In this document: one piece after another, positions 1 to 64,000 of the stretch
Numbering within the stretch: position 1 is the first letter of the stretch
Layout: each line of letters opens with the position of its first letter
Assembly: GCF_947500995.1 (NCBI RefSeq)
Contig: NZ_CANMUA010000002.1
Location: 1 to 64,000, forward strand
Origin: an uncultured Serinicoccus sp.
GTDB lineage: Bacteria > Actinomycetota > Actinomycetes > Actinomycetales > Dermatophilaceae
DNA: 64,000 bases
Direction: 5' to 3'
The notes under the pieces: generated by a model
What the model was told of the DNA's origin: nothing
The model's database searches: none
The model's input: only the letters and a program-made list of their open reading frames with translations
Position numbers and translations under genes: made by a program

Positions 1-245
1 GAAGCGCCGAACGACGGAGCGTGACGCCTCCCATTCCGGGCGCCTGACCTGCGGGGCGTCGCCTGCTTCGGGCCAGCCATAAGGACTGGTTCCGATAGGG
101 CTGTCCACCAGTAGTACGCGACGGGGGGTCCCCGAGAGGCCACCCCTCCCCGGGCCGTGACCGGTCCTGGGTACGTGGCCACCGGCGCCCGGAGACAGGG
201 CGGAAGTTGATGCTGTGACACCCCCCGCGGTGGCTTGTTAGGGGT

Positions 246-3200
246 GTGGCGATGACGATTCACAAGCTGACCGCGGGGTCGGGGTATGACTACCTGACCC
301 GGCAGGTCGCTCGTCAGGACGCGACCGAGGCCGGCCGGTCCGGGCTGGCGTCCTACTACACCGAGAAGGGCGAGGCGCCCGGGGTGTGGGTGGGGTCCGG
401 GCTGGGCGGGATCGAGGGCCTGGAGGCCGGGGACGTGGTCACCGCAGAGCAGATGACCCGCCTGTTCTCGACCGGTGAGCACCCCCTGGGGGACGCGGCT
501 GGGGACCTGGGCCGGCCGTACAAGGTGTACGGCGGCCGCGACGACGTCGGCACCTTCCGGATCGAGGTCGCCCGTCGGTGCGAGTCCCACAACGTGGCCC
601 TCGGGCTGCCGCGGGAGGCGCCGGTGGACATCGAGACCCGGGCCCGGATCCGCACCGAGGTGGGGCGGGAGATGTTCCGGCAGGAGTACGGGCGCGACCC
701 GTTGAACGACCGTGAGCTGGCTGGTCTGATCGCCCGGGCGTCCCGTCCACGGACCACCGCGGTCGCGGGGTACGACCTGACGTTCTCCCCGGTCAAGTCG
801 TTCTCGACATTGTGGGCGCTGTCCGACCCGGCCACCGCCGCACGACTGGAGCGGGCACACCAGGACGCCGTCGGGGAGGCGGTCCGGTTCCTGGAGTCCC
901 ATGCCTTGTTCACCCGTACCGGCAAGGACGGGGTGCAGCAGGTCGACGTCCGCGGCATGGTCGCGACCGCGTTCACCCACCGTGACTCCCGCGCCGGTGA
1001 CCCCGACCTGCACACCCACGTCGCCGTGGCCAACAAGGTCCAGACCACCGATGGCCGGTGGCTCTCGATCGACGGGCGTGTCCTGTTCAAGGCCACCGTC
1101 ACCGCCTCGGAGACCTACAACACGGCGCTGGAGAAGAACCTGGAGGCTCTCGGGCTGGCGTTGCAGCGGCGTGACCCGGCTCCGGGGGAGGACGTCCGGA
1201 AGCGCCCGGTGCGGGAGATCGTCGGGGTGGACCCGGCGTTGAACCGGGCGTGGTCCTCACGTCGTGCCTCGATCCAGGCGCGCCGCACCGAGCTGGCGCA
1301 ACAGTTCCAGGCCGACCACGGGCGGCCGCCGAACCCGGTGGAGTCGATCCAGCTGGCGCAGCAGGCGACCCTGGAGACGCGGGAGGCCAAGCACGCGCCC
1401 CGGTCCCTGGCGCAGCAACGGGCCGCGTGGCGGGCCGAGGCGGTCACGGTCCTGGGCGGTGAGGACAAGGTCACGGCCATGTTGCGGGCGGCCCAGCGGG
1501 GTGGTCAGCAGGTCAAGGACGCACCGGTGGCGGTCACTGACCAGTGGCGCCAGCAGACCGTGCAGCGGATGCTGGCCACGGTCCAGGGGGCCAGGTCGAC
1601 GTGGCAGGTGTGGCATCTGCGGGCCGAGGCCCAGCGGCGGGTGCGGGGCACCGCCACCCCCGCCGGCGGCGTGGACACCCTGGTCGAGGAGCTCACCCGT
1701 CAGGCGTTGACGGCGTCGGTTCCGATGCGCGGGGGCCGCGCTGACACCCTGGACGAACCGTCCGTGCTGCGGCGGGCCGACGGGACCAGCGTGTACCAGG
1801 TCGCCGGTTCCGAGCTGTTTACCTCCCGGGCGGTCCTGGACGCCGAGGCCCGGCTGGTGCAGGCGGCGGGACGCACCGATGGCCGGGTCGCGGACGCTGG
1901 CGCGGTGGATCTGGCGTTGGTCGAGTCGCTCGCCAACGGGGTCGAGCTCAACCCGGGTCAGGCGACGTTGGTGCGCTCGATGGCCACCTCCGGTGCACGG
2001 TTGCAGCTGGCGATCGCCCCCGCGGGGTCGGGGAAGACGACCGCGATGCGGGCACTGACCCAGGCGTGGGAGGCCTCCGGCGGGTCCGTGGTCGGGCTCG
2101 CACCGTCGGCCGCGGCCGCCGCCCAGCTGCACCAGCAGGCCGGCGCGACGACCGACACCCTGGCGTCCCTGGTGTGGCGCCTGGGCCACGATCCAGACTC
2201 GGTGCAGGACCTGGCCTGGGCCGCGGGGATCGGCCCGGCCAGTCTCGTCATCATCGACGAGGCCGGGATGGCCGACACCCTGTCCCTGGACACGGCGGTG
2301 TCGTGGCTGACCGCCCGGGGTGCGTCGGTGCGGCTGATCGGAGACGACCAGCAGCTCGCTGCGATCGGCGCCGGCGGGGTGCTGCGCGACATCCGCGCGA
2401 CCCACGGGGCGTTGCACCTGAGCGAGCTGATGCGGTTCACCGACCCGGCCGAGGGCGCCGCGTCCCTGGCGCTGCGGGAAGGGAACACCGAGGCTTTGGG
2501 GTTCTACCTGGACCGGTCCCGGGTCCACGTGGGAGACCTGGGCACCATCACCGAGGACGTGTTCGAGTCATGGCGGGCCGACCGCGGCAACGGGTTGGAC
2601 TCGATCATGCTCGCGCCCACCCGTGAACTGGTCTCCGAGCTGAACCGACGCGCCCGCGCCTACCGGCTCGAGGGCACTGACCAGACCGGGCGCGAGGTGC
2701 ACCTGGCCGACGGCAACCTCGCCTCGATCGGGGACGTCGTGCTGACCCGGTCCAACGACCGCCGGCTGCGCCTGTCGCCGACGGACTGGGTCAAGAACGG
2801 GGACCGGTGGACCGTCCTGGACGTTCACCGCGACGGCCGGATCCGCGCCGAGCACCTGGGCAGCGGCCGGCACATCACGCTCCCGGCCGACTACATCACC
2901 GAGTCCACCGAGCTGGGGTACGCCTCCACCGTCCACACCGCCCAGGGCGTCTCCGTCGACACCACCCACGGGGTCGCCACCGGGCAGGAGTCCCGCCAGC
3001 AGCTCTACACCATGCTGACCCGGGGACGGCAGGCCAACCATGTCTACCTCGAGGTCGTTGGCGACGGTGACCCGCACACCCGGATCGCGCCGGGCACGGT
3101 GCACCCCCGCACCGCGACCGACGTCCTGGAGGCCGTGCTGGCCCGCGACGACTCCCCGGTCTCGGCGTCGACGACGTCGCGGCACACCGACGACCCGGGA

Positions 3201-5993
3201 CCGCTGCTGGGGCAGGCCACCGCGCGCTACGTCGATGCCCTCTACACCGCGGCCGCGGACCTGGCCGGGCCAGAACGGTTGGCCACCCTGGACCAGGTCG
3301 CCGACCAGCTGGTGCCCGACCTGACCGGTTCCCCGGCGTGGCCCACGCTGCGGGCCCACCTGATGCTGATCGCCGCGCACGGCCACTCCCCCACCCAGGC
3401 CCTGCACCGGGCAGTGTCCGGACGCGAGGTCGACACCGCAGCCGACCCCGCGGCCGTTCTCGGGTGGCGCCTGGACGACACCGGGCTGCGCAACGCCGGC
3501 CCGGGCCCCCTGCCCTGGGTGCCCGGCATCCCCGCAGCACTGGCCGGACACCCGACCTGGGGCCTCTACCTGACCGCGCGGGCAGCGCGGGTCACCGACC
3601 TCGCCGGCGACGTCGCCGAGACCGCCACGACCGGCCCGACGCCCGCGTGGGCCAAACAGGGGCACGCCGCCCCCACGGCCGAGGTCCTCGGCAAGGTCGC
3701 CGTCTGGAGGGCTGCGACCGGCGTCGACGACACGGACCCACGTCCGACCGGGCCGCGGCAGACCGACACCGCACCCGCCACCTACCAACGGCAGCTGCGC
3801 GCCGAACTCGCCCACGGTGAGGCACCCGCGATCGCCGAATGGGCACCGCTGCTGACCTCGATCTCCCCCGCGGTGACCGCCGACCCGTTCGCGCCGGTCC
3901 TGGCCGAGCGGCTCGCCGCGATCTCCCGGGCCGGCCTGGACGCCGCAACCCTCACCCGGGACTCGGCCGCCACCGGGCCGCTCCCGGACGACCACGCTGC
4001 CTCCGCGCTCTGGTGGCGGATCCAGGGGCACCTGTCCCCGGCCGTCGCCGCGCACACCGCCGGCGACACCACCGTCACCACCGGCTGGAGCACCACGCTG
4101 CTGGACCACGTCAACGACCCCGAACGGGCCGCCGCCCTGCAGGGATCACCGTGGTGGCCGACCTTGGTCACCACCATCGACCACGCTTTGCACCGCGGCT
4201 GGAGCCTGGACGCCCTCGTCGAGACCCTGCCGGCGGCCGGGACCGACGTCGACGACGCGCAGGCGATGGTCTGGAAGATCAGCGTGCTGGCCGACCCTCC
4301 CCCGGCCGACGACACCCGCCACGAGCCTGAGGACGCCGCCCCCGAGGACGCAGCCTGGGCGACCCAGCACGAACCCGACCCCATCTCGATCCAACCCACC
4401 GACGCCGAGTGGGCCGCCTCCCTGGTCGGCCACACCCCGGACCTGGACGACGGGCCCGGCAACGACCTGGAGCCCGCGCCCACCGCCGCGGAGGTCGAGC
4501 ACGCGCTGGAGCTCGCCGCGCGCATCCGGCGCCTCGGGCCCGACGTGCCGGAGTACACCGAGGCTCAGCTGGACCGCGACTACGCCCGCCACCAAGAGCG
4601 CCAGGACTCCCCCGTCCCGGTCCAGCGGCTCGCGGACATCAACCAGCTGGCCCTGGACTACTACCAGTCCCACCTGGCCCACGGGTGGGCCCAGAACTAC
4701 CTGGCCGGGCGGTTCGGGCAGGACCTGACCGGTCACCCCCAGATCCAGCCCGGGTTCGCCCCGCCCGGGTGGACCCACCTGGTCGACCACCTCCGCTCCC
4801 GTGGCGTCACCGACCTCGAGCTCGAGACCGCGGGGGTCGCGACCCGCACCCGCGACGGGCGACTCATCGACCGGTTCCGCGACCGGGTCGTGCTCCCGAT
4901 CGTCCACGACGGCCAGGTTCTCGGGTTCGTCGGACGCCGCAACCCGCACCGGGACGACGACCAGGCCGCCGGCCCGAAGTACCTGAACACCCCGAACACG
5001 CCCCTGTTCCACAAGGGTGACCAGCTCTACGGCACCGACCCGACCCTGCTCGCCTCTGGCGCGACCCCCGTGCTCGTCGAGGGCCCGATGGACGCCGCCG
5101 CGATCACCCTTGCCACCGGCGGCCACTACGTAGGGGTCTCCACCCTCGGCACCGCGCTCACCGACGCCCAAGCCACCCAGCTCGCCGGCACGAGCGGTCC
5201 GGTCATCGTCGCCCGCGACAGCGACGTCGCCGGGCAGGTCGCCACCGAGCGTGACCACTGGCTCCTGGCCCAGCAAGGCACCCACACCTTCCACGCCGCC
5301 CTGCCGGCCGGGACCGACCCCGCCAGCCTGCTCACCGACCACGGCACCGACGCTGTCCACGACGCCCTCATCACCGCCCGCCCCCTGGCCACGGTCCTGC
5401 TCGAGGAGCGGCTGACCCACCTGCCCCCCGATCAGGCCCTGTCGGCGACCCTCACCGTCCTGGCCTCGGCCGACCCCGCCACCTGGGCGTCCGGTGTCGA
5501 CCGGGTCGCGCAGGTCACCGGCGCCGACACCCACCAGGTGCGCCGCGAGCTGCTCGCCGCGGTCCGCGCCTGGGAGGACGACGCCGCCGGCGTGGCCGCC
5601 GCGCGGCTCGCCGGCAGTGCCGACGTGCGGGCCCACCTCGACGCCGCCCAACAGGTCGAACCGGCAACCCGGTGGGCGGCCGCAGCCCAGGACATCGACC
5701 CCCGCCTCCCCCACGAGCCCGACTGGGCGGCTCTCGCGCGCGTCATGCAACACCTGCACGACCACGGGCACGACCCTGTTGCCCTGGCCCGCGCCACCAC
5801 CGCCGAACAGCCCCTCGCCACAGTCAACCCCGCGCAGGACCTGCGCTACCGACTCGTCGTCATCGGCCCACCCATGCCCCGCCCCAACATCACCACCCCC
5901 AGCAGCGATGCGGCCAACGAGCGGATGCGCCGCGCGACCCGTGACACACCCCGAACCAGCGACCGCTTTGACCGCGGAAGCCCCAGTCGATGA
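246..5993 (+). CDS. MobF-family conjugative relaxase/helicase (TraA-like) with C-terminal DnaG-type primase core/TOPRIM module
   Basis: 1915-aa ORF; relaxase motif HRDSRAGDPDLHTHVAVANK; Walker A IAPAGSGKTT; helicase motif VIIDEAGMAD; C-terminal DnaG-like LADINQLALDYYQSHL...VLPIVHDGQVLGFVGRR, TOPRIM VLVEGPMDAA and ARDSDVAGQ. Confidence 0.93.
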   Translation: MAMTIHKLTAGSGYDYLTRQVARQDATEAGRSGLASYYTEKGEAPGVWVGSGLGGIEGLEAGDVVTAEQMTRLFSTGEHPLGDAAGDLGRPYKVYGGRDDVGTFRIEVARRCESHNVALGLPREAPVDIETRARIRTEVGREMFRQEYGRDPLNDRELAGLIARASRPRTTAVAGYDLTFSPVKSFSTLWALSDPATAARLERAHQDAVGEAVRFLESHALFTRTGKDGVQQVDVRGMVATAFTHRDSRAGDPDLHTHVAVANKVQTTDGRWLSIDGRVLFKATVTASETYNTALEKNLEALGLALQRRDPAPGEDVRKRPVREIVGVDPALNRAWSSRRASIQARRTELAQQFQADHGRPPNPVESIQLAQQATLETREAKHAPRSLAQQRAAWRAEAVTVLGGEDKVTAMLRAAQRGGQQVKDAPVAVTDQWRQQTVQRMLATVQGARSTWQVWHLRAEAQRRVRGTATPAGGVDTLVEELTRQALTASVPMRGGRADTLDEPSVLRRADGTSVYQVAGSELFTSRAVLDAEARLVQAAGRTDGRVADAGAVDLALVESLANGVELNPGQATLVRSMATSGARLQLAIAPAGSGKTTAMRALTQAWEASGGSVVGLAPSAAAAAQLHQQAGATTDTLASLVWRLGHDPDSVQDLAWAAGIGPASLVIIDEAGMADTLSLDTAVSWLTARGASVRLIGDDQQLAAIGAGGVLRDIRATHGALHLSELMRFTDPAEGAASLALREGNTEALGFYLDRSRVHVGDLGTITEDVFESWRADRGNGLDSIMLAPTRELVSELNRRARAYRLEGTDQTGREVHLADGNLASIGDVVLTRSNDRRLRLSPTDWVKNGDRWTVLDVHRDGRIRAEHLGSGRHITLPADYITESTELGYASTVHTAQGVSVDTTHGVATGQESRQQLYTMLTRGRQANHVYLEVVGDGDPHTRIAPGTVHPRTATDVLEAVLARDDSPVSASTTSRHTDDPGPLLGQATARYVDALYTAAADLAGPERLATLDQVADQLVPDLTGSPAWPTLRAHLMLIAAHGHSPTQALHRAVSGREVDTAADPAAVLGWRLDDTGLRNAGPGPLPWVPGIPAALAGHPTWGLYLTARAARVTDLAGDVAETATTGPTPAWAKQGHAAPTAEVLGKVAVWRAATGVDDTDPRPTGPRQTDTAPATYQRQLRAELAHGEAPAIAEWAPLLTSISPAVTADPFAPVLAERLAAISRAGLDAATLTRDSAATGPLPDDHAASALWWRIQGHLSPAVAAHTAGDTTVTTGWSTTLLDHVNDPERAAALQGSPWWPTLVTTIDHALHRGWSLDALVETLPAAGTDVDDAQAMVWKISVLADPPPADDTRHEPEDAAPEDAAWATQHEPDPISIQPTDAEWAASLVGHTPDLDDGPGNDLEPAPTAAEVEHALELAARIRRLGPDVPEYTEAQLDRDYARHQERQDSPVPVQRLADINQLALDYYQSHLAHGWAQNYLAGRFGQDLTGHPQIQPGFAPPGWTHLVDHLRSRGVTDLELETAGVATRTRDGRLIDRFRDRVVLPIVHDGQVLGFVGRRNPHRDDDQAAGPKYLNTPNTPLFHKGDQLYGTDPTLLASGATPVLVEGPMDAAAITLATGGHYVGVSTLGTALTDAQATQLAGTSGPVIVARDSDVAGQVATERDHWLLAQQGTHTFHAALPAGTDPASLLTDHGTDAVHDALITARPLATVLLEERLTHLPPDQALSATLTVLASADPATWASGVDRVAQVTGADTHQVRRELLAAVRAWEDDAAGVAAARLAGSADVRAHLDAAQQVEPATRWAAAAQDIDPRLPHEPDWAALARVMQHLHDHGHDPVALARATTAEQPLATVNPAQDLRYRLVVIGPPMPRPNITTPSSDAANERMRRATRDTPRTSDRFDRGSPSR

Positions 5994-6171
5994 CGCCCGC
6001 CGGGACGAGGTGCTGCTATGAGTGCTCCTCATCGGCAGTGGCCCGAACCTGTGCCCCCACCCTCAAATGTGAAGAGCCGGTTATCATTGCCGCCTACCCC
6101 CGGGACTGCTGCACCGATAGGTGACATCTGATCTGTGGTGCTGTGAGGCGCTGCAGGGGAGGATGTGCACC

Positions 6172-6545
6172 ATGCCCAAGCCGTATCCCCAGGAGTTCCG
6201 TGACGAAGTCGTCCGGGTCGCCCGTCCACGCGAAGGGGGTGACGATCAAGCAGGTGGCCAAGGACTTCGGGATCTCCGAGTCGTGTCTGACCAACTGGAT
6301 GACCCAGGCTTGACCGAGACGCCGGGATCAAGCCCGGCGCCGACCGTGCGGAGCTAGCCGAGCTGCGTGAGGCCAAACCGCGCATCCGGCTGCTGGAGCA
6401 GGAGAACGAGGTCCTGCGGCGCGCTGCGGCCTACCTGTCGCAGGCGAACATCTCCACAAAATGATGTACCCGCTCGTCCGCGAGCTGGCCGGCAACGGGA
6501 TCCCCGTCACGGTGACGTGCCGGGTGCTCAAGATCGCTCGCCAGC
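6172..6545 (+). pseudogene. IS3-family orfA and 5' end of orfB (frameshifted remnant)
   Basis: MPKPYPQEFRDEVVRVARPREG then in another frame VTIKQVAKDFGISESCLTNWMTQA; then LREAKPRIRLLEQENEVLRRAAAYLSQANI; orfB start MYPLVRELAGNGIPVTVTCRVLKIARQP. Confidence 0.8.
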
Positions 6546-6553
6546 CCTAATAC

Positions 6554-7972
6554 GGCTCTTCGCATTTGAGCGGGGCGGGGCTGTTCATGCTGCTGACCTG
6601 TGCCCTCGGGTGAGGGTGATGTGGGCCAGTATGCGTCGTCGGTAGTTGGTCATGTTGCGGTACCCGCAGCCGACTCTCTTGGTGTCCTTGATGATCCGGT
6701 TGAAGCCCTCGGTGCGGGCGTTGGTGACGTTCTCGGTGAGCGCGGTGAGGATGGCCGGCCACCAGGTCTGGACCGTGGTGGCCAGACGGGTGGTCTCGGC
6801 CATGTGGGAGTCGGCCGCGGCGTTGTAGAAGTCGAATAGCCGGGCCCGGATGAGGGGCGGGTCGCTGGCGTCCAGGAGCAGCCTGAGGCGTTCCTTGACG
6901 GCGTGCGCGGCGCCAATCTCGTTGGTGGTGTCCTCGGCCGCCAAGGTGGTCTGCAGGCGCACGACCTGCTTGGTCGAGAGGTGCTCGTACCCGGTGAGCA
7001 GCAGCTGCCGGTGGGCCCAGGTCGCCTCGGCGGTGGTGCCTCGCCGGCCCAGTCGTTCCCGGGTAACGCGTTGGCGGACCTCGGTGACCATCTGGTTGGC
7101 CAGTGCCACCAGGTGCCACTTGTCGACCGCGACCCGCGCGTGCGGTAGCGCGGCCCGCACACCGGAGGCGTACGGCGCCGAAGGGTCGATGACGACCAGC
7201 TCGATGCCGCCGCGGAACGCCTGGGACTGCTCACCGAGCCAGTCGACGACGCAGGCCCCCGACCTGCCCGGGACCAGGCCCAGCAACGCGCCCGGGGCGC
7301 TGGTGTCGGCGTTGACGAAGGAGGTCATCCACGGGTTGGACCTTCTCCACCCGGCCTCTTCCAGGACCCACCGCACGGACCTGGCGCGGGTCTCATCGAT
7401 GCCCAGCACCCGGGTCGGCTCCGGTTCGGGGAACCATGCGGTCGCCGCGGCGATGAGCGCCTGGTGCGCGGTGTGCCAGGACACGCCGTGCTCGGCGGCG
7501 ACGTCGGACACCGCCCGGTTCGACCGGGCGATCGCTGCAGCGAGCTCGGCGCGCAACCGGGCGCTCAGCCTGGCTCGGGCCGGGATCTGGGTGGACTGCT
7601 GGGTGAACGTCGCCCGCTGGCACCCAGTCTGCTGACAGACCAGGCGCCGCTTGCGCCACCACAGATCCAGGATCTGACCGCTGACCTTCAGATCCTTCAC
7701 CGCCACGATCGGACGGTCCTTGACCCTGCTCGTCAGGACCCCGCACCCCGGGCAGGCACCCTCGCTCGCCCTGACCTCGATGAGCGCCTTCACCCGCCCC
7801 GGGTCGATCCGCTCGATCAGCAGGACGGTGAACTCGTCCTCCAGACCCAGAAGTACTGCCGTACCGTCGTCCATGCTCGTGGCCTCGTCGCTGTCGGTGG
7901 TGAGAGACCAACAGCATGTCGGGGCCACGAGCCCGATCACCTACCGGGCGCCCCGCTCAACTACGAAGAACC
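6554..7972 (-). mobile_element. ISL3-family insertion sequence, apparently complete
   Basis: Ends ggctcttcgcatttgagcggggcg and cgccccgctcaactacgaagaacc are inverted repeats; flanked by identical 8-bp CCTAATAC (6546-6553 and 7973-7980). Confidence 0.92.
6585..7874 (-). CDS. ISL3-family transposase
   Basis: Zinc-binding N-terminus CPGCGVLTSRVKDRPIVAVKDL..., VLGIDETRARSVRW, VVIDPSAPYASGVRAALPHARVAVDKWHLVALANQ, C-terminal NARTEGFNRIIKDTKRVGCGYRNMTNYRRRIL. Confidence 0.93.
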   Translation of the reverse strand: MDDGTAVLLGLEDEFTVLLIERIDPGRVKALIEVRASEGACPGCGVLTSRVKDRPIVAVKDLKVSGQILDLWWRKRRLVCQQTGCQRATFTQQSTQIPARARLSARLRAELAAAIARSNRAVSDVAAEHGVSWHTAHQALIAAATAWFPEPEPTRVLGIDETRARSVRWVLEEAGWRRSNPWMTSFVNADTSAPGALLGLVPGRSGACVVDWLGEQSQAFRGGIELVVIDPSAPYASGVRAALPHARVAVDKWHLVALANQMVTEVRQRVTRERLGRRGTTAEATWAHRQLLLTGYEHLSTKQVVRLQTTLAAEDTTNEIGAAHAVKERLRLLLDASDPPLIRARLFDFYNAAADSHMAETTRLATTVQTWWPAILTALTENVTNARTEGFNRIIKDTKRVGCGYRNMTNYRRRILAHITLTRGHRSAA

Positions 7973-7980
7973 CCTAATAC

Positions 7981-8790
7981 CGGTGGCTCAAGGCGCCGGT
8001 CACCAACGCTGAACTGGTAGGCGCCTACCGCGCCAACGCCCTGTTCGACGCCCACCGCGACGCCCCCGAGTTCGGGCACCGGTTGCTGGACGACGAGGCA
8101 CGCGAGGCCGGTGTGGGTATGTGTGACCGGACCGCGTGGCGGATCTGCTCGGACAACAGCTGGTGGAGCGTGTTCGCCGAAGATGCGTGGCAAGAACGGC
8201 AAGCCGGGACCGCCCGCGCACGAAGACCTCGTCGAGTTGGACTTCACCGCCCTCGGTCCGAACAAACTGTGGCTGACCGACATCACCGAGCACCCCACCG
8301 GGGAGGGCAAGCTCTACCTGTGCGCCGTCAAGGAGGTCTGGTCGGGCCGCATCGTCGGGTACTCCATCGACGCCCGGATGAAGTCGCGCCTGGCGGTGCA
8401 GGCCCTGGACAACGCGGTCGCTACCCGCGCAGGGCGTGGACGTGGCTGGTTGCATCGTCCACTCCGACCGCGGCAGCCCTTTCCGGTCCCGGAAGTACCT
8501 GGCGGCGCTGCGCCACAGCACGTGGTCGGATCGATGGGCAAGGTCGGCACGAGCGCTGACAACGCCGCCATGGGGTCCTTCTTCGCCCTCCTGCAGAAGA
8601 ACGTCCTGGACCGCCGCTGGGCCACCAGACAGGACCTGCGCATCAGCATCGTCACCTGCCTCGAGCGCACCCACCACCGCCGCCGACGCCAGGACCGACT
8701 CGGCCGGTTGACGCCCATCGAGTACGAGGCCACCATGGCCACAGTCGCCCCTCAGGCGGTCTGCCCCAACCTGTCACCTACCCGTGCAGC
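7981..8790 (+). pseudogene. IS3-family orfB (integrase core) 3' remnant, multiple frameshifts
   Basis: YRWLKAPVTNAELVGAYRANALFDAHRDAPEFGHRLL..., HEDLVELDFTALGPNKLWLTDITEHPTGEGKLYLCAVKEVWSGRIVGYSIDARMKSRLAVQALDNAV, VGSMGKVGTSADNAAMGSFFALLQKNVLDRR. Confidence 0.85.
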
Positions 8791-9179
8791 AGTCCCGTGG
8801 TCAGATCGGGGCGCGTGAAGGTGGCGTCAGCCAACCTCGCGGTCTTGCAGATGGGCGGTGTGGAAACTTCCGTCTTGGGCAGACCTCGACACCTACCTCC
8901 GAACCGACGCGCAGCGTCGACTACACCCTCATCCGTGAAGAGCCGCGCAACGTCGCGTCCCCGGCGAAGTCCAGGCTGAGGCGGCCGTCAGTCTCTGCCG
9001 TCGCCTTCGAGACGGTGAGCTCATTGAGATCATCAGCTGTTTTAGGGAGATTGTCCTTGAGCCGTCCCAAAACCCATATGGTCCGACCTCCGTTGTCAAT
9101 GAATCAGTCAGACGGTCCGCGGATCCGCGTAGGGAATCGAGCTTTGGACTGCAGGACCTTCACGCAATCATGCAACTGG

Positions 9180-9956
9180 CTATCTAGCAGACAGGTAGTA
9201 CACTGGGGACGTGATTCCCAGGCCGAGAAGACAGCCGATCAGGGCGATCCAACCCGTGAAATCAGGCGGATAACCCATCATTTCTCCATTCTCGTTTGCG
9301 AACCAAAGGAGAAGGTTAAAGAAAAGGTTGCCTGCCACGACTGCGAAGACTCCCACGCCGACTACTAATGTCGGACGCAGCACCAAGCCAACCCCTAAAC
9401 AACAGGCGGCGATCGTAGTCAGCACACCAGCGTGAGCAGAAACGTATTCCCAATAAGAAAGACCAAACGGGCTCACCAAGAAATCTATGACTTCCACAGT
9501 CGCCAGTGCGGCTGTCCCCAAGCGCACCACCCGCCTCACGCTTAAGCGAACCAAATTGTACACAAGTGCCACGCATAAAGCAACAAAAACAAAAACGTAA
9601 GCAGCCTCGATTCCCTGCTGCATTCGGTTCGAGAAGAGCCCGTACAACATATACGCGGACACGATGCTAAGCATCGCGTCACGGAACTTAAGAGTCGCCG
9701 GGAAGGACAGGAGCCCAGACGCAAGGCCGAGAACGAAGGTGGCGCCGAATAAATTCCACCCACCTATGCCGTGCAACCCAAAGATATCAGGGTTCGAGGC
9801 AAATGACACCGCAACCACAAGGGGCTGACTCACAACGCCCGCATACGACGAGTCAGTTGATCCTGATACTATTTCCTGCGCGACCCATATAACGAGAAGA
9901 ACAAGAAGTATTAAGAGCAGCACGGCAAAGAAGTGCACGAAGTTCTGAGATGGCAT
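9180..9956 (-). CDS. Hypothetical multi-pass membrane protein
   Basis: 258-aa ORF with many hydrophobic segments; visibly less GC-rich than surroundings. Confidence 0.7.
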   Translation of the reverse strand: MPSQNFVHFFAVLLLILLVLLVIWVAQEIVSGSTDSSYAGVVSQPLVVAVSFASNPDIFGLHGIGGWNLFGATFVLGLASGLLSFPATLKFRDAMLSIVSAYMLYGLFSNRMQQGIEAAYVFVFVALCVALVYNLVRLSVRRVVRLGTAALATVEVIDFLVSPFGLSYWEYVSAHAGVLTTIAACCLGVGLVLRPTLVVGVGVFAVVAGNLFFNLLLWFANENGEMMGYPPDFTGWIALIGCLLGLGITSPVYYLSAR

Positions 9957-10100
9957 GATGTTTGAATTTAGGCGCGATTAGGGCAGCAAGCTCGACCGTA
10001 TACCTCTATCCGCCTGGCTATAGAGGCTGCCTCGAATGCCTTGAAAACGGTGCTCCACCGGCGCAGCGCGCTGCACATGCTGCACTTCCTCATGTTTGCT

Positions 10101-10460
10101 TCAACGCACCTCTTTTGCCGTTACTCCGCCCATCATGTTTAACGAAACGACCACTTCGAGCTGCTGGCCGGGCTGCACCGCTATGACGGCTGGCTTAGGA
10201 TTCAATCCGCCAACGTTGCAATCGACCATCGCAGTGAACCCGCCCTCACGAACGATGTCAATGGTTCGACCATTAGCTAAGGTGCCCTGAGCCACATTGT
10301 CAACATAGACGTACATTCCTCGAATAGCGCCATTCATGGACTTTTTCCGATTAATGCGCAGAGACGTTTTGCTAGAAGCCAAAGGCGCGCCACAATGTAT
10401 GCACGTTTTGGCTGCGGCGGACACGTCCCGGTTGCAGTCGGGACACGATGTGAGTGGCAT
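10101..10460 (-). CDS. Zinc-ribbon-containing hypothetical protein
   Basis: N-terminal CPDCNRDVSAAAKTCIHCG double CxxC ribbon; 119 aa. Confidence 0.7.
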   Translation of the reverse strand: MPLTSCPDCNRDVSAAAKTCIHCGAPLASSKTSLRINRKKSMNGAIRGMYVYVDNVAQGTLANGRTIDIVREGGFTAMVDCNVGGLNPKPAVIAVQPGQQLEVVVSLNMMGGVTAKEVR

Positions 10461-10576
10461 GTTGAACCTCTTCCCAGCAGGCGAGTATCAGTGGCGGTGA
10501 CAGTACTGAGGGCCTTGATGGCTGTCAAGACACACTTCTAATCCTGTTCTTCAGGCTTCATCGACGGTGTCCCGTG

Positions 10577-11830
10577 TCAAGCTTCTGGCAGGTTTTGGGG
10601 CTCGGGAAGGTTGGGATTATTGGGGTCGGTCAAGCCCGAGTGCACGTCGCGGGGCCGCTTCCAGGACAGCGTCTCGCGGGGTCGGGTCGTGTTGAAGGTC
10701 TCGCTGTGATCGACGAGGTCGTTCATGTCGTTGATCTGCTGGCAGTAGAGACGTTCGTACTTCAGCGAGCCGAGTGTCCGCTCGCGGACGCCGTTCTGCC
10801 CAGGAGTCCTGACCGGGTGGCGACGTGGTCCAACTCTGAGGTGGCCGAGATGGACGCTACGTACCGGGCCGAGCGGAACGGGCCGCCGTTGTCGCCTCCC
10901 CTGGGTGATCGGCACGACCTCCCCAGTCACCGGGTCGGTGAGAGCCTCCAGCAGGTCGGCCCGTTGGGCAGAAGGCTCGCAGCCTCGGCCAAGGCGAGCT
11001 GGACCGGCCGCAGTGATCGCGTCGTGCTGATTCGCGGTCGGCGACCAGCGCCACCCGAACTCGTACTTCGACCAGTAGTCCGCGATCCTAGCCACGCGCC
11101 AGGTCCCGCCACCGGAGGTCTCGTACTCGGAGAAGTCGAAGTGCCAGACCAGGCCCCGTCTGCGTCTTGGTAAATGCGGTCTTGCGCTGCTGCGCGAGCT
11201 GGCGTCGTCCCCGCTGACAGTCAGCCTTGAGCATCAGCCCCGCGGCGTCGAGGATGCGCGCGGCCGTCGACATCGACACCCGGTGCCCCGAATGCCAAGC
11301 CATCGCCCCGAGCTTCCGCTATCCCCAGGCGGCGTGCCTGCCCGCCACAGCGGTGATCATCACCCGCGAGGCCTGCCGTGCTGGCTGCGGCCACGGGCCC
11401 TTTGCCGGCCGCCCGACGCGGGCGTGCGCCTGTCATCGCCGGGACGTCCGCTCGGGGATGCCGACCAGTGCGCAGAACCTCGTGGTCGGCATCCCCGCTT
11501 CGGTGCGGACTACCTTGAGGTCCTCGAAGGGCCCAGCCGGCCCGCAGCGCTCAACTTCGGCACCCGGGCCTCAAGATGCGCCTCTCCCAAGGCGGTGGTC
11601 AGCTCGGTGACCTCGGCTTGCACTTGCTGCTCGCGGGTCGATGGCCCGGCCCGGTCGGCATCCAACGCAGTTCGTCCCGCCTCCAGGAACTCTGCCTTTC
11701 ACCGCCTGATCGACTGCTCGCAGACCTTCGCCTTGCGCGCCGCCTCAGCGGTCGAAACCTCGCGCGCCAGGACGCTGAGCACGATCCTGGCTTTCTGCTC
11801 CGCCGCGATCACAGGTGGTCGTCCCACGGT
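10577..11830 (-). pseudogene. Degenerate IS3-family transposase
   Basis: Fragments in several frames: MARIADYWSKYEFGWRW..., RERTLGSLKYERLYCQQINDMNDLVDHSETFNTTRPRETLSWKRP, MAWHSGHRVSMSTAARILDAAGLMLKADCQRGRRQLAQQRKTAF. Confidence 0.75.
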
Positions 11831-11848
11831 TCTTCATGGTCACACCGA

Positions 11849-12034
11849 TCACGCTCTCATAACCGGTCTGCCAAGAAGTTTGGAACGTGACACCCCGAGG
11901 GCCAGACCGCGGAGGTGCTCGAGGCGGCCGTTCGCTCCCTCGGTAGGGCCGTTGCTGGTGCGAAGGCCGTTCGAAGTAGGCCAGGACGTCCTCGGCTCAC
12001 TTGCCACGATCGCGACGGTCGCCTGCTCGGGCAC
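11849..12034 (-). pseudogene. ISL3-family transposase C-terminal fragment
   Basis: SNGPTEGANGRLEHLRGLALG resembles the conserved C-terminus of ISL3/IS1096-type transposases. Confidence 0.6.
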
Positions 12035-12251
12035 GTGACTACGCCGCGCGAGGCCGATGTCGGCCTAGAGGTCATCTCAACCGGACACGCCGAAACCAGC
12101 ACGTTCGCAAATCCGCTATCGCAGGAGTACACGAGCCAAGAACACGCGGCCCGCGCCAACAGCCTCGGCAGCTGGGACGCCTGCCCTAATGAGCCCCGTC
12201 CGCCATCAACCAGTTCTGCTTTCCGTCATGGGACCCAATTGAGAGAGCGGC

Positions 12252-12656
12252 TCAACCTACGATGCAGACCTTCGGGCGCCCAGTGTCAGCACACGAGATG
12301 GTCGCTCTACCTTGGATCGTCGACCAACGCTCCGACTTGATGGTTTGCTTCCACTTCTTGGATGTGCCTCCACAACCGACGTGCACTTTCCACTTCTTTC
12401 CCTGCATGTCGTACGAAAAAGTGTTCACCCGTGGGTCAATGGTCGCCCATCGTGAAGCAAAGCCGTCCCGCCCGCCATCCACATCCACCCAGATCCCCAC
12501 GATGTTTGAGGTTGCGCAGGTGGCCGTGCCGCTGGCTGCATAAGCGGACTGGGTGGGTGCGGTGAGTGCCACCGCGACAAGCGCGGTAGTCGCCAGACCA
12601 GAAAGCACACGTCGAAGCTGTTTCGCCATTCGCCAAGTTCCTTCCCGACGCATCAT
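12252..12656 (-). CDS. Small secreted hypothetical protein
   Basis: Sec-type signal peptide MAKQLRRVLSGLATTALVAVALTAPTQSAYAASG; about 100-aa mature part with four Cys. Confidence 0.6.
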   Translation of the reverse strand: MMRREGTWRMAKQLRRVLSGLATTALVAVALTAPTQSAYAASGTATCATSNIVGIWVDVDGGRDGFASRWATIDPRVNTFSYDMQGKKWKVHVGCGGTSKKWKQTIKSERWSTIQGRATISCADTGRPKVCIVG

Positions 12657-12834
12657 GTGATGCTGTGATCCGCAAGACTGGCGTCACCAGTTCACTGGTC
12701 CGGTGTCGCGAGGTAGGGGTCACGGCTTGCCTAGCGACCCCTGCCCTAGAAACCCCGCCGGTACTGACGAAGTAGGCAGTTCCTGCCCACGCCACTCAGT
12801 GTGCTGGCCCGCGGAAAGGCCGTCAAGACCGTGT

Positions 12835-13527
12835 TTAGTCCACTACCTCACCGGTGTGGGTGTCGATGGTGTGGCCGTCGATGAGGCGGAGACGTGGGAT
12901 GGGCCGGGTCCGGTCGTCTGCTAGGTCTGCTGGTGGTTCGGCTGCCGGGTGCGCCTGCCCGGTGCGGGTGTGGTCGAGGTCATGGCGGTAGAGCGCGCCC
13001 CGGGTGGCCTGGTGGGTGGTGTATCTGGCGTTGGCGGCGCGGGCTGGCCAGTCTCGGTGATGGTCCTCGCAGGCGCTGCGGGTGCGGCTGCGGACCCGGT
13101 CGAGAAAGGCGGGGAGAGCGTAGCGGTGCCAGTCTTCGAGGGCGTCGCTGGTGAACGCGGTACCGGCTTGGTGGCGTAGGTCGGCCAGGACGGCGATGTC
13201 GTGGACCAGGTGGGGGTGTTGGGGCCAGCAGGGCGGGATCATGTGGCTGGAGTCCCAGACGTGCTCGGTGTTGACCCACGCAGTGACCGCTTCGAGCCAG
13301 TCCCAGAGTTGGGCTCGTTGTTGGGGGTGGGTGACGGTGGCGGGGTCCCAGGGCCGGGCCAGCGCGTTGAGGTCGCCGAGTTCTTTGCGTTGCTTCTCGG
13401 TGCCGTGGGCGGCGATCTCGAGCTCACGGTAGGCGTTGGCCAGGGCGGGTCCGGGCTTGGGGAAGGGCAGGGCCAACGGCACGGGTGGCCGGCCTGGGGT
13501 GGAGTGGCCGTTCCTGGCGGTGGTCAC
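12835..13527 (-). CDS. Hypothetical protein of conjugation operon (GTG start)
   Basis: 230 codons in frame from GTG (VTTARNGHSTPGRPPVPLAL...) to TAG; start overlaps stop of upstream coupling-protein gene. Confidence 0.65.
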   Translation of the reverse strand: MTTARNGHSTPGRPPVPLALPFPKPGPALANAYRELEIAAHGTEKQRKELGDLNALARPWDPATVTHPQQRAQLWDWLEAVTAWVNTEHVWDSSHMIPPCWPQHPHLVHDIAVLADLRHQAGTAFTSDALEDWHRYALPAFLDRVRSRTRSACEDHHRDWPARAANARYTTHQATRGALYRHDLDHTRTGQAHPAAEPPADLADDRTRPIPRLRLIDGHTIDTHTGEVVD

Positions 13528-14987
13528 CGGTTCCTCCACTGGGTGTGGTCGTGATCGACGACGCCGGCGAGGGCGGTGGTGACGCGGCTGTTCGGGGTCG
13601 ACGCGAGGGTGGTGGCGGCGGTGGCGTGGGTGTGGGTGGTGAGACGGTCCCGTAGGTGGGCCTGGTCGGCGAGGAGCTGTTTGCCGTGCTTGCCGTCGAT
13701 GGCTCGGTGAAGCCGGGCGAGGATGGGTTTGCCGTTCTCGGAGATGACCAGGGCGTGCCGGTCTTTGATGCGGCGGACCTCGGAGCCGGTGAGGACGGGG
13801 ATGTCTTCGGCGGAGTAGCTGCGGCCGCCGCGGTGGCCGGTGTTCCAGGTGGACCGGCCGACCCGGACCTTGCCGAGGAGGTCGGACATCTCCTGGTTGA
13901 AGGCGACGTCTTTGGACCCGCCGAACAGGACGAGGTTGTTGGTGAGGCCGAGGACGGCGCGGGCTTCCTGTTGGCCGAAGATGGCGTCGAGCTGGGCTCG
14001 GGTTTGCGCGGCCCAGATGAAAGACAGACCGAGGGCGCGTTCGTTGGCCATCCGGGTGCGCAGGGTGGGCAGGGGTGCGGTGGAGGGCAGCTCGTCGAGG
14101 CAGGCCAGCATGGGTGGGCACAGCTTGCCGTGGGGGGAGTTCTGCGCCAGCGACAGTGCGGTGTCCAGGACGTGTTCGGCGATCGCGGTCATGAGGGGGG
14201 ATGCGGAGGCGTAGGGGTCTTCGCGGCCGAGGAGGTACAGGGTTCCGCCGGTGTTGATGACGTCGGCGAGGTCGGTGGCGGGGCGGCCGGGGCCGGGGAC
14301 GCACCGGCGGCGCATGGATTCCTGGAAGAACAGGGACATGGATTGCTGGACGGTGGTGATGGTGTTCCCTGCGGTGCGGTCGTCTCCGTTGAGGGCACCG
14401 TGCAGCAGCCCGTGCCAGAACGGTGCCGCCCCGGGGTGCTCGCGCAGGGTCTCGGCGGGGGTGATGGCGTTGCGGGGGTTGGCGACCCATTCCAGGACGT
14501 CGTCGAGGGTGGCGCCTTCGAGGGCGGCGGCGTGGAAGTAGGCCTGGATGACCTTGGCGGCTTCGGCGGCGTAGAACCGGGCGGCCTGGTCGCCGTAGCC
14601 CTCGGCGACGGCCCCTTTCACGGTGCCAGCGGTGAAGGCTTTGGCGCGGCGTTCGGCCACCAGCGGGTCGCCGCAGCCGGCGATCGGGTCCCAGACCAGC
14701 TCGGGCAGGCCGGGGGTGAGCCCGAAGGGGTCGAGCACCAGGGCGGGCCGGTCCCCGGCTGCTCTCGCGGTGAAGGTGAGCAGCAGGTCCTCGGGCTTGG
14801 TGAGGGTGACCAGGGCGGCACCGGGCGCGTCGAGGAGGGCTGGGGTGAGCAGGTCGAGCGTCTTGCCCGAACCTTGAGGCCCGATGACGCCGGCGGTGCG
14901 GTCCCAGGGCACCCACAGGTCGACACCGCGGGGTGCGGTGGAGCGGCCGAGCTGCCACCCAAGCTGGGTGGGGTCGAGACGGGTCAT
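13524..14987 (-). CDS. VirD4/TraD/TraG-type conjugative coupling ATPase
   Basis: MTRLDPTQLGWQLGRSTAPRGVDLWVPWDRTAGVIGPQGSGKTLDLLTPALLDAPG; ACLDELPSTAPLPTLRTRMANERALGLSFIWAAQTRAQLDAIFG. Confidence 0.92.
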   Translation of the reverse strand: MTRLDPTQLGWQLGRSTAPRGVDLWVPWDRTAGVIGPQGSGKTLDLLTPALLDAPGAALVTLTKPEDLLLTFTARAAGDRPALVLDPFGLTPGLPELVWDPIAGCGDPLVAERRAKAFTAGTVKGAVAEGYGDQAARFYAAEAAKVIQAYFHAAALEGATLDDVLEWVANPRNAITPAETLREHPGAAPFWHGLLHGALNGDDRTAGNTITTVQQSMSLFFQESMRRRCVPGPGRPATDLADVINTGGTLYLLGREDPYASASPLMTAIAEHVLDTALSLAQNSPHGKLCPPMLACLDELPSTAPLPTLRTRMANERALGLSFIWAAQTRAQLDAIFGQQEARAVLGLTNNLVLFGGSKDVAFNQEMSDLLGKVRVGRSTWNTGHRGGRSYSAEDIPVLTGSEVRRIKDRHALVISENGKPILARLHRAIDGKHGKQLLADQAHLRDRLTTHTHATAATTLASTPNSRVTTALAGVVDHDHTQWRNR

Positions 14988-15442
14988 CGGGTCGCCTTCC
15001 TGCGGCGGTAGAGGTCGGGTCGGATCACGGCACGGTGTTGGCGTAGGCGGGCCAGTCCGAGGAGTTGGCGGGCCTCGGTGGCGTTGGCCATGCCCTTGAG
15101 CGCGCCCGGGCCCCACCGGGTCCAGCCGTACCCGCCTGCGGCGGCCACCAGGATCAGGACCACGATCTCGGTGGCGACGACCCATGCCCACAGGGCACCG
15201 GTGGTGGCCACGGCCAGGGGTGGGTCGGCCAGCCCGGCGGAGGCGTCCCCGGCGAGGAGCCCAGGGACGGAGGAGAACAGCCGTGTGGTGGGGGGCCAGG
15301 TGGGGCCGGCGCCGGCGACCGTGTTGGCGGCGGCTCGGCCGGCGTGGGCACCGAGGACCAGGATGAGCAGGACCGCGAAGCAGATCCCGAGCGGGATCTC
15401 CCAGGTGTAGGGGTAGGGGTTGGTGCGGCGGTCGCGTTGCAT
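14984..15442 (-). CDS. T4SS-associated membrane protein, hypothetical
   Basis: 152 aa, two TM segments; ATGA-type overlap with coupling protein gene. Confidence 0.65.
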   Translation of the reverse strand: MQRDRRTNPYPYTWEIPLGICFAVLLILVLGAHAGRAAANTVAGAGPTWPPTTRLFSSVPGLLAGDASAGLADPPLAVATTGALWAWVVATEIVVLILVAAAGGYGWTRWGPGALKGMANATEARQLLGLARLRQHRAVIRPDLYRRRKATR

Positions 15443-15478
15443 CGGTGCGTCCTTCGTCGTGACGTGCTGTGCTGCGGG

Positions 15479-17038
15479 TCAGGGGGTGGCGGGGTCGTCG
15501 GCGACGTCGCCGAGCCGCCAGATCTGGAAGATGTTGCGGGTCAGGTCGTCGGCGTAGCTGAAGGCGCCCACGCCGAGGGAGGGGTTCGCGGCCTCGAACG
15601 TGCTCTGGGACGCGGGGTCGAGGACGAAACCGACGTGGCCGATGGTGTTCGGCCCGAGGTAGGAGTCGAAGAAGAACAGGTCTCCGGGTTGGGCCTGGTC
15701 GACGGGGACCTGGTAGCCGTTGCCGGCGGCGAGCCAGTCGCGTTGTGCCTGGGCGGTGCGGGGTGAGGTGATCCCGACGCGGGCCATCGCTTGTTGGGTG
15801 AGGCTGGAGCAGTCCCACGCGTCCGGGCCGGTGGCGCCGAGGACGTAGGCGTCACCCTGCTGGTCCAGCGCGAACTCGAGCATGGTGGCGACTCGCTCGT
15901 CGCTGATGGGGGGCAGGTCCGGGTCGCCGGTGCCGCCGGGGCAGTCGGCGGGCTCGGCGAGCACCAGACCACCGCCGTAGGCGTGGGCGTAGTGCAGGAC
16001 GTCGTTGACGTACCAGTCGGCCCGGTTGTACCCGAAGAGGGCCTCGCGGACCCCGTCCGGACCGTCCGCGGCGCCGAGCGCCCGCAGGTAGTTCGCGGCC
16101 GAGTGGACCGAGTCCGCATCGTTGGTGATCTGCGCCGCCCCGTCGCCGTCGCCGTCGACGCCGTAGGTCGCGAAGGTGGCGGGCATGAACTGCATGAGCC
16201 CCTGGGCGCCGGCGGTGCTGGTGGCGGTGGTGGACCCGTGCGCGGTCTCGGCCATGCCGATGCCGGCCAGCAGGGTCCACGGCAGGTTGTACTCGGCGGC
16301 GGCGGCCTCGTACAGGTCCTGCACCCGGGCGGGCACTGGCTGGGCCGGGTTGGTCAGGGACGCCTGGCGTGGCTCACCGGCCTGGGGCAGCGCGAACCCG
16401 ATGCCCCCTTCACCGCCGCCGGGCAGGTCGGGTGCCTGGTCGTCGGGGATGGAGGGTCCGACCGGTGTGCCGGACAGCATCACGCCGCGGTCGGCGAGGA
16501 AGGCGACGGGGTCGACGGGTTTCCCGTCGAGCCGGACCTCCAGGTGCAGGTGCAGCCCGGTGGAGCGCCCGGTGGTGCCCTCCACCCCGAGGACCTGCCC
16601 GATCGCGACCTGGTCGCCGACGGTGACGGCGGGGTCGATGCTGTCCAGGTGGGCGTACCGGGTCAGGACCCCGCTGGCGTGCTGGACGTCGACGGTGGTG
16701 CCGTATCCCCCGTTCGGTCCGGCGTCGACCACGAGCCCGGCGGCGGCAGCCACGATCGGCGCACCGGAGGGCACCGACCCCAGGTCGAGACCGGTGTGCT
16801 CCCCGGGCAATCCGGTCTCGGGGTCGATGCGAGGACCGAACCCGGAACGGTGCTCGTAGGTGGTGTCGACGTAGGGGACGCGCCAGTCGCCGGTGGCGGG
16901 GATGGTCCCGGCGCAGCTGGTCACCCGGTGCTGCTCGGCCAGGGCGGGTGTGGCGATCACGGTGACCACGACGGCCAAACCCAGCGGCACCCCGGCCAGG
17001 ACCAGCAGGACCGCGAGGAGGCCGATGGCGCGTTTCAT
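15479..17038 (-). CDS. Conjugation-associated peptidoglycan hydrolase: M23 peptidase + lytic transglycosylase + NlpC/P60
   Basis: MKRAIGLLAVLLVLAGV signal/TM; HTGLDLGS...GLHLHLEVRL (M23); LLAGIGMAETAHGSTTATSTAGAQGLMQFMPATF (SLT); WDCSSLTQQAMARVGI...FFFDSYLGPNTIGHVGFVL (NlpC/P60). Confidence 0.9.
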   Translation of the reverse strand: MKRAIGLLAVLLVLAGVPLGLAVVVTVIATPALAEQHRVTSCAGTIPATGDWRVPYVDTTYEHRSGFGPRIDPETGLPGEHTGLDLGSVPSGAPIVAAAAGLVVDAGPNGGYGTTVDVQHASGVLTRYAHLDSIDPAVTVGDQVAIGQVLGVEGTTGRSTGLHLHLEVRLDGKPVDPVAFLADRGVMLSGTPVGPSIPDDQAPDLPGGGEGGIGFALPQAGEPRQASLTNPAQPVPARVQDLYEAAAAEYNLPWTLLAGIGMAETAHGSTTATSTAGAQGLMQFMPATFATYGVDGDGDGAAQITNDADSVHSAANYLRALGAADGPDGVREALFGYNRADWYVNDVLHYAHAYGGGLVLAEPADCPGGTGDPDLPPISDERVATMLEFALDQQGDAYVLGATGPDAWDCSSLTQQAMARVGITSPRTAQAQRDWLAAGNGYQVPVDQAQPGDLFFFDSYLGPNTIGHVGFVLDPASQSTFEAANPSLGVGAFSYADDLTRNIFQIWRLGDVADDPATP

Positions 17039-18591
17039 GCGGCGGCCTCGATGCCCTCGTTGGTGTAGGTCAGGTCGAGCTCTGGGCGGGTCAGAACGGT
17101 CTGCACCTTGTAGGAGCGGTCCCCGACCTGCCACAGGGCGCGTCCTTTGCCTTGCAGCGCCCACCCGGTGACGACGTCCCGGGCCAACGGTCCGAGCCCG
17201 AGCAGGTGGTCCAGCTCGTGGCCGACCTGGTGCGGTTGGCCGTGCAGGATCTTGATGTCGGCCAGGTGCAGCAGGTCCTTGGCGATGGTCGCGGCCTGGG
17301 ACCCCTGGTCGCCGGCGGACAGCAGGTCCGACGGTTTGTGCATGACGCAGTACTGGACGTCCCCTCCGAGGCCGCCGACACCGCGGGACAGCCTCAGGTC
17401 GGCATCGAAGGACTTGACCGCTTCCGGGCCGAGCCGCAGCTGCATCCAGGCCTCGTCCCGCACCACGACCCGCAGGTCGCCGGTCCGAGCGACCTCTCGG
17501 ATCCCTCGACCCCAGGAGTTCAGGCAGGTCAGGGCTATGCCGGTGGCTTCCTCTCCCAAGGGCCGCAGCCGGGACAGGGACAGCGACTGGATCGGCGCGT
17601 CCCAGTTGATCGTGATGTTCGTGTGCTCGTCGAACAGTCCGGCCAGTGCCCCGTTGACCAGCTGTCCGAGGGCGTCGCGCAGCAGCCGGGTGGCGTCCAG
17701 GAAGTGGCGGACGTCGGCGTACCGGCACTCGGCCACTAGCGTGTCTGCGGGATTGTCCAGGGCGGCCCACAGTGCGGGGATGGTCGTCTCGGTCAACCTG
17801 GTCGCTCCCCGGGAGTACCCGGTCAGGTCAGCCAGTGCCGCCTTGATGACGGCCTCGTCGCTGGGCCCGAACGGGACCCGGGCCTCACCGATGCGTTGGG
17901 ACCCGACCAGGCCACGCACCAGGGTCAGCCACCGCCCGAAGACGACCTGGGCGCGGGCCTGGGCGGCAGGACCGTCCAGGTTCTCCCACCCGGTCGCCAG
18001 CGGCCCGATCGCCAGCGGGTTGACCCGTGCCGGCAGGCCCGGCCCCAAGGAGATCGGTGCCACACCCAGGAACCGGCACAGGGCCTCGTACTCGTCCTTG
18101 GTGTCGCCGAGGATGAGCGCCTTGTAGTCGAAGTCCATCATCCGCAGCAGGAACGCCTTGGTGTTCGCTGACTTGCCCAGGCCGGGTTTGCCCCACGCCA
18201 TGATGTTGGGGTTGGTCACCGGGATCGCCTCGTTGAGAACCCACCCCAGGGGGTCGCAGTAGAACGCGGACCCGGACAGCATGTCGATCCCCATCTGGGC
18301 GCCGGTCGGCGGCAGGCCAGGGGTCGCGATGAACGGCCACAGGGCGGGGGCCTGGTCGCTGGTCATCCGCCATGCCGCGACCGGCGCGGCCGCGGGCACC
18401 CACCCTGCCTCGCGGCGACGCAGCCCGCGCCAGGAGCTGGGACGGAAGATGCGGGGTTCCTTCGCCGTGACGGCGGCGGCCGGGATGCTGGGGATCTCGT
18501 GCCCGAAGTCCCCCAGCAGCCGGGACACGTCCCGTCCTGTGGTGGCGCGCCGGGGGCGTTCGGTCCTGGTGGTGGCCATCGGCGGGTTCAC
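17035..18591 (-). CDS. VirB4/TraC-like conjugative ATPase
   Basis: WGKPGLGKSANTKAFLLRMMDFDYKALILGDTKDEYEALCRFLG; VVRDEAWMQL; GTGA overlap with upstream gene. Confidence 0.85.
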   Translation of the reverse strand: MNPPMATTRTERPRRATTGRDVSRLLGDFGHEIPSIPAAAVTAKEPRIFRPSSWRGLRRREAGWVPAAAPVAAWRMTSDQAPALWPFIATPGLPPTGAQMGIDMLSGSAFYCDPLGWVLNEAIPVTNPNIMAWGKPGLGKSANTKAFLLRMMDFDYKALILGDTKDEYEALCRFLGVAPISLGPGLPARVNPLAIGPLATGWENLDGPAAQARAQVVFGRWLTLVRGLVGSQRIGEARVPFGPSDEAVIKAALADLTGYSRGATRLTETTIPALWAALDNPADTLVAECRYADVRHFLDATRLLRDALGQLVNGALAGLFDEHTNITINWDAPIQSLSLSRLRPLGEEATGIALTCLNSWGRGIREVARTGDLRVVVRDEAWMQLRLGPEAVKSFDADLRLSRGVGGLGGDVQYCVMHKPSDLLSAGDQGSQAATIAKDLLHLADIKILHGQPHQVGHELDHLLGLGPLARDVVTGWALQGKGRALWQVGDRSYKVQTVLTRPELDLTYTNEGIEAAA

Positions 18592-20090
18592 CCGCTCCTG
18601 CGGGTCAGGGACACCCCGAGGGGCACCACGGTCGCGGCGAAAGACACATCCTGGGCCAGGTCCAGGCGCATGGGGGCGAACCCGCAGCGGCGGATCGCGG
18701 CGTCGAGGCGGCGCCCTGCCTCGGCGGCGCTGACGGTCTTGGGGACGGTGACGGTGGCGACCGCGTACGGTTCGGTGAGGGAGTTGCCGCGGGCCAGTTT
18801 GGACTCGATCCGACGCACCTTGTCGACCTCGTCGCGGGAGCGGGTGCTGACCTTGCGCCGAGCCCGTGCGTTCAGCTCCTCCCCCAGGTCGGCGGCGAAC
18901 TCGCTGTTGGTCGAGCGGCGGGCGGCCTGACCGGCGGGCACGATCGGGTAGCAGACCATGAGCGCTCGACGCTCCCCGTCCTGCTGGGTGGACAGGATCG
19001 GCGCCAGCGCCCCGATCGCGGCGCCCTTCACGGGGAGCTTGAGAGTGGAGCTGACCGAGTTCCACGCGTCGTGGCTGTAGTGCCGGGGTGCCGGGTCGGC
19101 GCCGGAGGGCCCGGCCATCGACCACGGCACCTCGGTGTTGACCTGGTCGCCGGCGGCGTGCGCGGCGAGGGCCTCGACGAGGCTGGCGCGGTCGCCGGGC
19201 GCGAACCCGGTCCGGCAGGCGGTCGCCAGCTCGGCGCTGGTCAACCACTCCACCGAGGAGGCCCCGACCGCGGCCCGCAGGTGGGACTCGGTCTCGGCGG
19301 CGACGGCGTGCAGCGCTCGGGCTCGGCCGCTGACGCCGCCGCCGTACTCCTTGGCGACCTTGCTCAGCCGGGACTCGGGCACGACGATGGTGACGAACGA
19401 CTCGGTGCGCACCGACGCCGCGGTCAGGGTCGCGGCCAGGGTGTCGTTGATGACGCGGGCGGCCGCGGGGGCGCCCGGCTGGCGGTGGCGGGCCATCCAG
19501 TCTGCTCGTTCGGCTCCGTCCTCGGGGACGGTCCGCACCTGCAGGATCACTTCGCTGACCAGTTCGGTCTTGACCTGCACGTCCAGCAGCTGGCTGAGGC
19601 CGCGGCCGTACCCGTCGCGTTCGGAGGCCTCGGCCAGGCCGAGCCCGGGGTGCACCACGGCGGCGGTCAGCGCCCAGGTGCGGGCGGCGTGGTTCTGCAC
19701 CAACGCCACCCGGCGGTAGGTCGGCCCGTAGGGGGGACCCTCGTGGACCTCGATGCTGGTCAGGACCCCGGGCAGGTCGGCCTGGGCCGGGTCCCTCACG
19801 GCGCCGCGGGTGGCGCGGGCACGGAACCGGGTCCATCCCATCAGCCCCCCGGCCGCGGTCGCGAGGGTCGCGGCCAACCAACCGGTGACCGACCGGCCCC
19901 GCACCGGGACGGCGACGACCACTGCGAGCAGTGCCCACAGCACCAAGAACAACCCTGCCGAGGCCCACGCCGACCTGGAGACCGCGACCGCGACCGGCAA
20001 CACCGCCACGGTGAGCGTGCCCAGCTGCCACCCGGACAGCCCGAAGAACCACCCGATGCGGGCCCGGGAGTAGTCACCGTAGATCGTCAT
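18588..20090 (-). CDS. SCO6880-family T4SS-associated membrane protein
   Basis: MTIYGDYSRARIGWFFGLSGWQLGTLTVAVLPVAVAVSRS... N-terminal TM pair; position directly upstream of VirB4-like gene. Confidence 0.8.
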   Translation of the reverse strand: MTIYGDYSRARIGWFFGLSGWQLGTLTVAVLPVAVAVSRSAWASAGLFLVLWALLAVVVAVPVRGRSVTGWLAATLATAAGGLMGWTRFRARATRGAVRDPAQADLPGVLTSIEVHEGPPYGPTYRRVALVQNHAARTWALTAAVVHPGLGLAEASERDGYGRGLSQLLDVQVKTELVSEVILQVRTVPEDGAERADWMARHRQPGAPAAARVINDTLAATLTAASVRTESFVTIVVPESRLSKVAKEYGGGVSGRARALHAVAAETESHLRAAVGASSVEWLTSAELATACRTGFAPGDRASLVEALAAHAAGDQVNTEVPWSMAGPSGADPAPRHYSHDAWNSVSSTLKLPVKGAAIGALAPILSTQQDGERRALMVCYPIVPAGQAARRSTNSEFAADLGEELNARARRKVSTRSRDEVDKVRRIESKLARGNSLTEPYAVATVTVPKTVSAAEAGRRLDAAIRRCGFAPMRLDLAQDVSFAATVVPLGVSLTRRSG

Positions 20091-20138
20091 GCACCCATCT
20101 CCATCCGTGTCGTCCTGCTCGTGTCGTCGTCATCGCCT

Positions 20139-21701
20139 TCACGCCGGTGGCACCGCCGCGGCCGCACCGGAACCGGCTGCGCCACCGGCCCCAGGGCCGG
20201 TGCCCGCGGGTGATGCTCCCGCCGGGGTAGTGCCGGACCCGGCACCGGTGGGCGCGGCCGCCGGCGGTGCTGGCAGGGGCGCGGCCGGGGCCGGTGCGGT
20301 CGGCGTGGTGGGCGCTGTGGGTGCGGTGGGCGCCGGGTCAGGTCCGGGCGCGGTGCGTGGGCTGCCGGTGTCCCCGGTGCCGGGGGGCGATGCGGGTCCC
20401 TGCGGGCCGGTCTCGGGGGCGTTGTCGCCACCGTCCTGGTCCTCGCCGCGCTGTTCGGGGTGCCGGTTCCGGTTCCGGTCTGCGCCCCGAGAGCCGGCGA
20501 AGTCGGGGACGTAGGTGTTGGAGCCGACGCCCATCTGGTTGGTCAGGTCCGCGCCGATGGTGGCGCCACGGGTGCCGGCCGCAGTCATCGCGCTGAGCCC
20601 GAGCGCGGCGACACCCCCGACCGCGGCCGCAGCGGGTCCGAGTGCGGCACCGGCGGAGCTCAGGCCGGACCCCAGTCCCTTGGAGGCACGTGCGCTGGCG
20701 TCACCGTCGGTGGAGCGTTCGGCCTGGGACCGCCCGTGCTCGTCGGTGCTGGAGGCGGCGGTCGAGGTCGACTTCTCCGAGGACCCGGACAGCACCCCTT
20801 GCAGTCCACCCTGCGCGGCGAGCCCGGCGCGCATCGCCGCGCCAGAGCTGGTGCCCGGGTCGACGAACGCGAGCAGCTTGAACAGCACCAACGGGGAGAA
20901 GCAGGCGATGCAGATGAGGAAGACGCCGGGGATGGCCGTGCCCAGGGTCTGCCCCAACCCGTCGGCTTCGTCCAGGACCACCCCGGAGGTCAACGAGACC
21001 CCGAGCCCCACCACCAGGGCCATCAGCACGGAGGTGAACGCGGCCGCGTGGAACCAGCGCACCGACTTCCAGAACCAGTCGTTGCCGCGGGCGACCAGGC
21101 CTGCCGCCGAGACCGGCGCTGTCGCGACCAGCACCAGCAGCGCGGCGGCACGGGCCAGCATCACCAGGAAGTGCCCGATCCCCCCCAGCCACAGAAACAG
21201 CCCCATGAAGCCCAGGACCGTGGCCAGCACCCCGTCGGTGAGGTCTTCGACCGACAGGGTGATCTCACCCAGGGGCTCCCAGGCGGACCACGCGGGGATC
21301 CCGAGCAGGCCCTGCAGCAGCGCCCCGGACAGCCCCGCGGTGGCGGTGATGACCAAGGCGGCGTAGGAGATCCACGCGAACCAGGCGAGCACGAACTGGC
21401 CCAGCCCGACGAGGACCTGCGCGAGGTCCTCGCCCCGGCGGCGGAACGCGACGATGCCCAGGCGCACGAACAGCATGGCCCCCAGCAGCGTCAGCGCGAT
21501 CCAGAAGGTGATGGCGTAGGCGTTGCCCAACGGCCCGCCCTCGGTGACGTCCGGGGTCATGACGTGGTCGACGATGCCGAGGACGAACTTGAGGAACCAC
21601 AGTCCCGCGGACCAGATCGCGAACATCACCGCGGTCCAGGCGTCGGCGACGAGCTTTCCGACGGCGGCCTGCCCGAGGAACTCGAACGGGTTGGGGATCA
21701 T
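20139..21701 (-). CDS. TrbL/VirB6-like polytopic conjugal transfer protein
   Basis: Multi-TM N-terminal two-thirds, Pro/Ala/Gly-rich low-complexity C-terminus; operon position. Confidence 0.75.
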   Translation of the reverse strand: MIPNPFEFLGQAAVGKLVADAWTAVMFAIWSAGLWFLKFVLGIVDHVMTPDVTEGGPLGNAYAITFWIALTLLGAMLFVRLGIVAFRRRGEDLAQVLVGLGQFVLAWFAWISYAALVITATAGLSGALLQGLLGIPAWSAWEPLGEITLSVEDLTDGVLATVLGFMGLFLWLGGIGHFLVMLARAAALLVLVATAPVSAAGLVARGNDWFWKSVRWFHAAAFTSVLMALVVGLGVSLTSGVVLDEADGLGQTLGTAIPGVFLICIACFSPLVLFKLLAFVDPGTSSGAAMRAGLAAQGGLQGVLSGSSEKSTSTAASSTDEHGRSQAERSTDGDASARASKGLGSGLSSAGAALGPAAAAVGGVAALGLSAMTAAGTRGATIGADLTNQMGVGSNTYVPDFAGSRGADRNRNRHPEQRGEDQDGGDNAPETGPQGPASPPGTGDTGSPRTAPGPDPAPTAPTAPTTPTAPAPAAPLPAPPAAAPTGAGSGTTPAGASPAGTGPGAGGAAGSGAAAAVPPA

Positions 21702-21731
21702 GCCGGTGCACCTCCTGGGGTCGGGCCGTGC

Positions 21732-22571
21732 TCAGTCGCGGGGGTCGCCGGTGCTGGCCCAGGTGCGCCACCCGGCGCGGGCGGCCAGGTCCGTCCCGGG
21801 CCAGGTCGAGGGGGCCTGCGCGACGTCGTGAGTGGTGTCGATGAGCCACCGGTCACCGGCCCAGGTCATGGCCTCGCAGTGCCCGTAGGCGATGCGGGCG
21901 TCCTCGGTCCCGCCGGCGCGCACGTCCAGCAGCACGCAGGCCAGGACCCAGTCGTCGTCGTCGAGCCCCTTGACCTGTCCCGCGGCCGGGGCCGCGGTGA
22001 CGGAGAGGGTGTCGGTCTTGGTCTGCCCGGACTGCTCGGCGGCGGTGAGGAAGACCTGCACGTTCTCGGTCATGACCCACCCACCGGGCTCACCGGGTCC
22101 GGTGGTCCACGCCTCGTGGATCTGGTGCGTGGCCGGGATGGACATGGCCTGCAGGACGGCGACGTCGATGGCGGCCAGCTGGGCGAGGGCGCCCTGCGGG
22201 GTCGCGGGGTACCCGGTGGCCACCCCTCGCGGCCCGGTCCGGTCCGGGGACGGGACGGTGATCGTCGGGGCCGGCTCGGTGGAGATCTGGCCCTCCCGTG
22301 CGTCGCTGGCCTGGACCCTCAGCATGGGGGCGGCCGCGATCGCGACTCGCCGTCCCGGTCCCGCCTGTTCTGGCGCGTCCGTGGCCGGCTCCCCCGCTGC
22401 GGTTCCCGGGGCGGCCGGACTGGTCCCGGTACCGGCGCCTGCGGCGGTCAGGGCCCGGTAGGTGACGTAGCCCACCCCTGCCAGCAGCAGCAGCGCCACC
22501 GCCACGGCTGCGGCGAGGATGGCCAGCAGCCTCCCCCGGCTCCACCCGGTGTCGCCGCTGGTCGGGGTCAC
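21732..22571 (-). CDS. T4SS-associated single-pass membrane protein, hypothetical
   Basis: VTPTSGDTGWSRGRLLAILAAAVAVALLLLAGVGYVTY..., 279 aa, GTG start. Confidence 0.7.
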   Translation of the reverse strand: MTPTSGDTGWSRGRLLAILAAAVAVALLLLAGVGYVTYRALTAAGAGTGTSPAAPGTAAGEPATDAPEQAGPGRRVAIAAAPMLRVQASDAREGQISTEPAPTITVPSPDRTGPRGVATGYPATPQGALAQLAAIDVAVLQAMSIPATHQIHEAWTTGPGEPGGWVMTENVQVFLTAAEQSGQTKTDTLSVTAAPAAGQVKGLDDDDWVLACVLLDVRAGGTEDARIAYGHCEAMTWAGDRWLIDTTHDVAQAPSTWPGTDLAARAGWRTWASTGDPRD

Positions 22572-22888
22572 CACGAGACGCACCCGGCGCCGACCATCGA
22601 GGTCACGATCCCGGGCAGGATCAGGTAGAGGATGACGGCGATGAAGACGATGACGATGCCGACGACCCCGGCCCGGGAGGCGTGCGGCATCGCGAAGACG
22701 CGGCCGGCGACCACAGCGGCGATGGCCACCACGATGCCGACCACGAACAGGGCGACGACCGCCCACAGGACGTAGCCCATGATCTGGTCGACGGGGACCT
22801 GGGCGCCGGGGGGTGCGGTCGGGCAGACGGTGGCGAAGGACACCGCTTGGTAGGTGGCGGACTGGGTGAGCGTGGTCAGGGTGTTCAT
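22568..22888 (-). CDS. Small two-to-three-TM membrane protein of T4SS operon
   Basis: MNTLTTLTQSATYQAVSFATVCPTAPPGAQVPVDQIMGYVLWAVVALFVVGIVVAI... Confidence 0.7.
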   Translation of the reverse strand: MNTLTTLTQSATYQAVSFATVCPTAPPGAQVPVDQIMGYVLWAVVALFVVGIVVAIAAVVAGRVFAMPHASRAGVVGIVIVFIAVILYLILPGIVTSMVGAGCVSW

Positions 22889-23733
22889 GTGTCTCGTCCT
22901 CTCTGGTGGTGCTGGGTGGGGGTCTCGAGCCCGGTGAGCTCGAGCACGTGGGTGGCTGCCGCGACCAGGGCCGCGGGCAGGTCCGTGGTGTCCAGGCCTC
23001 GCAGGGCCAGGGCCGGGGCGTCGGGGACGCCGACCAGGTGCTGCTGCGCGGACAGGTGCCTGGTCCGGTCCCCCATGCAGTGGCGGATCGTCCTGCCCCA
23101 CCGCCGCGGGTTCGCGCGGGTGACCGCCAGCACCGGTTCGGTGTCCTCGGCGAGCAGGCTCAGCAGCTGCTCGGCCCGGCGCAGCCCGGGCACGTCAGGT
23201 GTGGTCACGACGACGACCGGACCGTGAGAAGGCCATGCGACACGGGCGAGCCACCCGCCGCGCAGGTAGAGCTGGTTGGCGTCCCAGCCGGGATCCAGCA
23301 CGGTCAACGACACCTGCTCGGGCGCGGGCACGGGGAGGGGGACCTGGTCGGGGCCGGGGTAGACCTCGCCCTGACGGTCGATGACGACACGGTCGCGCAA
23401 GCCACGCAACCAGCCCGCTCCGACACCGCCGAGCTCGGCGGTGGCGCACCCGACCAAGCCGCTGGTGCTGATGGCGGATGCCTCGACCACCCGCGCCGGG
23501 GACGCTGCCGCGGTCGCCAGGGCTAGGGACAGGGTGGTGGCTCCGGCCGACCCGTGGGCTCCCAGCACCGGCAGGACCGGGTGGCCAGGGTCCCAGTCCG
23601 CATCACCGGCGCTAGGCCCGGACGACGATGAGGGCTCCTCGGTTCCGGGTGCGGGCGGCTCGACGGCCCGGAACTGCCCCGACTGCAACGCGGCCCAGGC
23701 GCGCTGCAGCTCAGCGACGGGGCGGGCGCTCAC
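22885..23733 (-). CDS. ParA/MinD-like NTPase-fold protein, degenerate P-loop
   Basis: PVLGAHGSAGATTLSLALATAAA; PVVVVTTPDVPGLRRAEQLLSLLAEDTEPVLAVTRANPRRWGR. Confidence 0.65.
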   Translation of the reverse strand: MSARPVAELQRAWAALQSGQFRAVEPPAPGTEEPSSSSGPSAGDADWDPGHPVLPVLGAHGSAGATTLSLALATAAASPARVVEASAISTSGLVGCATAELGGVGAGWLRGLRDRVVIDRQGEVYPGPDQVPLPVPAPEQVSLTVLDPGWDANQLYLRGGWLARVAWPSHGPVVVVTTPDVPGLRRAEQLLSLLAEDTEPVLAVTRANPRRWGRTIRHCMGDRTRHLSAQQHLVGVPDAPALALRGLDTTDLPAALVAAATHVLELTGLETPTQHHQRGRDT

Positions 23734-24521
23734 GCCGACCTCCGGGCGTAGGTGCCGCGCAGCTGGGCCAGGGCGCGGCGGGCCCGGCGCTCCACCGACG
23801 CCGAGGAGGTGTGCTGGTCGGCGGCCACGGCACGCACGGCCGGTTTGGACGTCAGGCCGGCGTTGGCTCGCCGGGTCACGACGGCGTCGCTGGCCTCGGC
23901 CAGCCCGAGCAGCAGCCTGACCTCACGGGAGGGCAGGACCTGGTCCTCGACCGCTTCCTCGAGCAGGTCGTACAGCGCCTCCTGCGCGCCGCGCTGCTCG
24001 ACCTCGCTGCGGTGACACTCGATCGCCAACCAGGACGCGTCCTGGTCCTGGGTCGGGTCCAGCAGGCTCACCCGGTCGGCCCACGGCGTCGCCCAGCCCA
24101 GATGGCGCAGCACGTCGCGGCGGACGTTCATCAGGACGGTGGAAGCGACCTGGATCCGGTTCGCCCACGACAGGGTGCGCACACTGATCCACAGCTGACC
24201 GGCCACCAGCTCATCCATCCTCGGGCACATGGTGTACAGGTCCCTCGCGATCACAGTGGCCCCCGGCACCAACAGCTCGGCCAGCACGCTCGCGGCGGCC
24301 GTGTCGTCGGCGCCGTCCACCGCACCGAGCTCGCCCAAGGCCAACAGGACCTCGTTCGCCTCCACCGGCGCAGCCCCACGCAGCCACTGCGCGAGCTGCT
24401 CCGGGCCGTCAACCAGCGCGAGCACCGAGTGACGGGCCACCCACACCGGCCAGGCCTGCACGGCGCGCTGCACCGGGCTCGGAGACCCGTCGGTCAACCC
24501 CAACTGTGTCCGCAGGCTCAT
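23730..24521 (-). CDS. Hypothetical protein with sigma-factor/HTH-like C-terminus
   Basis: 264 codons; C-terminal SSASVERRARRALAQLRGTYARR resembles a sigma-region-4-like helix (weak). Confidence 0.5.
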   Translation of the reverse strand: MSLRTQLGLTDGSPSPVQRAVQAWPVWVARHSVLALVDGPEQLAQWLRGAAPVEANEVLLALGELGAVDGADDTAAASVLAELLVPGATVIARDLYTMCPRMDELVAGQLWISVRTLSWANRIQVASTVLMNVRRDVLRHLGWATPWADRVSLLDPTQDQDASWLAIECHRSEVEQRGAQEALYDLLEEAVEDQVLPSREVRLLLGLAEASDAVVTRRANAGLTSKPAVRAVAADQHTSSASVERRARRALAQLRGTYARRSA

Positions 24522-24728
24522 CGCCAGCTCCTCTCCACGTCCGCACACCCCGGAACGCTCTCCCCCGGACGTCCCCGGTTGCGCCCCTGATCCGTGCGTA
24601 CCCACCCCACGTTCGGGGGGGGTACGCGCTGGGGACACCGGCAAAGCTGCAGGTCAGGCGGCGCCCCCGAAGGCCCCCTAACTTTTCCCGCGGCCCCCCT
24701 ATATGTCTGGCTAGTTGTGCCCTGTTAG

Positions 24729-25037
24729 TTGGGCATAAGGGTACACGAAAACGGCCCGTGGGATGATCCGAGCGTGCCGGTTCGTCGCGATCTCTCAGAC
24801 GAGGACTCCCAGCAGCGCTGGTCGCAGTCGCGGCTCAGGGTGGGTGCGAACACCCGTCGGCTACGGCAGGAGCAGGGGTTGACCCAGACCGGCCTGGCCC
24901 AGCGCGCCGGGCTGAGCCGCAACCAGCTGATCGACCTCGAGCAGGGGCGTCGCGGTCTGCTCTTCGAACGGTTGGAGGATCTGGCAGCAGCTCTCGGGGT
25001 GCCGGTCGGCGAGCTGTTCACCACCGCCGAGACGTAG
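24729..25037 (+). CDS. XRE-family HTH transcriptional regulator
   Basis: RLRQEQGLTQTGLAQRAGLSRNQLIDLEQGRRGLLFERLEDLAAALGVPVGELF. Confidence 0.85.
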   Translation: MGIRVHENGPWDDPSVPVRRDLSDEDSQQRWSQSRLRVGANTRRLRQEQGLTQTGLAQRAGLSRNQLIDLEQGRRGLLFERLEDLAAALGVPVGELFTTAET

Positions 25038-25106
25038 AAGCACCCCCCTGCGCCGGGAGGGGACGTGGTGAAGGGGCTCGGCGCAGGAGGGTGCGGTCGG
25101 TGGGTC

Positions 25107-28100
25107 TCAGCCCGCTCTGCGTGGCTCCATCCAGGACCGGCGGGCCAGGACCTGCTCCGTGCGGGCGGGGAGGTCCTCGGGTGGGGTGCCCTCTTCCTCG
25201 GTCCGGTCGCAGACAGCCTCCTGCAGCAGCGTGGCCGCTTCACCGTGGTGCCCCTCGGCGGTGAGCACGGCCGCCAGGTCCAGGGTGGGGATCTCTTCGT
25301 ACGGCGCGGCCAGCGTCGCGGTCTGCGCGGCGGCCCGGGCGGAGACCAGGTCCGCGCACTGCAGGTCGTGCACGACCAGGATGTGGGCGACGTCGACGAT
25401 GGCGCACACCATGTGCTGGTCGACCCGGTCACCCTCGACCAGCCAGGACCAGCCGGTGCGTCGCAGCTGGCTGAACGGCTCGCCGGTGACCAGGCTCAGC
25501 GCGTGCCGCAGGTCCTCGATGCCCTCGGCCCCGCCGCGCGCCTCCCCCCGGGCCCGCAGCCGGCGGAACAGGTCGAGGTCGCACAGCACCCCCAGGACCT
25601 GGTACACGTTCGTGCCGTGCTCCTGGCGCGCCGGTGCCTTCTGGGCGTGCGGCAGGTGCGGCTGCCCGTCGGTGGCGTTCGGCCCCAGCCACTCCCGGGC
25701 CCGCCGGATGTAGTCGCGGCACTTGGCTTCGCTGAGACTGAACGCGTCCGCGGTCTGGGCCGGGGTGACCCCGCGAGGGTGCAGCACCAGGTAGGCGAGC
25801 AGCTCGGTGAAGTAGGCCTTTCGGTCCGGCAACGGGGCGCCGTATGCCTTCGCGGCGACCGGGCCCAGCAGGGTCAGTCGGGGCCGGCGCGAGTCCCGGT
25901 CCCACCAGTCCGCGAGGTCCTGCTCCAGGTCAGGGTCAGCCTCGAGCACGTCCGAGGCGACCGCCTGGGGCACCCGGGGCGCGAGCTGGGCCAGATCCTG
26001 CTCGGTGGTGGCGGCGACGTGCACGTACTCACCGTCCGGTCCCGGGAGCAGCGAGGACGCCGACACCACGGCGGCATCGGCGTCCACCAGGTGCGGGCGG
26101 CGCTCCACGGTGTGCTCGGGCCGCAGCGCACCGGCATCGTCGGCGAAGGACCGCCACAGCTCGTTCTCGGTGCCCTCGCTGGCCACGGGCATGGGCACGT
26201 CGTGCAGGTCCTCACCCTGGGCGAGCAGCAGCGCACATCCCTGCGCCTCGTCCGGGGTCAGGCCGGCGGCGACCAGCTCCAGCCCGGACTCGGGCAGGCG
26301 CAGCCTCCCGTCGCTGCCGATCACCAGCTGCATCATCTGCTCGTCCGGGACGTCCGTGTGCAGCACGAGCGCGCTGCCGGTGCGTCCGGGGCGGGCACCC
26401 ATCGCCTCACGCAGCCCGGCAGTGAGCTCGGTGCCGGCGTAGCCGGGCCCGAGCATCAGGATCCTCGCCGGCCAGGTGTCGTCGCTGGCCAGCATCGCCC
26501 TGGCGGTGGCGGTGTCCGTGATCTGTCCCAACCGCTGGTGCACGGCCTGCGCGTCCCGGTGCAGGGCGCCGATCGTCTCCGGGCCGGCCACGTGGACCCG
26601 GCTGGGATTCATCGGCGCGACCTCTTCGGCGATACCCACACAGTCCAGACGCACCTCGGCCGACCATGGGTTGACCGCGATCTCAGCCGCGACGTACCGG
26701 GCGAAGTCAGCGGTGTAGTCGCGGTCCCCGGACAAGGACACCTGCAGGTCCTCCAGGTTCAGCAGCCACGCCGACCCGTCGTCGCCAGCGCCGATCGAGA
26801 CCAGCAGCGGCCACGCCGCAGGCAGGTCCGGGCCGCCGCGACCGACCTGGTCCAGACCGGTGCCCGCCGGCAGGGACCAGTGCAACCGGTCCGCCGAGCC
26901 CTGCCACGGGGCTTGCAGGTCGGCCGGTTCAGACAGGTGCAGCACCAGCGCGTCCTCGCGCAGCTGGGCGGCGACCAGGACGGGCGTCGGCCCACCGGCG
27001 GCGACCTGCCGGGCCGCGAGGCGGCGCAGCGTGACGTCCAGGTCCTCCAGGGTGGGAGCCGCGACGGCGCCGTGGGCGTGCACGGTCTTGGCGACCGGGG
27101 CGAGCTGCTGGGGCGCTGTGCTCACCGTCCGTCCCGGGCGGCGGTGCCGGAACTGGCGTCGCCGACGCCGCCCCAGGGCCAGGAACAAGCCCCCGGCGAG
27201 CAGGGCCCCGGACCCGGTCAGCCCGGTCAGCAGCCACGACGGCCCCGCGTCGTCGGTGGCTTCCGCGCCGGCGTCACCGGACCAGGCTCGGTGCTCGGCC
27301 TCTTCCCCGGCGGGTGTCAGCGCCCCTACGGCGCCGCTGCCCCCGGAGGTGGAGTCCTCGGATCCAGCGGTCAGGGACGCCATCGACCCGTCACGGGCAG
27401 CGCCCACCGGGCCCGCCGGGTTGCCGGCCTGCGCCGTCGACTCATCCGGTGCCGGTGCGCTGCCCCCGACCCGGGCCCCGGTCTCGGCACCACGGTGGGC
27501 CCGGTCGACGAGGGGGGCTGCCTGCTCCTCGGGGTGGTCCTCGGGCAGCGTGATCTGCCAGCCCGGGTGGATCAGGTCAGGGTCTTGCAAGGTGCGCCCG
27601 TCCGGTTGGACGACGTCATCGCTGGCCTCGTACAGCTCGGGCCACCGGGTGCCGTCGTCCAGGTGCTCAGCGGCCAGCCTGGACAGGGTGTCCCCCTCCT
27701 CCACGACCACCGTGTCCGCGTCCTGCGAAGCCTCCCCGTCCCGGCGCTCGGCCTGCGCGGGGAGGGTGATCTGCCAGCCCGGGTGGATCAGGTCAGGGTC
27801 TTGCAAGGTGCGCCCATCCGGTTGGACGACGTCATCGCTGGCCTCGTACAGCTCGGGCCACCGGGTGCCGTCGTCCAGGTGCTCAGCGGCCAGCCCGGAC
27901 AGGGTGTCCCCCTCCTCCACGACCACCGTGTCCGCGTCCTGCGCAGCCTCCCCGTCCCGGCGCTCGGATGCGGCGGGCGGGGTCGGTCCGACCTCGGTGG
28001 CGCCTGCAGACCGCTGGCCGGTGTCGATCGGACCGGTCTGACTCTGCTGCGTGGTCGTCGTCGGGTGCGTCGCACTGGCCGGGGTAGCGGCGTTGACCGC

Positions 28101-28457
28101 GGCCGGGGCGGTGAGGAACAGCGCGAGGGCGGCGGCGACCAGGCCGTGCGTGGTCGACTGCGGCAGGGACAGGGCCGGGAGCTGGGGTGCTTTCACCCCG
28201 CGCAGCTGGGCAGGGATCTCGACCAGGATGCTGACCGCGAACGCTGCCCACACCAGCCAGCCGAGGACCTTCGCGGCGGCCAGCACCACGGTTCCGTCGT
28301 CCCGGGTGGTCAGAACATCGCGCAACTGTCCCAGGTCGGGCAGGCTGCTGGGCAGGGGGTTGCCGCCGAGGGCGATGAGGACGACGGGTAGGCCGACGAG
28401 GATCACGGCCAGGACGAGGAGGGCACCGAGCCCGGTCAGGACGCGTCGCAGTCTCAT
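25107..28457 (-). CDS. LysM (x2) + BTAD-domain membrane-anchored regulator
   Basis: N-terminal TMs; two VVVEEGDTLSxLAAEHLDDGTRWPELYEASDDVVQPDGRTLQDPDLIHPGWQITLP repeats; C-terminal SARP/BTAD-like region TELLAYLVLHPRGVTPAQTADAFSLSEAKCRDYIRRAREWLG. Confidence 0.85.
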   Translation of the reverse strand: MRLRRVLTGLGALLVLAVILVGLPVVLIALGGNPLPSSLPDLGQLRDVLTTRDDGTVVLAAAKVLGWLVWAAFAVSILVEIPAQLRGVKAPQLPALSLPQSTTHGLVAAALALFLTAPAAVNAATPASATHPTTTTQQSQTGPIDTGQRSAGATEVGPTPPAASERRDGEAAQDADTVVVEEGDTLSGLAAEHLDDGTRWPELYEASDDVVQPDGRTLQDPDLIHPGWQITLPAQAERRDGEASQDADTVVVEEGDTLSRLAAEHLDDGTRWPELYEASDDVVQPDGRTLQDPDLIHPGWQITLPEDHPEEQAAPLVDRAHRGAETGARVGGSAPAPDESTAQAGNPAGPVGAARDGSMASLTAGSEDSTSGGSGAVGALTPAGEEAEHRAWSGDAGAEATDDAGPSWLLTGLTGSGALLAGGLFLALGRRRRRQFRHRRPGRTVSTAPQQLAPVAKTVHAHGAVAAPTLEDLDVTLRRLAARQVAAGGPTPVLVAAQLREDALVLHLSEPADLQAPWQGSADRLHWSLPAGTGLDQVGRGGPDLPAAWPLLVSIGAGDDGSAWLLNLEDLQVSLSGDRDYTADFARYVAAEIAVNPWSAEVRLDCVGIAEEVAPMNPSRVHVAGPETIGALHRDAQAVHQRLGQITDTATARAMLASDDTWPARILMLGPGYAGTELTAGLREAMGARPGRTGSALVLHTDVPDEQMMQLVIGSDGRLRLPESGLELVAAGLTPDEAQGCALLLAQGEDLHDVPMPVASEGTENELWRSFADDAGALRPEHTVERRPHLVDADAAVVSASSLLPGPDGEYVHVAATTEQDLAQLAPRVPQAVASDVLEADPDLEQDLADWWDRDSRRPRLTLLGPVAAKAYGAPLPDRKAYFTELLAYLVLHPRGVTPAQTADAFSLSEAKCRDYIRRAREWLGPNATDGQPHLPHAQKAPARQEHGTNVYQVLGVLCDLDLFRRLRARGEARGGAEGIEDLRHALSLVTGEPFSQLRRTGWSWLVEGDRVDQHMVCAIVDVAHILVVHDLQCADLVSARAAAQTATLAAPYEEIPTLDLAAVLTAEGHHGEAATLLQEAVCDRTEEEGTPPEDLPARTEQVLARRSWMEPRRAG
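27552..27966 (-). repeat. Near-perfect 216-bp tandem duplication (72-aa LysM unit)
   Basis: gatctgccagcccgggtggatcaggtcagggtcttgcaagg... begins at 27552 and again at 27768, with only a few substitutions over about 200 nt. Confidence 0.93.
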
Positions 28458-28900
28458 TGTTCGACTCCTTCCAGAGAACGGGTGATCCGTGCCTCGCCGC
28501 TGCCGTTCGCGGACAGCGACCCGACACCGATGACCCCCAGGAACCGGGTCTGGTAGGTGGCGGTGACCTCGACCCGGACCGTGGTGGCACCGGTCAACGC
28601 CGCGGCCCCGGAGACGCCGGCCGCGGCGAGGTAGGCGTTGGCTGCGGGTACCGCACCCGCGGTGTCGCTCACGGCACCGACCCCGCGCATCGCGGGACCG
28701 GTCTGCACCTGTTGGGCACCGGCACGGGCGGCCTCGCGGGCCACAGACCGGGCCTCCTGCATGGCGTGGATCTGCCCGGACACGTCGACCGCCAGACCGG
28801 CCATGATGAGGACCACGGCTGCGATGAGCACCGTGAACACGGTGACGGACCCACGATCAGAGACCGCGGCTGGGCGACCGGTGCGGGGGTGGGGTTGCAT
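28454..28900 (-). CDS. TadE/TadG-like pilus assembly protein
   Basis: DRGSVTVFTVLIAAVVLIMAGLAVDVSGQIHAMQEARSVAREAARAGAQQV. Confidence 0.8.
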   Translation of the reverse strand: MQPHPRTGRPAAVSDRGSVTVFTVLIAAVVLIMAGLAVDVSGQIHAMQEARSVAREAARAGAQQVQTGPAMRGVGAVSDTAGAVPAANAYLAAAGVSGAAALTGATTVRVEVTATYQTRFLGVIGVGSLSANGSGEARITRSLEGVEQ

Positions 28901-28913
28901 CAGGCCTGCCTTC

Positions 28914-29378
28914 CTAACCCTGCCGGTTGCGGTAGGTGTCCAGCGGGGAGGTCATGGTCGAGGTCAGGGTGCGGGAACCGGGCACGCCGGGCATCCCCAG
29001 GTCGGACATGTCGACCACGCAGGTGACCGTGGCGGCCACGGTGCCGGGGGTTCCCTCGGGCAGCCCGAAAGCGGCGGTGTCGACGGCCACCGACTGGGTG
29101 CCGCACCGCACCGCCTGGTTCGTCAGGGACGCGGACGCCGCCCCCGCTGCGGAGGTGTTCGCCTCCCCCGGTGACCGGGCGATCGAGGCGGCCCGGGCCG
29201 CCTCGGAGGCAGCGGCCTGAACGGCCTGCTGGGCCAGAGCCCATCTCCCGGCGAAGATCACCAGGACCACGAACAGGAGCAGCACCGGGGCCAGGACGAC
29301 GATCTCCAAGGTCGCCGAGCCCCGCTCCGCCCGAGCCCGGCGGCGCCGCGGCCGGTCCGTGGCGTGGTTCGTCCTCAT
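28914..29378 (-). CDS. TadE-like pseudopilin
   Basis: ERGSATLEIVVLAPVLLLFVVLVIFAGRWALAQQAVQAAASEAARAAS. Confidence 0.85.
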   Translation of the reverse strand: MRTNHATDRPRRRRARAERGSATLEIVVLAPVLLLFVVLVIFAGRWALAQQAVQAAASEAARAASIARSPGEANTSAAGAASASLTNQAVRCGTQSVAVDTAAFGLPEGTPGTVAATVTCVVDMSDLGMPGVPGSRTLTSTMTSPLDTYRNRQG

Positions 29379-29800
29379 CCGGTGATCCGTTCTACGGGCA
29401 CGCTGGCGGACTGGACGATCGCGGGTGCCCATCCAGGGATGAGGGACTGGGCCTGGCCGGTGACGGTGACCGTGGCCGTGGTCGCTGACCGGTTCGCAAC
29501 GGTCCCGGCGCCCTGCAGCACCCCGTCTCCGCCGCCGGCGGTGAGAAAGTCGTCGGCGGCCGCGGCACCTGCCCCGGCGGTCGAGTCCTCGGCGGCCGCG
29601 ACCCGGGCCCCGTCCTGGGCGGCGCCCAGGGCCAACGCCCGTGCGTGGAACCACAGACCGGCTTGGACGGCCATGAACAGGAACAGGAACATGACCGGGG
29701 CCAGGATGACCATCTGCACCGTGACCGAGCCCCGCTCGGTGGACCGGTCGGGGCGTCCCGACCGGTCCACCGCACGATCGCGGCCGCGGTGGCGGCTCAT
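29375..29800 (-). CDS. TadE-like pseudopilin
   Basis: ERGSVTVQMVILAPVMFLFLFMAVQAGLWFHARALALGAAQDGARVAAAE. Confidence 0.85.
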   Translation of the reverse strand: MSRHRGRDRAVDRSGRPDRSTERGSVTVQMVILAPVMFLFLFMAVQAGLWFHARALALGAAQDGARVAAAEDSTAGAGAAAADDFLTAGGGDGVLQGAGTVANRSATTATVTVTGQAQSLIPGWAPAIVQSASVPVERITG

Positions 29801-29979
29801 CAGCCGAGCTCGCCGATCTTGCCGGTGGCCCACGCGGTCAGCAGCGCGCCGACGGTGGTGACGAGGGCGACGATGATGACCGCCCACATGATGTGCTCGA
29901 CGGTGATCGAGCCGCGTTCGCGGCCCTCACGGAGCCGGGCCGCGGTGATGGTGTGCAGGTTGATCGCGGTGCGCTTCAT
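29800..29979 (-). CDS. Flp-type pilin-like small protein (59 aa, missing from the supplied ORF track)
   Basis: Manual translation MKRTAINLHTITAARLREGRERGSITVEHIMWAVIIVALVTTVGALLTAWATGKIGELG*; ATGA overlap with downstream TadE gene. Confidence 0.7.
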   Translation of the reverse strand: MKRTAINLHTITAARLREGRERGSITVEHIMWAVIIVALVTTVGALLTAWATGKIGELG

Positions 29980-30121
29980 GAACCGGCTTCTTTCTCTGTA
30001 GGTGATGCGGGGTTGTCGTTGGTTGCTGGTGTCGTGTCCCAGGGGCGGGTTCAGCGGGTTGCCATACCGGTCCTGGTGTGGTGGCGTGCTCGTCTCGTCG
30101 TCGTCTTCCCAGAGGTGCAGG

Positions 30122-31036
30122 TCAGCCCCCCGTCACCATGCGCAGGATCTGCGGGGTCAGGAGCAACCCCAGGAAGACGGCGCCGAGCATGGTCATCGGT
30201 AGCGTCATCCGTTCGCTAATCGCGTTCGCGTCGGCCTTCTGCGCGTTGAGCAGCGCCGACCGCACGCTCGCCGACCGGGCCCGTAGCTGGTCATAAACCT
30301 GGGCGCCCTCTTCTCCGGACAGGCGCATGATGTCGGCCAGGTCGTGCAGCTCGGGCAACCCCAGTTCCTCGCCGAGCTCGCGCAGCGAGTCCCAGGGGGT
30401 GGTCCCGGACCACCGTGTCCGTGCCAGCTCCTCGCCCAACCGCCGGAACACCCAGGAGTCACCGATCGAGGCGGCCGCCTCCATCGCCTGCCTCGGTGCG
30501 GACCCGGCGGCCCGCTCGAGAGCGACCAGGTCGATGAACGCGCCCAGGGACCGGGAGAACTCGACCCTGGCTTTCTTCGCGTCGTCGATCACGTTGTAGG
30601 TCGGGATGAACCACAGCACGACGGCCAGTCCGAGGGAGGCCGCGACCGGAAGGTAGAGCGGCAGCCCGGACCAGAACACCATCGGCACCACGCTCAGCAA
30701 GGGACCGACGACCAGGCCTATGAAGGCGAAGAGCAGCTTCTCGCCGTAGAACCGTTCCCTGGTCATCCGCAGCACGGCCAGGTCCTGGGCCGAGACCCTG
30801 CCCCACACGCGTGCCGGCAGCACCCGGTGACCCACCGACCCCAGCACGTCCCGGACGTCTGCGTCCTTGGACGCACCGTTGCGGGTGCGCAGGGTGGCGG
30901 CCCGGGTGCCGGCCGGGGACAACCGGGTCAGGGCGTCGGCCAGGTCCGGGGCGGCTGGGACCAGGCGGATCAGGATCAGCGCCAGGCCGGCACCGACCAG
31001 TCCCCCGGCGACCAGCATCAGCTGCAGCCCGGTCAT
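30122..31036 (-). CDS. TadC-like type II secretion F-family membrane protein
   Basis: IPTYNVIDDAKKARVEFSRSLGAFIDLVALERAAGSAPRQAMEAAA...LPMTMLGAVFLGLLLTPQILRM. Confidence 0.88.
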   Translation of the reverse strand: MTGLQLMLVAGGLVGAGLALILIRLVPAAPDLADALTRLSPAGTRAATLRTRNGASKDADVRDVLGSVGHRVLPARVWGRVSAQDLAVLRMTRERFYGEKLLFAFIGLVVGPLLSVVPMVFWSGLPLYLPVAASLGLAVVLWFIPTYNVIDDAKKARVEFSRSLGAFIDLVALERAAGSAPRQAMEAAASIGDSWVFRRLGEELARTRWSGTTPWDSLRELGEELGLPELHDLADIMRLSGEEGAQVYDQLRARSASVRSALLNAQKADANAISERMTLPMTMLGAVFLGLLLTPQILRMVTGG

Positions 31037-31890
31037 GACGCGGCCTGCCGTGCGTGAGTGCCGATGAACCTGGGCAGCGGCTTGCCGCGGGACATCACCC
31101 GCATCCAGACCAGGGTGGCGACGTAGGCGGCCAGCAGCACCAGCAGCAACGCCTGCCCGAAGGGTGTCCCGTACGGGGCGACGTAGTCCCCGGACAGGGC
31201 CAGGAACGCCAGGACCCCGACCGAGATCAGGGTGATCAGGCGCGCGTTGGACCGGGGCTTGGCCCGGTCGGCCTCGATCTCCCGGCGGGCCCGGACCTCC
31301 TGACCCACGGACTCGGCCAACGCGTCGAGGACCGCCGCGAGACCGGCCCCCCGGCGCCGGGCCCCGAGCCGCAGCTGGGCCACGATCAGGTCCCCGGTCG
31401 CGTCGTCGAGGTCGTCGGCCAGCAGGGTCAGCGCGGACTGGGTGTCCCACCGGGACCGCAACCGTCCGACCAGACGAGACACCTCGGGCCGGATCGGTTC
31501 AGGGGTGGAGCGCAGAGAGGTGATGAGTGCCTGCTCCAGGCCGACCCCGGCGGTCAGGACCCCGGCCACGGACCGCACCCACTCCTCCATCGCCTCCAAC
31601 CGCTTCACCTGTGCCTGCGCCGGGGGCGCCGCCAGCAGCAGCGGCAGCCCGGCCACCGCGGCCGGGACCAGCACCACAGCGACCAGGAACCCGGTCAGCG
31701 CCGCGATCAGAGCACCGGCCACGAACCCGGCGGCCAGGAGCACCAGGGTGCGGCGGGACAGGGTGATCGTGCGGGGGCGCGAGCGAGGCGGCCGTGGGGG
31801 CGGTGCCGGTCTGCGGGTCAGCCCCAGCGCGATGAGTAGCACCCCGCCGGCGACGAGGGCGCCGGCAAGGCCTGGAACCACCGGGGTCAT
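31033..31890 (-). CDS. TadB-like type II secretion F-family membrane protein
   Basis: EEWVRSVAGVLTAGVGLEQALITSLRSTPEPIRPEVSRLVGRLRSRWDTQSALTLLADDLDD; four TM segments. Confidence 0.88.
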   Translation of the reverse strand: MTPVVPGLAGALVAGGVLLIALGLTRRPAPPPRPPRSRPRTITLSRRTLVLLAAGFVAGALIAALTGFLVAVVLVPAAVAGLPLLLAAPPAQAQVKRLEAMEEWVRSVAGVLTAGVGLEQALITSLRSTPEPIRPEVSRLVGRLRSRWDTQSALTLLADDLDDATGDLIVAQLRLGARRRGAGLAAVLDALAESVGQEVRARREIEADRAKPRSNARLITLISVGVLAFLALSGDYVAPYGTPFGQALLLVLLAAYVATLVWMRVMSRGKPLPRFIGTHARQAAS

Positions 31891-33542
31891 GCGGCACCCC
31901 CTTCCTGGTCCTGCTCAGCCTGGTAGGCGGCCAGGTCGAACCCGAACCGGACCAGGTCGCGGTAGTCGTCGGGCAGCACCCGCGGGAGCGCGACAGCGGC
32001 ACCGGGGTGGGCCTTGAAGATGTGGGTGTGCGCATAGCCCTTGGCCTGTTCGCCCGGGGTGAGGGCGATGATCTCCGAGACGAACCGAGACACCCGCGCG
32101 GTGCCGTCCTCGACGGGGTCGACCTGTTTGGTGACGTGGACGACCACGTCGATCCCGGCGGCTACCGAACGGAGGGCGAAGTCGTGGGTGGCGTGCTCAC
32201 CGGCCTCCATCACGCAGGTGACGAGCTTGTCCACAGCGCCCAGGGCGTGCGCCGCGTGCGTGGTCGAGATCGATCCCGACCCGGACTGCATTGCCTTGAG
32301 CATGGCCATCGCCTCTGGTCCGCGGACCTCGCCGACGATCTGCCGGTTCAGGTTCATGCGGAAGGAGTCGAACAACGCCTCCTCGAGGGTGAACTCGCCG
32401 GCCTTGCGGCCGCTCGGACCGATCTCGCCGGACCCGGGCCGGGCCTCCCAGGCGAAGCAGTGCGGGTGCCGGTCGGTCATCTCGTGCAGGTGCAGCTCGT
32501 ACTCGGTCTCGAAGGTGCCGATGACCTCATACCGAGGGATCTCGTTGCACAAGGCCCGCACCATCGTCGTCTTCCCCGCGCCCTGCGCGCCGGAGACCAC
32601 CACCGAACGCCCGGAGCGGACCACCGCGGCCAAGAACGACGCAGCGACCGGGCTCAAGGCACCCATCCCGATCAGGTCCTGCAGGCTGACCTGGGTCAGC
32701 CGGTGCCGGCGGATCACGACCTGCGGCCGCGGGGTCACCCACGCCTGCGCCGCGAGGCGGGCCCCGCCATCCAGGCGCAGGTGCAGTCGCGGGTGTGAGG
32801 GTGAGAACGGGCGGGGGTTGACCTCGGAACGGGTCGCGACGAACGTCAAGAATTCGATGAGCTCCTCATCGGAGTCAGCGACCGGGTCCGCCTCCACCTG
32901 ACGGCCCCCGGTCAGCTCGACCACGACCCGGTCGTGGCCGAAGATCATCACGTTCTCCACCTGATCGTCATCGACCAGCGGCTGCAACCGGCCCAGCCCG
33001 AACACGGCGTCAAAGACAGCCCTGCCCAACCGGTCCTGATGAGCCAGGGGCCACGGGTCGTTCCCGGCCCGGGCCCGCTCGGTGGACTCCCGGGCCAATA
33101 GGTCGGCGATGATCGCCCGGCCGCGTTCCCGCTGCCCATCCCGGTCCTTGAGCAGGTCCCCGGTCGACTCCTGGCTCAACCGGTCAGCCGTCTGCTGCCG
33201 CAGCACCGCCACCAGCGACCAGTCCAACCGCCCGGACCGGTCCCAGCCATGAGCCTGCTGGCCGCTTTCCCCTGGGTGGTGCACCGTCTCGAACGGGACG
33301 ACCGTGGCTCGAGCACCTGGCAACGGCCCCTGCCCCGCACCGGGGGCCTGCACAGCCGGTGCCGGGGAACGCTCCCCCGGTGGGAGGGTGAAGGTGCCTC
33401 GCCGCCGCCCCGGCCTGGCCGGTGCTGGCGTGGCCTCCGTCGTGCCCCCGGGGGTGGCAGCGGCGAACAGCGGCAGGTTCGTCGGGTCAGTCCCCGGTCC
33501 GGTCAGCGGCTGCTCGGTGCTGGTGTCGGTCTCGCTGGTCAT
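31887..33542 (-). CDS. TadA/CpaF-family secretion ATPase
   Basis: SGAQGAGKTTMVRALCNEIPRYEVIGTFETEYELHLHE; RQIVGEVRGPEAMAMLKAMQSGSGSISTTHA. Confidence 0.95.
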   Translation of the reverse strand: MTSETDTSTEQPLTGPGTDPTNLPLFAAATPGGTTEATPAPARPGRRRGTFTLPPGERSPAPAVQAPGAGQGPLPGARATVVPFETVHHPGESGQQAHGWDRSGRLDWSLVAVLRQQTADRLSQESTGDLLKDRDGQRERGRAIIADLLARESTERARAGNDPWPLAHQDRLGRAVFDAVFGLGRLQPLVDDDQVENVMIFGHDRVVVELTGGRQVEADPVADSDEELIEFLTFVATRSEVNPRPFSPSHPRLHLRLDGGARLAAQAWVTPRPQVVIRRHRLTQVSLQDLIGMGALSPVAASFLAAVVRSGRSVVVSGAQGAGKTTMVRALCNEIPRYEVIGTFETEYELHLHEMTDRHPHCFAWEARPGSGEIGPSGRKAGEFTLEEALFDSFRMNLNRQIVGEVRGPEAMAMLKAMQSGSGSISTTHAAHALGAVDKLVTCVMEAGEHATHDFALRSVAAGIDVVVHVTKQVDPVEDGTARVSRFVSEIIALTPGEQAKGYAHTHIFKAHPGAAVALPRVLPDDYRDLVRFGFDLAAYQAEQDQEGGAA

Positions 33543-34324
33543 GACGCCTCCCGGTCCGGTTCGGTGAGTTCCTGCCGGTTCTGCGTGATCGTGGTCATGG
33601 CCGCCTGGTCCAGCCGGCGCAGGCTGCCGACGAGCTGGCTCGCGGCCAGCCGCCGCACCGATGCCCCGACAGAGAATGCGGCCGCCGACTTGGCGTCCAG
33701 ATCCACCGTGCCCAGAACCTTGGCGCCCAGCACCTGCTCCACCTCACGGGCCGAGTACGGGTGGCCGGCCCCGACCAGGACCACCGCGAACGAGGACCCG
33801 GCTCCCGACTCGTCGAACTCGGTCCGCAGCGCCTGCACCCACGAGCGTGCCCCAGCCAGGGACACCAGGTCCGAGCGGCAGGTCACCAGAGTCAGATCCG
33901 CCCCATGCAGCAGGGGTGTCGCCGAACCCACCAGCCCCAGCCGGCCCAGGTCGACGATCGCGTCCTGGCCCGTCCCCGACAGCGCCTTCAACGCCCCCAG
34001 CAGCGGGTCCCACAACCCGCCCAGTCCGCGGGCCTGGGTGTGGGAACGGGGCCCGGGCAGCAGCGCGACCTGGGAGCCCGGCAACACCATCGAGACCGTC
34101 GGGATCGTGGAACGCAGATCGCCCCGCCGCTCCGCAGCAACCAGCTCCACCAAGGCGTCCGGGGGCGCCACGGCCCCCTGCAGAAAACCAGCCAGAACCG
34201 GTGAACCCCCGGTCGGGTCCGCGTCCACCAGCACCGTGGGACGGCCCCGGGTCAATGCCCAACCCAGCGCGGTTGTGGTCACCCCCGGCGACCCGGAGGC
34301 GGACGTGAGCGCGATGACCGCCAT
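33539..34324 (-). CDS. CpaE/MinD-like protein of Tad locus
   Basis: MAVIALTSASGSPGVTTTALGWALTRGRPTVLVDADPTGG; adjacent to TadA. Confidence 0.8.
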   Translation of the reverse strand: MAVIALTSASGSPGVTTTALGWALTRGRPTVLVDADPTGGSPVLAGFLQGAVAPPDALVELVAAERRGDLRSTIPTVSMVLPGSQVALLPGPRSHTQARGLGGLWDPLLGALKALSGTGQDAIVDLGRLGLVGSATPLLHGADLTLVTCRSDLVSLAGARSWVQALRTEFDESGAGSSFAVVLVGAGHPYSAREVEQVLGAKVLGTVDLDAKSAAAFSVGASVRRLAASQLVGSLRRLDQAAMTTITQNRQELTEPDREAS

Positions 34325-35043
34325 CAGCCCTCCCGGCTCTCCAGCACTAGGGCGACCCGCCCGGCCGCGGCGTACTGCGCCACCGCCGGCGCCTGCGCCG
34401 CGTCGATCAGCACCGACACCACCGTGGCCTGCTGGCCCGTGGCCACGTCCGGGGCACGCACCGAGACCACCTCAGCCTCGGTCAGGACCGGATCCTCCAC
34501 CGTCGCCGGGTCCCCCTGAGCGCCCGCCGTGACCACGACCCGCACCCGGTCCCCGGCCACCAACGGCTCCCCCGGCATCAGCTGCGGCGTCACCGCCACA
34601 CCCACCACCGACTCACCGTCGGCCGGGACGAGCTGCTCGGTCACCGCCTCCTGCGTCAGCAACGACCCGGCGGCCAGATCTAGCGCTGCGCGCCGCCCCA
34701 CCAGGTCCTCCAGGTCCGAGCCAGGCACCACAGCCAGGGACGGGTCGGAACCCACCTGCACGACCGCCAGATCCTCAGCCCCGATGACCTCTCCGCGCAT
34801 CACCGTCGACCGGACCGCGACCACGTCCGTGGCCTCTGACGTCGCCAGGTACACCCAGACCCCGACCAGCGCGCCGAGCACCACCAACGCGACACCGGCC
34901 AAAGTCAGCACCGGGCGCCGGCGCAGCTTCAGCGGTGTCGGCACCGGCGTCGACTCACCCTCCACCACCGGAAGCGTGGCGTTAGGTCCATTGCCGGGGT
35001 CGCCAGCACCTGAGGACTGGTCCGCGTCTCGTCTCCTGGACAT
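34324..35043 (-). CDS. SAF-domain CpaB/RcpC-like pilus assembly protein
   Basis: Single TM then RSTVMRGEVIGAEDLAVVQVGSDPSLAVVPGSDLEDLVGRRAALDLAAGSLLTQEAV. Confidence 0.82.
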   Translation of the reverse strand: MSRRRDADQSSGAGDPGNGPNATLPVVEGESTPVPTPLKLRRRPVLTLAGVALVVLGALVGVWVYLATSEATDVVAVRSTVMRGEVIGAEDLAVVQVGSDPSLAVVPGSDLEDLVGRRAALDLAAGSLLTQEAVTEQLVPADGESVVGVAVTPQLMPGEPLVAGDRVRVVVTAGAQGDPATVEDPVLTEAEVVSVRAPDVATGQQATVVSVLIDAAQAPAVAQYAAAGRVALVLESREG

Positions 35044-35131
35044 GTCTGCTTCCCCTTCGCTACGCCGACGCGAGCCTCTCGCGCCTTCCCCGTCTCGTGT
35101 CCCGCTGCAACCGAACTAGTTGGCTGAGGAT

Positions 35132-36100
35132 CTACGGCTGGATGATGGCTTGGGCCTCGCCCAAGCGAATGGTCGTCGACTCGACCAGATCCATCGGGAT
35201 CTGACCGGACTGACCCATACCGGACCAAGTGATGACCCAGAACGAGGTCGCCGACACCTGGTAGGTCCCCGGGTCCTCATACCGGTGGCCGCAGTCCGGG
35301 GAGGCCTGATCACCGAATTCGTCCGCGTACGAGGTTCCCGGGCCCGTGCAGGTCACCAAGGACCCGTCACCCATGTCCCACACCACCTGCTCCACCACAC
35401 CGGTCGCAGTCACCGAGTAACCACCCGCGGACGCGGTCCGGCTGACCGGGCCTAACGTGTTCTCGGCAGGGTCATCGACCCACATCCAGGTCGGCAACCC
35501 GATCAGCCCGATCCGGTCCGGACCGTCTTCCGGGACGATGCCTATCCCGATCGCTTGAAGGTCCATCTGGGAGATCGCTTGGTACGCCAGATCCAGCGGG
35601 TTGGGGACGTTCTCCCACGGCGGGCTCATCGACCACGCCATGTCCACGAATCCCGGCTCGAGCGACGGGTCGCCCAGCCAGTTACCGCGCACGTAGATCG
35701 CCCCCTCGGTGTTGCCCTCCCAAGCCGGGTCAGACTTCCGCGGCTGCGGATCTGCAAGCTTCGCGTAGGCGTTCCACCCCTGCACCCAGTGCCAACCACC
35801 CGCCAGCTCGCACGGCACCACCTGCCCACTCACCGTTTCCGTACACGCGACATCCACCGGCGGTCCCTCACCGCCACCGCCACCGCCACCACCCGGATCT
35901 ACCGGATCCCCCGGCACACTGGGGTCTCCCGGGCCTTCAATGACGATTCTGCAGCGTCCAGTTCCTGGATCGATGACCTCACCGGGGCCGCAGACCACCG
36001 GTGGAACTGACTCGCCCGCCATCGCCGCTGCGCCTGAGCTAACTGGTGCGACCATTGCCAACATCAAGGTGGTAATGGTCGCTGCCTTCAGGGACCGCAT
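35132..36100 (-). CDS. Secreted protein with PKD-like domain, hypothetical
   Basis: Signal peptide; Gly-rich linker; VVWDMGDGSLVTCTGPGTSY...CGHRYEDPGTYQVSATSFWVITWSG. Confidence 0.7.
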   Translation of the reverse strand: MRSLKAATITTLMLAMVAPVSSGAAAMAGESVPPVVCGPGEVIDPGTGRCRIVIEGPGDPSVPGDPVDPGGGGGGGGEGPPVDVACTETVSGQVVPCELAGGWHWVQGWNAYAKLADPQPRKSDPAWEGNTEGAIYVRGNWLGDPSLEPGFVDMAWSMSPPWENVPNPLDLAYQAISQMDLQAIGIGIVPEDGPDRIGLIGLPTWMWVDDPAENTLGPVSRTASAGGYSVTATGVVEQVVWDMGDGSLVTCTGPGTSYADEFGDQASPDCGHRYEDPGTYQVSATSFWVITWSGMGQSGQIPMDLVESTTIRLGEAQAIIQP

Positions 36101-36693
36101 GGCTCGTACTCCATGGGGTCGTGAGTGACGAACAGCTCACCCTCGCTTGTGGCGTCTGGGCCGACCCGATAGGTGATCTGCTGCCGATCTCCCAACTCAC
36201 CCCGATTCGGCTTCTCACCGTTGTAAGTCACGTCAGACCAGTCCAGGCAAGCCGTCACCTGGTAGTCCTCGCCCTCGGCTACGGCCTCGACCGCCGTGAC
36301 CGTCACGACAGTCTCACCCTCCTGAGCGAGCCCCTCCTCTCGATCCATCTGCAGGTTGGACACCCACTGCGCGACCGCTTGGCCACGTGCAACCCCAGCT
36401 AGGTCCTGGACCGGGACTTCGGAGTTCCGTCGTGCCTCATCCAGGAGTGCCCATGCTTTGACCACGGCTTGGGCTGCATCTGCTTGCCCTTCGTCTTGTG
36501 GTTCGGCAGCAGTCGGACCCGCCGAGGTTTGTCGTGCGTCCTCCGGCGCGCTCGATGTGGCCGTGTCAGTTTCGCGAGTGTCCGATGCCTGGGTGGTCTC
36601 GGACGAATCGTTCGGCGCGCCACCCCCGCACCCGGCCAACAGGCCAAGGCACGCCGCCAAGACCAACCCACTCGTCACCCCGCTGGTACGCAT
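36088..36693 (-). CDS. Putative lipoprotein
   Basis: Lipobox-type LGLLAGCGGG after hydrophobic signal; 201 aa. Confidence 0.75.
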   Translation of the reverse strand: MRTSGVTSGLVLAACLGLLAGCGGGAPNDSSETTQASDTRETDTATSSAPEDARQTSAGPTAAEPQDEGQADAAQAVVKAWALLDEARRNSEVPVQDLAGVARGQAVAQWVSNLQMDREEGLAQEGETVVTVTAVEAVAEGEDYQVTACLDWSDVTYNGEKPNRGELGDRQQITYRVGPDATSEGELFVTHDPMEYEPCGP

Positions 36694-36889
36694 GTAACCT
36701 CCTTCACTACTAGGAAGCCATCCAGGCGATACGGGAAGCATCAGTGCGGGGATGGACGCCCGATAAGCACTAGTTCTACGTCGGCGGCGTCCAACGCACC
36801 CCGCTTGCCGTAAGGTGAAGATGCACCGACCCAGCGTGACGCTAGCCCAGGATGGCGCGGGGATGACGGGTAGGCAAATAACGATTCGG

Positions 36890-37330
36890 TCAAGAATTTT
36901 GGCGGCGAGCGGCGCGCAGAGCCTGCACGACACGCGGCGCAGACACCCCCAGCCGCTCAGCGAGCAGCGTCACATGCCGCGTGGAAACCTCACTCTTCAA
37001 GTCACCATTCTCCCACCGGACCACAGTTCGGGGACTGACGTACACCGCCTCAGCCAGTTGCGCGATTGTCAAACCAGCCGCGAGTCGCTGCTCCCGCAAC
37101 GTCGCTGGGTCAGCAGCTGCAATTAACAAGGTCTCGACTGGAACGTCCAGTATCTCTGCGATGCGTCCAAGCACCCCCGGGCGTGGTATCGAACGCCCCA
37201 ATTCCCACCGCGACACACGTTCGCCGCCCACAATCCCAACCGCCCGGGCCAATTGGTGCTGAGTCAGTCCTGCACGTTTTCGCAGCGACCGCAGACGCTT
37301 CGGATCCATGGGGGCGCGCGCTGGAGACAT
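36890..37330 (-). CDS. Regulator with two tandem XRE-type HTH domains
   Basis: RSLRKRAGLTQHQLARAVGIVGGERVSRWELGRSIPRP and REQRLAAGLTIAQLAEAVYVSPRTVVRWENGDLKSE. Confidence 0.8.
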   Translation of the reverse strand: MSPARAPMDPKRLRSLRKRAGLTQHQLARAVGIVGGERVSRWELGRSIPRPGVLGRIAEILDVPVETLLIAAADPATLREQRLAAGLTIAQLAEAVYVSPRTVVRWENGDLKSEVSTRHVTLLAERLGVSAPRVVQALRAARRQNS

Positions 37331-37395
37331 CAGGTCAGCCCAACCGGATCGAGCCCTGGCCTGCGATTGATGTTCTGTCCCACAGGGTCCCCTCG

Positions 37396-37641
37396 CTACA
37401 ACGAAGGGATCTGCACCATCAGCCGATCCACATCGGCCGGGTTGACGCGAATGAGGCGAGGGCCGCTTCGGTATGCCGGGAGTTGACCCTCGGCGATACG
37501 GCGTCGCAGTGTGCGGATACTCATGCCAGTCCGTTCGGCGGCAGCGGCCAGGGACTCGTAGTGCCGAGCCTTTGTGGGCGCACGTTCCATTGCATAGCTC
37601 ATACCGCCTACAAGCCATGGAGCGGATCGCTTCAGCATCAC
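37396..37641 (-). CDS. Excisionase-type helix-turn-helix protein (Xis-like)
   Basis: SLAAAAERTGMSIRTLRRRIAEGQLPAYRSGPRLIRVNPADVDRLM. Confidence 0.8.
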   Translation of the reverse strand: MMLKRSAPWLVGGMSYAMERAPTKARHYESLAAAAERTGMSIRTLRRRIAEGQLPAYRSGPRLIRVNPADVDRLMVQIPSL

Positions 37642-37650
37642 GTCACGCCT

Positions 37651-37950
37651 TCATTCAGTCAGGCTCTCGTTGCACGTAGCCATGAGCGTGACGGACGCAA
37701 CGGGCAGTACCCCAAAGACGTTCGGCAGCGAGACGTCGATCGCCTCCTCGCCGGTCGTGACTGGGTCGAAGGTCTCAGGGGCGCCGGGGGAAGATGGACC
37801 CGTCTCTTGGAACGATTGCCACGGCTTCGGTGTCCACATGCGCATGTCGATCTGCACAGTCCAGTGCGTGCCGCCTTCGGACCGCGAGACCCGGACAGCA
37901 GGCGCCGTGTTCTCTCTAGCGATGGCTGCAGTGTGCTTCGAGGTGTGCAC
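37651..37950 (-). CDS. Hypothetical protein
   Basis: GTG-start frame VHTSKHTAAIARENTAPAVRVSRSEGGTHWTVQIDMRMW...; operon-like spacing. Confidence 0.45.
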   Translation of the reverse strand: MHTSKHTAAIARENTAPAVRVSRSEGGTHWTVQIDMRMWTPKPWQSFQETGPSSPGAPETFDPVTTGEEAIDVSLPNVFGVLPVASVTLMATCNESLTE

Positions 37951-37978
37951 CCCGGCATATGCCCGGCGCGGGCTCGCG

Positions 37979-38359
37979 TTAGTCGTCCTGGGACTCCGCC
38001 CCGGTGCCAGACCCGCGGGTGATCCAGCCCTGAAGGACTTCATCACCCAGCATGAGCTTGGCGGGCACACCACCCAGGAGCGGCCCGCCGCCCACCTCAA
38101 AGGGGTCGCCCACGGGAAGCGGGTGCGGGTCGGAGGGGTCGACGTACTGGAAGAGCACGAAGCGCGTCCCGGTGTTGGCGAGGTTCGTCGAGGCTGTCGG
38201 TCCCTCCTGGGTCGGGCGGCGCGTGTCTGGCAGGGTGGCCCGGTCCATGTCGGCGATTTTCTGCACCCGTGGGTCGACCGGCTCGCCCAGGCGCTGAGCC
38301 AACTTCACGTCGAGGCGAGCCACGTCCTGGTCTGCGCGCGTGATGACGATCTCGTTCAT
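37979..38359 (-). CDS. Hypothetical protein
   Basis: MNEIVITRADQDVARLDVKLAQRLGEPVDPRVQKIADMDRATLPDTRRPT...; 4-nt overlap with upstream ORF. Confidence 0.55.
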   Translation of the reverse strand: MNEIVITRADQDVARLDVKLAQRLGEPVDPRVQKIADMDRATLPDTRRPTQEGPTASTNLANTGTRFVLFQYVDPSDPHPLPVGDPFEVGGGPLLGGVPAKLMLGDEVLQGWITRGSGTGAESQDD

Positions 38360-38706
38360 GGGGATTCCTCTGCCGGGTCTTCCTGGTCCCGAGTATCCCA
38401 CTCATTTATGATCGGCTCCAGGGCTGAGGCAAGGGCGGCCCTGATCAGCCGAACGTCGAAGTCGGTGAGGTCGGGGGATGCCGCGAGAGTCTCGAGCTGC
38501 GCTACGCCGAGCCCGCGAGACTCTGGATCCTCGGAGACCAGTTGGTCCATGGACCAGCGCATGTGATCATGGGCCGTCGCCCTGCGGGCCTCGGCAATGG
38601 TGTCCTGGTTGTCGCGCGTGGCGACTTTCGCTTGCGCCCAGTGCCCCCCGTAGCCGACGACCGCGCCGACGACCAGCGTCAGCACTGCCACCCACCACTC
38701 GGCCAT
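38356..38706 (-). CDS. Small membrane-anchored hypothetical protein
   Basis: N-terminal TM MAEWWVAVLTLVVGAVVGYGGHWAQAK. Confidence 0.55.
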   Translation of the reverse strand: MAEWWVAVLTLVVGAVVGYGGHWAQAKVATRDNQDTIAEARRATAHDHMRWSMDQLVSEDPESRGLGVAQLETLAASPDLTDFDVRLIRAALASALEPIINEWDTRDQEDPAEESP

Positions 38707-38956
38707 GCCGGCCAGCCTAGAGGAAGCCTCCCAAATTTCGCCCGGACTCTTTCAATGCGGTCGGACCCAGCCTTCCGGGCGGTGGTCCAGCCATGCCTCG
38801 CTGGTCCACAGCCGCCAGCGTCCGCCAGGCCCTGGCACCACCCCGGGCGCGTCGACAGCACCAACGAGTCAACCGGTTCTCGGCAGCGGCGCCGCAGGTT
38901 CGGCGACGCTGATGCGTGGCCGAGTCGGGGCAGGCCCGAACCCCGTACGCCTCAGG

Positions 38957-41900
38957 TCAGTAGTGCTCGGCGATGTACTCGTACGCCCGCTCGAACAGAC
39001 CGGGGGTCTTGTGCAGTTGGTGCCTGTGCAGCACTTCACGGACGTGTCGACGTACGAGTTGGTCGCCCTGTTGCGTGGCCTCCCAACCGTCGTACCGAAC
39101 TTCCCGGACGATGCTGTCGATGTCGTTGACGACGCGCTCGACCAGGGCCGGCGAGTCATCCGCGGCGTACTCGACGAAGATTTGCGTCAGTGCCCCCACA
39201 CGCGGATCGGGCAGCAGGTCCAGCTTGCCCTCGTGATCTGCCTTTTCAGCCGCAGTTAGGTCCTTCGCCAACTGGAAGGCCTCCCGCAGCCACTCGATTG
39301 ACTGCTCGGCCGCGGCCATGGTCCGTTCCCGTAGACGATCGAGCCGCTCGGCGAGCGACTTGTACACGGGGTGTTCGCCCGAGGCGTCCTCACGCTTCTT
39401 CAGCCGGGCGGCGATGGAGTCGATGATGTCGTCGGCGGTCTTGCCCTCAACCTCTTTTGGATCTTCCAGAAGGCCTTCGTCGATCAGGGTGCGGACCGTT
39501 TCGGCGTCGGCTACTACAACCTCATCGGCGCGGGTGACCCTGATGTCGTCCATGTGCCCGTGCACCAGGCCCAGTGTCTTCGCGCCGAGCCTGTGCCACA
39601 GGTGGTCGGCCGGTCCGGGCGGGGGCTGCAAGGAGGCGTAGACCTGGGACAGGAAGCGGTACTCCATGCGGTGGGTGCGCAGGTCGTCGTGCGGCCAGAG
39701 GGTTTCCCAGATGCCCTCAAGCATGACGTAGTTCGCAGCGAACTTCTGCTCGTCCTCGGGTCGGGGCATCCTGGCCTGGGCATCTATCAGCGTCTGTGGG
39801 CCCTGCTGGTTAACGTCAATGCCGGCGAACCGGACCATGGTGGCTTCTAGCTGCGCCTCGAAGACCTCGACGAGCCCCTCGATCTCGATCTGCTGCTGTG
39901 CCTGCTTCGGGTTGGCCGGTGCCATCGCCGTGGCGAAGCCAGCTCCGAGACCGACGTAGTCGACGATGATCCCGTACCGCTTGTCTGCACCCGTCTCGGG
40001 GTTGCGCCAGGTGCGGTTTGCCCGGGTGATCGTCTGGAACAGCGTGTGGTCTTTCAGCGGCTTGTCCAGGTACAGCACGCCCTCGATGGGTGCGTTGAAC
40101 CCTGTGCCAAGCTTGGAGGTGCAGACCAGGAACTTCAGTGGGTCACCGTGGGTGCGGAACCGCTTGAGCAGGTCGGCCTCCTGCGACTCGGTCAGGGCGT
40201 ACTTCTGCCAGGCGGGGTCCTCCCCCTTCGCGGTGCCGACGGTCATCACGACGGCGACCTCGTCCCGCACTGGCGCTGGCACGTCGTCGCCGATCTGGGC
40301 CCACTCCCGCTGCTGACGCTCTTCGAGCATCTGACCCAGCTCCTCGGTGTACGCGACGCACGCGGCCCGGTCGACCACGACGATCTGCGCCTTCATCCCG
40401 AGCGGGTCCACGGTGGAGTAGAAGTGGTCAATGAGGTCCTCGCAGACGGCCCGTACCCGGTCGGGGTTGCCGAAGAACGTCGAGGCCCGGGAGGCCCGCC
40501 TGGCGAGTTCGTCCTGCTGGACGTCGTCGAGGTTCTCGTCCTGCGCCATGACCTTGAACGCCTCATCGAGGCCTTGCTTGTCGAGGGTGAACTCGACCCT
40601 GCGTGGGGCGACGTGGATCGGCACGGTCATCCCGTCGCGGATCGACGCGTCCGTGCCGTAGGTGTGCAGCGCACTGCCGGGGTCCGTCTCGTCACCGAAA
40701 GTCGCAAAGGTGTTGCGGTCGACGTCGGCGATCGGGGTGCCGGTGAACGCGAAAAGGTTGGCGTTCGGCAGTGCCGCCCGCATCGTCTGCCCCAGGTCGC
40801 CCTCCTGGGTGCGGTGGGCCTCGTCGACCAACACCACGATGTTGTCCCGCTCGTTCAGCACTCCGGCGCCCGCGAATTTGTGAACTGTGGTGAAGATCAG
40901 TCCACGCCGGTCGGACCTCAGCAGGTCCTGCAAGGCACCCGCGGTGGGCGGTACTTGCAGCCGTGGCATGGACGTGGTGCGGAACTGGTCCCATAGTTGC
41001 TGGACGAGTTGCACGCGGTCGGCGACCAGCACGATCGTCGGGTTGTTCAGCTCGGGGTCGCGCAGCAGCTTCCCGGCCGCGAACACCATCGCCAGCGTTT
41101 TGCCCGACCCCTGGGTGTGGTAGATCAGGCCCTTGCGCCGGGCCGGGTCCTTTACCCGGCCCACGATCAGGTTGACGGCTTCGTACTGGGTGTATCGGGC
41201 TAGCAGCTTGTTCAGCGAACGGGTGCCGTCGTCGGACTGCGGCGTCTCGAACGCAACGTAGTCGGCCAGGAAGTCGAGCACGGTCCGCGGCGTCAGCATC
41301 GAGGTCGCGGCCTGCAGCACGTCGGCCAGGCGCGGCTGGTCCTTCACCGCCCCCCAGGTGTGCCAGTGCTGCACCGGGGTGCGAACACCGGCGTAACGGA
41401 ACTGTTTGCCCTCGGTGGCGAAGGTCAGCACGTTCGGCACGAAGAACGGCGCCCAGCTCTCCTGGTAGGTCTCGACCAGCTCGCTCGCGCCCTTGACCCA
41501 CGACACCCGCTGGTTCACCGGTGTTTTCAGCTCCCCCACGACCAGGGGGAAGCCGTTTACCCACAGAACCACGTCGAACCGGGCCACGTGCCCCGGGATG
41601 CCGTACCGAATCTCCTCCGAGACGACGAAGACGTTGTTGGACAAGTCATCGAAATCGAGCAACCGCACCGGGACCGAGCCCTTGGTGCCGACGAACTCGT
41701 GCGTCACCTCACCGCGCAGCCAGGCCGCGAAATCCCGGTTGCTCTCCATCAAGCCGACATCATGCGCAGTCAGGGGCATCGTCCGCAGCTGACGCAACAC
41801 CTCGTGCACCCGCTCCGGGTCCTCCGCGATCACCGGGTTCAGCCGCACCAGCGACTCCACCACCTGGTCGGTGACGAACGGATCCTCGTCCGGCCGACCC

Positions 41901-41992
41901 AGCTCATTGGCCGGGACGTGAGTCCACCCGACACCTTCCAACGCCTTGATGAGCGGCGCCTGAACACTCAGAAGCTCCCCCAACCCGCTCAT
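38957..41992 (-). CDS. hsdR: Type I restriction endonuclease, R subunit
   Basis: FDVVLWVNGFPLVVGELKTP nuclease motif; IYHTQGSGKTLAMVFAA; VLVDEAHRTQEGDLG; FAFTGTPI. Confidence 0.96.
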   Translation of the reverse strand: MSGLGELLSVQAPLIKALEGVGWTHVPANELGRPDEDPFVTDQVVESLVRLNPVIAEDPERVHEVLRQLRTMPLTAHDVGLMESNRDFAAWLRGEVTHEFVGTKGSVPVRLLDFDDLSNNVFVVSEEIRYGIPGHVARFDVVLWVNGFPLVVGELKTPVNQRVSWVKGASELVETYQESWAPFFVPNVLTFATEGKQFRYAGVRTPVQHWHTWGAVKDQPRLADVLQAATSMLTPRTVLDFLADYVAFETPQSDDGTRSLNKLLARYTQYEAVNLIVGRVKDPARRKGLIYHTQGSGKTLAMVFAAGKLLRDPELNNPTIVLVADRVQLVQQLWDQFRTTSMPRLQVPPTAGALQDLLRSDRRGLIFTTVHKFAGAGVLNERDNIVVLVDEAHRTQEGDLGQTMRAALPNANLFAFTGTPIADVDRNTFATFGDETDPGSALHTYGTDASIRDGMTVPIHVAPRRVEFTLDKQGLDEAFKVMAQDENLDDVQQDELARRASRASTFFGNPDRVRAVCEDLIDHFYSTVDPLGMKAQIVVVDRAACVAYTEELGQMLEERQQREWAQIGDDVPAPVRDEVAVVMTVGTAKGEDPAWQKYALTESQEADLLKRFRTHGDPLKFLVCTSKLGTGFNAPIEGVLYLDKPLKDHTLFQTITRANRTWRNPETGADKRYGIIVDYVGLGAGFATAMAPANPKQAQQQIEIEGLVEVFEAQLEATMVRFAGIDVNQQGPQTLIDAQARMPRPEDEQKFAANYVMLEGIWETLWPHDDLRTHRMEYRFLSQVYASLQPPPGPADHLWHRLGAKTLGLVHGHMDDIRVTRADEVVVADAETVRTLIDEGLLEDPKEVEGKTADDIIDSIAARLKKREDASGEHPVYKSLAERLDRLRERTMAAAEQSIEWLREAFQLAKDLTAAEKADHEGKLDLLPDPRVGALTQIFVEYAADDSPALVERVVNDIDSIVREVRYDGWEATQQGDQLVRRHVREVLHRHQLHKTPGLFERAYEYIAEHY

Positions 41993-43170
41993 GCAGCCAC
42001 GTCCTCCATCAGCTCGTCGTACGACTCCGGGATCTCGTGCTCGCCCGACAGTAAGGCGGTCAGCAGGTTCGAGCGGACATTGCGTAGACGGGTCGCATGC
42101 CGCCGCAGCCCTTCACGTGCTTTGGTCAAGGCGTCGTACTTACCGGCGAGACCGGCCATCTCGTCGGCCGCGTGCCAGCGAACCTCGATCGACATAAGCT
42201 CGGTCCGGTTAATCTTTGGCATCTTCGTCCTGCCAGAGCGAGAGGCCGCCACTTCAGTGAAGGCGCTGCTCAGTAGAAGCTGCTGAAGGTAGCGCCGTGG
42301 AACCCCGTCCCGGCCGAGAAGGGGGTACGCGTCAGCGCTACACAAACCCGGCGCATCGGGTACCGCCACTTTGCGAAGGTTTGGCCGAATCTTGGAGTAG
42401 ATCACGTGCCGGTCGTCGAACCGATACTTGCCACTTGTCACCCCATCTTCCCGGGCACTGACCACTCCCACCAAGTCGCCCGTTCCGCTGACGATTCGCT
42501 CCGCACCGACGTGGGGAAGTTCGGCGAGGGAACCCGTCGGCTTCACCAGCGACCCATCAACCGAACAGAGCTGATCGAGACTCACGCAGACTTTGCCGAC
42601 CGGACTAAAGTCAACGTCGCGCATCAGTTCCGTTGCGGAGAGCAGATGCGCGTAGGCGCTCTCGGCGGTCGTGATGGTGTCGTCAAGGGCGGTGACCAGG
42701 TCCACGATGCGCCGCTGCTCGGCGACTTGGGGATACTGGACGGGCACGCTTAAGAGGTCCCTCGGGTTGAGGCGTTCGCGACGCCCGCCGACGCCCTTAG
42801 ACTGCGCTGCGAGGTCCGCCCAGAGCGCAGGCCGCTGGGTGATTAGCTGAACATACTTGGGAAGCGCCCGCGCAGTGGTCCTGTAGGTGGGGAACTCAGG
42901 GGATGCATAGGCTATGTCATGCTCGGCGGGGACGACAGTGATAGCCCCCTCGAACGCCTTCAGCTTGCTGTAAATGAGCTGGCCGGGCCGGACCTGGTGC
43001 AGCTGCTTATAGCGCGTACTCTCCGTGGTGACCGCATCTCGGTGCAACAGTCCTCGCCCGAAGCCGAGCACGCCAACGATTGGATACTTGGTTCCCCGCT
43101 GAACATCTACCTTCTGAATGTCCGGCTGCACGAGGTCTCCGAAAGTGCCCTGCTGCCACTCCTTACGCAT
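41989..43170 (-). CDS. hsdS: Type I restriction specificity subunit
   Basis: Two recognition-domain-like halves with conserved helices (VAEQRRIVDLVTALDDTITTAESAYAHLL; ALTKAREGLRRHATRLRNVRSNLLTALLSGE). Confidence 0.92.
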   Translation of the reverse strand: MRKEWQQGTFGDLVQPDIQKVDVQRGTKYPIVGVLGFGRGLLHRDAVTTESTRYKQLHQVRPGQLIYSKLKAFEGAITVVPAEHDIAYASPEFPTYRTTARALPKYVQLITQRPALWADLAAQSKGVGGRRERLNPRDLLSVPVQYPQVAEQRRIVDLVTALDDTITTAESAYAHLLSATELMRDVDFSPVGKVCVSLDQLCSVDGSLVKPTGSLAELPHVGAERIVSGTGDLVGVVSAREDGVTSGKYRFDDRHVIYSKIRPNLRKVAVPDAPGLCSADAYPLLGRDGVPRRYLQQLLLSSAFTEVAASRSGRTKMPKINRTELMSIEVRWHAADEMAGLAGKYDALTKAREGLRRHATRLRNVRSNLLTALLSGEHEIPESYDELMEDVAA

Positions 43171-44677
43171 TGAAACCCGCCGCCTTAAGTTTCTCGTCCA
43201 GTACGTGCTCGGCGGCGCGCAGCTCGGCCCGGGCGTCGTGGTAGGCGGCCAGGGCGGCCTCGACGTCAACCTCGACGGCAGCCTGGGTGGTGATGTAGCG
43301 CCCGATGTTCAGATCGAAGTTGTTGCCGGCGATCTCGTCCAGGTTGACCAGGCGCAGGTTAAGACCACTCTCGCCGTCGATGTCCTCACCCTGCGCGTAA
43401 GCCGCGTGGATCGTCTCGATGTCGGCGTCGGACATCGTGTTCTGGTTCTTGCCGGCGCGGAACCGTGCTGCGGCGTCGACGAAGAGCACCTTGCCGGCGC
43501 GCTCAACTGGTTTAGTCTTGCGGAAAATGAGTAATGCCACCGGGATAGTCGTGGAGTAGAACAGGTTGTTGGGCAGTCCGATGATCGCCTCGAGCAGGTC
43601 CTTCTCCACCAGGCACTGCCGGATGTTGCCCTCCTTGCCGCCGCGGAACAGAACGCCGTGTGGCATGACGACCCCGACCCGACCGGTGTCCTCCCGCATC
43701 ACCGAGATCATGTGCTGGATCCAGGCGAAGTCGCCGTTCTTGGCCGGTGGCACTCCGCAGAACGCGCGACCGTAGGGGTCGTTGGACCAGCCGGCGGCAC
43801 CCCAGTTCTGAAGGCTGAACGGCGGGTTGGCGATGACGACGTCGAACCGGTCGAGCTTGCCCTTCGTGACGAACCGCGGCTCCCGGAAGGTGTCGCCGCG
43901 GCGAATCTCAAAGTCGCTCAGTCCGTGCAGGTAGAGGTTCATCTTTGCGATGGCGCTGGTGGTCAGGTTGATCTCCTGGCCATGCAGTCGCAGCGTCCGC
44001 GGATCGCCACCGGCTTCGGTGACCGCGTTGATCGTCTCGACCAGCATTCCGCCCGAGCCACAGGCCGGGTCCACGATGTGGTCACCTGGCTGGGGGGCGA
44101 GAATCTTGACGAGCAGGTGGACGACGTGGCGAGGCGTGAAGAACTCCCCGGCCTTCTTGCCGCTGGCCTCGGCGAACTCGCGCAGCAGGTACTCGTACGC
44201 AGCTCCGAGCATGTCGCCTTCGATGTGGTTCGGGTCGAGCTTAACGCCATGAAAGGTGTCAAGTAGGGCAACCAGGGCGTTCTCGGGCAGGCGCTGCTTG
44301 TTGGCCCAGTTCACGTCTCCGAAGACGCCGACCAGGTCGGGGTTGGCCTGTTCGATGCGCTGCAGAGCGGTGTTCAATTTTACGCCGACGTTGGTGACGG
44401 TCTGGTGCACGTCCGCCCAGTGGCAGCCGTCGGGGATCGTGAACGGGTGATAGTCGGCCTCGATCTCGTCCGTGAGCTCGTCGCCCCATATCTCGATCGC
44501 ATGTGCATGCCAGGAGTCCCAGGTGTCCGAGATCCACTTGTAGAACATCACCGGGAAGACATAGGCCTTGAAGTCGCCCGGGTCAACGGGCCCCCGTAGC
44601 GCGTTTGCCGCGGCCCACAGGGTTGACTCGAGCTGGCGCTGCGTCATGACCTGCACGTCGCTGTCGGCGTAGGTCAC
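43163..44677 (-). CDS. hsdM: Type I DNA methyltransferase subunit
   Basis: FFTPRHVVHLLVKILAPQPGDHIVDPACGSGGMLVETI; FDVVIANPPFSLQNWG. Confidence 0.96.
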   Translation of the reverse strand: MTYADSDVQVMTQRQLESTLWAAANALRGPVDPGDFKAYVFPVMFYKWISDTWDSWHAHAIEIWGDELTDEIEADYHPFTIPDGCHWADVHQTVTNVGVKLNTALQRIEQANPDLVGVFGDVNWANKQRLPENALVALLDTFHGVKLDPNHIEGDMLGAAYEYLLREFAEASGKKAGEFFTPRHVVHLLVKILAPQPGDHIVDPACGSGGMLVETINAVTEAGGDPRTLRLHGQEINLTTSAIAKMNLYLHGLSDFEIRRGDTFREPRFVTKGKLDRFDVVIANPPFSLQNWGAAGWSNDPYGRAFCGVPPAKNGDFAWIQHMISVMREDTGRVGVVMPHGVLFRGGKEGNIRQCLVEKDLLEAIIGLPNNLFYSTTIPVALLIFRKTKPVERAGKVLFVDAAARFRAGKNQNTMSDADIETIHAAYAQGEDIDGESGLNLRLVNLDEIAGNNFDLNIGRYITTQAAVEVDVEAALAAYHDARAELRAAEHVLDEKLKAAGFNA

Positions 44678-45116
44678 CCTCGGCCCTCCTCTTTCTCGAA
44701 ACTTCCGCCCTGTCCCGAGCAACTTACATGGACCCTCCCGCGCTGGACCGGCAGGCGGGCTGCAGCAACAGAGGTTGTTCGGCACGGACACCGTGTCCGA
44801 TCGCCGGTGCCCGCACCACGACGCAGCCGGTTCAACGGCCGTCACACCCCAGCTTGGGGTGCTGCACCCGCAAATGGCCGGCAGCCATCGTGGGGTCGCG
44901 GCCAGGAAGAAGGACCTCGGGCTTTCACGTCACACGTCCGTGGAGTTTGAGGTAGGAAGCCAGACAACCTTGGAGGCGTGGGCGGCATCGCTTAACTGGG
45001 GCCCGTCACGGCCTGGAAAGTGCTCCCTCGGGATCCCAAGCTGGCGGAACAGGCGCCCTCAAGATGCATGCGAGATGCACGACGTAGCGATTACGCTGGG
45101 CTGTCGCGTACCGGGT

Positions 45117-46064
45117 TTAGTGGAGGCTCTGAACTGACGCGTCGACGGTAGCTGGTGCGTGGTTGTGACGGTAGTAGTGATCCTCGAGCTCGACCGGGGG
45201 TACGAGTCCGAGCTCGCCGTGCAGGCGTCGGTGGTTGAACCAGTCGATGTACTCGGCGACGGCGATCTCGAGGTCGTCGATGTGCTTCCAGGGCCCTTTG
45301 TTGCGGACGAGCTCGGCCTTGAACAGTGAGTTGAACGCCTCGGCCATGGCGTTGTCGTAGGAGTCGCCGGTCGAGCCGACCGAGGCGACGGCGCCGGCCT
45401 CGGCCAGCCTCTGGGTGTACCGCACGGCGAGGTACTGCACGCCCTTGTCCGAGTGCGCGATCACGCCGGTGGTGTCCTGGCCGGCGTGCTGGCGGGTCCA
45501 CAGGCCCATCTCGAGGGCGTCCAGGGCCAGGTCGGTGCGCAGGGACTTGGATAGCTGCCAGCCGACGACGCGGCGGGAGTACACGTCGATGACGAACGCG
45601 GCGTAGACCCACCCGGCGAACGTGCGGCAGTAGGTGATGTCGGCGACCCACACCCTGTTCGGTGCGGGCGCCTTGAAGTCGCGGTCCAGCAGGTCCGGTC
45701 GGGTGCCCGGACCGGTGCCCGGGATCGTGGTCCTGGGGCCCTTGGCGCGGGTAATCCCGCGCAGTCCCTCGGCCCGCATGATCCGGTGCACGGTGCACCG
45801 GGCGATGCGGTGCCCGGTCCGGTTCAGCTCGGCGTGTATCTTGCGGACGCCGTAGACGCCGTAGTTGTCCGCGTGGACCGCCCGGATCACCTCCCGGTGG
45901 CCCTGGTCGGCCACCGCCCGCGCCGAGGGCGGCCTGGTCTTGGCGGCGTAGTAGCTGCTCGGGGCGATCTGCATCCCGGCCTCACGTAGGACGGTGCAGA
46001 TCGGCTCGACCCCGAACCGGCCGCGGTGCTGGTCGATGTACTCGACCAGCACCGCAGTGCTCAC
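45117..46064 (-). CDS. IS3-family transposase OrfB (DDE integrase core)
   Basis: HRIMRAEGLRGITRAKGPRTT...RVWVADITYCRTFAGWVYAAFVIDVYSRRVVGWQLSKS...STGDSYDNAMAEAFNSLFKAEL. Confidence 0.95.
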   Translation of the reverse strand: MSTAVLVEYIDQHRGRFGVEPICTVLREAGMQIAPSSYYAAKTRPPSARAVADQGHREVIRAVHADNYGVYGVRKIHAELNRTGHRIARCTVHRIMRAEGLRGITRAKGPRTTIPGTGPGTRPDLLDRDFKAPAPNRVWVADITYCRTFAGWVYAAFVIDVYSRRVVGWQLSKSLRTDLALDALEMGLWTRQHAGQDTTGVIAHSDKGVQYLAVRYTQRLAEAGAVASVGSTGDSYDNAMAEAFNSLFKAELVRNKGPWKHIDDLEIAVAEYIDWFNHRRLHGELGLVPPVELEDHYYRHNHAPATVDASVQSLH

Positions 46065-46390
46065 TTCAGCTTGCGGTCGAGCTCCGCCGCGGCGAAAAAC
46101 GCCGACGCCGTCCGCAGAATCTCGTTCGCCCGCCGTAGCTCCTTGACCTCACGCTCGAGCTCGGTGATCCGCTGCGTCTCCGCCGTCGTCGTCCCAGGAC
46201 GGTGGCCCTCGTCGATCTCGGCCTGCGTGACCCAGTTGCGCAATGTCTCGGGATTGATCCCCAGCTGCTCACCCACCCGGCGCAGCGCACCGGTCCTGGT
46301 CGCCGGGTCCCGCCGCAGATCGAGCGCCATCCGGATCGCTCTGTCCCGAAGCTCCTCGGGGTACTTCCTCGGTGCTGCCATGACTCTCAT
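46061..46390 (-). CDS. IS3-family transposase OrfA
   Basis: MRVMAAPRKYPEELRDRAIRMALDLRRDPATRTGALRRVGEQLGINPETLRNWV...EREVKELRRANEILRTASAFFAAAELD. Confidence 0.93.
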   Translation of the reverse strand: MRVMAAPRKYPEELRDRAIRMALDLRRDPATRTGALRRVGEQLGINPETLRNWVTQAEIDEGHRPGTTTAETQRITELEREVKELRRANEILRTASAFFAAAELDRKLK

Positions 46391-46889
46391 CCTTCCGTGG
46401 AATGAGAGCCTCCATCAGACCCGGCACGCGACACGCGGCTCGCGGACGTCTCCTTAACTCACAGGCTAAACCAACAGAGACAGACCGGGTGTCAATGGCC
46501 AGACCGGGTGAGCGTGGACTGGAAGTTCTCACGTCCGTCCCGGCAGCGGTGGGCAGCAGTGGATCTGAGACCACGGGGAACCAACTGGTGCCAACCCTCG
46601 GCAGCACACGGACCCTGGCTCGGTATGAAGCCCCCAGCCATGGATGTCATACCGCCCAGTAGGACACAGGGGTGTCGTTGGGTCGAGTCTCGCCCCAGGG
46701 CGAAGGCGCGCTACGCCTACCAGGACCTTCGGTTCGGCTGAGTCTTGGGCTGTGCACCGTCAAAGCGCAACTACTCCCTGCCCAGGAGATTGCGGGGTAG
46801 CGATGACAGTGACAACAGCGCAACTCGTGTCGACATTTCATGCTGGTCGGCTCTGTTAGTGCCCGGGAATTCGCCACTTGGCCGCTGGT

Positions 46890-49800
46890 CTATTCGGCTG
46901 CGACTGCCGGCCTTACGAACGGATCCGAATGGTCGATGTCATCCTCGCTCCAACCGTACCTGGCCCGAAGGAGCTCCAATACCGCAGCCGATGGCAACGG
47001 CTCCGGCCGAACGACCAGACTCCACCAGGTCTGGGCGCTGGCTGTGACGGTCACCAGTAGTGCCTGTCTCAACGCCTCGACGGTGAACAGGTCGGTTGCC
47101 ACCGGGTCGCCCTCCGGCTCCGGGGCCATGAACACCTCGCGCAACTGCCGCGCCTCATCGGGTGACCCCGGCGCGAGAAACGTGTGCCGTGCGTTCTTCG
47201 CGACGTTGTGGACCGCGATCAATATTTGCCAGTCCCTCCAGCCCTCGTCGCGCAGCGTGACGACCACATCGGCAAAGGCGGCATCGTTCCGCAACGCGTC
47301 GAGAGTTGGCCTCATCCGCGGCGGCAAGTCGTTGTAGCGATGCTGGATCTCCTTTCGGCTCCGGTCTGGGTCGTACCCGGGCCCTCTCGTGCTAGGAGCT
47401 GCGAGATCTGGATGTGATTCAGCCGAGGTCACGTCCGGCGCTGAGAGTGGCGCGGTCGTGCGCGGTCGGGCATCGAAACTCGCCTCGGATACGGTCGAGC
47501 GCCAGAGCACGTCGTACGGGACAGCGAATGTGATGTCGGTTAGCAGATCATCCTCAAGACCGCCGACCAAGATCTCCTGGAACCGGTCATCGGACAGCGT
47601 GGAAACCTCCACGACCGCGGCCGTGACTGCTGCCAACGTCCGCCGAGCGACCACGTTGGCCGACTCATGCGTCAGACGGTCGACGGCGGGCAACAGCACA
47701 CTGAGCCTGCTCTCCGCGGGCGTCGATGCCTTGTCCTCGACGCTAAAGTCAGCGCCTGCGGGGAGCGCGGTGACGTAGACGGCCCTGCGCATCGGTACGA
47801 GGCCCAAATCCTTGTCAGCCAGATGCGCCAGTAGGACCTGCAAAGCGGCCGCGAACCGCTCACCGACCGCAACGTCGGCATACAAGTTGCGAAACACGAC
47901 CTTCCAAGTAACCCCTAGGGCATCGAACCGGACGTGGCGGACTTCGGTCGTGTCACCGAACGGTGGCCTCCCGAGATCGTCGACCACCCGATCGACGTGC
48001 TCGTCGAACTCGATGTCCTCGAACCACGGCCGTCGACCCTCAAACGCTTCAGCGAGAAGGTCATCCAGGAACTCGCTGATCCCGCCGCGGACGATAGCGC
48101 CCTCAACGTTCGCCCAGTACGGATCCCCGGCCTTGCGAGCCAAAGACCTGATCTGGGTCAGCTCGAAGAACGCGCCCGTGAGCCAGCCATGCCGATCAAA
48201 GTCCATCGGCCGCTCGGCGAGCAGACGGTGTGACACCAGTGCAACGCAGTTCATGTGAGCAGCGCTGCACCACGACCCCTGGTGGTAGTCGGCGAACGCG
48301 GCGTACGCCAACCCGATCGAGTGCTGAGCTGGGTCCGTGCTATCAACGAGGTACGCCGCCGCCAGTGCGTACTGCTTGGCCGCCATGTACAGGCCCAGCT
48401 CTCGGTAAGCGACGGAGGTTGCCAGAGTCGCGTGCACCATTTGCTCCCGGCTGTCCCCCGAGAACAACCCGTTCCGAGCCCGGTGCAGCTGCTTAAGCGC
48501 AGCAACCCGCCGTTCCGCGCTGATCAACGCCTGGCACCTATCGAGGGCGTTGTTCGCAGCTGTCGTCTCTCCGCTGGTCGTCGCGACCCGCGCGTCGATG
48601 GCATCGACCACCTCGTCGTAACCGGGGATGTCAACCAGGACCGGCGCAAACATCGTCAACACCTTGCCAAGAGTCTCCACAGGGAACAAGGGTGCCCCTG
48701 GGAGAACCTCCACCAGCCTCCTATACGCGCCGATCGCACCCGCCGGGTCCACAAGTGGCACATTGACCAGCGTCAGTTCACCGGCCGCCATCGCCGCTCG
48801 GAGCTCCTCCGAGGTCATGTCTGTGAACTTGTCACCGATGACGTACCCGTCCTCGGTCTCGTTCGCGGTCATCACATCGGGTTGAAGCCGCAGCCACCCG
48901 AGCGTGTCGAGGAGGATGCAGGCGGCACCAGGAGGCGGGTCCGCATTTAGGAGCACCTCGACCCTTTGGGACAGGCCGACGTTCCAAGCATGAAGGGTCT
49001 CCGCAGCGTGCCCAGTCCTGCCACGTGCCGCCGCACCAGTCATGTACATCAGGAGCACCGACGCGTCCGAGAGTTCCTGACCGTCAGCGGTTATGACGGC
49101 TTCGTCCAGGTACTCCGCGGCCCGATCATCGGCGGGAGTCAGGTCGCCCAGGCCGCGGATGTTCGCGGCCACGCACTCGTACAGCGCCCTCCTGCGAAGC
49201 GCCTGTGGACGGCCTGGCTCGAGAGCACTCTCCAGCCGCTCGAGCCAGAATGGCAGGTCGGGGCGGCCCTCGCGGGTCACGCACGCGTAGTGCAAGCACC
49301 CAGCGAGGTCGAGCAGGCGACCCACCGTGTCGACTGGGTCGGTATCCGCGCGCCAGCGAGCAAGGTCCTCGTCGTACCAGTCGGGCCGGTCAAAGGGCAC
49401 CGGCAGCACCCGCGCGGGAAGGTGCAGGTAGGTCTCTGCGATCCAAAACAATGCATGGTCCGAGAGAAGCTCAGCGATCGCGTTGCCGTCGAAGACCGCC
49501 AGGCGCACCCGGTGTCGCTCCATCGCATCTCGCTCGATTGCGTGCCGCCGCGCGACCGGGATATCCGCCTCGCAGTACGCGACGATGGACTCGACCTCGG
49601 ACCCGCCGTCGACGATCTCGGCGACATCAGCACGGATCTTCCCACGCAGGTCGCTCTGCTGGAGCGTGCACGCGAAACCGACCATGGCCCGGTCCGGGAC
49701 GCCGAGGTCGCGCCCGATCCGCTGGACCTGTCCCGGCAGCTGCGTCGGGAATGTCTCGAAGTCGCGACCCTGGTCTCCACCACCGGCGACCGGCCCGGTC

Positions 49801-49940
49801 GCCGGCAGCAGGTTCCGGGTCACCGTCGCCCTGGCGAGCATCCGCGTCAAGGTCTCGAACTCGTGTTGGCCGTTCCGAACTCGCAGTTGATTCAGCGCGA
49901 ACCGGATTTCGTGTCGAACGTGCTCGACATTGTCAGCCAT
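46890..49940 (-). CDS. Large uncharacterised protein: N-terminal PD-(D/E)XK-like restriction-type domain + long alpha-helical region
   Basis: 1016 aa; EFETLTRMLARATVTRNLLPATGPVAGGGDQGRDFETFPT...AMVGFACTLQQSDLRGKIRADVAEI; HRVRLAVFDGNAIAELLSDHALFWIAETYL; remaining roughly 800 aa helical, no recognised domain. Confidence 0.7.
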   Translation of the reverse strand: MADNVEHVRHEIRFALNQLRVRNGQHEFETLTRMLARATVTRNLLPATGPVAGGGDQGRDFETFPTQLPGQVQRIGRDLGVPDRAMVGFACTLQQSDLRGKIRADVAEIVDGGSEVESIVAYCEADIPVARRHAIERDAMERHRVRLAVFDGNAIAELLSDHALFWIAETYLHLPARVLPVPFDRPDWYDEDLARWRADTDPVDTVGRLLDLAGCLHYACVTREGRPDLPFWLERLESALEPGRPQALRRRALYECVAANIRGLGDLTPADDRAAEYLDEAVITADGQELSDASVLLMYMTGAAARGRTGHAAETLHAWNVGLSQRVEVLLNADPPPGAACILLDTLGWLRLQPDVMTANETEDGYVIGDKFTDMTSEELRAAMAAGELTLVNVPLVDPAGAIGAYRRLVEVLPGAPLFPVETLGKVLTMFAPVLVDIPGYDEVVDAIDARVATTSGETTAANNALDRCQALISAERRVAALKQLHRARNGLFSGDSREQMVHATLATSVAYRELGLYMAAKQYALAAAYLVDSTDPAQHSIGLAYAAFADYHQGSWCSAAHMNCVALVSHRLLAERPMDFDRHGWLTGAFFELTQIRSLARKAGDPYWANVEGAIVRGGISEFLDDLLAEAFEGRRPWFEDIEFDEHVDRVVDDLGRPPFGDTTEVRHVRFDALGVTWKVVFRNLYADVAVGERFAAALQVLLAHLADKDLGLVPMRRAVYVTALPAGADFSVEDKASTPAESRLSVLLPAVDRLTHESANVVARRTLAAVTAAVVEVSTLSDDRFQEILVGGLEDDLLTDITFAVPYDVLWRSTVSEASFDARPRTTAPLSAPDVTSAESHPDLAAPSTRGPGYDPDRSRKEIQHRYNDLPPRMRPTLDALRNDAAFADVVVTLRDEGWRDWQILIAVHNVAKNARHTFLAPGSPDEARQLREVFMAPEPEGDPVATDLFTVEALRQALLVTVTASAQTWWSLVVRPEPLPSAAVLELLRARYGWSEDDIDHSDPFVRPAVAAE

Positions 49941-50426
49941 CGGCAGACGCTCTCACAACGGTCTGCGTTCTCGACCGCCGACCTACCCCGGAGGGGTAAC
50001 GACGGCCCCAGCCAGTACCCCAGGAGACCATCGCGGGCACTCGTGCAGCGTCCAGCGGCCGTGCCCCGCCGGGTTCACGCAGTGCAAGATTCACTTCAAC
50101 CGCGGCGTGCACACGACGATGGAGCGCGGATTCGAGCAGCGGTGGTCCTTCCAGAAGTGGACCGGGAGATCTCGTCTCCCGTCCATGACCCACGCGTCGA
50201 GGACGAGGCGCCTGTAGGACTTGAGTGGCTGGCCGCCGCGCCCCACAAAGAGTTCTCTGGCGATTCGACCAGACCCGCGCCGAGAAGGCCCGGGGAGGCG
50301 ACACACAAGCAGAGGTCCCATCTCGGCGGTGCGGAGCCGAGTTGCCAGAAGGGTTCACTAGACCAGCGTGGCACAGGCCCCGACCGCGCCTGAGGTTTGA
50401 CCCGCTAGCAACGCAGCCAGGACATT

Positions 50427-52889
50427 ATGAATGACCGTAGGGTCTCTCCCAGAGCGAGGAAACGTATGAAGCAGATGCCTGAAGTCAGCCCCGAGCCTTC
50501 GAACCATGGGGAGATACCGTTCAACGAAGACCCAGAGGCGGAGCTCGGCTTGTTCGCGGGATGCCACACCCCGACAGACCTTCGAAGGGTGTTCCGCGCC
50601 GAGGTCGACAGGGCGGTGGAGCAGATGCTCGCCTTGGTACACGACGCGGACGCGTTCGACGTCATCGAACTCATGCGGATGCAAGAGTTCTTCCCCCTGA
50701 GCCCGCTCCTCACCCTCCCCGACGCGTCAGCACTGAACGTCGAGATCGTCGCAGCCATGCTCCTGGGCCGCCCTTCGCGCAGGCGCCCACCTACACCGCA
50801 CGAGGATTCACGCCCCGACGGTGTCATCCCTGAACTTCGTGATCGCTCTTCGCGCCTGATTCGACTAGCGAACTATCGTCACCTGTCGGAGGCCACGCTC
50901 CAGGGCGACTCGTTAGCGCTGCTCGCCGCGCAGTACCAGTCGTCCGTCCTGCTCATCCGCAACCTTCTGTACGACAGCATTCGCGACGCACAGGATACCC
51001 AACTGTTCGACGACCCGAGAGTTCGGCCGCTGATGAGTGAGTACCTCGGATACACCTATCCAGATGTTGTCGCGGTCCGCAACACGATGAAGAACATCGG
51101 CAGGGAGCGCTTGAAGTCGGTTGTCGACGAGACCATCGATGTGTTCGGACGCGACCGAGGGACCGCGCAAGCCGACATGCCAGTGGAATGGCGGAAAGCG
51201 CTCCAGGCAGCCCTCGAGAAGTTCTTGATCCGGCCAGCGGGCAGAGCAGTGATGACGCCGGCACAGGTGGCGCAGGATGCTGGGATTTCGGAAACGGCTG
51301 CGTTCGCTGTCATGAACTCCTCGGCCCAAGAGTTCGACCCGAGCGTCGCACCGGAAGACCGGGTGTTCGAACTACTGACTTCGACAAACCCGTTTCTCGC
51401 CAAACCTCTGGTGTCGGACGGGGCCGGAAACTTTGCCGAGACCACCATCGGTGTCGGACTGGACTCCTTGCGTCGTACCGTCGAGGGTGCGCTCACGAAT
51501 ACCAAGCACTGGCACACATACGACCAGAAAGTCCGGCAGGTCGTCAGCGAACGTCTTGCCCTCGACTCCCTACAACGTGTCTTGGGGGCGCCACCGGCCC
51601 TGGCAGGCGCCAAGTACTACGCACCCACGGATGACACCAGCGCGCACCTGCTTGGCCGGGACAGCGCGAACCTGAAGAGTGTGGGGAAGATCGTGGAGGG
51701 TGACGGGCTGTTCGTCATCGGCGACGTGGCGATCTGCGTCGAGGTGAAGGGCAAATCGATGTCAGCCCCGGCTCGTCGGGGAGACGTCCACCGACTGTGG
51801 AACGACCTGCGCGCGACGATCGGGAACGGCCATGCACAGGCTGCACGTCTACAGGCGCTCATCGAGAACAACCATGGGATTTGGTTGCGCGACGGCACCT
51901 GGTTCGACCTGAGCCCCGTGCGTGAAGTCCGGTCTGTGGTCGCACTCCTTGATGACATCGGTCCCTTGGGCACGAACCTCGGCGATCATCGCAGCAGTGG
52001 GTTGCTACCAACACACGGCACTCCGTGGATCACATCGCTGCACGATCTTGAGACCATCGCCCAGGTATGCCAACGGCCCTCGGAGTTCCTCCTTTACCTG
52101 CGCCGACGGACCGACTCGGACGTAACCACCTATTACAAGGGCGCAGACGAGCTCGATCTTTTCATGCTGTTCATGGACGCCGACCTCTACGTCGAACCCG
52201 ACCCCGACCGGCTCCACCCGCAACACCCCGACACTCCAGGAGAGACGAAGCGCGCCCGCCCGACTCACGACGAGGACGCGGTCCTGACGTTTGTTGGGGA
52301 CCAGTGCGCCGAGCTGGACGCGTGGATGAACCGTGACAACCTGGTCCCGGGTGTTCCCCAACCGGTAAAGCCGACTTACCGGGCGCTCCCCCGGGTCCTC
52401 GACCTCGTCGACGCAGTCGAGGCGCACGGAAACGGCATGGTCCGCTTCGGCGCTGACATGTTCGCCCTGTCGGAGGACACCCAGCAGACCGTGCTGGAGG
52501 GTATTGACGAGTGCATCCGACGCACCCGCCTTGACGGGCAGCCCCACGACGGGATGATCTCCCTCGCCGGGGCGTGGGGGCACCCGACCCTCTTCTTCTT
52601 CACCCGACCCCACGCTTACGACCAAGACACGGTCCTACGCCGGTTCGCTGCCTACATCCGCCTCAAGCGTCACCAGCTCGGGTCAGACCGGTCGTATGGA
52701 CTGCTCTTCGACGAGGACGGTAACTTCGAAGTCGCCATGTACTTCAACAGCCTTCCGGAGGCCGACGCAAACCTCGACGCCCTCGTCAAGGCGGCGAACC
52801 TACAAGAACCGGCCGCGACCGGCCCCCGCGTCCCCCCTTCGGCTCGCCGAACGACTCGTCGTCTCCGGAGCGGCAGGAAGAACCGCTGA
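50427..52889 (+). CDS. Large uncharacterised protein with internal PD-(D/E)XK-like nuclease motif
   Basis: 820 aa; DGLFVIGDVAICVEVKGKSMSAPARRGDVHRLWNDL fits the D...(D/E)xK core; divergent from the 1016-aa gene. Confidence 0.7.
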   Translation: MNDRRVSPRARKRMKQMPEVSPEPSNHGEIPFNEDPEAELGLFAGCHTPTDLRRVFRAEVDRAVEQMLALVHDADAFDVIELMRMQEFFPLSPLLTLPDASALNVEIVAAMLLGRPSRRRPPTPHEDSRPDGVIPELRDRSSRLIRLANYRHLSEATLQGDSLALLAAQYQSSVLLIRNLLYDSIRDAQDTQLFDDPRVRPLMSEYLGYTYPDVVAVRNTMKNIGRERLKSVVDETIDVFGRDRGTAQADMPVEWRKALQAALEKFLIRPAGRAVMTPAQVAQDAGISETAAFAVMNSSAQEFDPSVAPEDRVFELLTSTNPFLAKPLVSDGAGNFAETTIGVGLDSLRRTVEGALTNTKHWHTYDQKVRQVVSERLALDSLQRVLGAPPALAGAKYYAPTDDTSAHLLGRDSANLKSVGKIVEGDGLFVIGDVAICVEVKGKSMSAPARRGDVHRLWNDLRATIGNGHAQAARLQALIENNHGIWLRDGTWFDLSPVREVRSVVALLDDIGPLGTNLGDHRSSGLLPTHGTPWITSLHDLETIAQVCQRPSEFLLYLRRRTDSDVTTYYKGADELDLFMLFMDADLYVEPDPDRLHPQHPDTPGETKRARPTHDEDAVLTFVGDQCAELDAWMNRDNLVPGVPQPVKPTYRALPRVLDLVDAVEAHGNGMVRFGADMFALSEDTQQTVLEGIDECIRRTRLDGQPHDGMISLAGAWGHPTLFFFTRPHAYDQDTVLRRFAAYIRLKRHQLGSDRSYGLLFDEDGNFEVAMYFNSLPEADANLDALVKAANLQEPAATGPRVPPSARRTTRRLRSGRKNR

Positions 52890-52973
52890 CCAGCGAACGC
52901 TCCAACACCTAAGGCGCAGACCGGTCTTCATGCGGACCTGGAGTGTGTCCGTAGCGGCTGGTATGCAGAGCCC

Positions 52974-53252
52974 ATGACTGACACCGACTGGGTCGCCCTC
53001 GGTGCCATCGCGGGAGCCCTAACGGCGCTTGGGACAGCCGCGATGGCCGTTGCCATCATCGTCACCGCCCTATACGCACGAGACACTCTGCAAGCGACAC
53101 GGGACGACAGCCGAGCGCGAACTCGACCGGTGATCGTCGCCGAATTGCGGCGGGAGAGCCTCTCGAAGGGCACCGCGCTCCTGGTGCTGAAGAACCTCGG
53201 ACAGTCTGTGGCTGCGAACGTGTCGGTGACCTATCCTGGCCCGGCACGCTGA
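52974..53252 (+). CDS. Small single-TM hypothetical protein, probably 3'-truncated
   Basis: MTDTDWVALGAIAGALTALGTAAMAVAIIVTALYARDTLQATRDDSRARTRPVIVAELRRE...; runs into recombinase remnant. Confidence 0.5.
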   Translation: MTDTDWVALGAIAGALTALGTAAMAVAIIVTALYARDTLQATRDDSRARTRPVIVAELRRESLSKGTALLVLKNLGQSVAANVSVTYPGPAR

Positions 53253-53343
53253 CCCCAGAACGACCGAGCACTACGACCGGGCCCGCGGCAACCTCGACCA
53301 CCACGGCGTCCACTTCCTCACCGCCTACGTCGCCGGCGTCTGA
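53242..53343 (+). pseudogene. Tyrosine recombinase C-terminal remnant
   Basis: Manual translation RHADPRTTEHYDRARGNLDHHGVHFLTAYVAGV* with the conserved H...TxxxYDR active-site Tyr context of phage/transposon integrases. Confidence 0.7.
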
Positions 53344-53656
53344 ACCTGTCCATGGTCCACGGCCGGCGTCAGCTCGGCCCAGGTTGGGCTATCTGTCGCA
53401 GGTCTTCGTAGGGCGTTCCGTTCCGAGAGATCTCTGGGCGGGTTGACTCGTGGGTCGAGGTCGTGCGCCTGAGTGCGAGCGCAAACTACCCGGATACAGG
53501 TGATGGTCCCAAGATTCCGTCACGCCTCATGAACCGCGACACGTCGGCAGCCATCCATCGGCCGGGTCTGTCGGACCCGCTTCATATCCTTCAGGAGGAT
53601 CGCCGGACTCGTGCACGACCGGCTCCAGGCCACCTGCCGGTCAAGAAGGGGACGCG

Positions 53657-54724
53657 ATGTCGGAGAAGCAGTACCGCGACAAGATTGTGGCGATCCGGAA
53701 GCAGCAAGCCAGTGACGAGACGAACCGCGGGAAGGCGCGGGCAGCCGCCGGGAAGCATCGCGCCGACGCGGCCAAGGAGCTCCAGAAGATCACGCCGCGC
53801 ACGAGCGCCAGCATGGCTCGGACCTACCAGCGCAACGCGGAGAACCTAGAGAAGAGGGCTCAGGCCGAGGACAAGAAGGTGAGCGCCCTGTCGGTCAAGC
53901 TCAGCAAGTCAGCCGGAGACCTGGCAACGGCTGAGGAGAACCTCGCCCGTGAGATCAAGAGCTCGGCGAAGAAGGAGGAGGACAAGAAGAAGGCCGATGC
54001 TCGAACCCGGGAGCAGGCGGATGCCCGGCGTCAGCAGAAGGAGAAGAGTCATGCCCGCGAGATCGCGCGGCTCTCCAGCCCTACCGTGCACTACGTGACG
54101 GTTCAGCCGCCGAAGCCAGAGATTCTCCGAGTCCTTTACCTGACCGCCAACCCTGAGATGGACCTCCGAACCGAGGTCGAGGTTCGTGACGTTCAGCAGG
54201 CGGTCAAACGTGCGCTACACCGAGATCTCATTGACATCCAGTACCGGCCCGCAGCTACCCCTGAAGACCTACTCGACGGTCTGAACGACGTCCGACCCCA
54301 CGTTGTCCACTTTTCCGGTCACGCCGGCGATGCCGCGGTATTGTTCGACAACGCCAGCGTCGACGGCCCCGAGGGGCGGGACGTTCCATTTGAGCTGCTG
54401 GCTCGTGCCCTTAGCGCCACCGCTGAACCGCCGAAACTGCTGACCCTGAATGGCTGCGACACCCTTGATGGAGCTGAGGTCTTGCTTGAGGCGACCCCTG
54501 TGATCATCGCAATGGCGACCCAGATCAGCGACTTGGCTGCTAGTGCCTTCGCCGCCAGGTTCTACGCTGCGATTGCCTCAGCGCAGCCGATCGGGCCGGC
54601 GCTACGCCAAGGTGCGGTCGTACTGGACCTGATGGGGCTGGACGAGGGTTGGAAGCCCACCCTGCTCTCACGCGACGATCTTGACGTCGACGACCTGGTC
54701 TTGGTTCGAGTCGCGGGCGAATAG
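53657..54724 (+). CDS. Coiled-coil + CHAT (caspase-like) protease-domain protein
   Basis: N-terminal Lys/Glu/Ala-rich coiled coil; ILRVLYLTANPEMDLRTEVEVRDVQQAVKRA...VRPHVVHFSGHAGDAAVLF...PKLLTLNGCDTLDGAEVL, with His (FSGH) and Cys (NGC) catalytic-type motifs. Confidence 0.8.
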   Translation: MSEKQYRDKIVAIRKQQASDETNRGKARAAAGKHRADAAKELQKITPRTSASMARTYQRNAENLEKRAQAEDKKVSALSVKLSKSAGDLATAEENLAREIKSSAKKEEDKKKADARTREQADARRQQKEKSHAREIARLSSPTVHYVTVQPPKPEILRVLYLTANPEMDLRTEVEVRDVQQAVKRALHRDLIDIQYRPAATPEDLLDGLNDVRPHVVHFSGHAGDAAVLFDNASVDGPEGRDVPFELLARALSATAEPPKLLTLNGCDTLDGAEVLLEATPVIIAMATQISDLAASAFAARFYAAIASAQPIGPALRQGAVVLDLMGLDEGWKPTLLSRDDLDVDDLVLVRVAGE

Positions 54725-54828
54725 AGAATCCGTGTAAGGCACGCGGCCGCGCCATTCGGCATTCCCTCTCTCGGGACGTCGAAGCTGCGTCCTACCGCCG
54801 CTAGCGGGCCAGTCTCGAGGGCACAGAG

Positions 54829-55000
54829 GTGACCGAGACCATGCCGTGCCCGGCCTCGTCCGCGGCCACGCGCGCCGACGTCCACGACTTCCTCGACGGG
54901 CAGGGGCTGAACCGGGCCGCCCTCGGCTGGTATGTGGCCCACCCCGGCGGCCCGAGTTCATCGAGGCCCTCGTGGAGGCGCGGCCACTCGGCCTAGGCGC
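54829..55000 (+). pseudogene. Possible type III polyketide synthase C-terminal remnant
   Basis: AATRADVHDFLDGQGLNRAALGWYVAHPGGP then (other frame) PEFIEALVEA; resembles the chalcone/stilbene synthase C-terminal VxHPGGPK motif. Confidence 0.4.
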
Positions 55001-55114
55001 GGTCCCGGTCTCCGCATGCCCGCATTGCCGTTCATTGACGGCCATGCGGGCATATGCTCTAATGAGCGGTAACAACGCCAATCGTTCCGAGCGGCGTGAA
55101 CGAGAGGAGTTCTC

Positions 55115-55612
55115 ATGACCAGCGACCTACACATCCACATCCCCCAGGGCTTCAGCGGGACGATGACCGTCACCAAGGACGGCCAGGTCACCGTCACCGC
55201 TACGGCACCTACCGCGCCGTCCGCCAGCGCCGCCGCCGCAATCTGGTCGACGCTCGACCCGAAGATGGCGGAAGACCTCGAGGAGATGCTCAAGCGCCAG
55301 AAGGGCTACGACGCGACCACGCGCTCCCGCGAGATCGCCAAGGCGCTCCTCTCACGGGGGTGGGACATTTACTCGGTCAACCTCAAGGGTGGCTACATCC
55401 TGTTCACCTACGCGGGCACGCACGAGGCGATCTCGCTGTACCTGAGCTCGCTCGACCTCAACAACGCCAAGAAGTCGCAGCGCAAGTTCATGATGAGCCT
55501 GCCTGGTGTCGACGTGCACGCCCCCGACGTGCGCATCCCCATCAACGGCAACGCCCACGAGCAGGCGCTCGCCAACATCGAGGCCATCGAGGAGTGGGCC
55601 GACGGCAAGTAG
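55115..55612 (+). CDS. Hypothetical protein
   Basis: 165 aa; gagaggag ribosome-binding-like site just upstream of ATG; followed by a hairpin. Confidence 0.65.
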   Translation: MTSDLHIHIPQGFSGTMTVTKDGQVTVTATAPTAPSASAAAAIWSTLDPKMAEDLEEMLKRQKGYDATTRSREIAKALLSRGWDIYSVNLKGGYILFTYAGTHEAISLYLSSLDLNNAKKSQRKFMMSLPGVDVHAPDVRIPINGNAHEQALANIEAIEEWADGK

Positions 55613-55629
55613 TCGGACCATCTTTCGCC

Positions 55630-55667
55630 GAGAGCGCCCTCCCGTGTCCAGGCGGGAGAGTGCTCTT
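55630..55667 (+). terminator. Hairpin terminator-like structure after 165-aa gene
   Basis: gagagcgccctcccg-tgtccagg-cgggagagtgctctt imperfect inverted repeat immediately after stop codon. Confidence 0.55.
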
Positions 55668-56021
55668 ATTGCTTCGCGTTGTCCGAACAGGCTTGCGATC
55701 CGGGCGCTCTTGAAGGTGCGTCACTTCGCCGCAAGTGGCATGCGTGGCCGGTCGAGGGGGACCAGCCGATGCTGTCCTCTCGTGCCCGTGCAGGCCAACG
55801 GTCGACGCTCGGGTGGCAGGGCTTGTCGGAGCCCGTCTCTAGCATCTCGGCATGGCTCAATGCACAGCGCCCGTCGACGGTCACCGCACGGCAAGCCTCC
55901 CGGCAAGCGGCCGCACCTGCCGCAGGCGTCGCTCTTACTGCCGCCCCACCTACCCCAACGCCACTCCGCGCCTGTTTGCGGCACTAAGCGTTGAAGAATC
56001 ATTTGCGTTGCGGGAGAGGGT

Positions 56022-56600
56022 ATGGTAAAGCGCGCGTGGGGCAGTTGGAGGGAGGCTTCCCGCCTGTGGGACGCGTATCTATTGCGTGTTGGGCAATGGA
56101 GACTGCTACCGAAGCTCGCGGGCGTTGCAGTTGGCGACCTCGTGCTCAGCGTGTTGCTTGCCCACCTTTCCTTTCTCCTTTGCCTACTCTTGGGCCTTCC
56201 TATGGTGTGGTTCGAGACGATCGTCAAGTTCATCGCCTTCACGGGGGCAATCGCTTTCGCTGTAGGTCTCGGCTCAATCTGCTGGATCGGCCTGAGGGAC
56301 CTCGGGCTCAAGATTGGTGGTGTCGGCGCCTTGGCGATTGCAGTCGTGAACTTCTATGTGCTGAACTATGTTATCGACTATCAAGAGTGGATTTTGACTC
56401 AGGTCTCACGGGCGAGCCCGGATCCAGGTGGTTTTGCCGAGGGCATTGACTGGGCCAATCCTTACGCTCGCTGGTACGTCGGAGTTGTTGCCCTGCTGGG
56501 AACTTTGATTGGATTCGTCTTCAAGATTAGGAACGCCTACGGACTGCTGCGCCACGGAGAGAAGCATAAGCAATCACCGACATGGAGCCGCCTCCAGTAG
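56022..56600 (+). CDS. Multi-pass membrane hypothetical protein
   Basis: 192 aa, several TM segments (LVLSVLLAHLSFLLCLLLGLPMVWF, VGVVALLGTLIGFVFKI). Confidence 0.6.
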   Translation: MVKRAWGSWREASRLWDAYLLRVGQWRLLPKLAGVAVGDLVLSVLLAHLSFLLCLLLGLPMVWFETIVKFIAFTGAIAFAVGLGSICWIGLRDLGLKIGGVGALAIAVVNFYVLNYVIDYQEWILTQVSRASPDPGGFAEGIDWANPYARWYVGVVALLGTLIGFVFKIRNAYGLLRHGEKHKQSPTWSRLQ

Positions 56601-56769
56601 GGACCATCCAAGCAAGTACTACGCCAGCTTGGTAACCCATCCATAAGCGACCCGGGTGGGCACGTCCTTTTCCCGCGGACTCGCTTGTCGCGAGTCAGCG
56701 AGTCCGACCGGTGCGTCATTCCGCCGCGATGAGGGCGGGTCCCGGCAACACATCCGCAGAACGAAGCCG

Positions 56770-58005
56770 CTAGGAAGATGTTCCTCGGGCGAAGTCCGGC
56801 TCCCCCGCGCACCAATTGGCTGGGATGCCGAGCGACGTCAACGCAGGTTGGTTGGCCGGCTCCGGGGTCTCCGGGCCACTTACATCTGCAGTGTCGGCCC
56901 ACGAGAGGGGTCGAACTGACGGTATTCCCGGCTCCGCAGTGGCCCACAGACGAGGCACTTGCTTAGTCAAAGATCGCCAGGTCAACCAGGAAGCAGAAAC
57001 GACGTTCGGGTTGTGCGCGCGTCGCCAGCCACGCGGCGTGCGCCAGTGAGCGTCCGTATGAAGATCGGCATCGCGGAGGTGATTCGGCGGCAAGAACGGG
57101 TCGCCGTAGAGCGCCGACCTGAACTCAAAGTCTTTCGTGCGCGCCCCGGTGTTACTCAGTACGGCGGTAACGAGCGGGTGTGGCAGGTTGCGGCCGTAGC
57201 GGTTGGCCTTGCTGTTGAGCACCCTGGTCACCCCGGTCGCGTTGTCTACACCCGCCGCTCGCCCCATTCCCCGCATGAGAACGAGGGGTGAGTCTTGGAC
57301 CCCGGTTGGCAGAGCCCTGAACTCCAAGTGCCACCCCTCTTCTATGAACGGGAAGCAACCGGCGTCCGCATCGTCGTCATACGCCCGACCCAGCCGCCGG
57401 GCGACGTCTTCCGGGTCGAGTCCGTCGAGCCACCGGACAAGGCGGTCACGCAGCTTGGTGCTCTTGACGGGAGCTGGCCCGATGACGTACCAATCGAAGC
57501 TCAGGGACCAGCCGACCACCCGTACTTCGTCCAGGATGGCCTGCACTTGAGCGAGGCGACGATCGCTTGCCTTACGCTCTGGCCGAGCACTCACAACTAC
57601 TGCTTCTAAATAGAACGGCACGTCTGCGTGGACCAGAAAGTCAGGCCGCTTGCTGGTGCCCGAAATGTTCGGGTGGATCTCGACCTCATGCCCGCTGCCC
57701 GTCACAACTTGATGCAGATACAGCTCCCAGAATGCGCTCTCAAATGCGTCGTCTTCACCAGACTGCAATTGGCCAATGACCGAGGCTCGATGCTCCAAAG
57801 GCAATGCGGCGACCCACATCTCGAACATATCGCGGACCGGCTCGAAGAACACTGACCCAGTCCTGTTCAGGAACGCGAATTCGGGTTCGCTCTCCGCTCG
57901 GCGAGTCTTGTCATACCGCGGCACGTCATCGAACACCTTCATGAGTCGACGGTCCCAGACAGTCGCAGGCGCGACCAAACCGAATCTCCCGAGCACGTCA
58001 TCCAC
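56770..58005 (-). CDS. Uncharacterised protein with PD-(D/E)XK-like motif
   Basis: FESAFWELYLHQVVTGSGHEVEIHPNISGTSKRPDFLVHADVPFYLEAVVVS fits the E...PDFLV...LEA pattern. Confidence 0.6.
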   Translation of the reverse strand: MDDVLGRFGLVAPATVWDRRLMKVFDDVPRYDKTRRAESEPEFAFLNRTGSVFFEPVRDMFEMWVAALPLEHRASVIGQLQSGEDDAFESAFWELYLHQVVTGSGHEVEIHPNISGTSKRPDFLVHADVPFYLEAVVVSARPERKASDRRLAQVQAILDEVRVVGWSLSFDWYVIGPAPVKSTKLRDRLVRWLDGLDPEDVARRLGRAYDDDADAGCFPFIEEGWHLEFRALPTGVQDSPLVLMRGMGRAAGVDNATGVTRVLNSKANRYGRNLPHPLVTAVLSNTGARTKDFEFRSALYGDPFLPPNHLRDADLHTDAHWRTPRGWRRAHNPNVVSASWLTWRSLTKQVPRLWATAEPGIPSVRPLSWADTADVSGPETPEPANQPALTSLGIPANWCAGEPDFARGTSS

Positions 58006-58133
58006 CGCGTGATTGCGCTGCCGTCGCGGTCATGACCGGCGAGCTGCGGCGAGCCTGCACCTGGTTGTTGCGAACCAACACGTACAGCTCCCGATGACGT
58101 CTCGGATCGCCTCGACGCGGTCAGACGTCGGCG

Positions 58134-59596
58134 CTACTCCTCGCCGGAGCTCCCAGGGACGGGGAGATGGATGAATGCCGCACACACCGTGACCTTCCGG
58201 TCGTCACGGACGAACTCGAGGAGCGGCCACCCGTCCACCGGCCCCGGTACCGTGCCCTGGTAGCCGTCGACCCCCTCGAGGACTGCCTGGTAGGTGGCAC
58301 ACGCTGCCGCGAAGTCCTTCTGCCGCATCAATGCCAGCAGGACGCCGAGGTGTCGTGAACGTTCAGGTAGCCGAACAACTGCGGGTCGAGTGCCTTGCGG
58401 ATCGTGTCGTGATCGTGGGCCCACTTGGCTTCGCAGATGAATACCGTCGCCGGCCCGCGACCAGGGTCGAGGACGTCAGCCTGGATGAAGATGTCCGATT
58501 TCCCACCCCGCGTGTACACCTCCCGAGCCGCACCGGGGAGGGTGGCGTTCCACGTCGCCGCGAGCAGGTCGCTGATGCGGTCCTCGACGAGTCCACCGAA
58601 CGCAGTTGGGGTCCGCTCGACAGCGTTCGCCCAGTGGCGCAAAGAGAACAAGACGTCTTGAAAGGTCGCTCGACTCAGCCGCGACCGGGGGTTGAGCTGG
58701 ACCTCCTCCGCGACACCTGGCGGAGGCTCCATTGTGACCGCGGGCTGAGCCGGCTGCTCCGACGGCTCGTCAACCGCGACCGACTCCGCTGCCACGGAAG
58801 CAGGCTGGTCTTCGGCGTCCTCTAGCTGCGGTTCTGCTCCCTGCCACTCCTCCGGGAAGCTCAGGCTGTCGCGAACGGCCTGCCGGTTGATCAACTGTAT
58901 GCGCTTAGCCTCTACCAACTCGGCGAGGCGTTCAGGCAGGTCAACCCCCAAAAACTGATCCACCTGTTCCGCATTAGCGGCCACGATTGGAGCGATGAGC
59001 TCGCGTCGCTCCTGAATTAGATCAGCCAGAACGAGTTCGCCGCGCGCAACCGCGGCCTCATCCTCGCCAGTGAGATTGAAGTACGTGTACAGCGAGAACC
59101 TCACCGCGCGTCCCTCGCGGGAGTCGTCATCAGCGCCGAGCTCCCACATCTCGCCTGCTCGCTGGAAGGTGGCCGCGTCCTCTACTGAGCGATGCGTGAT
59201 CGCATCCAGACCTCCCAGTTCGGCGACGACCGCAGCATCAACGGCATCCAGATCAGCCCCCGTCACATCGGGCCACTGCTGGAGGAAGGACGAGTCGCCG
59301 GCGACCTCCACGGCGACGTAATACCGCCGTGTGGGCAGACCCAGGCTCCGGTCTTCGTTCCACTTGGTGGCGCCCTCGCGCTCCGACGCCGTGCGTAGCC
59401 GACCGAGCGTCGGCGCTTCGATACTCAGCTCCGCGATGCACTCGCGGAGCAGATGCGGCGCGAACGACTCCAAGTCTTCGACCCGGGTGACCGCGTTGAT
59501 ACGTCCGCCAAGCGGCTCGGCCCGCCGCCACAGCTCGCGAGACAGGGGACGGTTCTCCTTGATGAAGGAGGTGAACAGCGGCTCCGGCACATGCAA
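58134..59596 (-). pseudogene. Frameshifted protein with C-terminal PD-(D/E)XK-like restriction domain
   Basis: Frame 1 (58328..59596) GGKSDIFIQADVLDPGRGPATVFICEAKWAHDHDTIRKALDPQLFGYLNVHDT then stops; the other frame continues RHLGVLLALMRQKDFAAACATYQAVLEGVDGYQG... to 58134. Confidence 0.65.
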
Positions 59597-60178
59597 ATCC
59601 TGTCATACGGCTCCGACCAGGCCAGCAGGGAAGCGGAGCCTCGGTCAGCGACTGGCCCAGGACATCGGGACACCGGGCGCAGAAGGCGCACCGCGGCCCG
59701 TGGCAGCAATGACGCTCGCCGTAGCTCGAACCATCCCGTCCGACGTGGGCCAATGGACAACCTTCAATGAGGGTCGCAAACACTGCGCCGGCACGTCGTG
59801 CGCGCCCCTCGTGGGTGCGTCATACCGCCGCGAATGGTCTCGGCGCTCGTTCGGGATTGGCGTCTCGCGCGTCGTGACCCGGCGCGCTTGCGGCGAGAGC
59901 AACTAGACCGCATTCAAGGTCGCCTCGGAAGCCGACCACGTCCACCACCATCTCCGCAGCGACACGGCCACCTTAACCGTCCTCAATGAACCCTGCGCAG
60001 GTCGCGGCGGTCTCGAGCTTGGCTTACGGCTCCGGAGCGAACCACACCCCGTCCTCAGGACCCAACTGGCGTGCTCACTTGGGTGGGGTGCCTCCTTGAT
60101 GGGTCGTGCTCATCTCGTATGAGGTCCCCGTCAGCGAGGGACCGTCCTGCACGTATCCTGCACGCCACGACATAGAGA

Positions 60179-60214
60179 AGGCCCCTGACCAGGGTTTGCG
60201 CTGGTCAGGGGCCT
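60179..60214 (-). terminator. Perfect 14-bp stem hairpin downstream of tRNA-Val
   Basis: aggcccctgaccag-ggtttgcg-ctggtcaggggcct. Confidence 0.85.
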
Positions 60215-60225
60215 ACTGTACTGGT

Positions 60226-60297
60226 GGACGATACTGGGATCGAACCAGTGACCTCTTCCGTGTCAAGGAAGCGCGCTACCGCTGCGCCAATCGTCCC
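60226..60297 (-). tRNA. tRNA-Val(GAC)
   Basis: Minus strand GGGACGATTGGCGCAGCGGTAGCGCGCTTCCTTGACACGGAAGAGGTCACTGGTTCGATCCCAGTATCGTCC; anticodon loop TTGACAC. Confidence 0.93.
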
Positions 60298-60320
60298 TGC
60301 GCGGTGGACCCGCGAGTGCG

Positions 60321-60391
60321 AGGTGGAGACGGGATTCGAACCCGTGTATACGGCTTTGCAGGCCGCTGCCTCGCCTCTCGGCCACTCCACC
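60321..60391 (-). tRNA. tRNA-Cys(GCA)
   Basis: Minus strand GGTGGAGTGGCCGAGAGGCGAGGCAGCGGCCTGCAAAGCCGTATACACGGGTTCGAATCCCGTCTCCACCT; anticodon loop CTGCAAA. Confidence 0.93.
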
Positions 60392-60418
60392 GTGAGGCAT
60401 CTGGTGGTGCTGCCTCAG

Positions 60419-60491
60419 AGCGGATGACCGGGCTCGAACCGGCGACCTCAACCTTGGCAAGGTTGCGCTCTACCAACTGAGCTACATCCGC
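60419..60491 (-). tRNA. tRNA-Gly(GCC)
   Basis: Minus strand GCGGATGTAGCTCAGTTGGTAGAGCGCAACCTTGCCAAGGTTGAGGTCGCCGGTTCGAGCCCGGTCATCCGCT; anticodon loop TTGCCAA. Confidence 0.94.
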
Positions 60492-60582
60492 CTGCTCCGC
60501 TGTCACCAGCGGCGCGAGAAGAAACACTATCCGACGGGCGCGGACGATTCCAAATCACCTCGCGCGGCGCGCCGCGCAGCGC

Positions 60583-61707
60583 TCATCGCGGCCCCGGTAT
60601 GCCGTCCATGGCGGCGATCCGACGCCCCTCCTCGTCGTCGGTCGCGGCGTCGGCGGCGAGCTCGGCCCGGCGCGCCTGGAGGCGGGCCTCCCGGGTGGCG
60701 CGGCGCTCCTCCCACCACTCGTTGACCCGCGCCCGCGGGCCGCGGTACTCCGGCGGCGGCCACAGCCGGCGGATCGCCGCGTTGAGCGAGGCGCCGACGA
60801 GGACCGCGAAGGAGAGGAAGTAGAGGTAGACCATGAGGATGATGGGGGCGGTCAACGGGCCGAAGACCGAGAAGCCGCCGGCGGCGAGCTCGGCCCAGCG
60901 CCGAATGAGGATGGAGCTCACCACCCACAGGAGGATCGTCAGCAGCGCCCCGGGCAGGTCCCGCCAGAACGGCGAGCGCTCGGGGGTGGCGACGTGGAAC
61001 AGCCCGGTGAGGCTGATGATGCCCAGCAGGCCCACCAGCGGCCAGTACAGCTCGAGGAGCAGGTCCAGCCGGGGCGGCAGCCAGCGCAGGAGGTAGCCCG
61101 GGCCGATGAGCAGCAGCGGCAGGGTCAGGCCCATGACCACGGTGGAGGCGAGGTATGCCGTGAGCGAGAGCACGCGGGCGCCGACCGGACCGCGGTGCCC
61201 GCCCTGTCCGTACATGATCGAGATGGCGTCGAGGAAGATGTGCAGCGCCCGCGACCCGGACCACAGGGCGATGAGGAACCCGACCGACAGGTAGTCGCCG
61301 CGGCGGGCGGTGAGGGTCTGCTGGAAGGTCGGCATGATGACCTGCTCCACGGCCTGCGGGGTGAGGAAGGTCAGCGTCCACTGCTCGAGGGCGCTGCTCA
61401 TCCGCTCCAGCGTCTGCGGCCCGAGGAACTCCGAGGCGAAGCCGGCACCGGCGACCAGCGCGACCAGCAGGGGCGGCAGGGACAGCAGCGTGAAGAACGC
61501 GGCCTCGGCCGCCAGCCCGGTCGCCCGGTAGCGGAACGCCACGACGGCGGTCTCGGCGCTCACGCGCACGAGGGGCACCGCCCCCGGCACGGGCGCGATG
61601 ACCCGACGCAGACGACAGCGGAACGTCACGTCCACCACAGTCACAGGCGTCACGCTAGCCCCGTCCGACACAGATGGGGCGGAGGCGTGCCGCTCAGCCA
61701 CCGTCAT
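60583..61707 (-). CDS. YihY/BrkB-family inner membrane protein
   Basis: Multi-TM; YRATGLAAEAAFFTLLSLPPLLVALV...LWSGSRALHIFLDAISIMYG...FGPLTAPIILMVYLYFLSFAVLVGASLNAAI. Confidence 0.88.
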   Translation of the reverse strand: MTVAERHASAPSVSDGASVTPVTVVDVTFRCRLRRVIAPVPGAVPLVRVSAETAVVAFRYRATGLAAEAAFFTLLSLPPLLVALVAGAGFASEFLGPQTLERMSSALEQWTLTFLTPQAVEQVIMPTFQQTLTARRGDYLSVGFLIALWSGSRALHIFLDAISIMYGQGGHRGPVGARVLSLTAYLASTVVMGLTLPLLLIGPGYLLRWLPPRLDLLLELYWPLVGLLGIISLTGLFHVATPERSPFWRDLPGALLTILLWVVSSILIRRWAELAAGGFSVFGPLTAPIILMVYLYFLSFAVLVGASLNAAIRRLWPPPEYRGPRARVNEWWEERRATREARLQARRAELAADAATDDEEGRRIAAMDGIPGPR

Positions 61708-61798
61708 TCCGGGCACCCCCCGGCCCGTAGACTGGGGCGCCGGTGACGGCGCGGTCGACCTTCCGCGACTCCCGCAACAAGAAAGGCCCCACCCCCCG

Positions 61799-63928
61799 AT
61801 GGACCTCTGGCCCGGAACGGCATACCCCCTGGGCGCGACCTTCGACGGACGCGGCACCAACTTCGCCCTCTTCTCCGAGCACGCCACCGCGGTGGACCTG
61901 TGCCTCGTCAACGACCGCTCGATCGAGACCACCGTCCCGCTGACCGAGGTCGACGCGCACGTCTGGCACGGCTACGTCCCCAACTGCCAGCCGGGCCAGC
62001 GCTACGGCTTCCGGGTCCACGGCCCGTACGAGCCCTCCGAGGGCCACCGCTTCAACCCCCACAAGCTGCTCCTGGACCCCTACGCCAAGGCGATCGCCGG
62101 GCAGATCCGCGGGCACCAGGGGCTGTTCGCCTACGACTTCGGCGACCCCTCGTCCTACAACACCGACGACTCGGCGCTGCACACCATGACCTCCGTCGTG
62201 GTCAACCCCTTCTTCGACTGGGGCCACGACCGGCCGCCGCAGCACGCCTACCACGACAGCGTCATCTACGAGGCGCACGTCAAGGGCCTGACGATGAACC
62301 ACCCCGAGGTGCCGCCGGAGATCCGCGGGACGTATGCCGGGGTGGCGCACCCGGCGGTCGTCGACCACCTCACCAGCCTGGGCGTGACGGCGGTGGAGCT
62401 GCTGCCCGTGCACCAGTTCGTCGATGACCCGCACCTGCAGGACCAGGGGCTGTCGAACTATTGGGGCTACAACACCATCGGCTTCCTCGCGCCGCACAAC
62501 GGCTACTCGGCCTACGGGCACCGCGGGCAGCAGGTCACCGAGTTCAAGTCGATGGTCAAGACGCTGCACGAGGCGGGTATCGAGGTCATCCTCGACGTCG
62601 TCTACAACCACACCGCCGAGGGCAACCACCTCGGGCCGACGCTGTCCTTCCGCGGCATCGACAACGCCAGCTACTACCGGCTCGTCGACTACGACAAGGC
62701 CCACTACTACGACACCACGGGCACCGGCAACAGCCTGCTCATGCGCTCCCCGCACGTCCTGCAGCTCATCATGGACAGCCTGCGCTACTGGGTCACCGAG
62801 ATGCACGTGGACGGCTTCCGCTTCGATCTCGCGGCGACCCTCGCGCGGCAGTTCCACGAGGTGGACAAGCTGTCCGCCTTCTTCGACATCGTCCAGCAGG
62901 ACCCGGTCATCTCCCAGGTCAAGCTCATCGCCGAGCCGTGGGACCTCGGGGACGGTGGCTACCAGGTCGGCAACTTCCCGCCGCTGTGGACCGAGTGGAA
63001 CGGCAAGTACCGCGACACCGTCCGCGACTACTGGCGCGGGGCCCCGGCGACCATGGGCGAGTTCGCCTCCCGCATCACCGGCTCCAGCGACCTCTACGAG
63101 CACAGCGGGCGACGCCCCTACGCCTCGATCAACTTCGTCGTCGCCCACGACGGCTTCACCCTGGCCGACCTCGTCTCCTACAACGAGAAGCACAACGAGG
63201 CCAACGGCGAGGGCGGCGCCGACGGCGAGGACCACAACCGGTCGTGGAACTGCGGCGTCGAGGGCCCGACCGACGACCCGGACGTGCGGGCGCTGCGGCT
63301 GCGCCAGCAGAAGAACTTCCTCGCCACCCTCCTGCTCAGCCAGGGGGTGCCCATGCTGGCCCACGGCGACGAGATGGGCCGCACCCAGCACGGCAACAAC
63401 AACGTCTACGCCCAGGACAACGAGCTGGCCTGGATGGACTGGGACCTCGACCCCGACCAGGCCGACCTCCTCGACTTCACCTCCGGGCTCATCGCGCTGC
63501 GCAAGCAGCACCCGGCGTTCCGCCGGCGGCGCTTCTACCTCGGGGACGCCGAGCACGGCGGCCAGAGCGACCTCGGCGACATCCACTGGTACTCCCCCGG
63601 CGGCGAGGTGATGACCGAGGAGCGTTGGCACAGCCGCGAGCAGGCGGTCATGGTCTTCCTCAACGGGGAGGCCATCAGCGAGCGGGACGAGCGGGGCCGC
63701 GAGGTCACCGACGACCACTTCCTGCTGCTCTTCAACGGCCACCACGAGGCCGTCGAGTTCACCGTGCCGGACGGGATGAACACGCCCACCTGGCAGGTCG
63801 TCGTCGACACCAGCGGGGACGAGCTGGACGACGAGGTGCCCTGGGAGACCGGCGGGACGCACGAGGTGCCGCCGCGCGCCGTCGTCGTGCTCCAGGCCAC
63901 GCCGCAGCCCGAGCTCGCCGCCGAGTAG
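61799..63928 (+). CDS. glgX: Glycogen debranching enzyme (GlgX-type, GH13)
   Basis: LWPGTAYPLGATFDGRGTNFALFSEHATAVDLCL...VTAVELLPVHQFVDD...GIEVILDVVYNHTAEGNHLGPTLSFRGIDNASYYRL...VDGFRFDLA...VKLIAEPWDLG. Confidence 0.95.
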   Translation: MDLWPGTAYPLGATFDGRGTNFALFSEHATAVDLCLVNDRSIETTVPLTEVDAHVWHGYVPNCQPGQRYGFRVHGPYEPSEGHRFNPHKLLLDPYAKAIAGQIRGHQGLFAYDFGDPSSYNTDDSALHTMTSVVVNPFFDWGHDRPPQHAYHDSVIYEAHVKGLTMNHPEVPPEIRGTYAGVAHPAVVDHLTSLGVTAVELLPVHQFVDDPHLQDQGLSNYWGYNTIGFLAPHNGYSAYGHRGQQVTEFKSMVKTLHEAGIEVILDVVYNHTAEGNHLGPTLSFRGIDNASYYRLVDYDKAHYYDTTGTGNSLLMRSPHVLQLIMDSLRYWVTEMHVDGFRFDLAATLARQFHEVDKLSAFFDIVQQDPVISQVKLIAEPWDLGDGGYQVGNFPPLWTEWNGKYRDTVRDYWRGAPATMGEFASRITGSSDLYEHSGRRPYASINFVVAHDGFTLADLVSYNEKHNEANGEGGADGEDHNRSWNCGVEGPTDDPDVRALRLRQQKNFLATLLLSQGVPMLAHGDEMGRTQHGNNNVYAQDNELAWMDWDLDPDQADLLDFTSGLIALRKQHPAFRRRRFYLGDAEHGGQSDLGDIHWYSPGGEVMTEERWHSREQAVMVFLNGEAISERDERGREVTDDHFLLLFNGHHEAVEFTVPDGMNTPTWQVVVDTSGDELDDEVPWETGGTHEVPPRAVVVLQATPQPELAAE

Positions 63929-63945
63929 CCGGCATACAGCTGCTG

Positions 63946-64000
63946 CTTCTGGACCTCCGGTTCTGGGGGACGGGCCCCAGAAACAGAGGTCCAGAACCGG
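63946..64000. repeat. Inverted repeat / terminator-like palindrome after glgX
   Basis: cttctggacctccggttctgggg ... ccccagaaacagaggtccagaaccgg. Confidence 0.6.

Follow-up and report, generated by a model that had tools for sequence, protein, structure and literature searches.

Two unnamed candidate defence genes lie side by side, rather than as a pair, in an uncultured Serinicoccus

The window, a stretch of 64,000 nucleotides from a Serinicoccus contig, contains two large divergent genes, both with ATG start codons. The first, P1, encodes a 1016-aa protein on the minus strand (46890..49940) and the second, P2, an 820-aa protein on the plus strand (50427..52889), their start codons being separated by a 486-bp intergenic region (49941..50426) that is kept at about 96% nucleotide identity in Ornithinimicrobium murale. 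Coordinates, lengths and divergent layout agree with the original prediction, which had put the gap at about 490 bp, and so do the positions of the two motifs it had singled out, GGDQGRDFET...VGFACTLQQSDLRGKIRADV at residues 54-106 of P1 and GDVAICVEVKGKS at about residues 431-443 of P2. The neighbours are also those described, namely a type I restriction-modification system (HsdR/HsdS/HsdM, 38957..44845, minus strand) and a CHAT-domain gene (53657..54724, plus strand) with a weak match to the phage-defence candidate PDC-S66. In addition, IS3-family transposase ORFs flank the P1-P2 block (approximately 45117..46390, minus strand), and a 92-aa ORF (52974..53252, plus strand) is what remains of a gene whose intact copy in O. 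murale encodes 350 aa. Since dN/dS relative to O. murale is low, 0.29 for P1 and, for the halves of P2 taken separately, 0.42 and 0.20, P1 and P2 are real genes, each under purifying selection.

Direct searches with P1 and P2, as single sequences and as profiles, returned nothing significant from Pfam, NCBIfam, PADLOC, PHROGs or the PDB, and neither protein matched any family of the 2023 PADLOC release, in line with the original prediction, which recognised neither as a member of a named anti-phage system. IMG/VR yielded no relatives to the P1 alignment, nor to P2 alignments in two scans, and a scan of genome contigs returned one locus, that of O. murale. The P1 family is widespread but rare, and nameless in every library searched; if a remote family B and the forms with a Cap4 head (described below) are included, it ranges over Actinobacteria, Alpha- and Betaproteobacteria, Cyanobacteria, Bacillota and Bacteroidota.

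The N-terminal head of P1 (residues 1-175; 49416..49940, minus strand) is linked to the Mrr_cat family by haloarchaeal proteins (4e-5 and 4e-4 in tblastn), which match Mrr_cat in Pfam at 6e-7 and 1e-4, above the Pfam cut-off, and hhalign of the head against these Mrr_cat-type haloarchaeal proteins gave a probability of 97%. Judged through such intermediates, the first 175 residues or so of P1 are a distant Mrr_cat-type PD-(D/E)XK domain. In an alignment of 19 diverse sequences, E29, G54, G55, D56, D60, E62 and K101 are invariant, so that the motif is no chance resemblance. The lysine of the canonical (D/E/Q)-x-K motif is however replaced by Gln94 in P1, and Q, E or N occupies this position across family A, while Lys101 provides an invariant alternative lysine on the following helix. 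The haloarchaeal intermediates give the restriction-type domain proposed by the original prediction PD-(D/E)XK kinship, but its catalytic competence is weakened because the active-site lysine is a glutamine. The model of the head alone (pTM 0.73) does not confidently place the active-site hairpin, residues 45-72 having a pLDDT below 50; in Foldseek nothing in the PDB reached E<=0.001 (Can2 stood at E 0.21), a result that is uninformative because the hairpin is unmodelled.

The substitution of the usual catalytic lysine by Gln94 means that the P1 head may be inactive. It could then be a dead PD-(D/E)XK fold that senses nucleic acid or a nucleotide, leaving the action to the scaffold and C-terminal region or to a partner, and inactive REase domains have indeed been proposed as nucleotide sensors (PMC12839542). 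The exchange of lysine for Gln, Glu or Asn in family A and of DxE for DxQ in some members of family B would suit such a role, as would the potential partners found at some loci: an AAA_13 ATPase, P1 and a 332-aa downstream gene follow one another at two loci (G083 and G698), the 332-aa gene recurs at a third (G113), and a kinase adjoins the P1 homologue at three loci (L047, L051 and L060). A fixed partner is missing from most P1 loci, however, and across families A and B D56, D60 and K101 are strictly kept and E29 and E62 almost so. Moreover, in Bacteroidota the same body carries Cap4 heads with a QxK motif. We consider a purely sensory head somewhat unlikely.

Behind the head, the original prediction had described about 800 aa of helical sequence with no recognised motif. 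This description holds for a shorter part only: residues 187-656 (47973..49382, minus strand), about 470 aa, are predicted to form TPR-like helical repeats. An alpha+beta stretch is predicted next (residues 667-780; 47601..47942, minus strand), both from a low-confidence model, and the C-terminal part beyond it bears a conserved motif, GWxDWQIL (residues 900-907; 47220..47243, minus strand). G900, D903 and W904 are invariant in A3, and the motif is present in the Bacteroidota proteins as well. The full-length model is poor (pLDDT 48), so that the body looks TPR-like as a tendency only; among its best PDB matches, nearly all are helical-repeat proteins, of the TPR or other kinds, and two P1 relatives weakly match TPR_9.

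The same body is found under other heads. A Hymenobacter protein carries a Cap4_nuclease domain (PF14130, E=4.9e-8, above Pfam's cut-off; 2e-5 in a second protein) and a Fibrella protein an LmuA/DUF4297-like domain (2e-4), the bodies of these Bacteroidota proteins matching that of P1 with E values of about 1e-32 to 3e-34. Conversely, the P1-type head also tops an NB-ARC/TPR protein, with 54% identity. Judged by these comparisons, P1 is modular, with nuclease heads that are interchangeable on a conserved scaffold. A two-gene locus of Bradyrhizobium, considered as a natural split between head and body, was rejected since the frame breaks inside the head, at residues 107-120. No Pfam NTPase is found in P1 or in 10 of its relatives, and the combination of interchangeable nuclease heads with a scaffold in which no NTPase is detected points to P1 being a putative sensor-effector defence protein.

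P2 contains a central nuclease core (residues 375-600; 51549..52226, plus strand) with E375, E424-x-D426, E439-x-K441 and Q471xxR474, that is, the conserved D ... (D/E)-x-K and helix Q by which PD-(D/E)XK nucleases are recognised. Across 13 sequences with identities down to 19%, archaea included, E375, E424, D426, E439, K441 and Q471 do not vary, which is more than chance, and the active-site residues are kept as far as haloarchaea. The PD-(D/E)XK motif noticed in the middle of P2 is accordingly part of a fully conserved active site, predicted to be intact. In the archaeal relatives, the catalytic stretch gives sub-threshold matches to NERD (0.012) and Card1_endonuc (0.018). Some Streptomyces homologues are annotated as "SecA", an annotation that we rejected, their C-termini having no cysteine-rich SEC-C motif. 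Among about 23 P2 loci in all, two place the homologue between HmaA and HmaB, as the second gene of an Hma operon, in Gordonia pGKT2 and in one relative, G169; because these two operons are 70-90% identical, the link with Hma is probably a single event. In the window, the P2 locus has no HmaA, HmaB or HmaC, and a search of this genome for HmaB gave only a 54-position match (5.7e-8), and no credible HmaB.

The original prediction had treated the two genes as a module. Indeed both genes and the intergenic region have moved jointly between two species: a 6.6-kb block (46652..53232), inverted in O. murale, is shared at 96% nucleotide identity, with an 826-bp indel near 52900 and no framing terminal repeats of 12 bases, whereas the chromosomal flank is only 67-76% identical. 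A module of this kind could, for instance, consist of two nucleases that cooperate or are co-regulated across the 486-bp region, and co-occurrence of P1 and P2 among 188 genomes is nominally significant (p=0.015). That value has to be set aside because both genomes carry one transferred block. P1 is present in 7 and P2 in 21 actinobacterial genomes, and only this genome and that of O. murale have both; the two genes are never together in any one plasmid record. A P1 with 83% identity stands alone beside a TrwC relaxase, without P2, and in O. murale P2 has an apparent frameshift, at a homopolymer, shortly past the catalytic motif, with P1 undamaged. A two-component module is thus quite improbable, and the co-occurrence of homologues, which the original prediction had offered as a check, fails outside this block. 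We conclude that the prediction is partly supported, P1 and P2 being two unnamed candidate defence genes, not a pair.

The original prediction had placed the two genes on a mobile island beside defence genes, and their homologues likewise occupy plasmids and mobile islands next to defence genes. Around P1 homologues, a tally from annotation alone, unnormalised to background, includes CHAT, HEPN, Shedu, Mrr, RT, ABC-3C, DarTG-like, AbiE and HNH genes. The many plasmid homologues, some with relaxase and partition genes nearby, the TrwC/ArdC genes adjoining one homologue (G644) and the presence of family B in 12 contigs classed as viral could also indicate that P1 and P2 are the mobile elements' own conflict factors, used in competition between plasmids or in the upkeep of islands and not in anti-phage defence. 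However, homologues on chromosomal islands and the restriction-modification and CHAT neighbours fit general defence equally well, and the two roles overlap. We regard an exclusive element-conflict role as unlikely.

The explanation towards which we lean, with modest confidence, is that two candidate defence genes, each independent and moving horizontally, have come to lie side by side, one for a sensor-effector (P1) and the other for a separate nuclease (P2), the defence role being suggested by domains and neighbourhood. P1 combines in one polypeptide a swappable N-terminal nuclease-type head, a large TPR-like scaffold and a conserved C-terminal region. The probable role of the scaffold is to detect a molecule derived from the invader, or to assemble on such a molecule, and its engagement would turn on the head, which would then damage nucleic acid, protecting the cell against phages or plasmids. 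P2, a separate large protein with a predicted intact central nuclease, would usually act alone, and an Hma (BREX-related) operon would once have acquired it as an additional nuclease. A more far-reaching and rather doubtful proposal is that P1 founds an unnamed family of NTPase-less immune receptors, in which the TPR-like scaffold senses the invader directly and drives exchangeable heads; these are lysine-shifted Mrr-like in Actinobacteria, Alphaproteobacteria and others, and Cap4 in Bacteroidota. If true, Avs-like logic could dispense with the NTPase switch. Head exchange on a conserved scaffold without a detectable NTPase gives a testable prediction on receptor switching. If P1 or P2 protects cells, a new model could be added to DefenseFinder/PADLOC; if neither does, a co-localisation artefact is averted, P1 and P2 being no module.

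Several known systems resemble parts of these proteins. The P1 head aligns over its full length with haloarchaeal proteins that score against Mrr_cat (PF04471) type IV restriction endonucleases, and shares with them the stretches GxDxGxD and VQ...K...D; P1 itself does not score, has Gln for the usual Lys, and joins the head to a scaffold of about 840 aa instead of a winged helix. Cap4/DUF4297 heads (LmuA, the CBASS effector) sit on the P1-type body in Hymenobacter and Fibrella, whereas P1 has no Cap4 nuclease domain, cyclic-nucleotide SAVED domain, SMC partner or cyclase. P1 is alike in logic to STAND/Avs-type and NB-ARC/TPR immune receptors, with a head followed by TPR-like repeats, and its head type is found on a real NB-ARC/TPR protein, but no P-loop NTPase domain is detected in P1. 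As for P2, the similarity to NERD and Card1-type nucleases is confined to the catalytic stretch of archaeal relatives; P2 itself has no significant match, its flanking regions differ and a CARF domain is absent. Finally, auxiliary PD-(D/E)XK effectors have been described in Hma and DUF499-centred BREX-related type-1 loci (PMC12839542), and the Gordonia and G169 operons, with their P2 homologue, tie an unnamed orphan nuclease to such systems.

The original prediction described two large genes facing away from each other across about 490 bp, and we found them as placed: P1 (1016 aa) is encoded on the minus strand at 46890-49940 and P2 (820 aa) on the plus strand at 50427-52889, with 486 bp between their start codons. 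The surroundings, namely type I R-M, IS3 and CHAT, were also confirmed. Synteny of the backbone with congeneric genomes stops at about 36-37.5 kb in the window, and 36.3-60.2 kb is a variable island extending up to a tRNA-Val/Cys/Gly cluster (60222-60491). Compared with the copies of Ornithinimicrobium murale, dN/dS is 0.29 in P1 and, taking P2 in two halves, 0.42 and 0.20, indicating that both are coding sequences under selection. Sequence searches of Pfam, PADLOC, NCBIfam, PHROGs and PDB gave no match for either protein, in agreement with their presumed absence from named anti-phage systems.

Homologues of P2 and P1 were found in 8 and 5 of 188 genomes, respectively, at the family level, in 8 and 3 of 376 at the order level, and in 9 and 2 of 397 at the phylum level; these genome draws overlap, and when each genome is counted once, 21 have P2 and 7 have full-length P1. 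Both genes occur together only in the window genome and in O. murale, homologues being apart in all other genomes found, and the 13 plasmid records with P1 and the 13 with P2 have none in common. The proposal that P1 and P2 form one defence module is thus not supported, since the two genomes carrying both do so through one common block. This block (46652-53232 in the window) shows 96% DNA identity with O. murale, an indel of about 826 bp excepted, whereas identity falls to 67-76% in the chromosomal genes on its left side, indicating that P1 and P2 moved jointly at least once, within one block. The O. murale copy is inverted and lies near the same chromosomal segment as in the window. Its P1 is intact, whereas in its P2 a run of G is one base too long (O. 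murale locus L016, around 11350); this breaks the frame just past the catalytic motif, after VEVKGKS, and reflects either a true pseudogene or a sequencing error. A 350-aa gene of unknown family lies 3' of this P2 (L016:12913-13965), with a remnant at 52974-53252 in the window. Finally, a P1 83% identical to that of the window occurs in another family without P2, with genes for TrwC relaxase and ArdC beside it. The most likely reading is that P1 and P2 are independent candidate defence genes, each of them mobile.

P1 holds the greater interest of the two. Eleven full-length relatives (family A with P1) align with it over its entire length at 26-33% identity, the O. murale copy excepted. Distant P1-like proteins of 1017-1112 aa (family B), from Cohnella, Nostoc, Burkholderia, Cupriavidus, Agrobacterium and others, have the head (N-terminal 175 aa) and portions of the helical body in common with P1 and a different C-terminus; 12 viral-collection contigs (L091-L102) and one unannotated 11.6-kb gut phage record, MT836254, carry them too. 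The head is also found without the body, at 54% identity, heading an NB-ARC/TPR protein (NB-ARC 1.5e-8) of another actinobacterial family (L032:279-2810, genome G363), a STAND receptor carrying an unnamed nuclease-type head. In a 19-sequence alignment, E29, G49, P50, G54, G55, D56, D60, E62 and K101 are kept in family A and B heads, E62 being Gln in some family-B members from viral contigs. At the position of P1 Gln94, P1 relatives have Q, E or N and family B mostly Lys (SAK). Haloarchaeal proteins found using a family-B head match Mrr_cat above cut-off (6.3e-7 and 1.3e-4) and align with the head profile (97% probability, 139 columns), their VQ facing the P1 LQ and their RK-L-R-S-D the P1 K101 region. 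These scores and this alignment identify the head as a predicted divergent Mrr-like PD-(D/E)XK domain. The motif first noted in P1 therefore stands in part: haloarchaeal intermediates lead to an Mrr_cat-type domain, and the usual Lys is lost, Gln94 taking its position. K101 may replace it, and catalysis by this putative nuclease domain is uncertain.

Beginning at about residue 170-188, the P1 body recurs in Bacteroidota under different heads (E = 1e-32 to 3e-34 against the P1 body). In plasmid proteins (L069:5257-9006, L070:5137-8523, L054:3715-7092), it is headed by Cap4_nuclease in two from Hymenobacter (4.9e-8, above cut-off; 2.2e-5, just below) and by an LmuA/DUF4297-like domain in Fibrella (2e-4). 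The exchange of one nuclease head for another above an unchanged body speaks for the head as effector and the body as sensor or scaffold. The P1 model, which is poor (pLDDT 48), displays helix pairs to about residue 656 followed by an alpha+beta stretch; the best PDB matches of its body are nearly all TPR or other helical-repeat proteins, and two P1 relatives have weak TPR_9 matches. No P-loop NTPase was detected in P1 or in 10 relatives. P1 would combine sensor and effector in one polypeptide, with an exchangeable nuclease head and no recognisable NTPase.

P1 homologues are mostly lone genes. In genomes G083 and G698, an AAA_13 ATPase gene precedes the P1 homologue and a gene for a 332-aa protein of unknown family follows it; the latter also occurs in G113. 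Across the three loci (L107:4922-11901, L029 and L030), the 332-aa gene is present in 3/3 and the ATPase in L107 and L029, a conserved gene order and possible three-gene variant of P1. Three loci have a Ser/Thr kinase gene (L047:7692-8852, L051:7302-8834, L060:8281-9657) directly adjoining a gene of family A or B; PADLOC, run on two of them, classes the kinase as PD-T4-6-like. Among the genes annotated near P1 homologues are CHAT, HEPN, Shedu, Mrr, RT, ABC-three-component, DarT/macro, AbiE, HNH and HipA; a defence role read from them is guilt by association, neighbours having been counted without a control for background.

For P2, the predicted motif was borne out: 13 relatives keep E375, Y397, E424-x-D426-x-L428, E439-x-K441, R450, G452, Q471 and R474, which judged by sequence is a complete PD-(D/E)XK set. 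Their alignment reaches haloarchaeal relatives (19% identity), and archaeal relatives give sub-threshold NERD (0.012) and Card1_endonuc (0.018) matches over the catalytic stretch. A haloarchaeal plasmid operon (L066:5092-12618, L067:5200-12507) encodes a short nuclease resembling P2, three hypothetical proteins of which two are paralogues, and a DEAD/DEAH helicase. The label "preprotein translocase subunit SecA" of P2 homologues on Streptomyces plasmids (L064:7818-10283, L068:867-3221) is apparently a misannotation, the SEC-C cysteines being absent. P2 was not found in the phages and viral contigs searched.

In Gordonia pGKT2 and in genome G169 (L063:4420-16595 and L037:2113-14405), a four-gene Hma operon has a P2 homologue placed between its HmaA and HmaB genes. 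Because the two operons are 70-90% identical, P2 probably entered once. None of at least 21 other P2 loci checked contains hma genes, and a search for HmaB in the window genome gave no credible match. Hma was named by Payne et al. (PMC8565338); a re-description treats it as DUF499-centred BREX-related systems, which commonly carry auxiliary PD-(D/E)XK effectors (PMC12839542). P2 would be an intact orphan nuclease that has been a passenger of an Hma operon at least once.

Follow-up and report, generated by a model that had tools for sequence, protein, structure and literature searches.

The question raised by this locus is what is encoded by a single gene that joins a coiled coil to a caspase-like protease domain and has no obvious partner beside it. 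The gene lies at 53657-54724 (+) of the window, by which we mean the whole stretch of DNA analysed (64,000 nucleotides from contig NZ_CANMUA010000002.1 of an uncultured Serinicoccus sp.), and an earlier note on the same DNA had read its product, here termed CC-CHAT, as a likely immune effector composed of a coiled coil and a CHAT protease-like domain. The open reading frame had the coordinates given in that note, encoded 355 aa from an ATG start, and was coding-like in its GC content by codon position (0.70/0.44/0.77), with a purine-rich, Shine-Dalgarno-like AAGGGGA just 5' of the ATG. A coiled coil does precede the CHAT domain, as the note had proposed, with a predicted length of about 139 aa rather than the roughly 110 aa given there.

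Features of the CC-CHAT gene and its surroundings in the window
Feature	Position	Strand	Remarks
CC-CHAT gene	53657..54724	+	355 aa; hairpin N-terminal, CHAT cysteine protease C-terminal
Helical-hairpin (coiled-coil) module	53657..54073	+	residues 1-139; homologous to the PDC-S66 CC-TIR N-terminus
Conserved hairpin-turn motif	53786..53812	+	around residues 44-52; Ser50 invariant in a 14-sequence CHAT and TIR alignment
CHAT (caspase-like) protease domain	54125..54721	+	residues 157-355; Pfam and PDB matches
Putative catalytic His222 (HFSGH)	54320..54322	+	kept in 16/16 full-length homologues checked
Putative catalytic Cys267 (LNGC)	54455..54457	+	kept in 16/16 full-length homologues checked
Type I R gene	38957-41992		probable defence island
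Type I M gene	43163-44845		probable defence island
IS3-type transposase	45117-46390
PD-T7-5-like gene	56770-58005		PADLOC
PDC-S54 gene	58328-59596		PADLOC
tRNA-Gly/Cys/Val	60222-60491

The CHAT domain and its putative catalytic dyad

Pfam searches of the 355-aa protein returned CHAT only (PF12770; residues 172-318, E 1.2e-9; score 38.5 bits, cut-off 24). The sole strong relative by sequence in the PDB was the SAVED-CHAT structure 8tl0, matched at E 6e-15 with the single sequence and at E 2.4e-26 with a ten-sequence profile. In the profile alignment, HVVHFSGH and LNGC of CC-CHAT fell opposite HILHFIGH and LNAC of 8tl0, and the His and Cys in these HFxGH and LNxC contexts were invariant both in our alignment A1 and in all 16 full-length homologues. 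The AlphaFold model, which was built from four sequences (mean pLDDT 69.6, pTM 0.45), was of low confidence in its CHAT part, where mean pLDDT was 30-77 per 10-residue block over residues 141-310 and fell below 50 near residues 163-212 and 221-223. Foldseek, queried with this weak CHAT model, ranked 8tl0 at the top of its PDB matches (E 8.7e-9) and caspase-3 and separase lower. Because the CHAT part was modelled at low confidence, the predicted geometry of the His222/Cys267 dyad is supported by the alignment to 8tl0 and not by a reliable model.

Every sequence test identifies CC-CHAT as a CHAT protein. The CHAT/caspase-like fold and the His/Cys dyad that the earlier note had deduced from the motifs VVHFSGHAG and LTLNGCDT, both of which are present, were borne out, the former by the Pfam, 8tl0 profile and Foldseek matches and the latter, as a candidate dyad, by the motif alignment and its retention in the 16 homologues.

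A patchy and mobile family

Full-length CC-CHAT homologues had 32-67% identity. Within the order, the full protein had a match in 28 of 396 genomes, and in about 10 of these it was full-length; homologues were also present in an Arthrobacter MAG, an Ornithinimicrobium genome and further Actinomycetota (L072, L073, L123, L126). Plasmid-borne copies came from Rhodococcus, Curtobacterium, Agrobacterium and Sphingomonas, two of these genera being alphaproteobacterial, and the remaining non-viral homologues were spread across Actinomycetota. Additionally, two homologues (L036, L039) sit within conjugative elements, the L038 copy is interrupted by an IS5-like transposase, and one homologue was located on a viral contig (L107). 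Our scans of viral contigs recovered this CC-CHAT and one CC-TIR protein (L110) and no more, and a degenerate HFSGH pattern scan of these contigs gave six chance ORFs and L107 again; the CC-only alignment A3 offered no stretch conserved enough for such a scan. The family is, in short, patchy and mobile.

In L107, the viral contig, about 60 bp separate the end of an intact recombinase gene from the CC-CHAT gene that follows it. In the window, a C-terminal remnant of a tyrosine recombinase (LARHADPRTTEHYDRARGNLDHHGVHFLTAYVAGV*) occupies 53236-53343, leaving about 310 bp to the CHAT gene, and starts where a short membrane-protein ORF (52974-53252) breaks off, in a manner that resembles a recombination junction. 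An integrase that is always upstream was considered as a general property of these loci and rejected, since only L107 showed it clearly; the window retains the remnant, and integrases occur in the vicinity of the Rhodococcus plasmid copy (L097). A separate arrangement was seen on the Sphingomonas parapaucimobilis plasmid (L096:2363-6270), in which a caspase-family protein, an S8 serine peptidase, CC-CHAT and a small TIR protein form a same-strand run.

Genomic setting

The gene has conjugation-type genes on one side and a tRNA-Val/Cys/Gly cluster on the other, and by its gene content the region from 38957 to 59596 is probably a defence island. Two large proteins in this region drew attention by eye: one of 1016 aa (46890-49940, minus strand) with an Mrr-like GGGDQGRDFE motif, and one of 820 aa (50427-52889, plus strand) with a PD-(D/E)XK-like GDVAICVEVKGK motif. 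Neither had a Pfam, PADLOC or NCBIfam match, and they may be unnamed nuclease defence genes. The flanks of homologues contained the Gabija genes GajA/GajB (L037, L095), BrxC of BREX (L034) and a PifA-like NTPase (L032), such neighbours being indirect evidence of a defence role. Elsewhere in the same genome (G000, C1:249885-250553) we noted a second, unrelated CHAT protein (open frame of 927 aa, E 7.4e-23).

A gene without a conserved partner

We compared the neighbourhoods of homologues, a check that the earlier note had suggested, using 1,496 ORFs within 6 kb of the gene at 22 loci. No neighbour family occurred in more than 3 of the 22 loci, and the two families that reached three loci both belonged to the common conjugative-element context of L034, L035, L036 and L039. 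A conserved divergent gene beside these four copies was rejected as a partner, being truncated in L034 and L035, absent elsewhere, and part of that one context. The 165-aa gene at 55115, to which the earlier note had tentatively linked CC-CHAT, fared no better: it had no homologue on the plasmids, in any of the 11 other CC-CHAT genomes tested, or in a further 197 genomes of the order. Likewise, no antitoxin-like companion gene was recurrent in the 22 loci. The window holds no CRISPR or TPR partner, as had been stated, and a search for the Cas10 palm found none in the whole genome.

Across the 22 loci, CC-CHAT is therefore a solo gene for which no partner is conserved. The impression of 'no obvious partner' gained from the window alone was correct, and the possibility that this copy had been orphaned is not upheld, in that the partnerless state is normal for the family. 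Given that no neighbour recurs and that the 165-aa gene turned up in no other genome searched, the protein would act either by itself or together with a partner whose gene lies at another site.

A helical hairpin shared with TIR proteins

The N-terminal part was predicted by AlphaFold to form an antiparallel hairpin (helix 3-43, turn 44-50, helix 51-139), with pLDDT at or above about 90 through residue 110 and a conserved T-x-S-x-S motif at the turn. It matched no Pfam family, and the CC profile retrieved only generic coiled coils from the PDB. However, residues 1-132 matched positions 1-132 of the PADLOC profile PDC-S66 (E 7.5e-5), a phage-defence candidate described as uncharacterised (PMC12482510). 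The PDC-S66 members L077, L078 and L079 and the related CC proteins L090, L091, L120 and L125 end in TIR, an assignment that was Pfam-confirmed in four of the seven and made by eye in the others.

A model built only from the CC-CHAT hairpins (A2), run over the 396 whole genomes at E <= 1e-3, recovered CHAT proteins in 10 genomes, TIR proteins in two, and no other coiled-coil protein. The CHAT-hairpin profile scored 28-45 bits on TIR-derived hairpins, whereas heptad-preserving shuffles reached 15.9 at most, and in the reverse direction 14 of 16 CHAT hairpins exceeded the shuffle maximum of 5.8; the modules of L032 (5.8 bits) and L040 (-1.5) were not above that maximum on their own cross-score. 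Chance coiled-coil similarity was thus rejected as the cause of the CHAT/TIR link, the shuffles scoring far lower for most sequences. These comparisons indicate that the hairpin is a module common to CHAT and TIR proteins and homologous between them. Two changes between CHAT and TIR labels fit the module tree best, yet a single fusion event was recovered in 20% of bootstrap trees, and repeated domain swapping is accordingly not established.

The module was also located inside a 1,985-aa protein of genome G849 (L127:2346-8300), in which Pfam identified a ResIII-type helicase and an AAA/STAND-like NTPase, and in which a trypsin-like stretch was recognised by eye. This giant protein is a third context for the module. 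Separately, the CC-TIR gene of the viral contig L110 (3965-4804; PDC-S66, E 2.4e-88) directly adjoins an integrase, and a relative is annotated in Enterococcus phage EFC-1. CC-TIR proteins such as this one may be phage-defence cargo.

Comparison with known systems

PDC-S66 resembles CC-CHAT in the same N-terminal hairpin, aligned from residue 1, in being a solo gene, and in its prophage and defence settings; it differs in that its effector is TIR, of the NADase type, whereas CC-CHAT lacks TIR and has CHAT as its only Pfam domain. SAVED-CHAT is the closest solved CHAT protein by both sequence and fold, and there too the effector stands behind a front domain, in that case one for sensing and assembly in a filament-active protein, but CC-CHAT has neither a SAVED nor a CARF domain according to Pfam. 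Because its own genome is without Cas10, there is no apparent input from cyclic oligoadenylates. TPR-CHAT (Csx29 of type III-E CRISPR) has a CHAT protease effector as well, whereas CC-CHAT is far smaller and has neither TPR (Pfam) nor a gRAMP or Cas neighbour. In the case of gasdermin-activating CHAT/caspase-like proteases, no neighbour of any kind recurs in the 22 CC-CHAT loci. CC-CHAT is, as judged from its domains, neither SAVED-CHAT nor TPR-CHAT, and has the front half only in common with PDC-S66.

Two further comparisons concern the front end. SpbK, the TIR protein of ICEBs1 that is activated by the phage portal YonE (PMC12847820), is likewise a solo ICE gene with a helical N-terminal domain before an enzymatic effector, but that domain is a 94-residue 4-helix bundle rather than the CC-CHAT hairpin, and the effector is TIR; the logic is likely analogous, not homologous. 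The EADs of the Aravind group are small, helical, non-catalytic modules common to different effectors and sensors (PMC8195603), but they are described as death-like adaptors, whereas the CC-CHAT hairpin is a long coiled coil without a Pfam match.

Finally, no Borvo-named profile was matched in PADLOC-DB at E <= 0.1, the presence of a Borvo model in that database being unconfirmed. Borvo, which is reportedly a single gene, resembles CC-CHAT in that respect and in its CHAT domain. The literature includes Borvo among defence systems and gives it a CHAT protease domain, PF12770 (PMC10952713).

Proposed mechanism and alternatives

We consider it rather probable that CC-CHAT is a single-gene, two-domain immune protein that acts by abortive infection, the hairpin sensing a trigger or clustering the protein and the CHAT protease disabling the cell. 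This reading builds on the observed architecture, the conservation of the dyad residues, the hairpin homology, the solo organisation and the mobile or defence setting, and from these we infer activation by clustering, a trigger, a substrate and antiphage activity. Specifically, the N-terminal antiparallel hairpin would hold or cluster the protein and would recognise an infection cue, directly or via oligomerisation. Clustering would switch on the CHAT cysteine protease (His222/Cys267), and the active enzyme would cut one or more cellular or phage proteins, with growth stop or death of the infected cell as the result. As a modular front end, the hairpin would drive TIR NADases of the PDC-S66 type as well, such that the sensing and killing parts would be separable, although it could instead be a mere oligomerisation stalk, some other factor doing the sensing. 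A precedent for CHAT activation through assembly is 8tl0 itself, an activated filament (PMC11417357), and in the ICE-encoded SpbK the helical N-terminal domain binds the phage portal and clusters TIR (PMC12847820).

CC-CHAT might alternatively be half of a system, with a sensor or activator elsewhere in the genome (e.g., a second-messenger synthase or a STAND protein) and a hairpin that is an adaptor to a matching partner hairpin, as proposed for effector-associated adaptor domains. The module within the AAA/STAND-like protein of G849 is placed as a homotypic adaptor would be, and the sharing of small helical EADs between effectors and sensors (PMC8195603) offers a parallel. However, scans of the source genome each gave one CC-module match, the CC-CHAT gene itself, and with no recurrent neighbour and no Cas10 to set beside it we regard this arrangement as unlikely.

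A role in maintenance or competition of the carrier mobile element, exerted not against phages but through post-segregational killing or by excluding rival elements, would suit both the position between conjugation-type genes and a tRNA cluster and the homologues in conjugative elements (L036, L039), on plasmids and beside an integrase on a viral contig. Yet no antitoxin-like companion recurs and close relatives reside in defence neighbourhoods (Gabija, BREX, PifA-like), which makes such a role quite improbable. Least probable among the readings weighed here is that CC-CHAT is a protease of general stress or programmed death with no specific role in immunity: CHAT proteins are widespread and diverse in function, and the genome encodes the second, unrelated one, but a patchy distribution, a location on mobile elements and an effector that is exchanged with TIR all speak against it. 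The single-gene immune protein remains our preferred reading, and the earlier note's view of a likely immune effector is counted as right. Its suggestion of a new effector architecture held in part, in that a recurrent family is real, while the N-terminal module was already known with TIR in PDC-S66.

Significance

The novelty resides in the combination of CHAT with the hairpin and in the common front end; the protein is close to known kinds and is not yet named. More tentatively, and as something we hold possible rather than probable, the hairpin would be an unnamed, widely shared immunity front end, one sensor or clustering unit placed on two or more killing enzymes (TIR NADase, CHAT protease) and also within one or more giant AAA/STAND-like conflict proteins, such that CC-CHAT and CC-TIR proteins would answer the same kind of phage cue by different killing chemistry. 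The presence of the same front end on a caspase-like protease and on TIR provides a simple test of whether the front end alone sets phage specificity, and CC-CHAT would add a second single-gene CHAT defence architecture beside Borvo.
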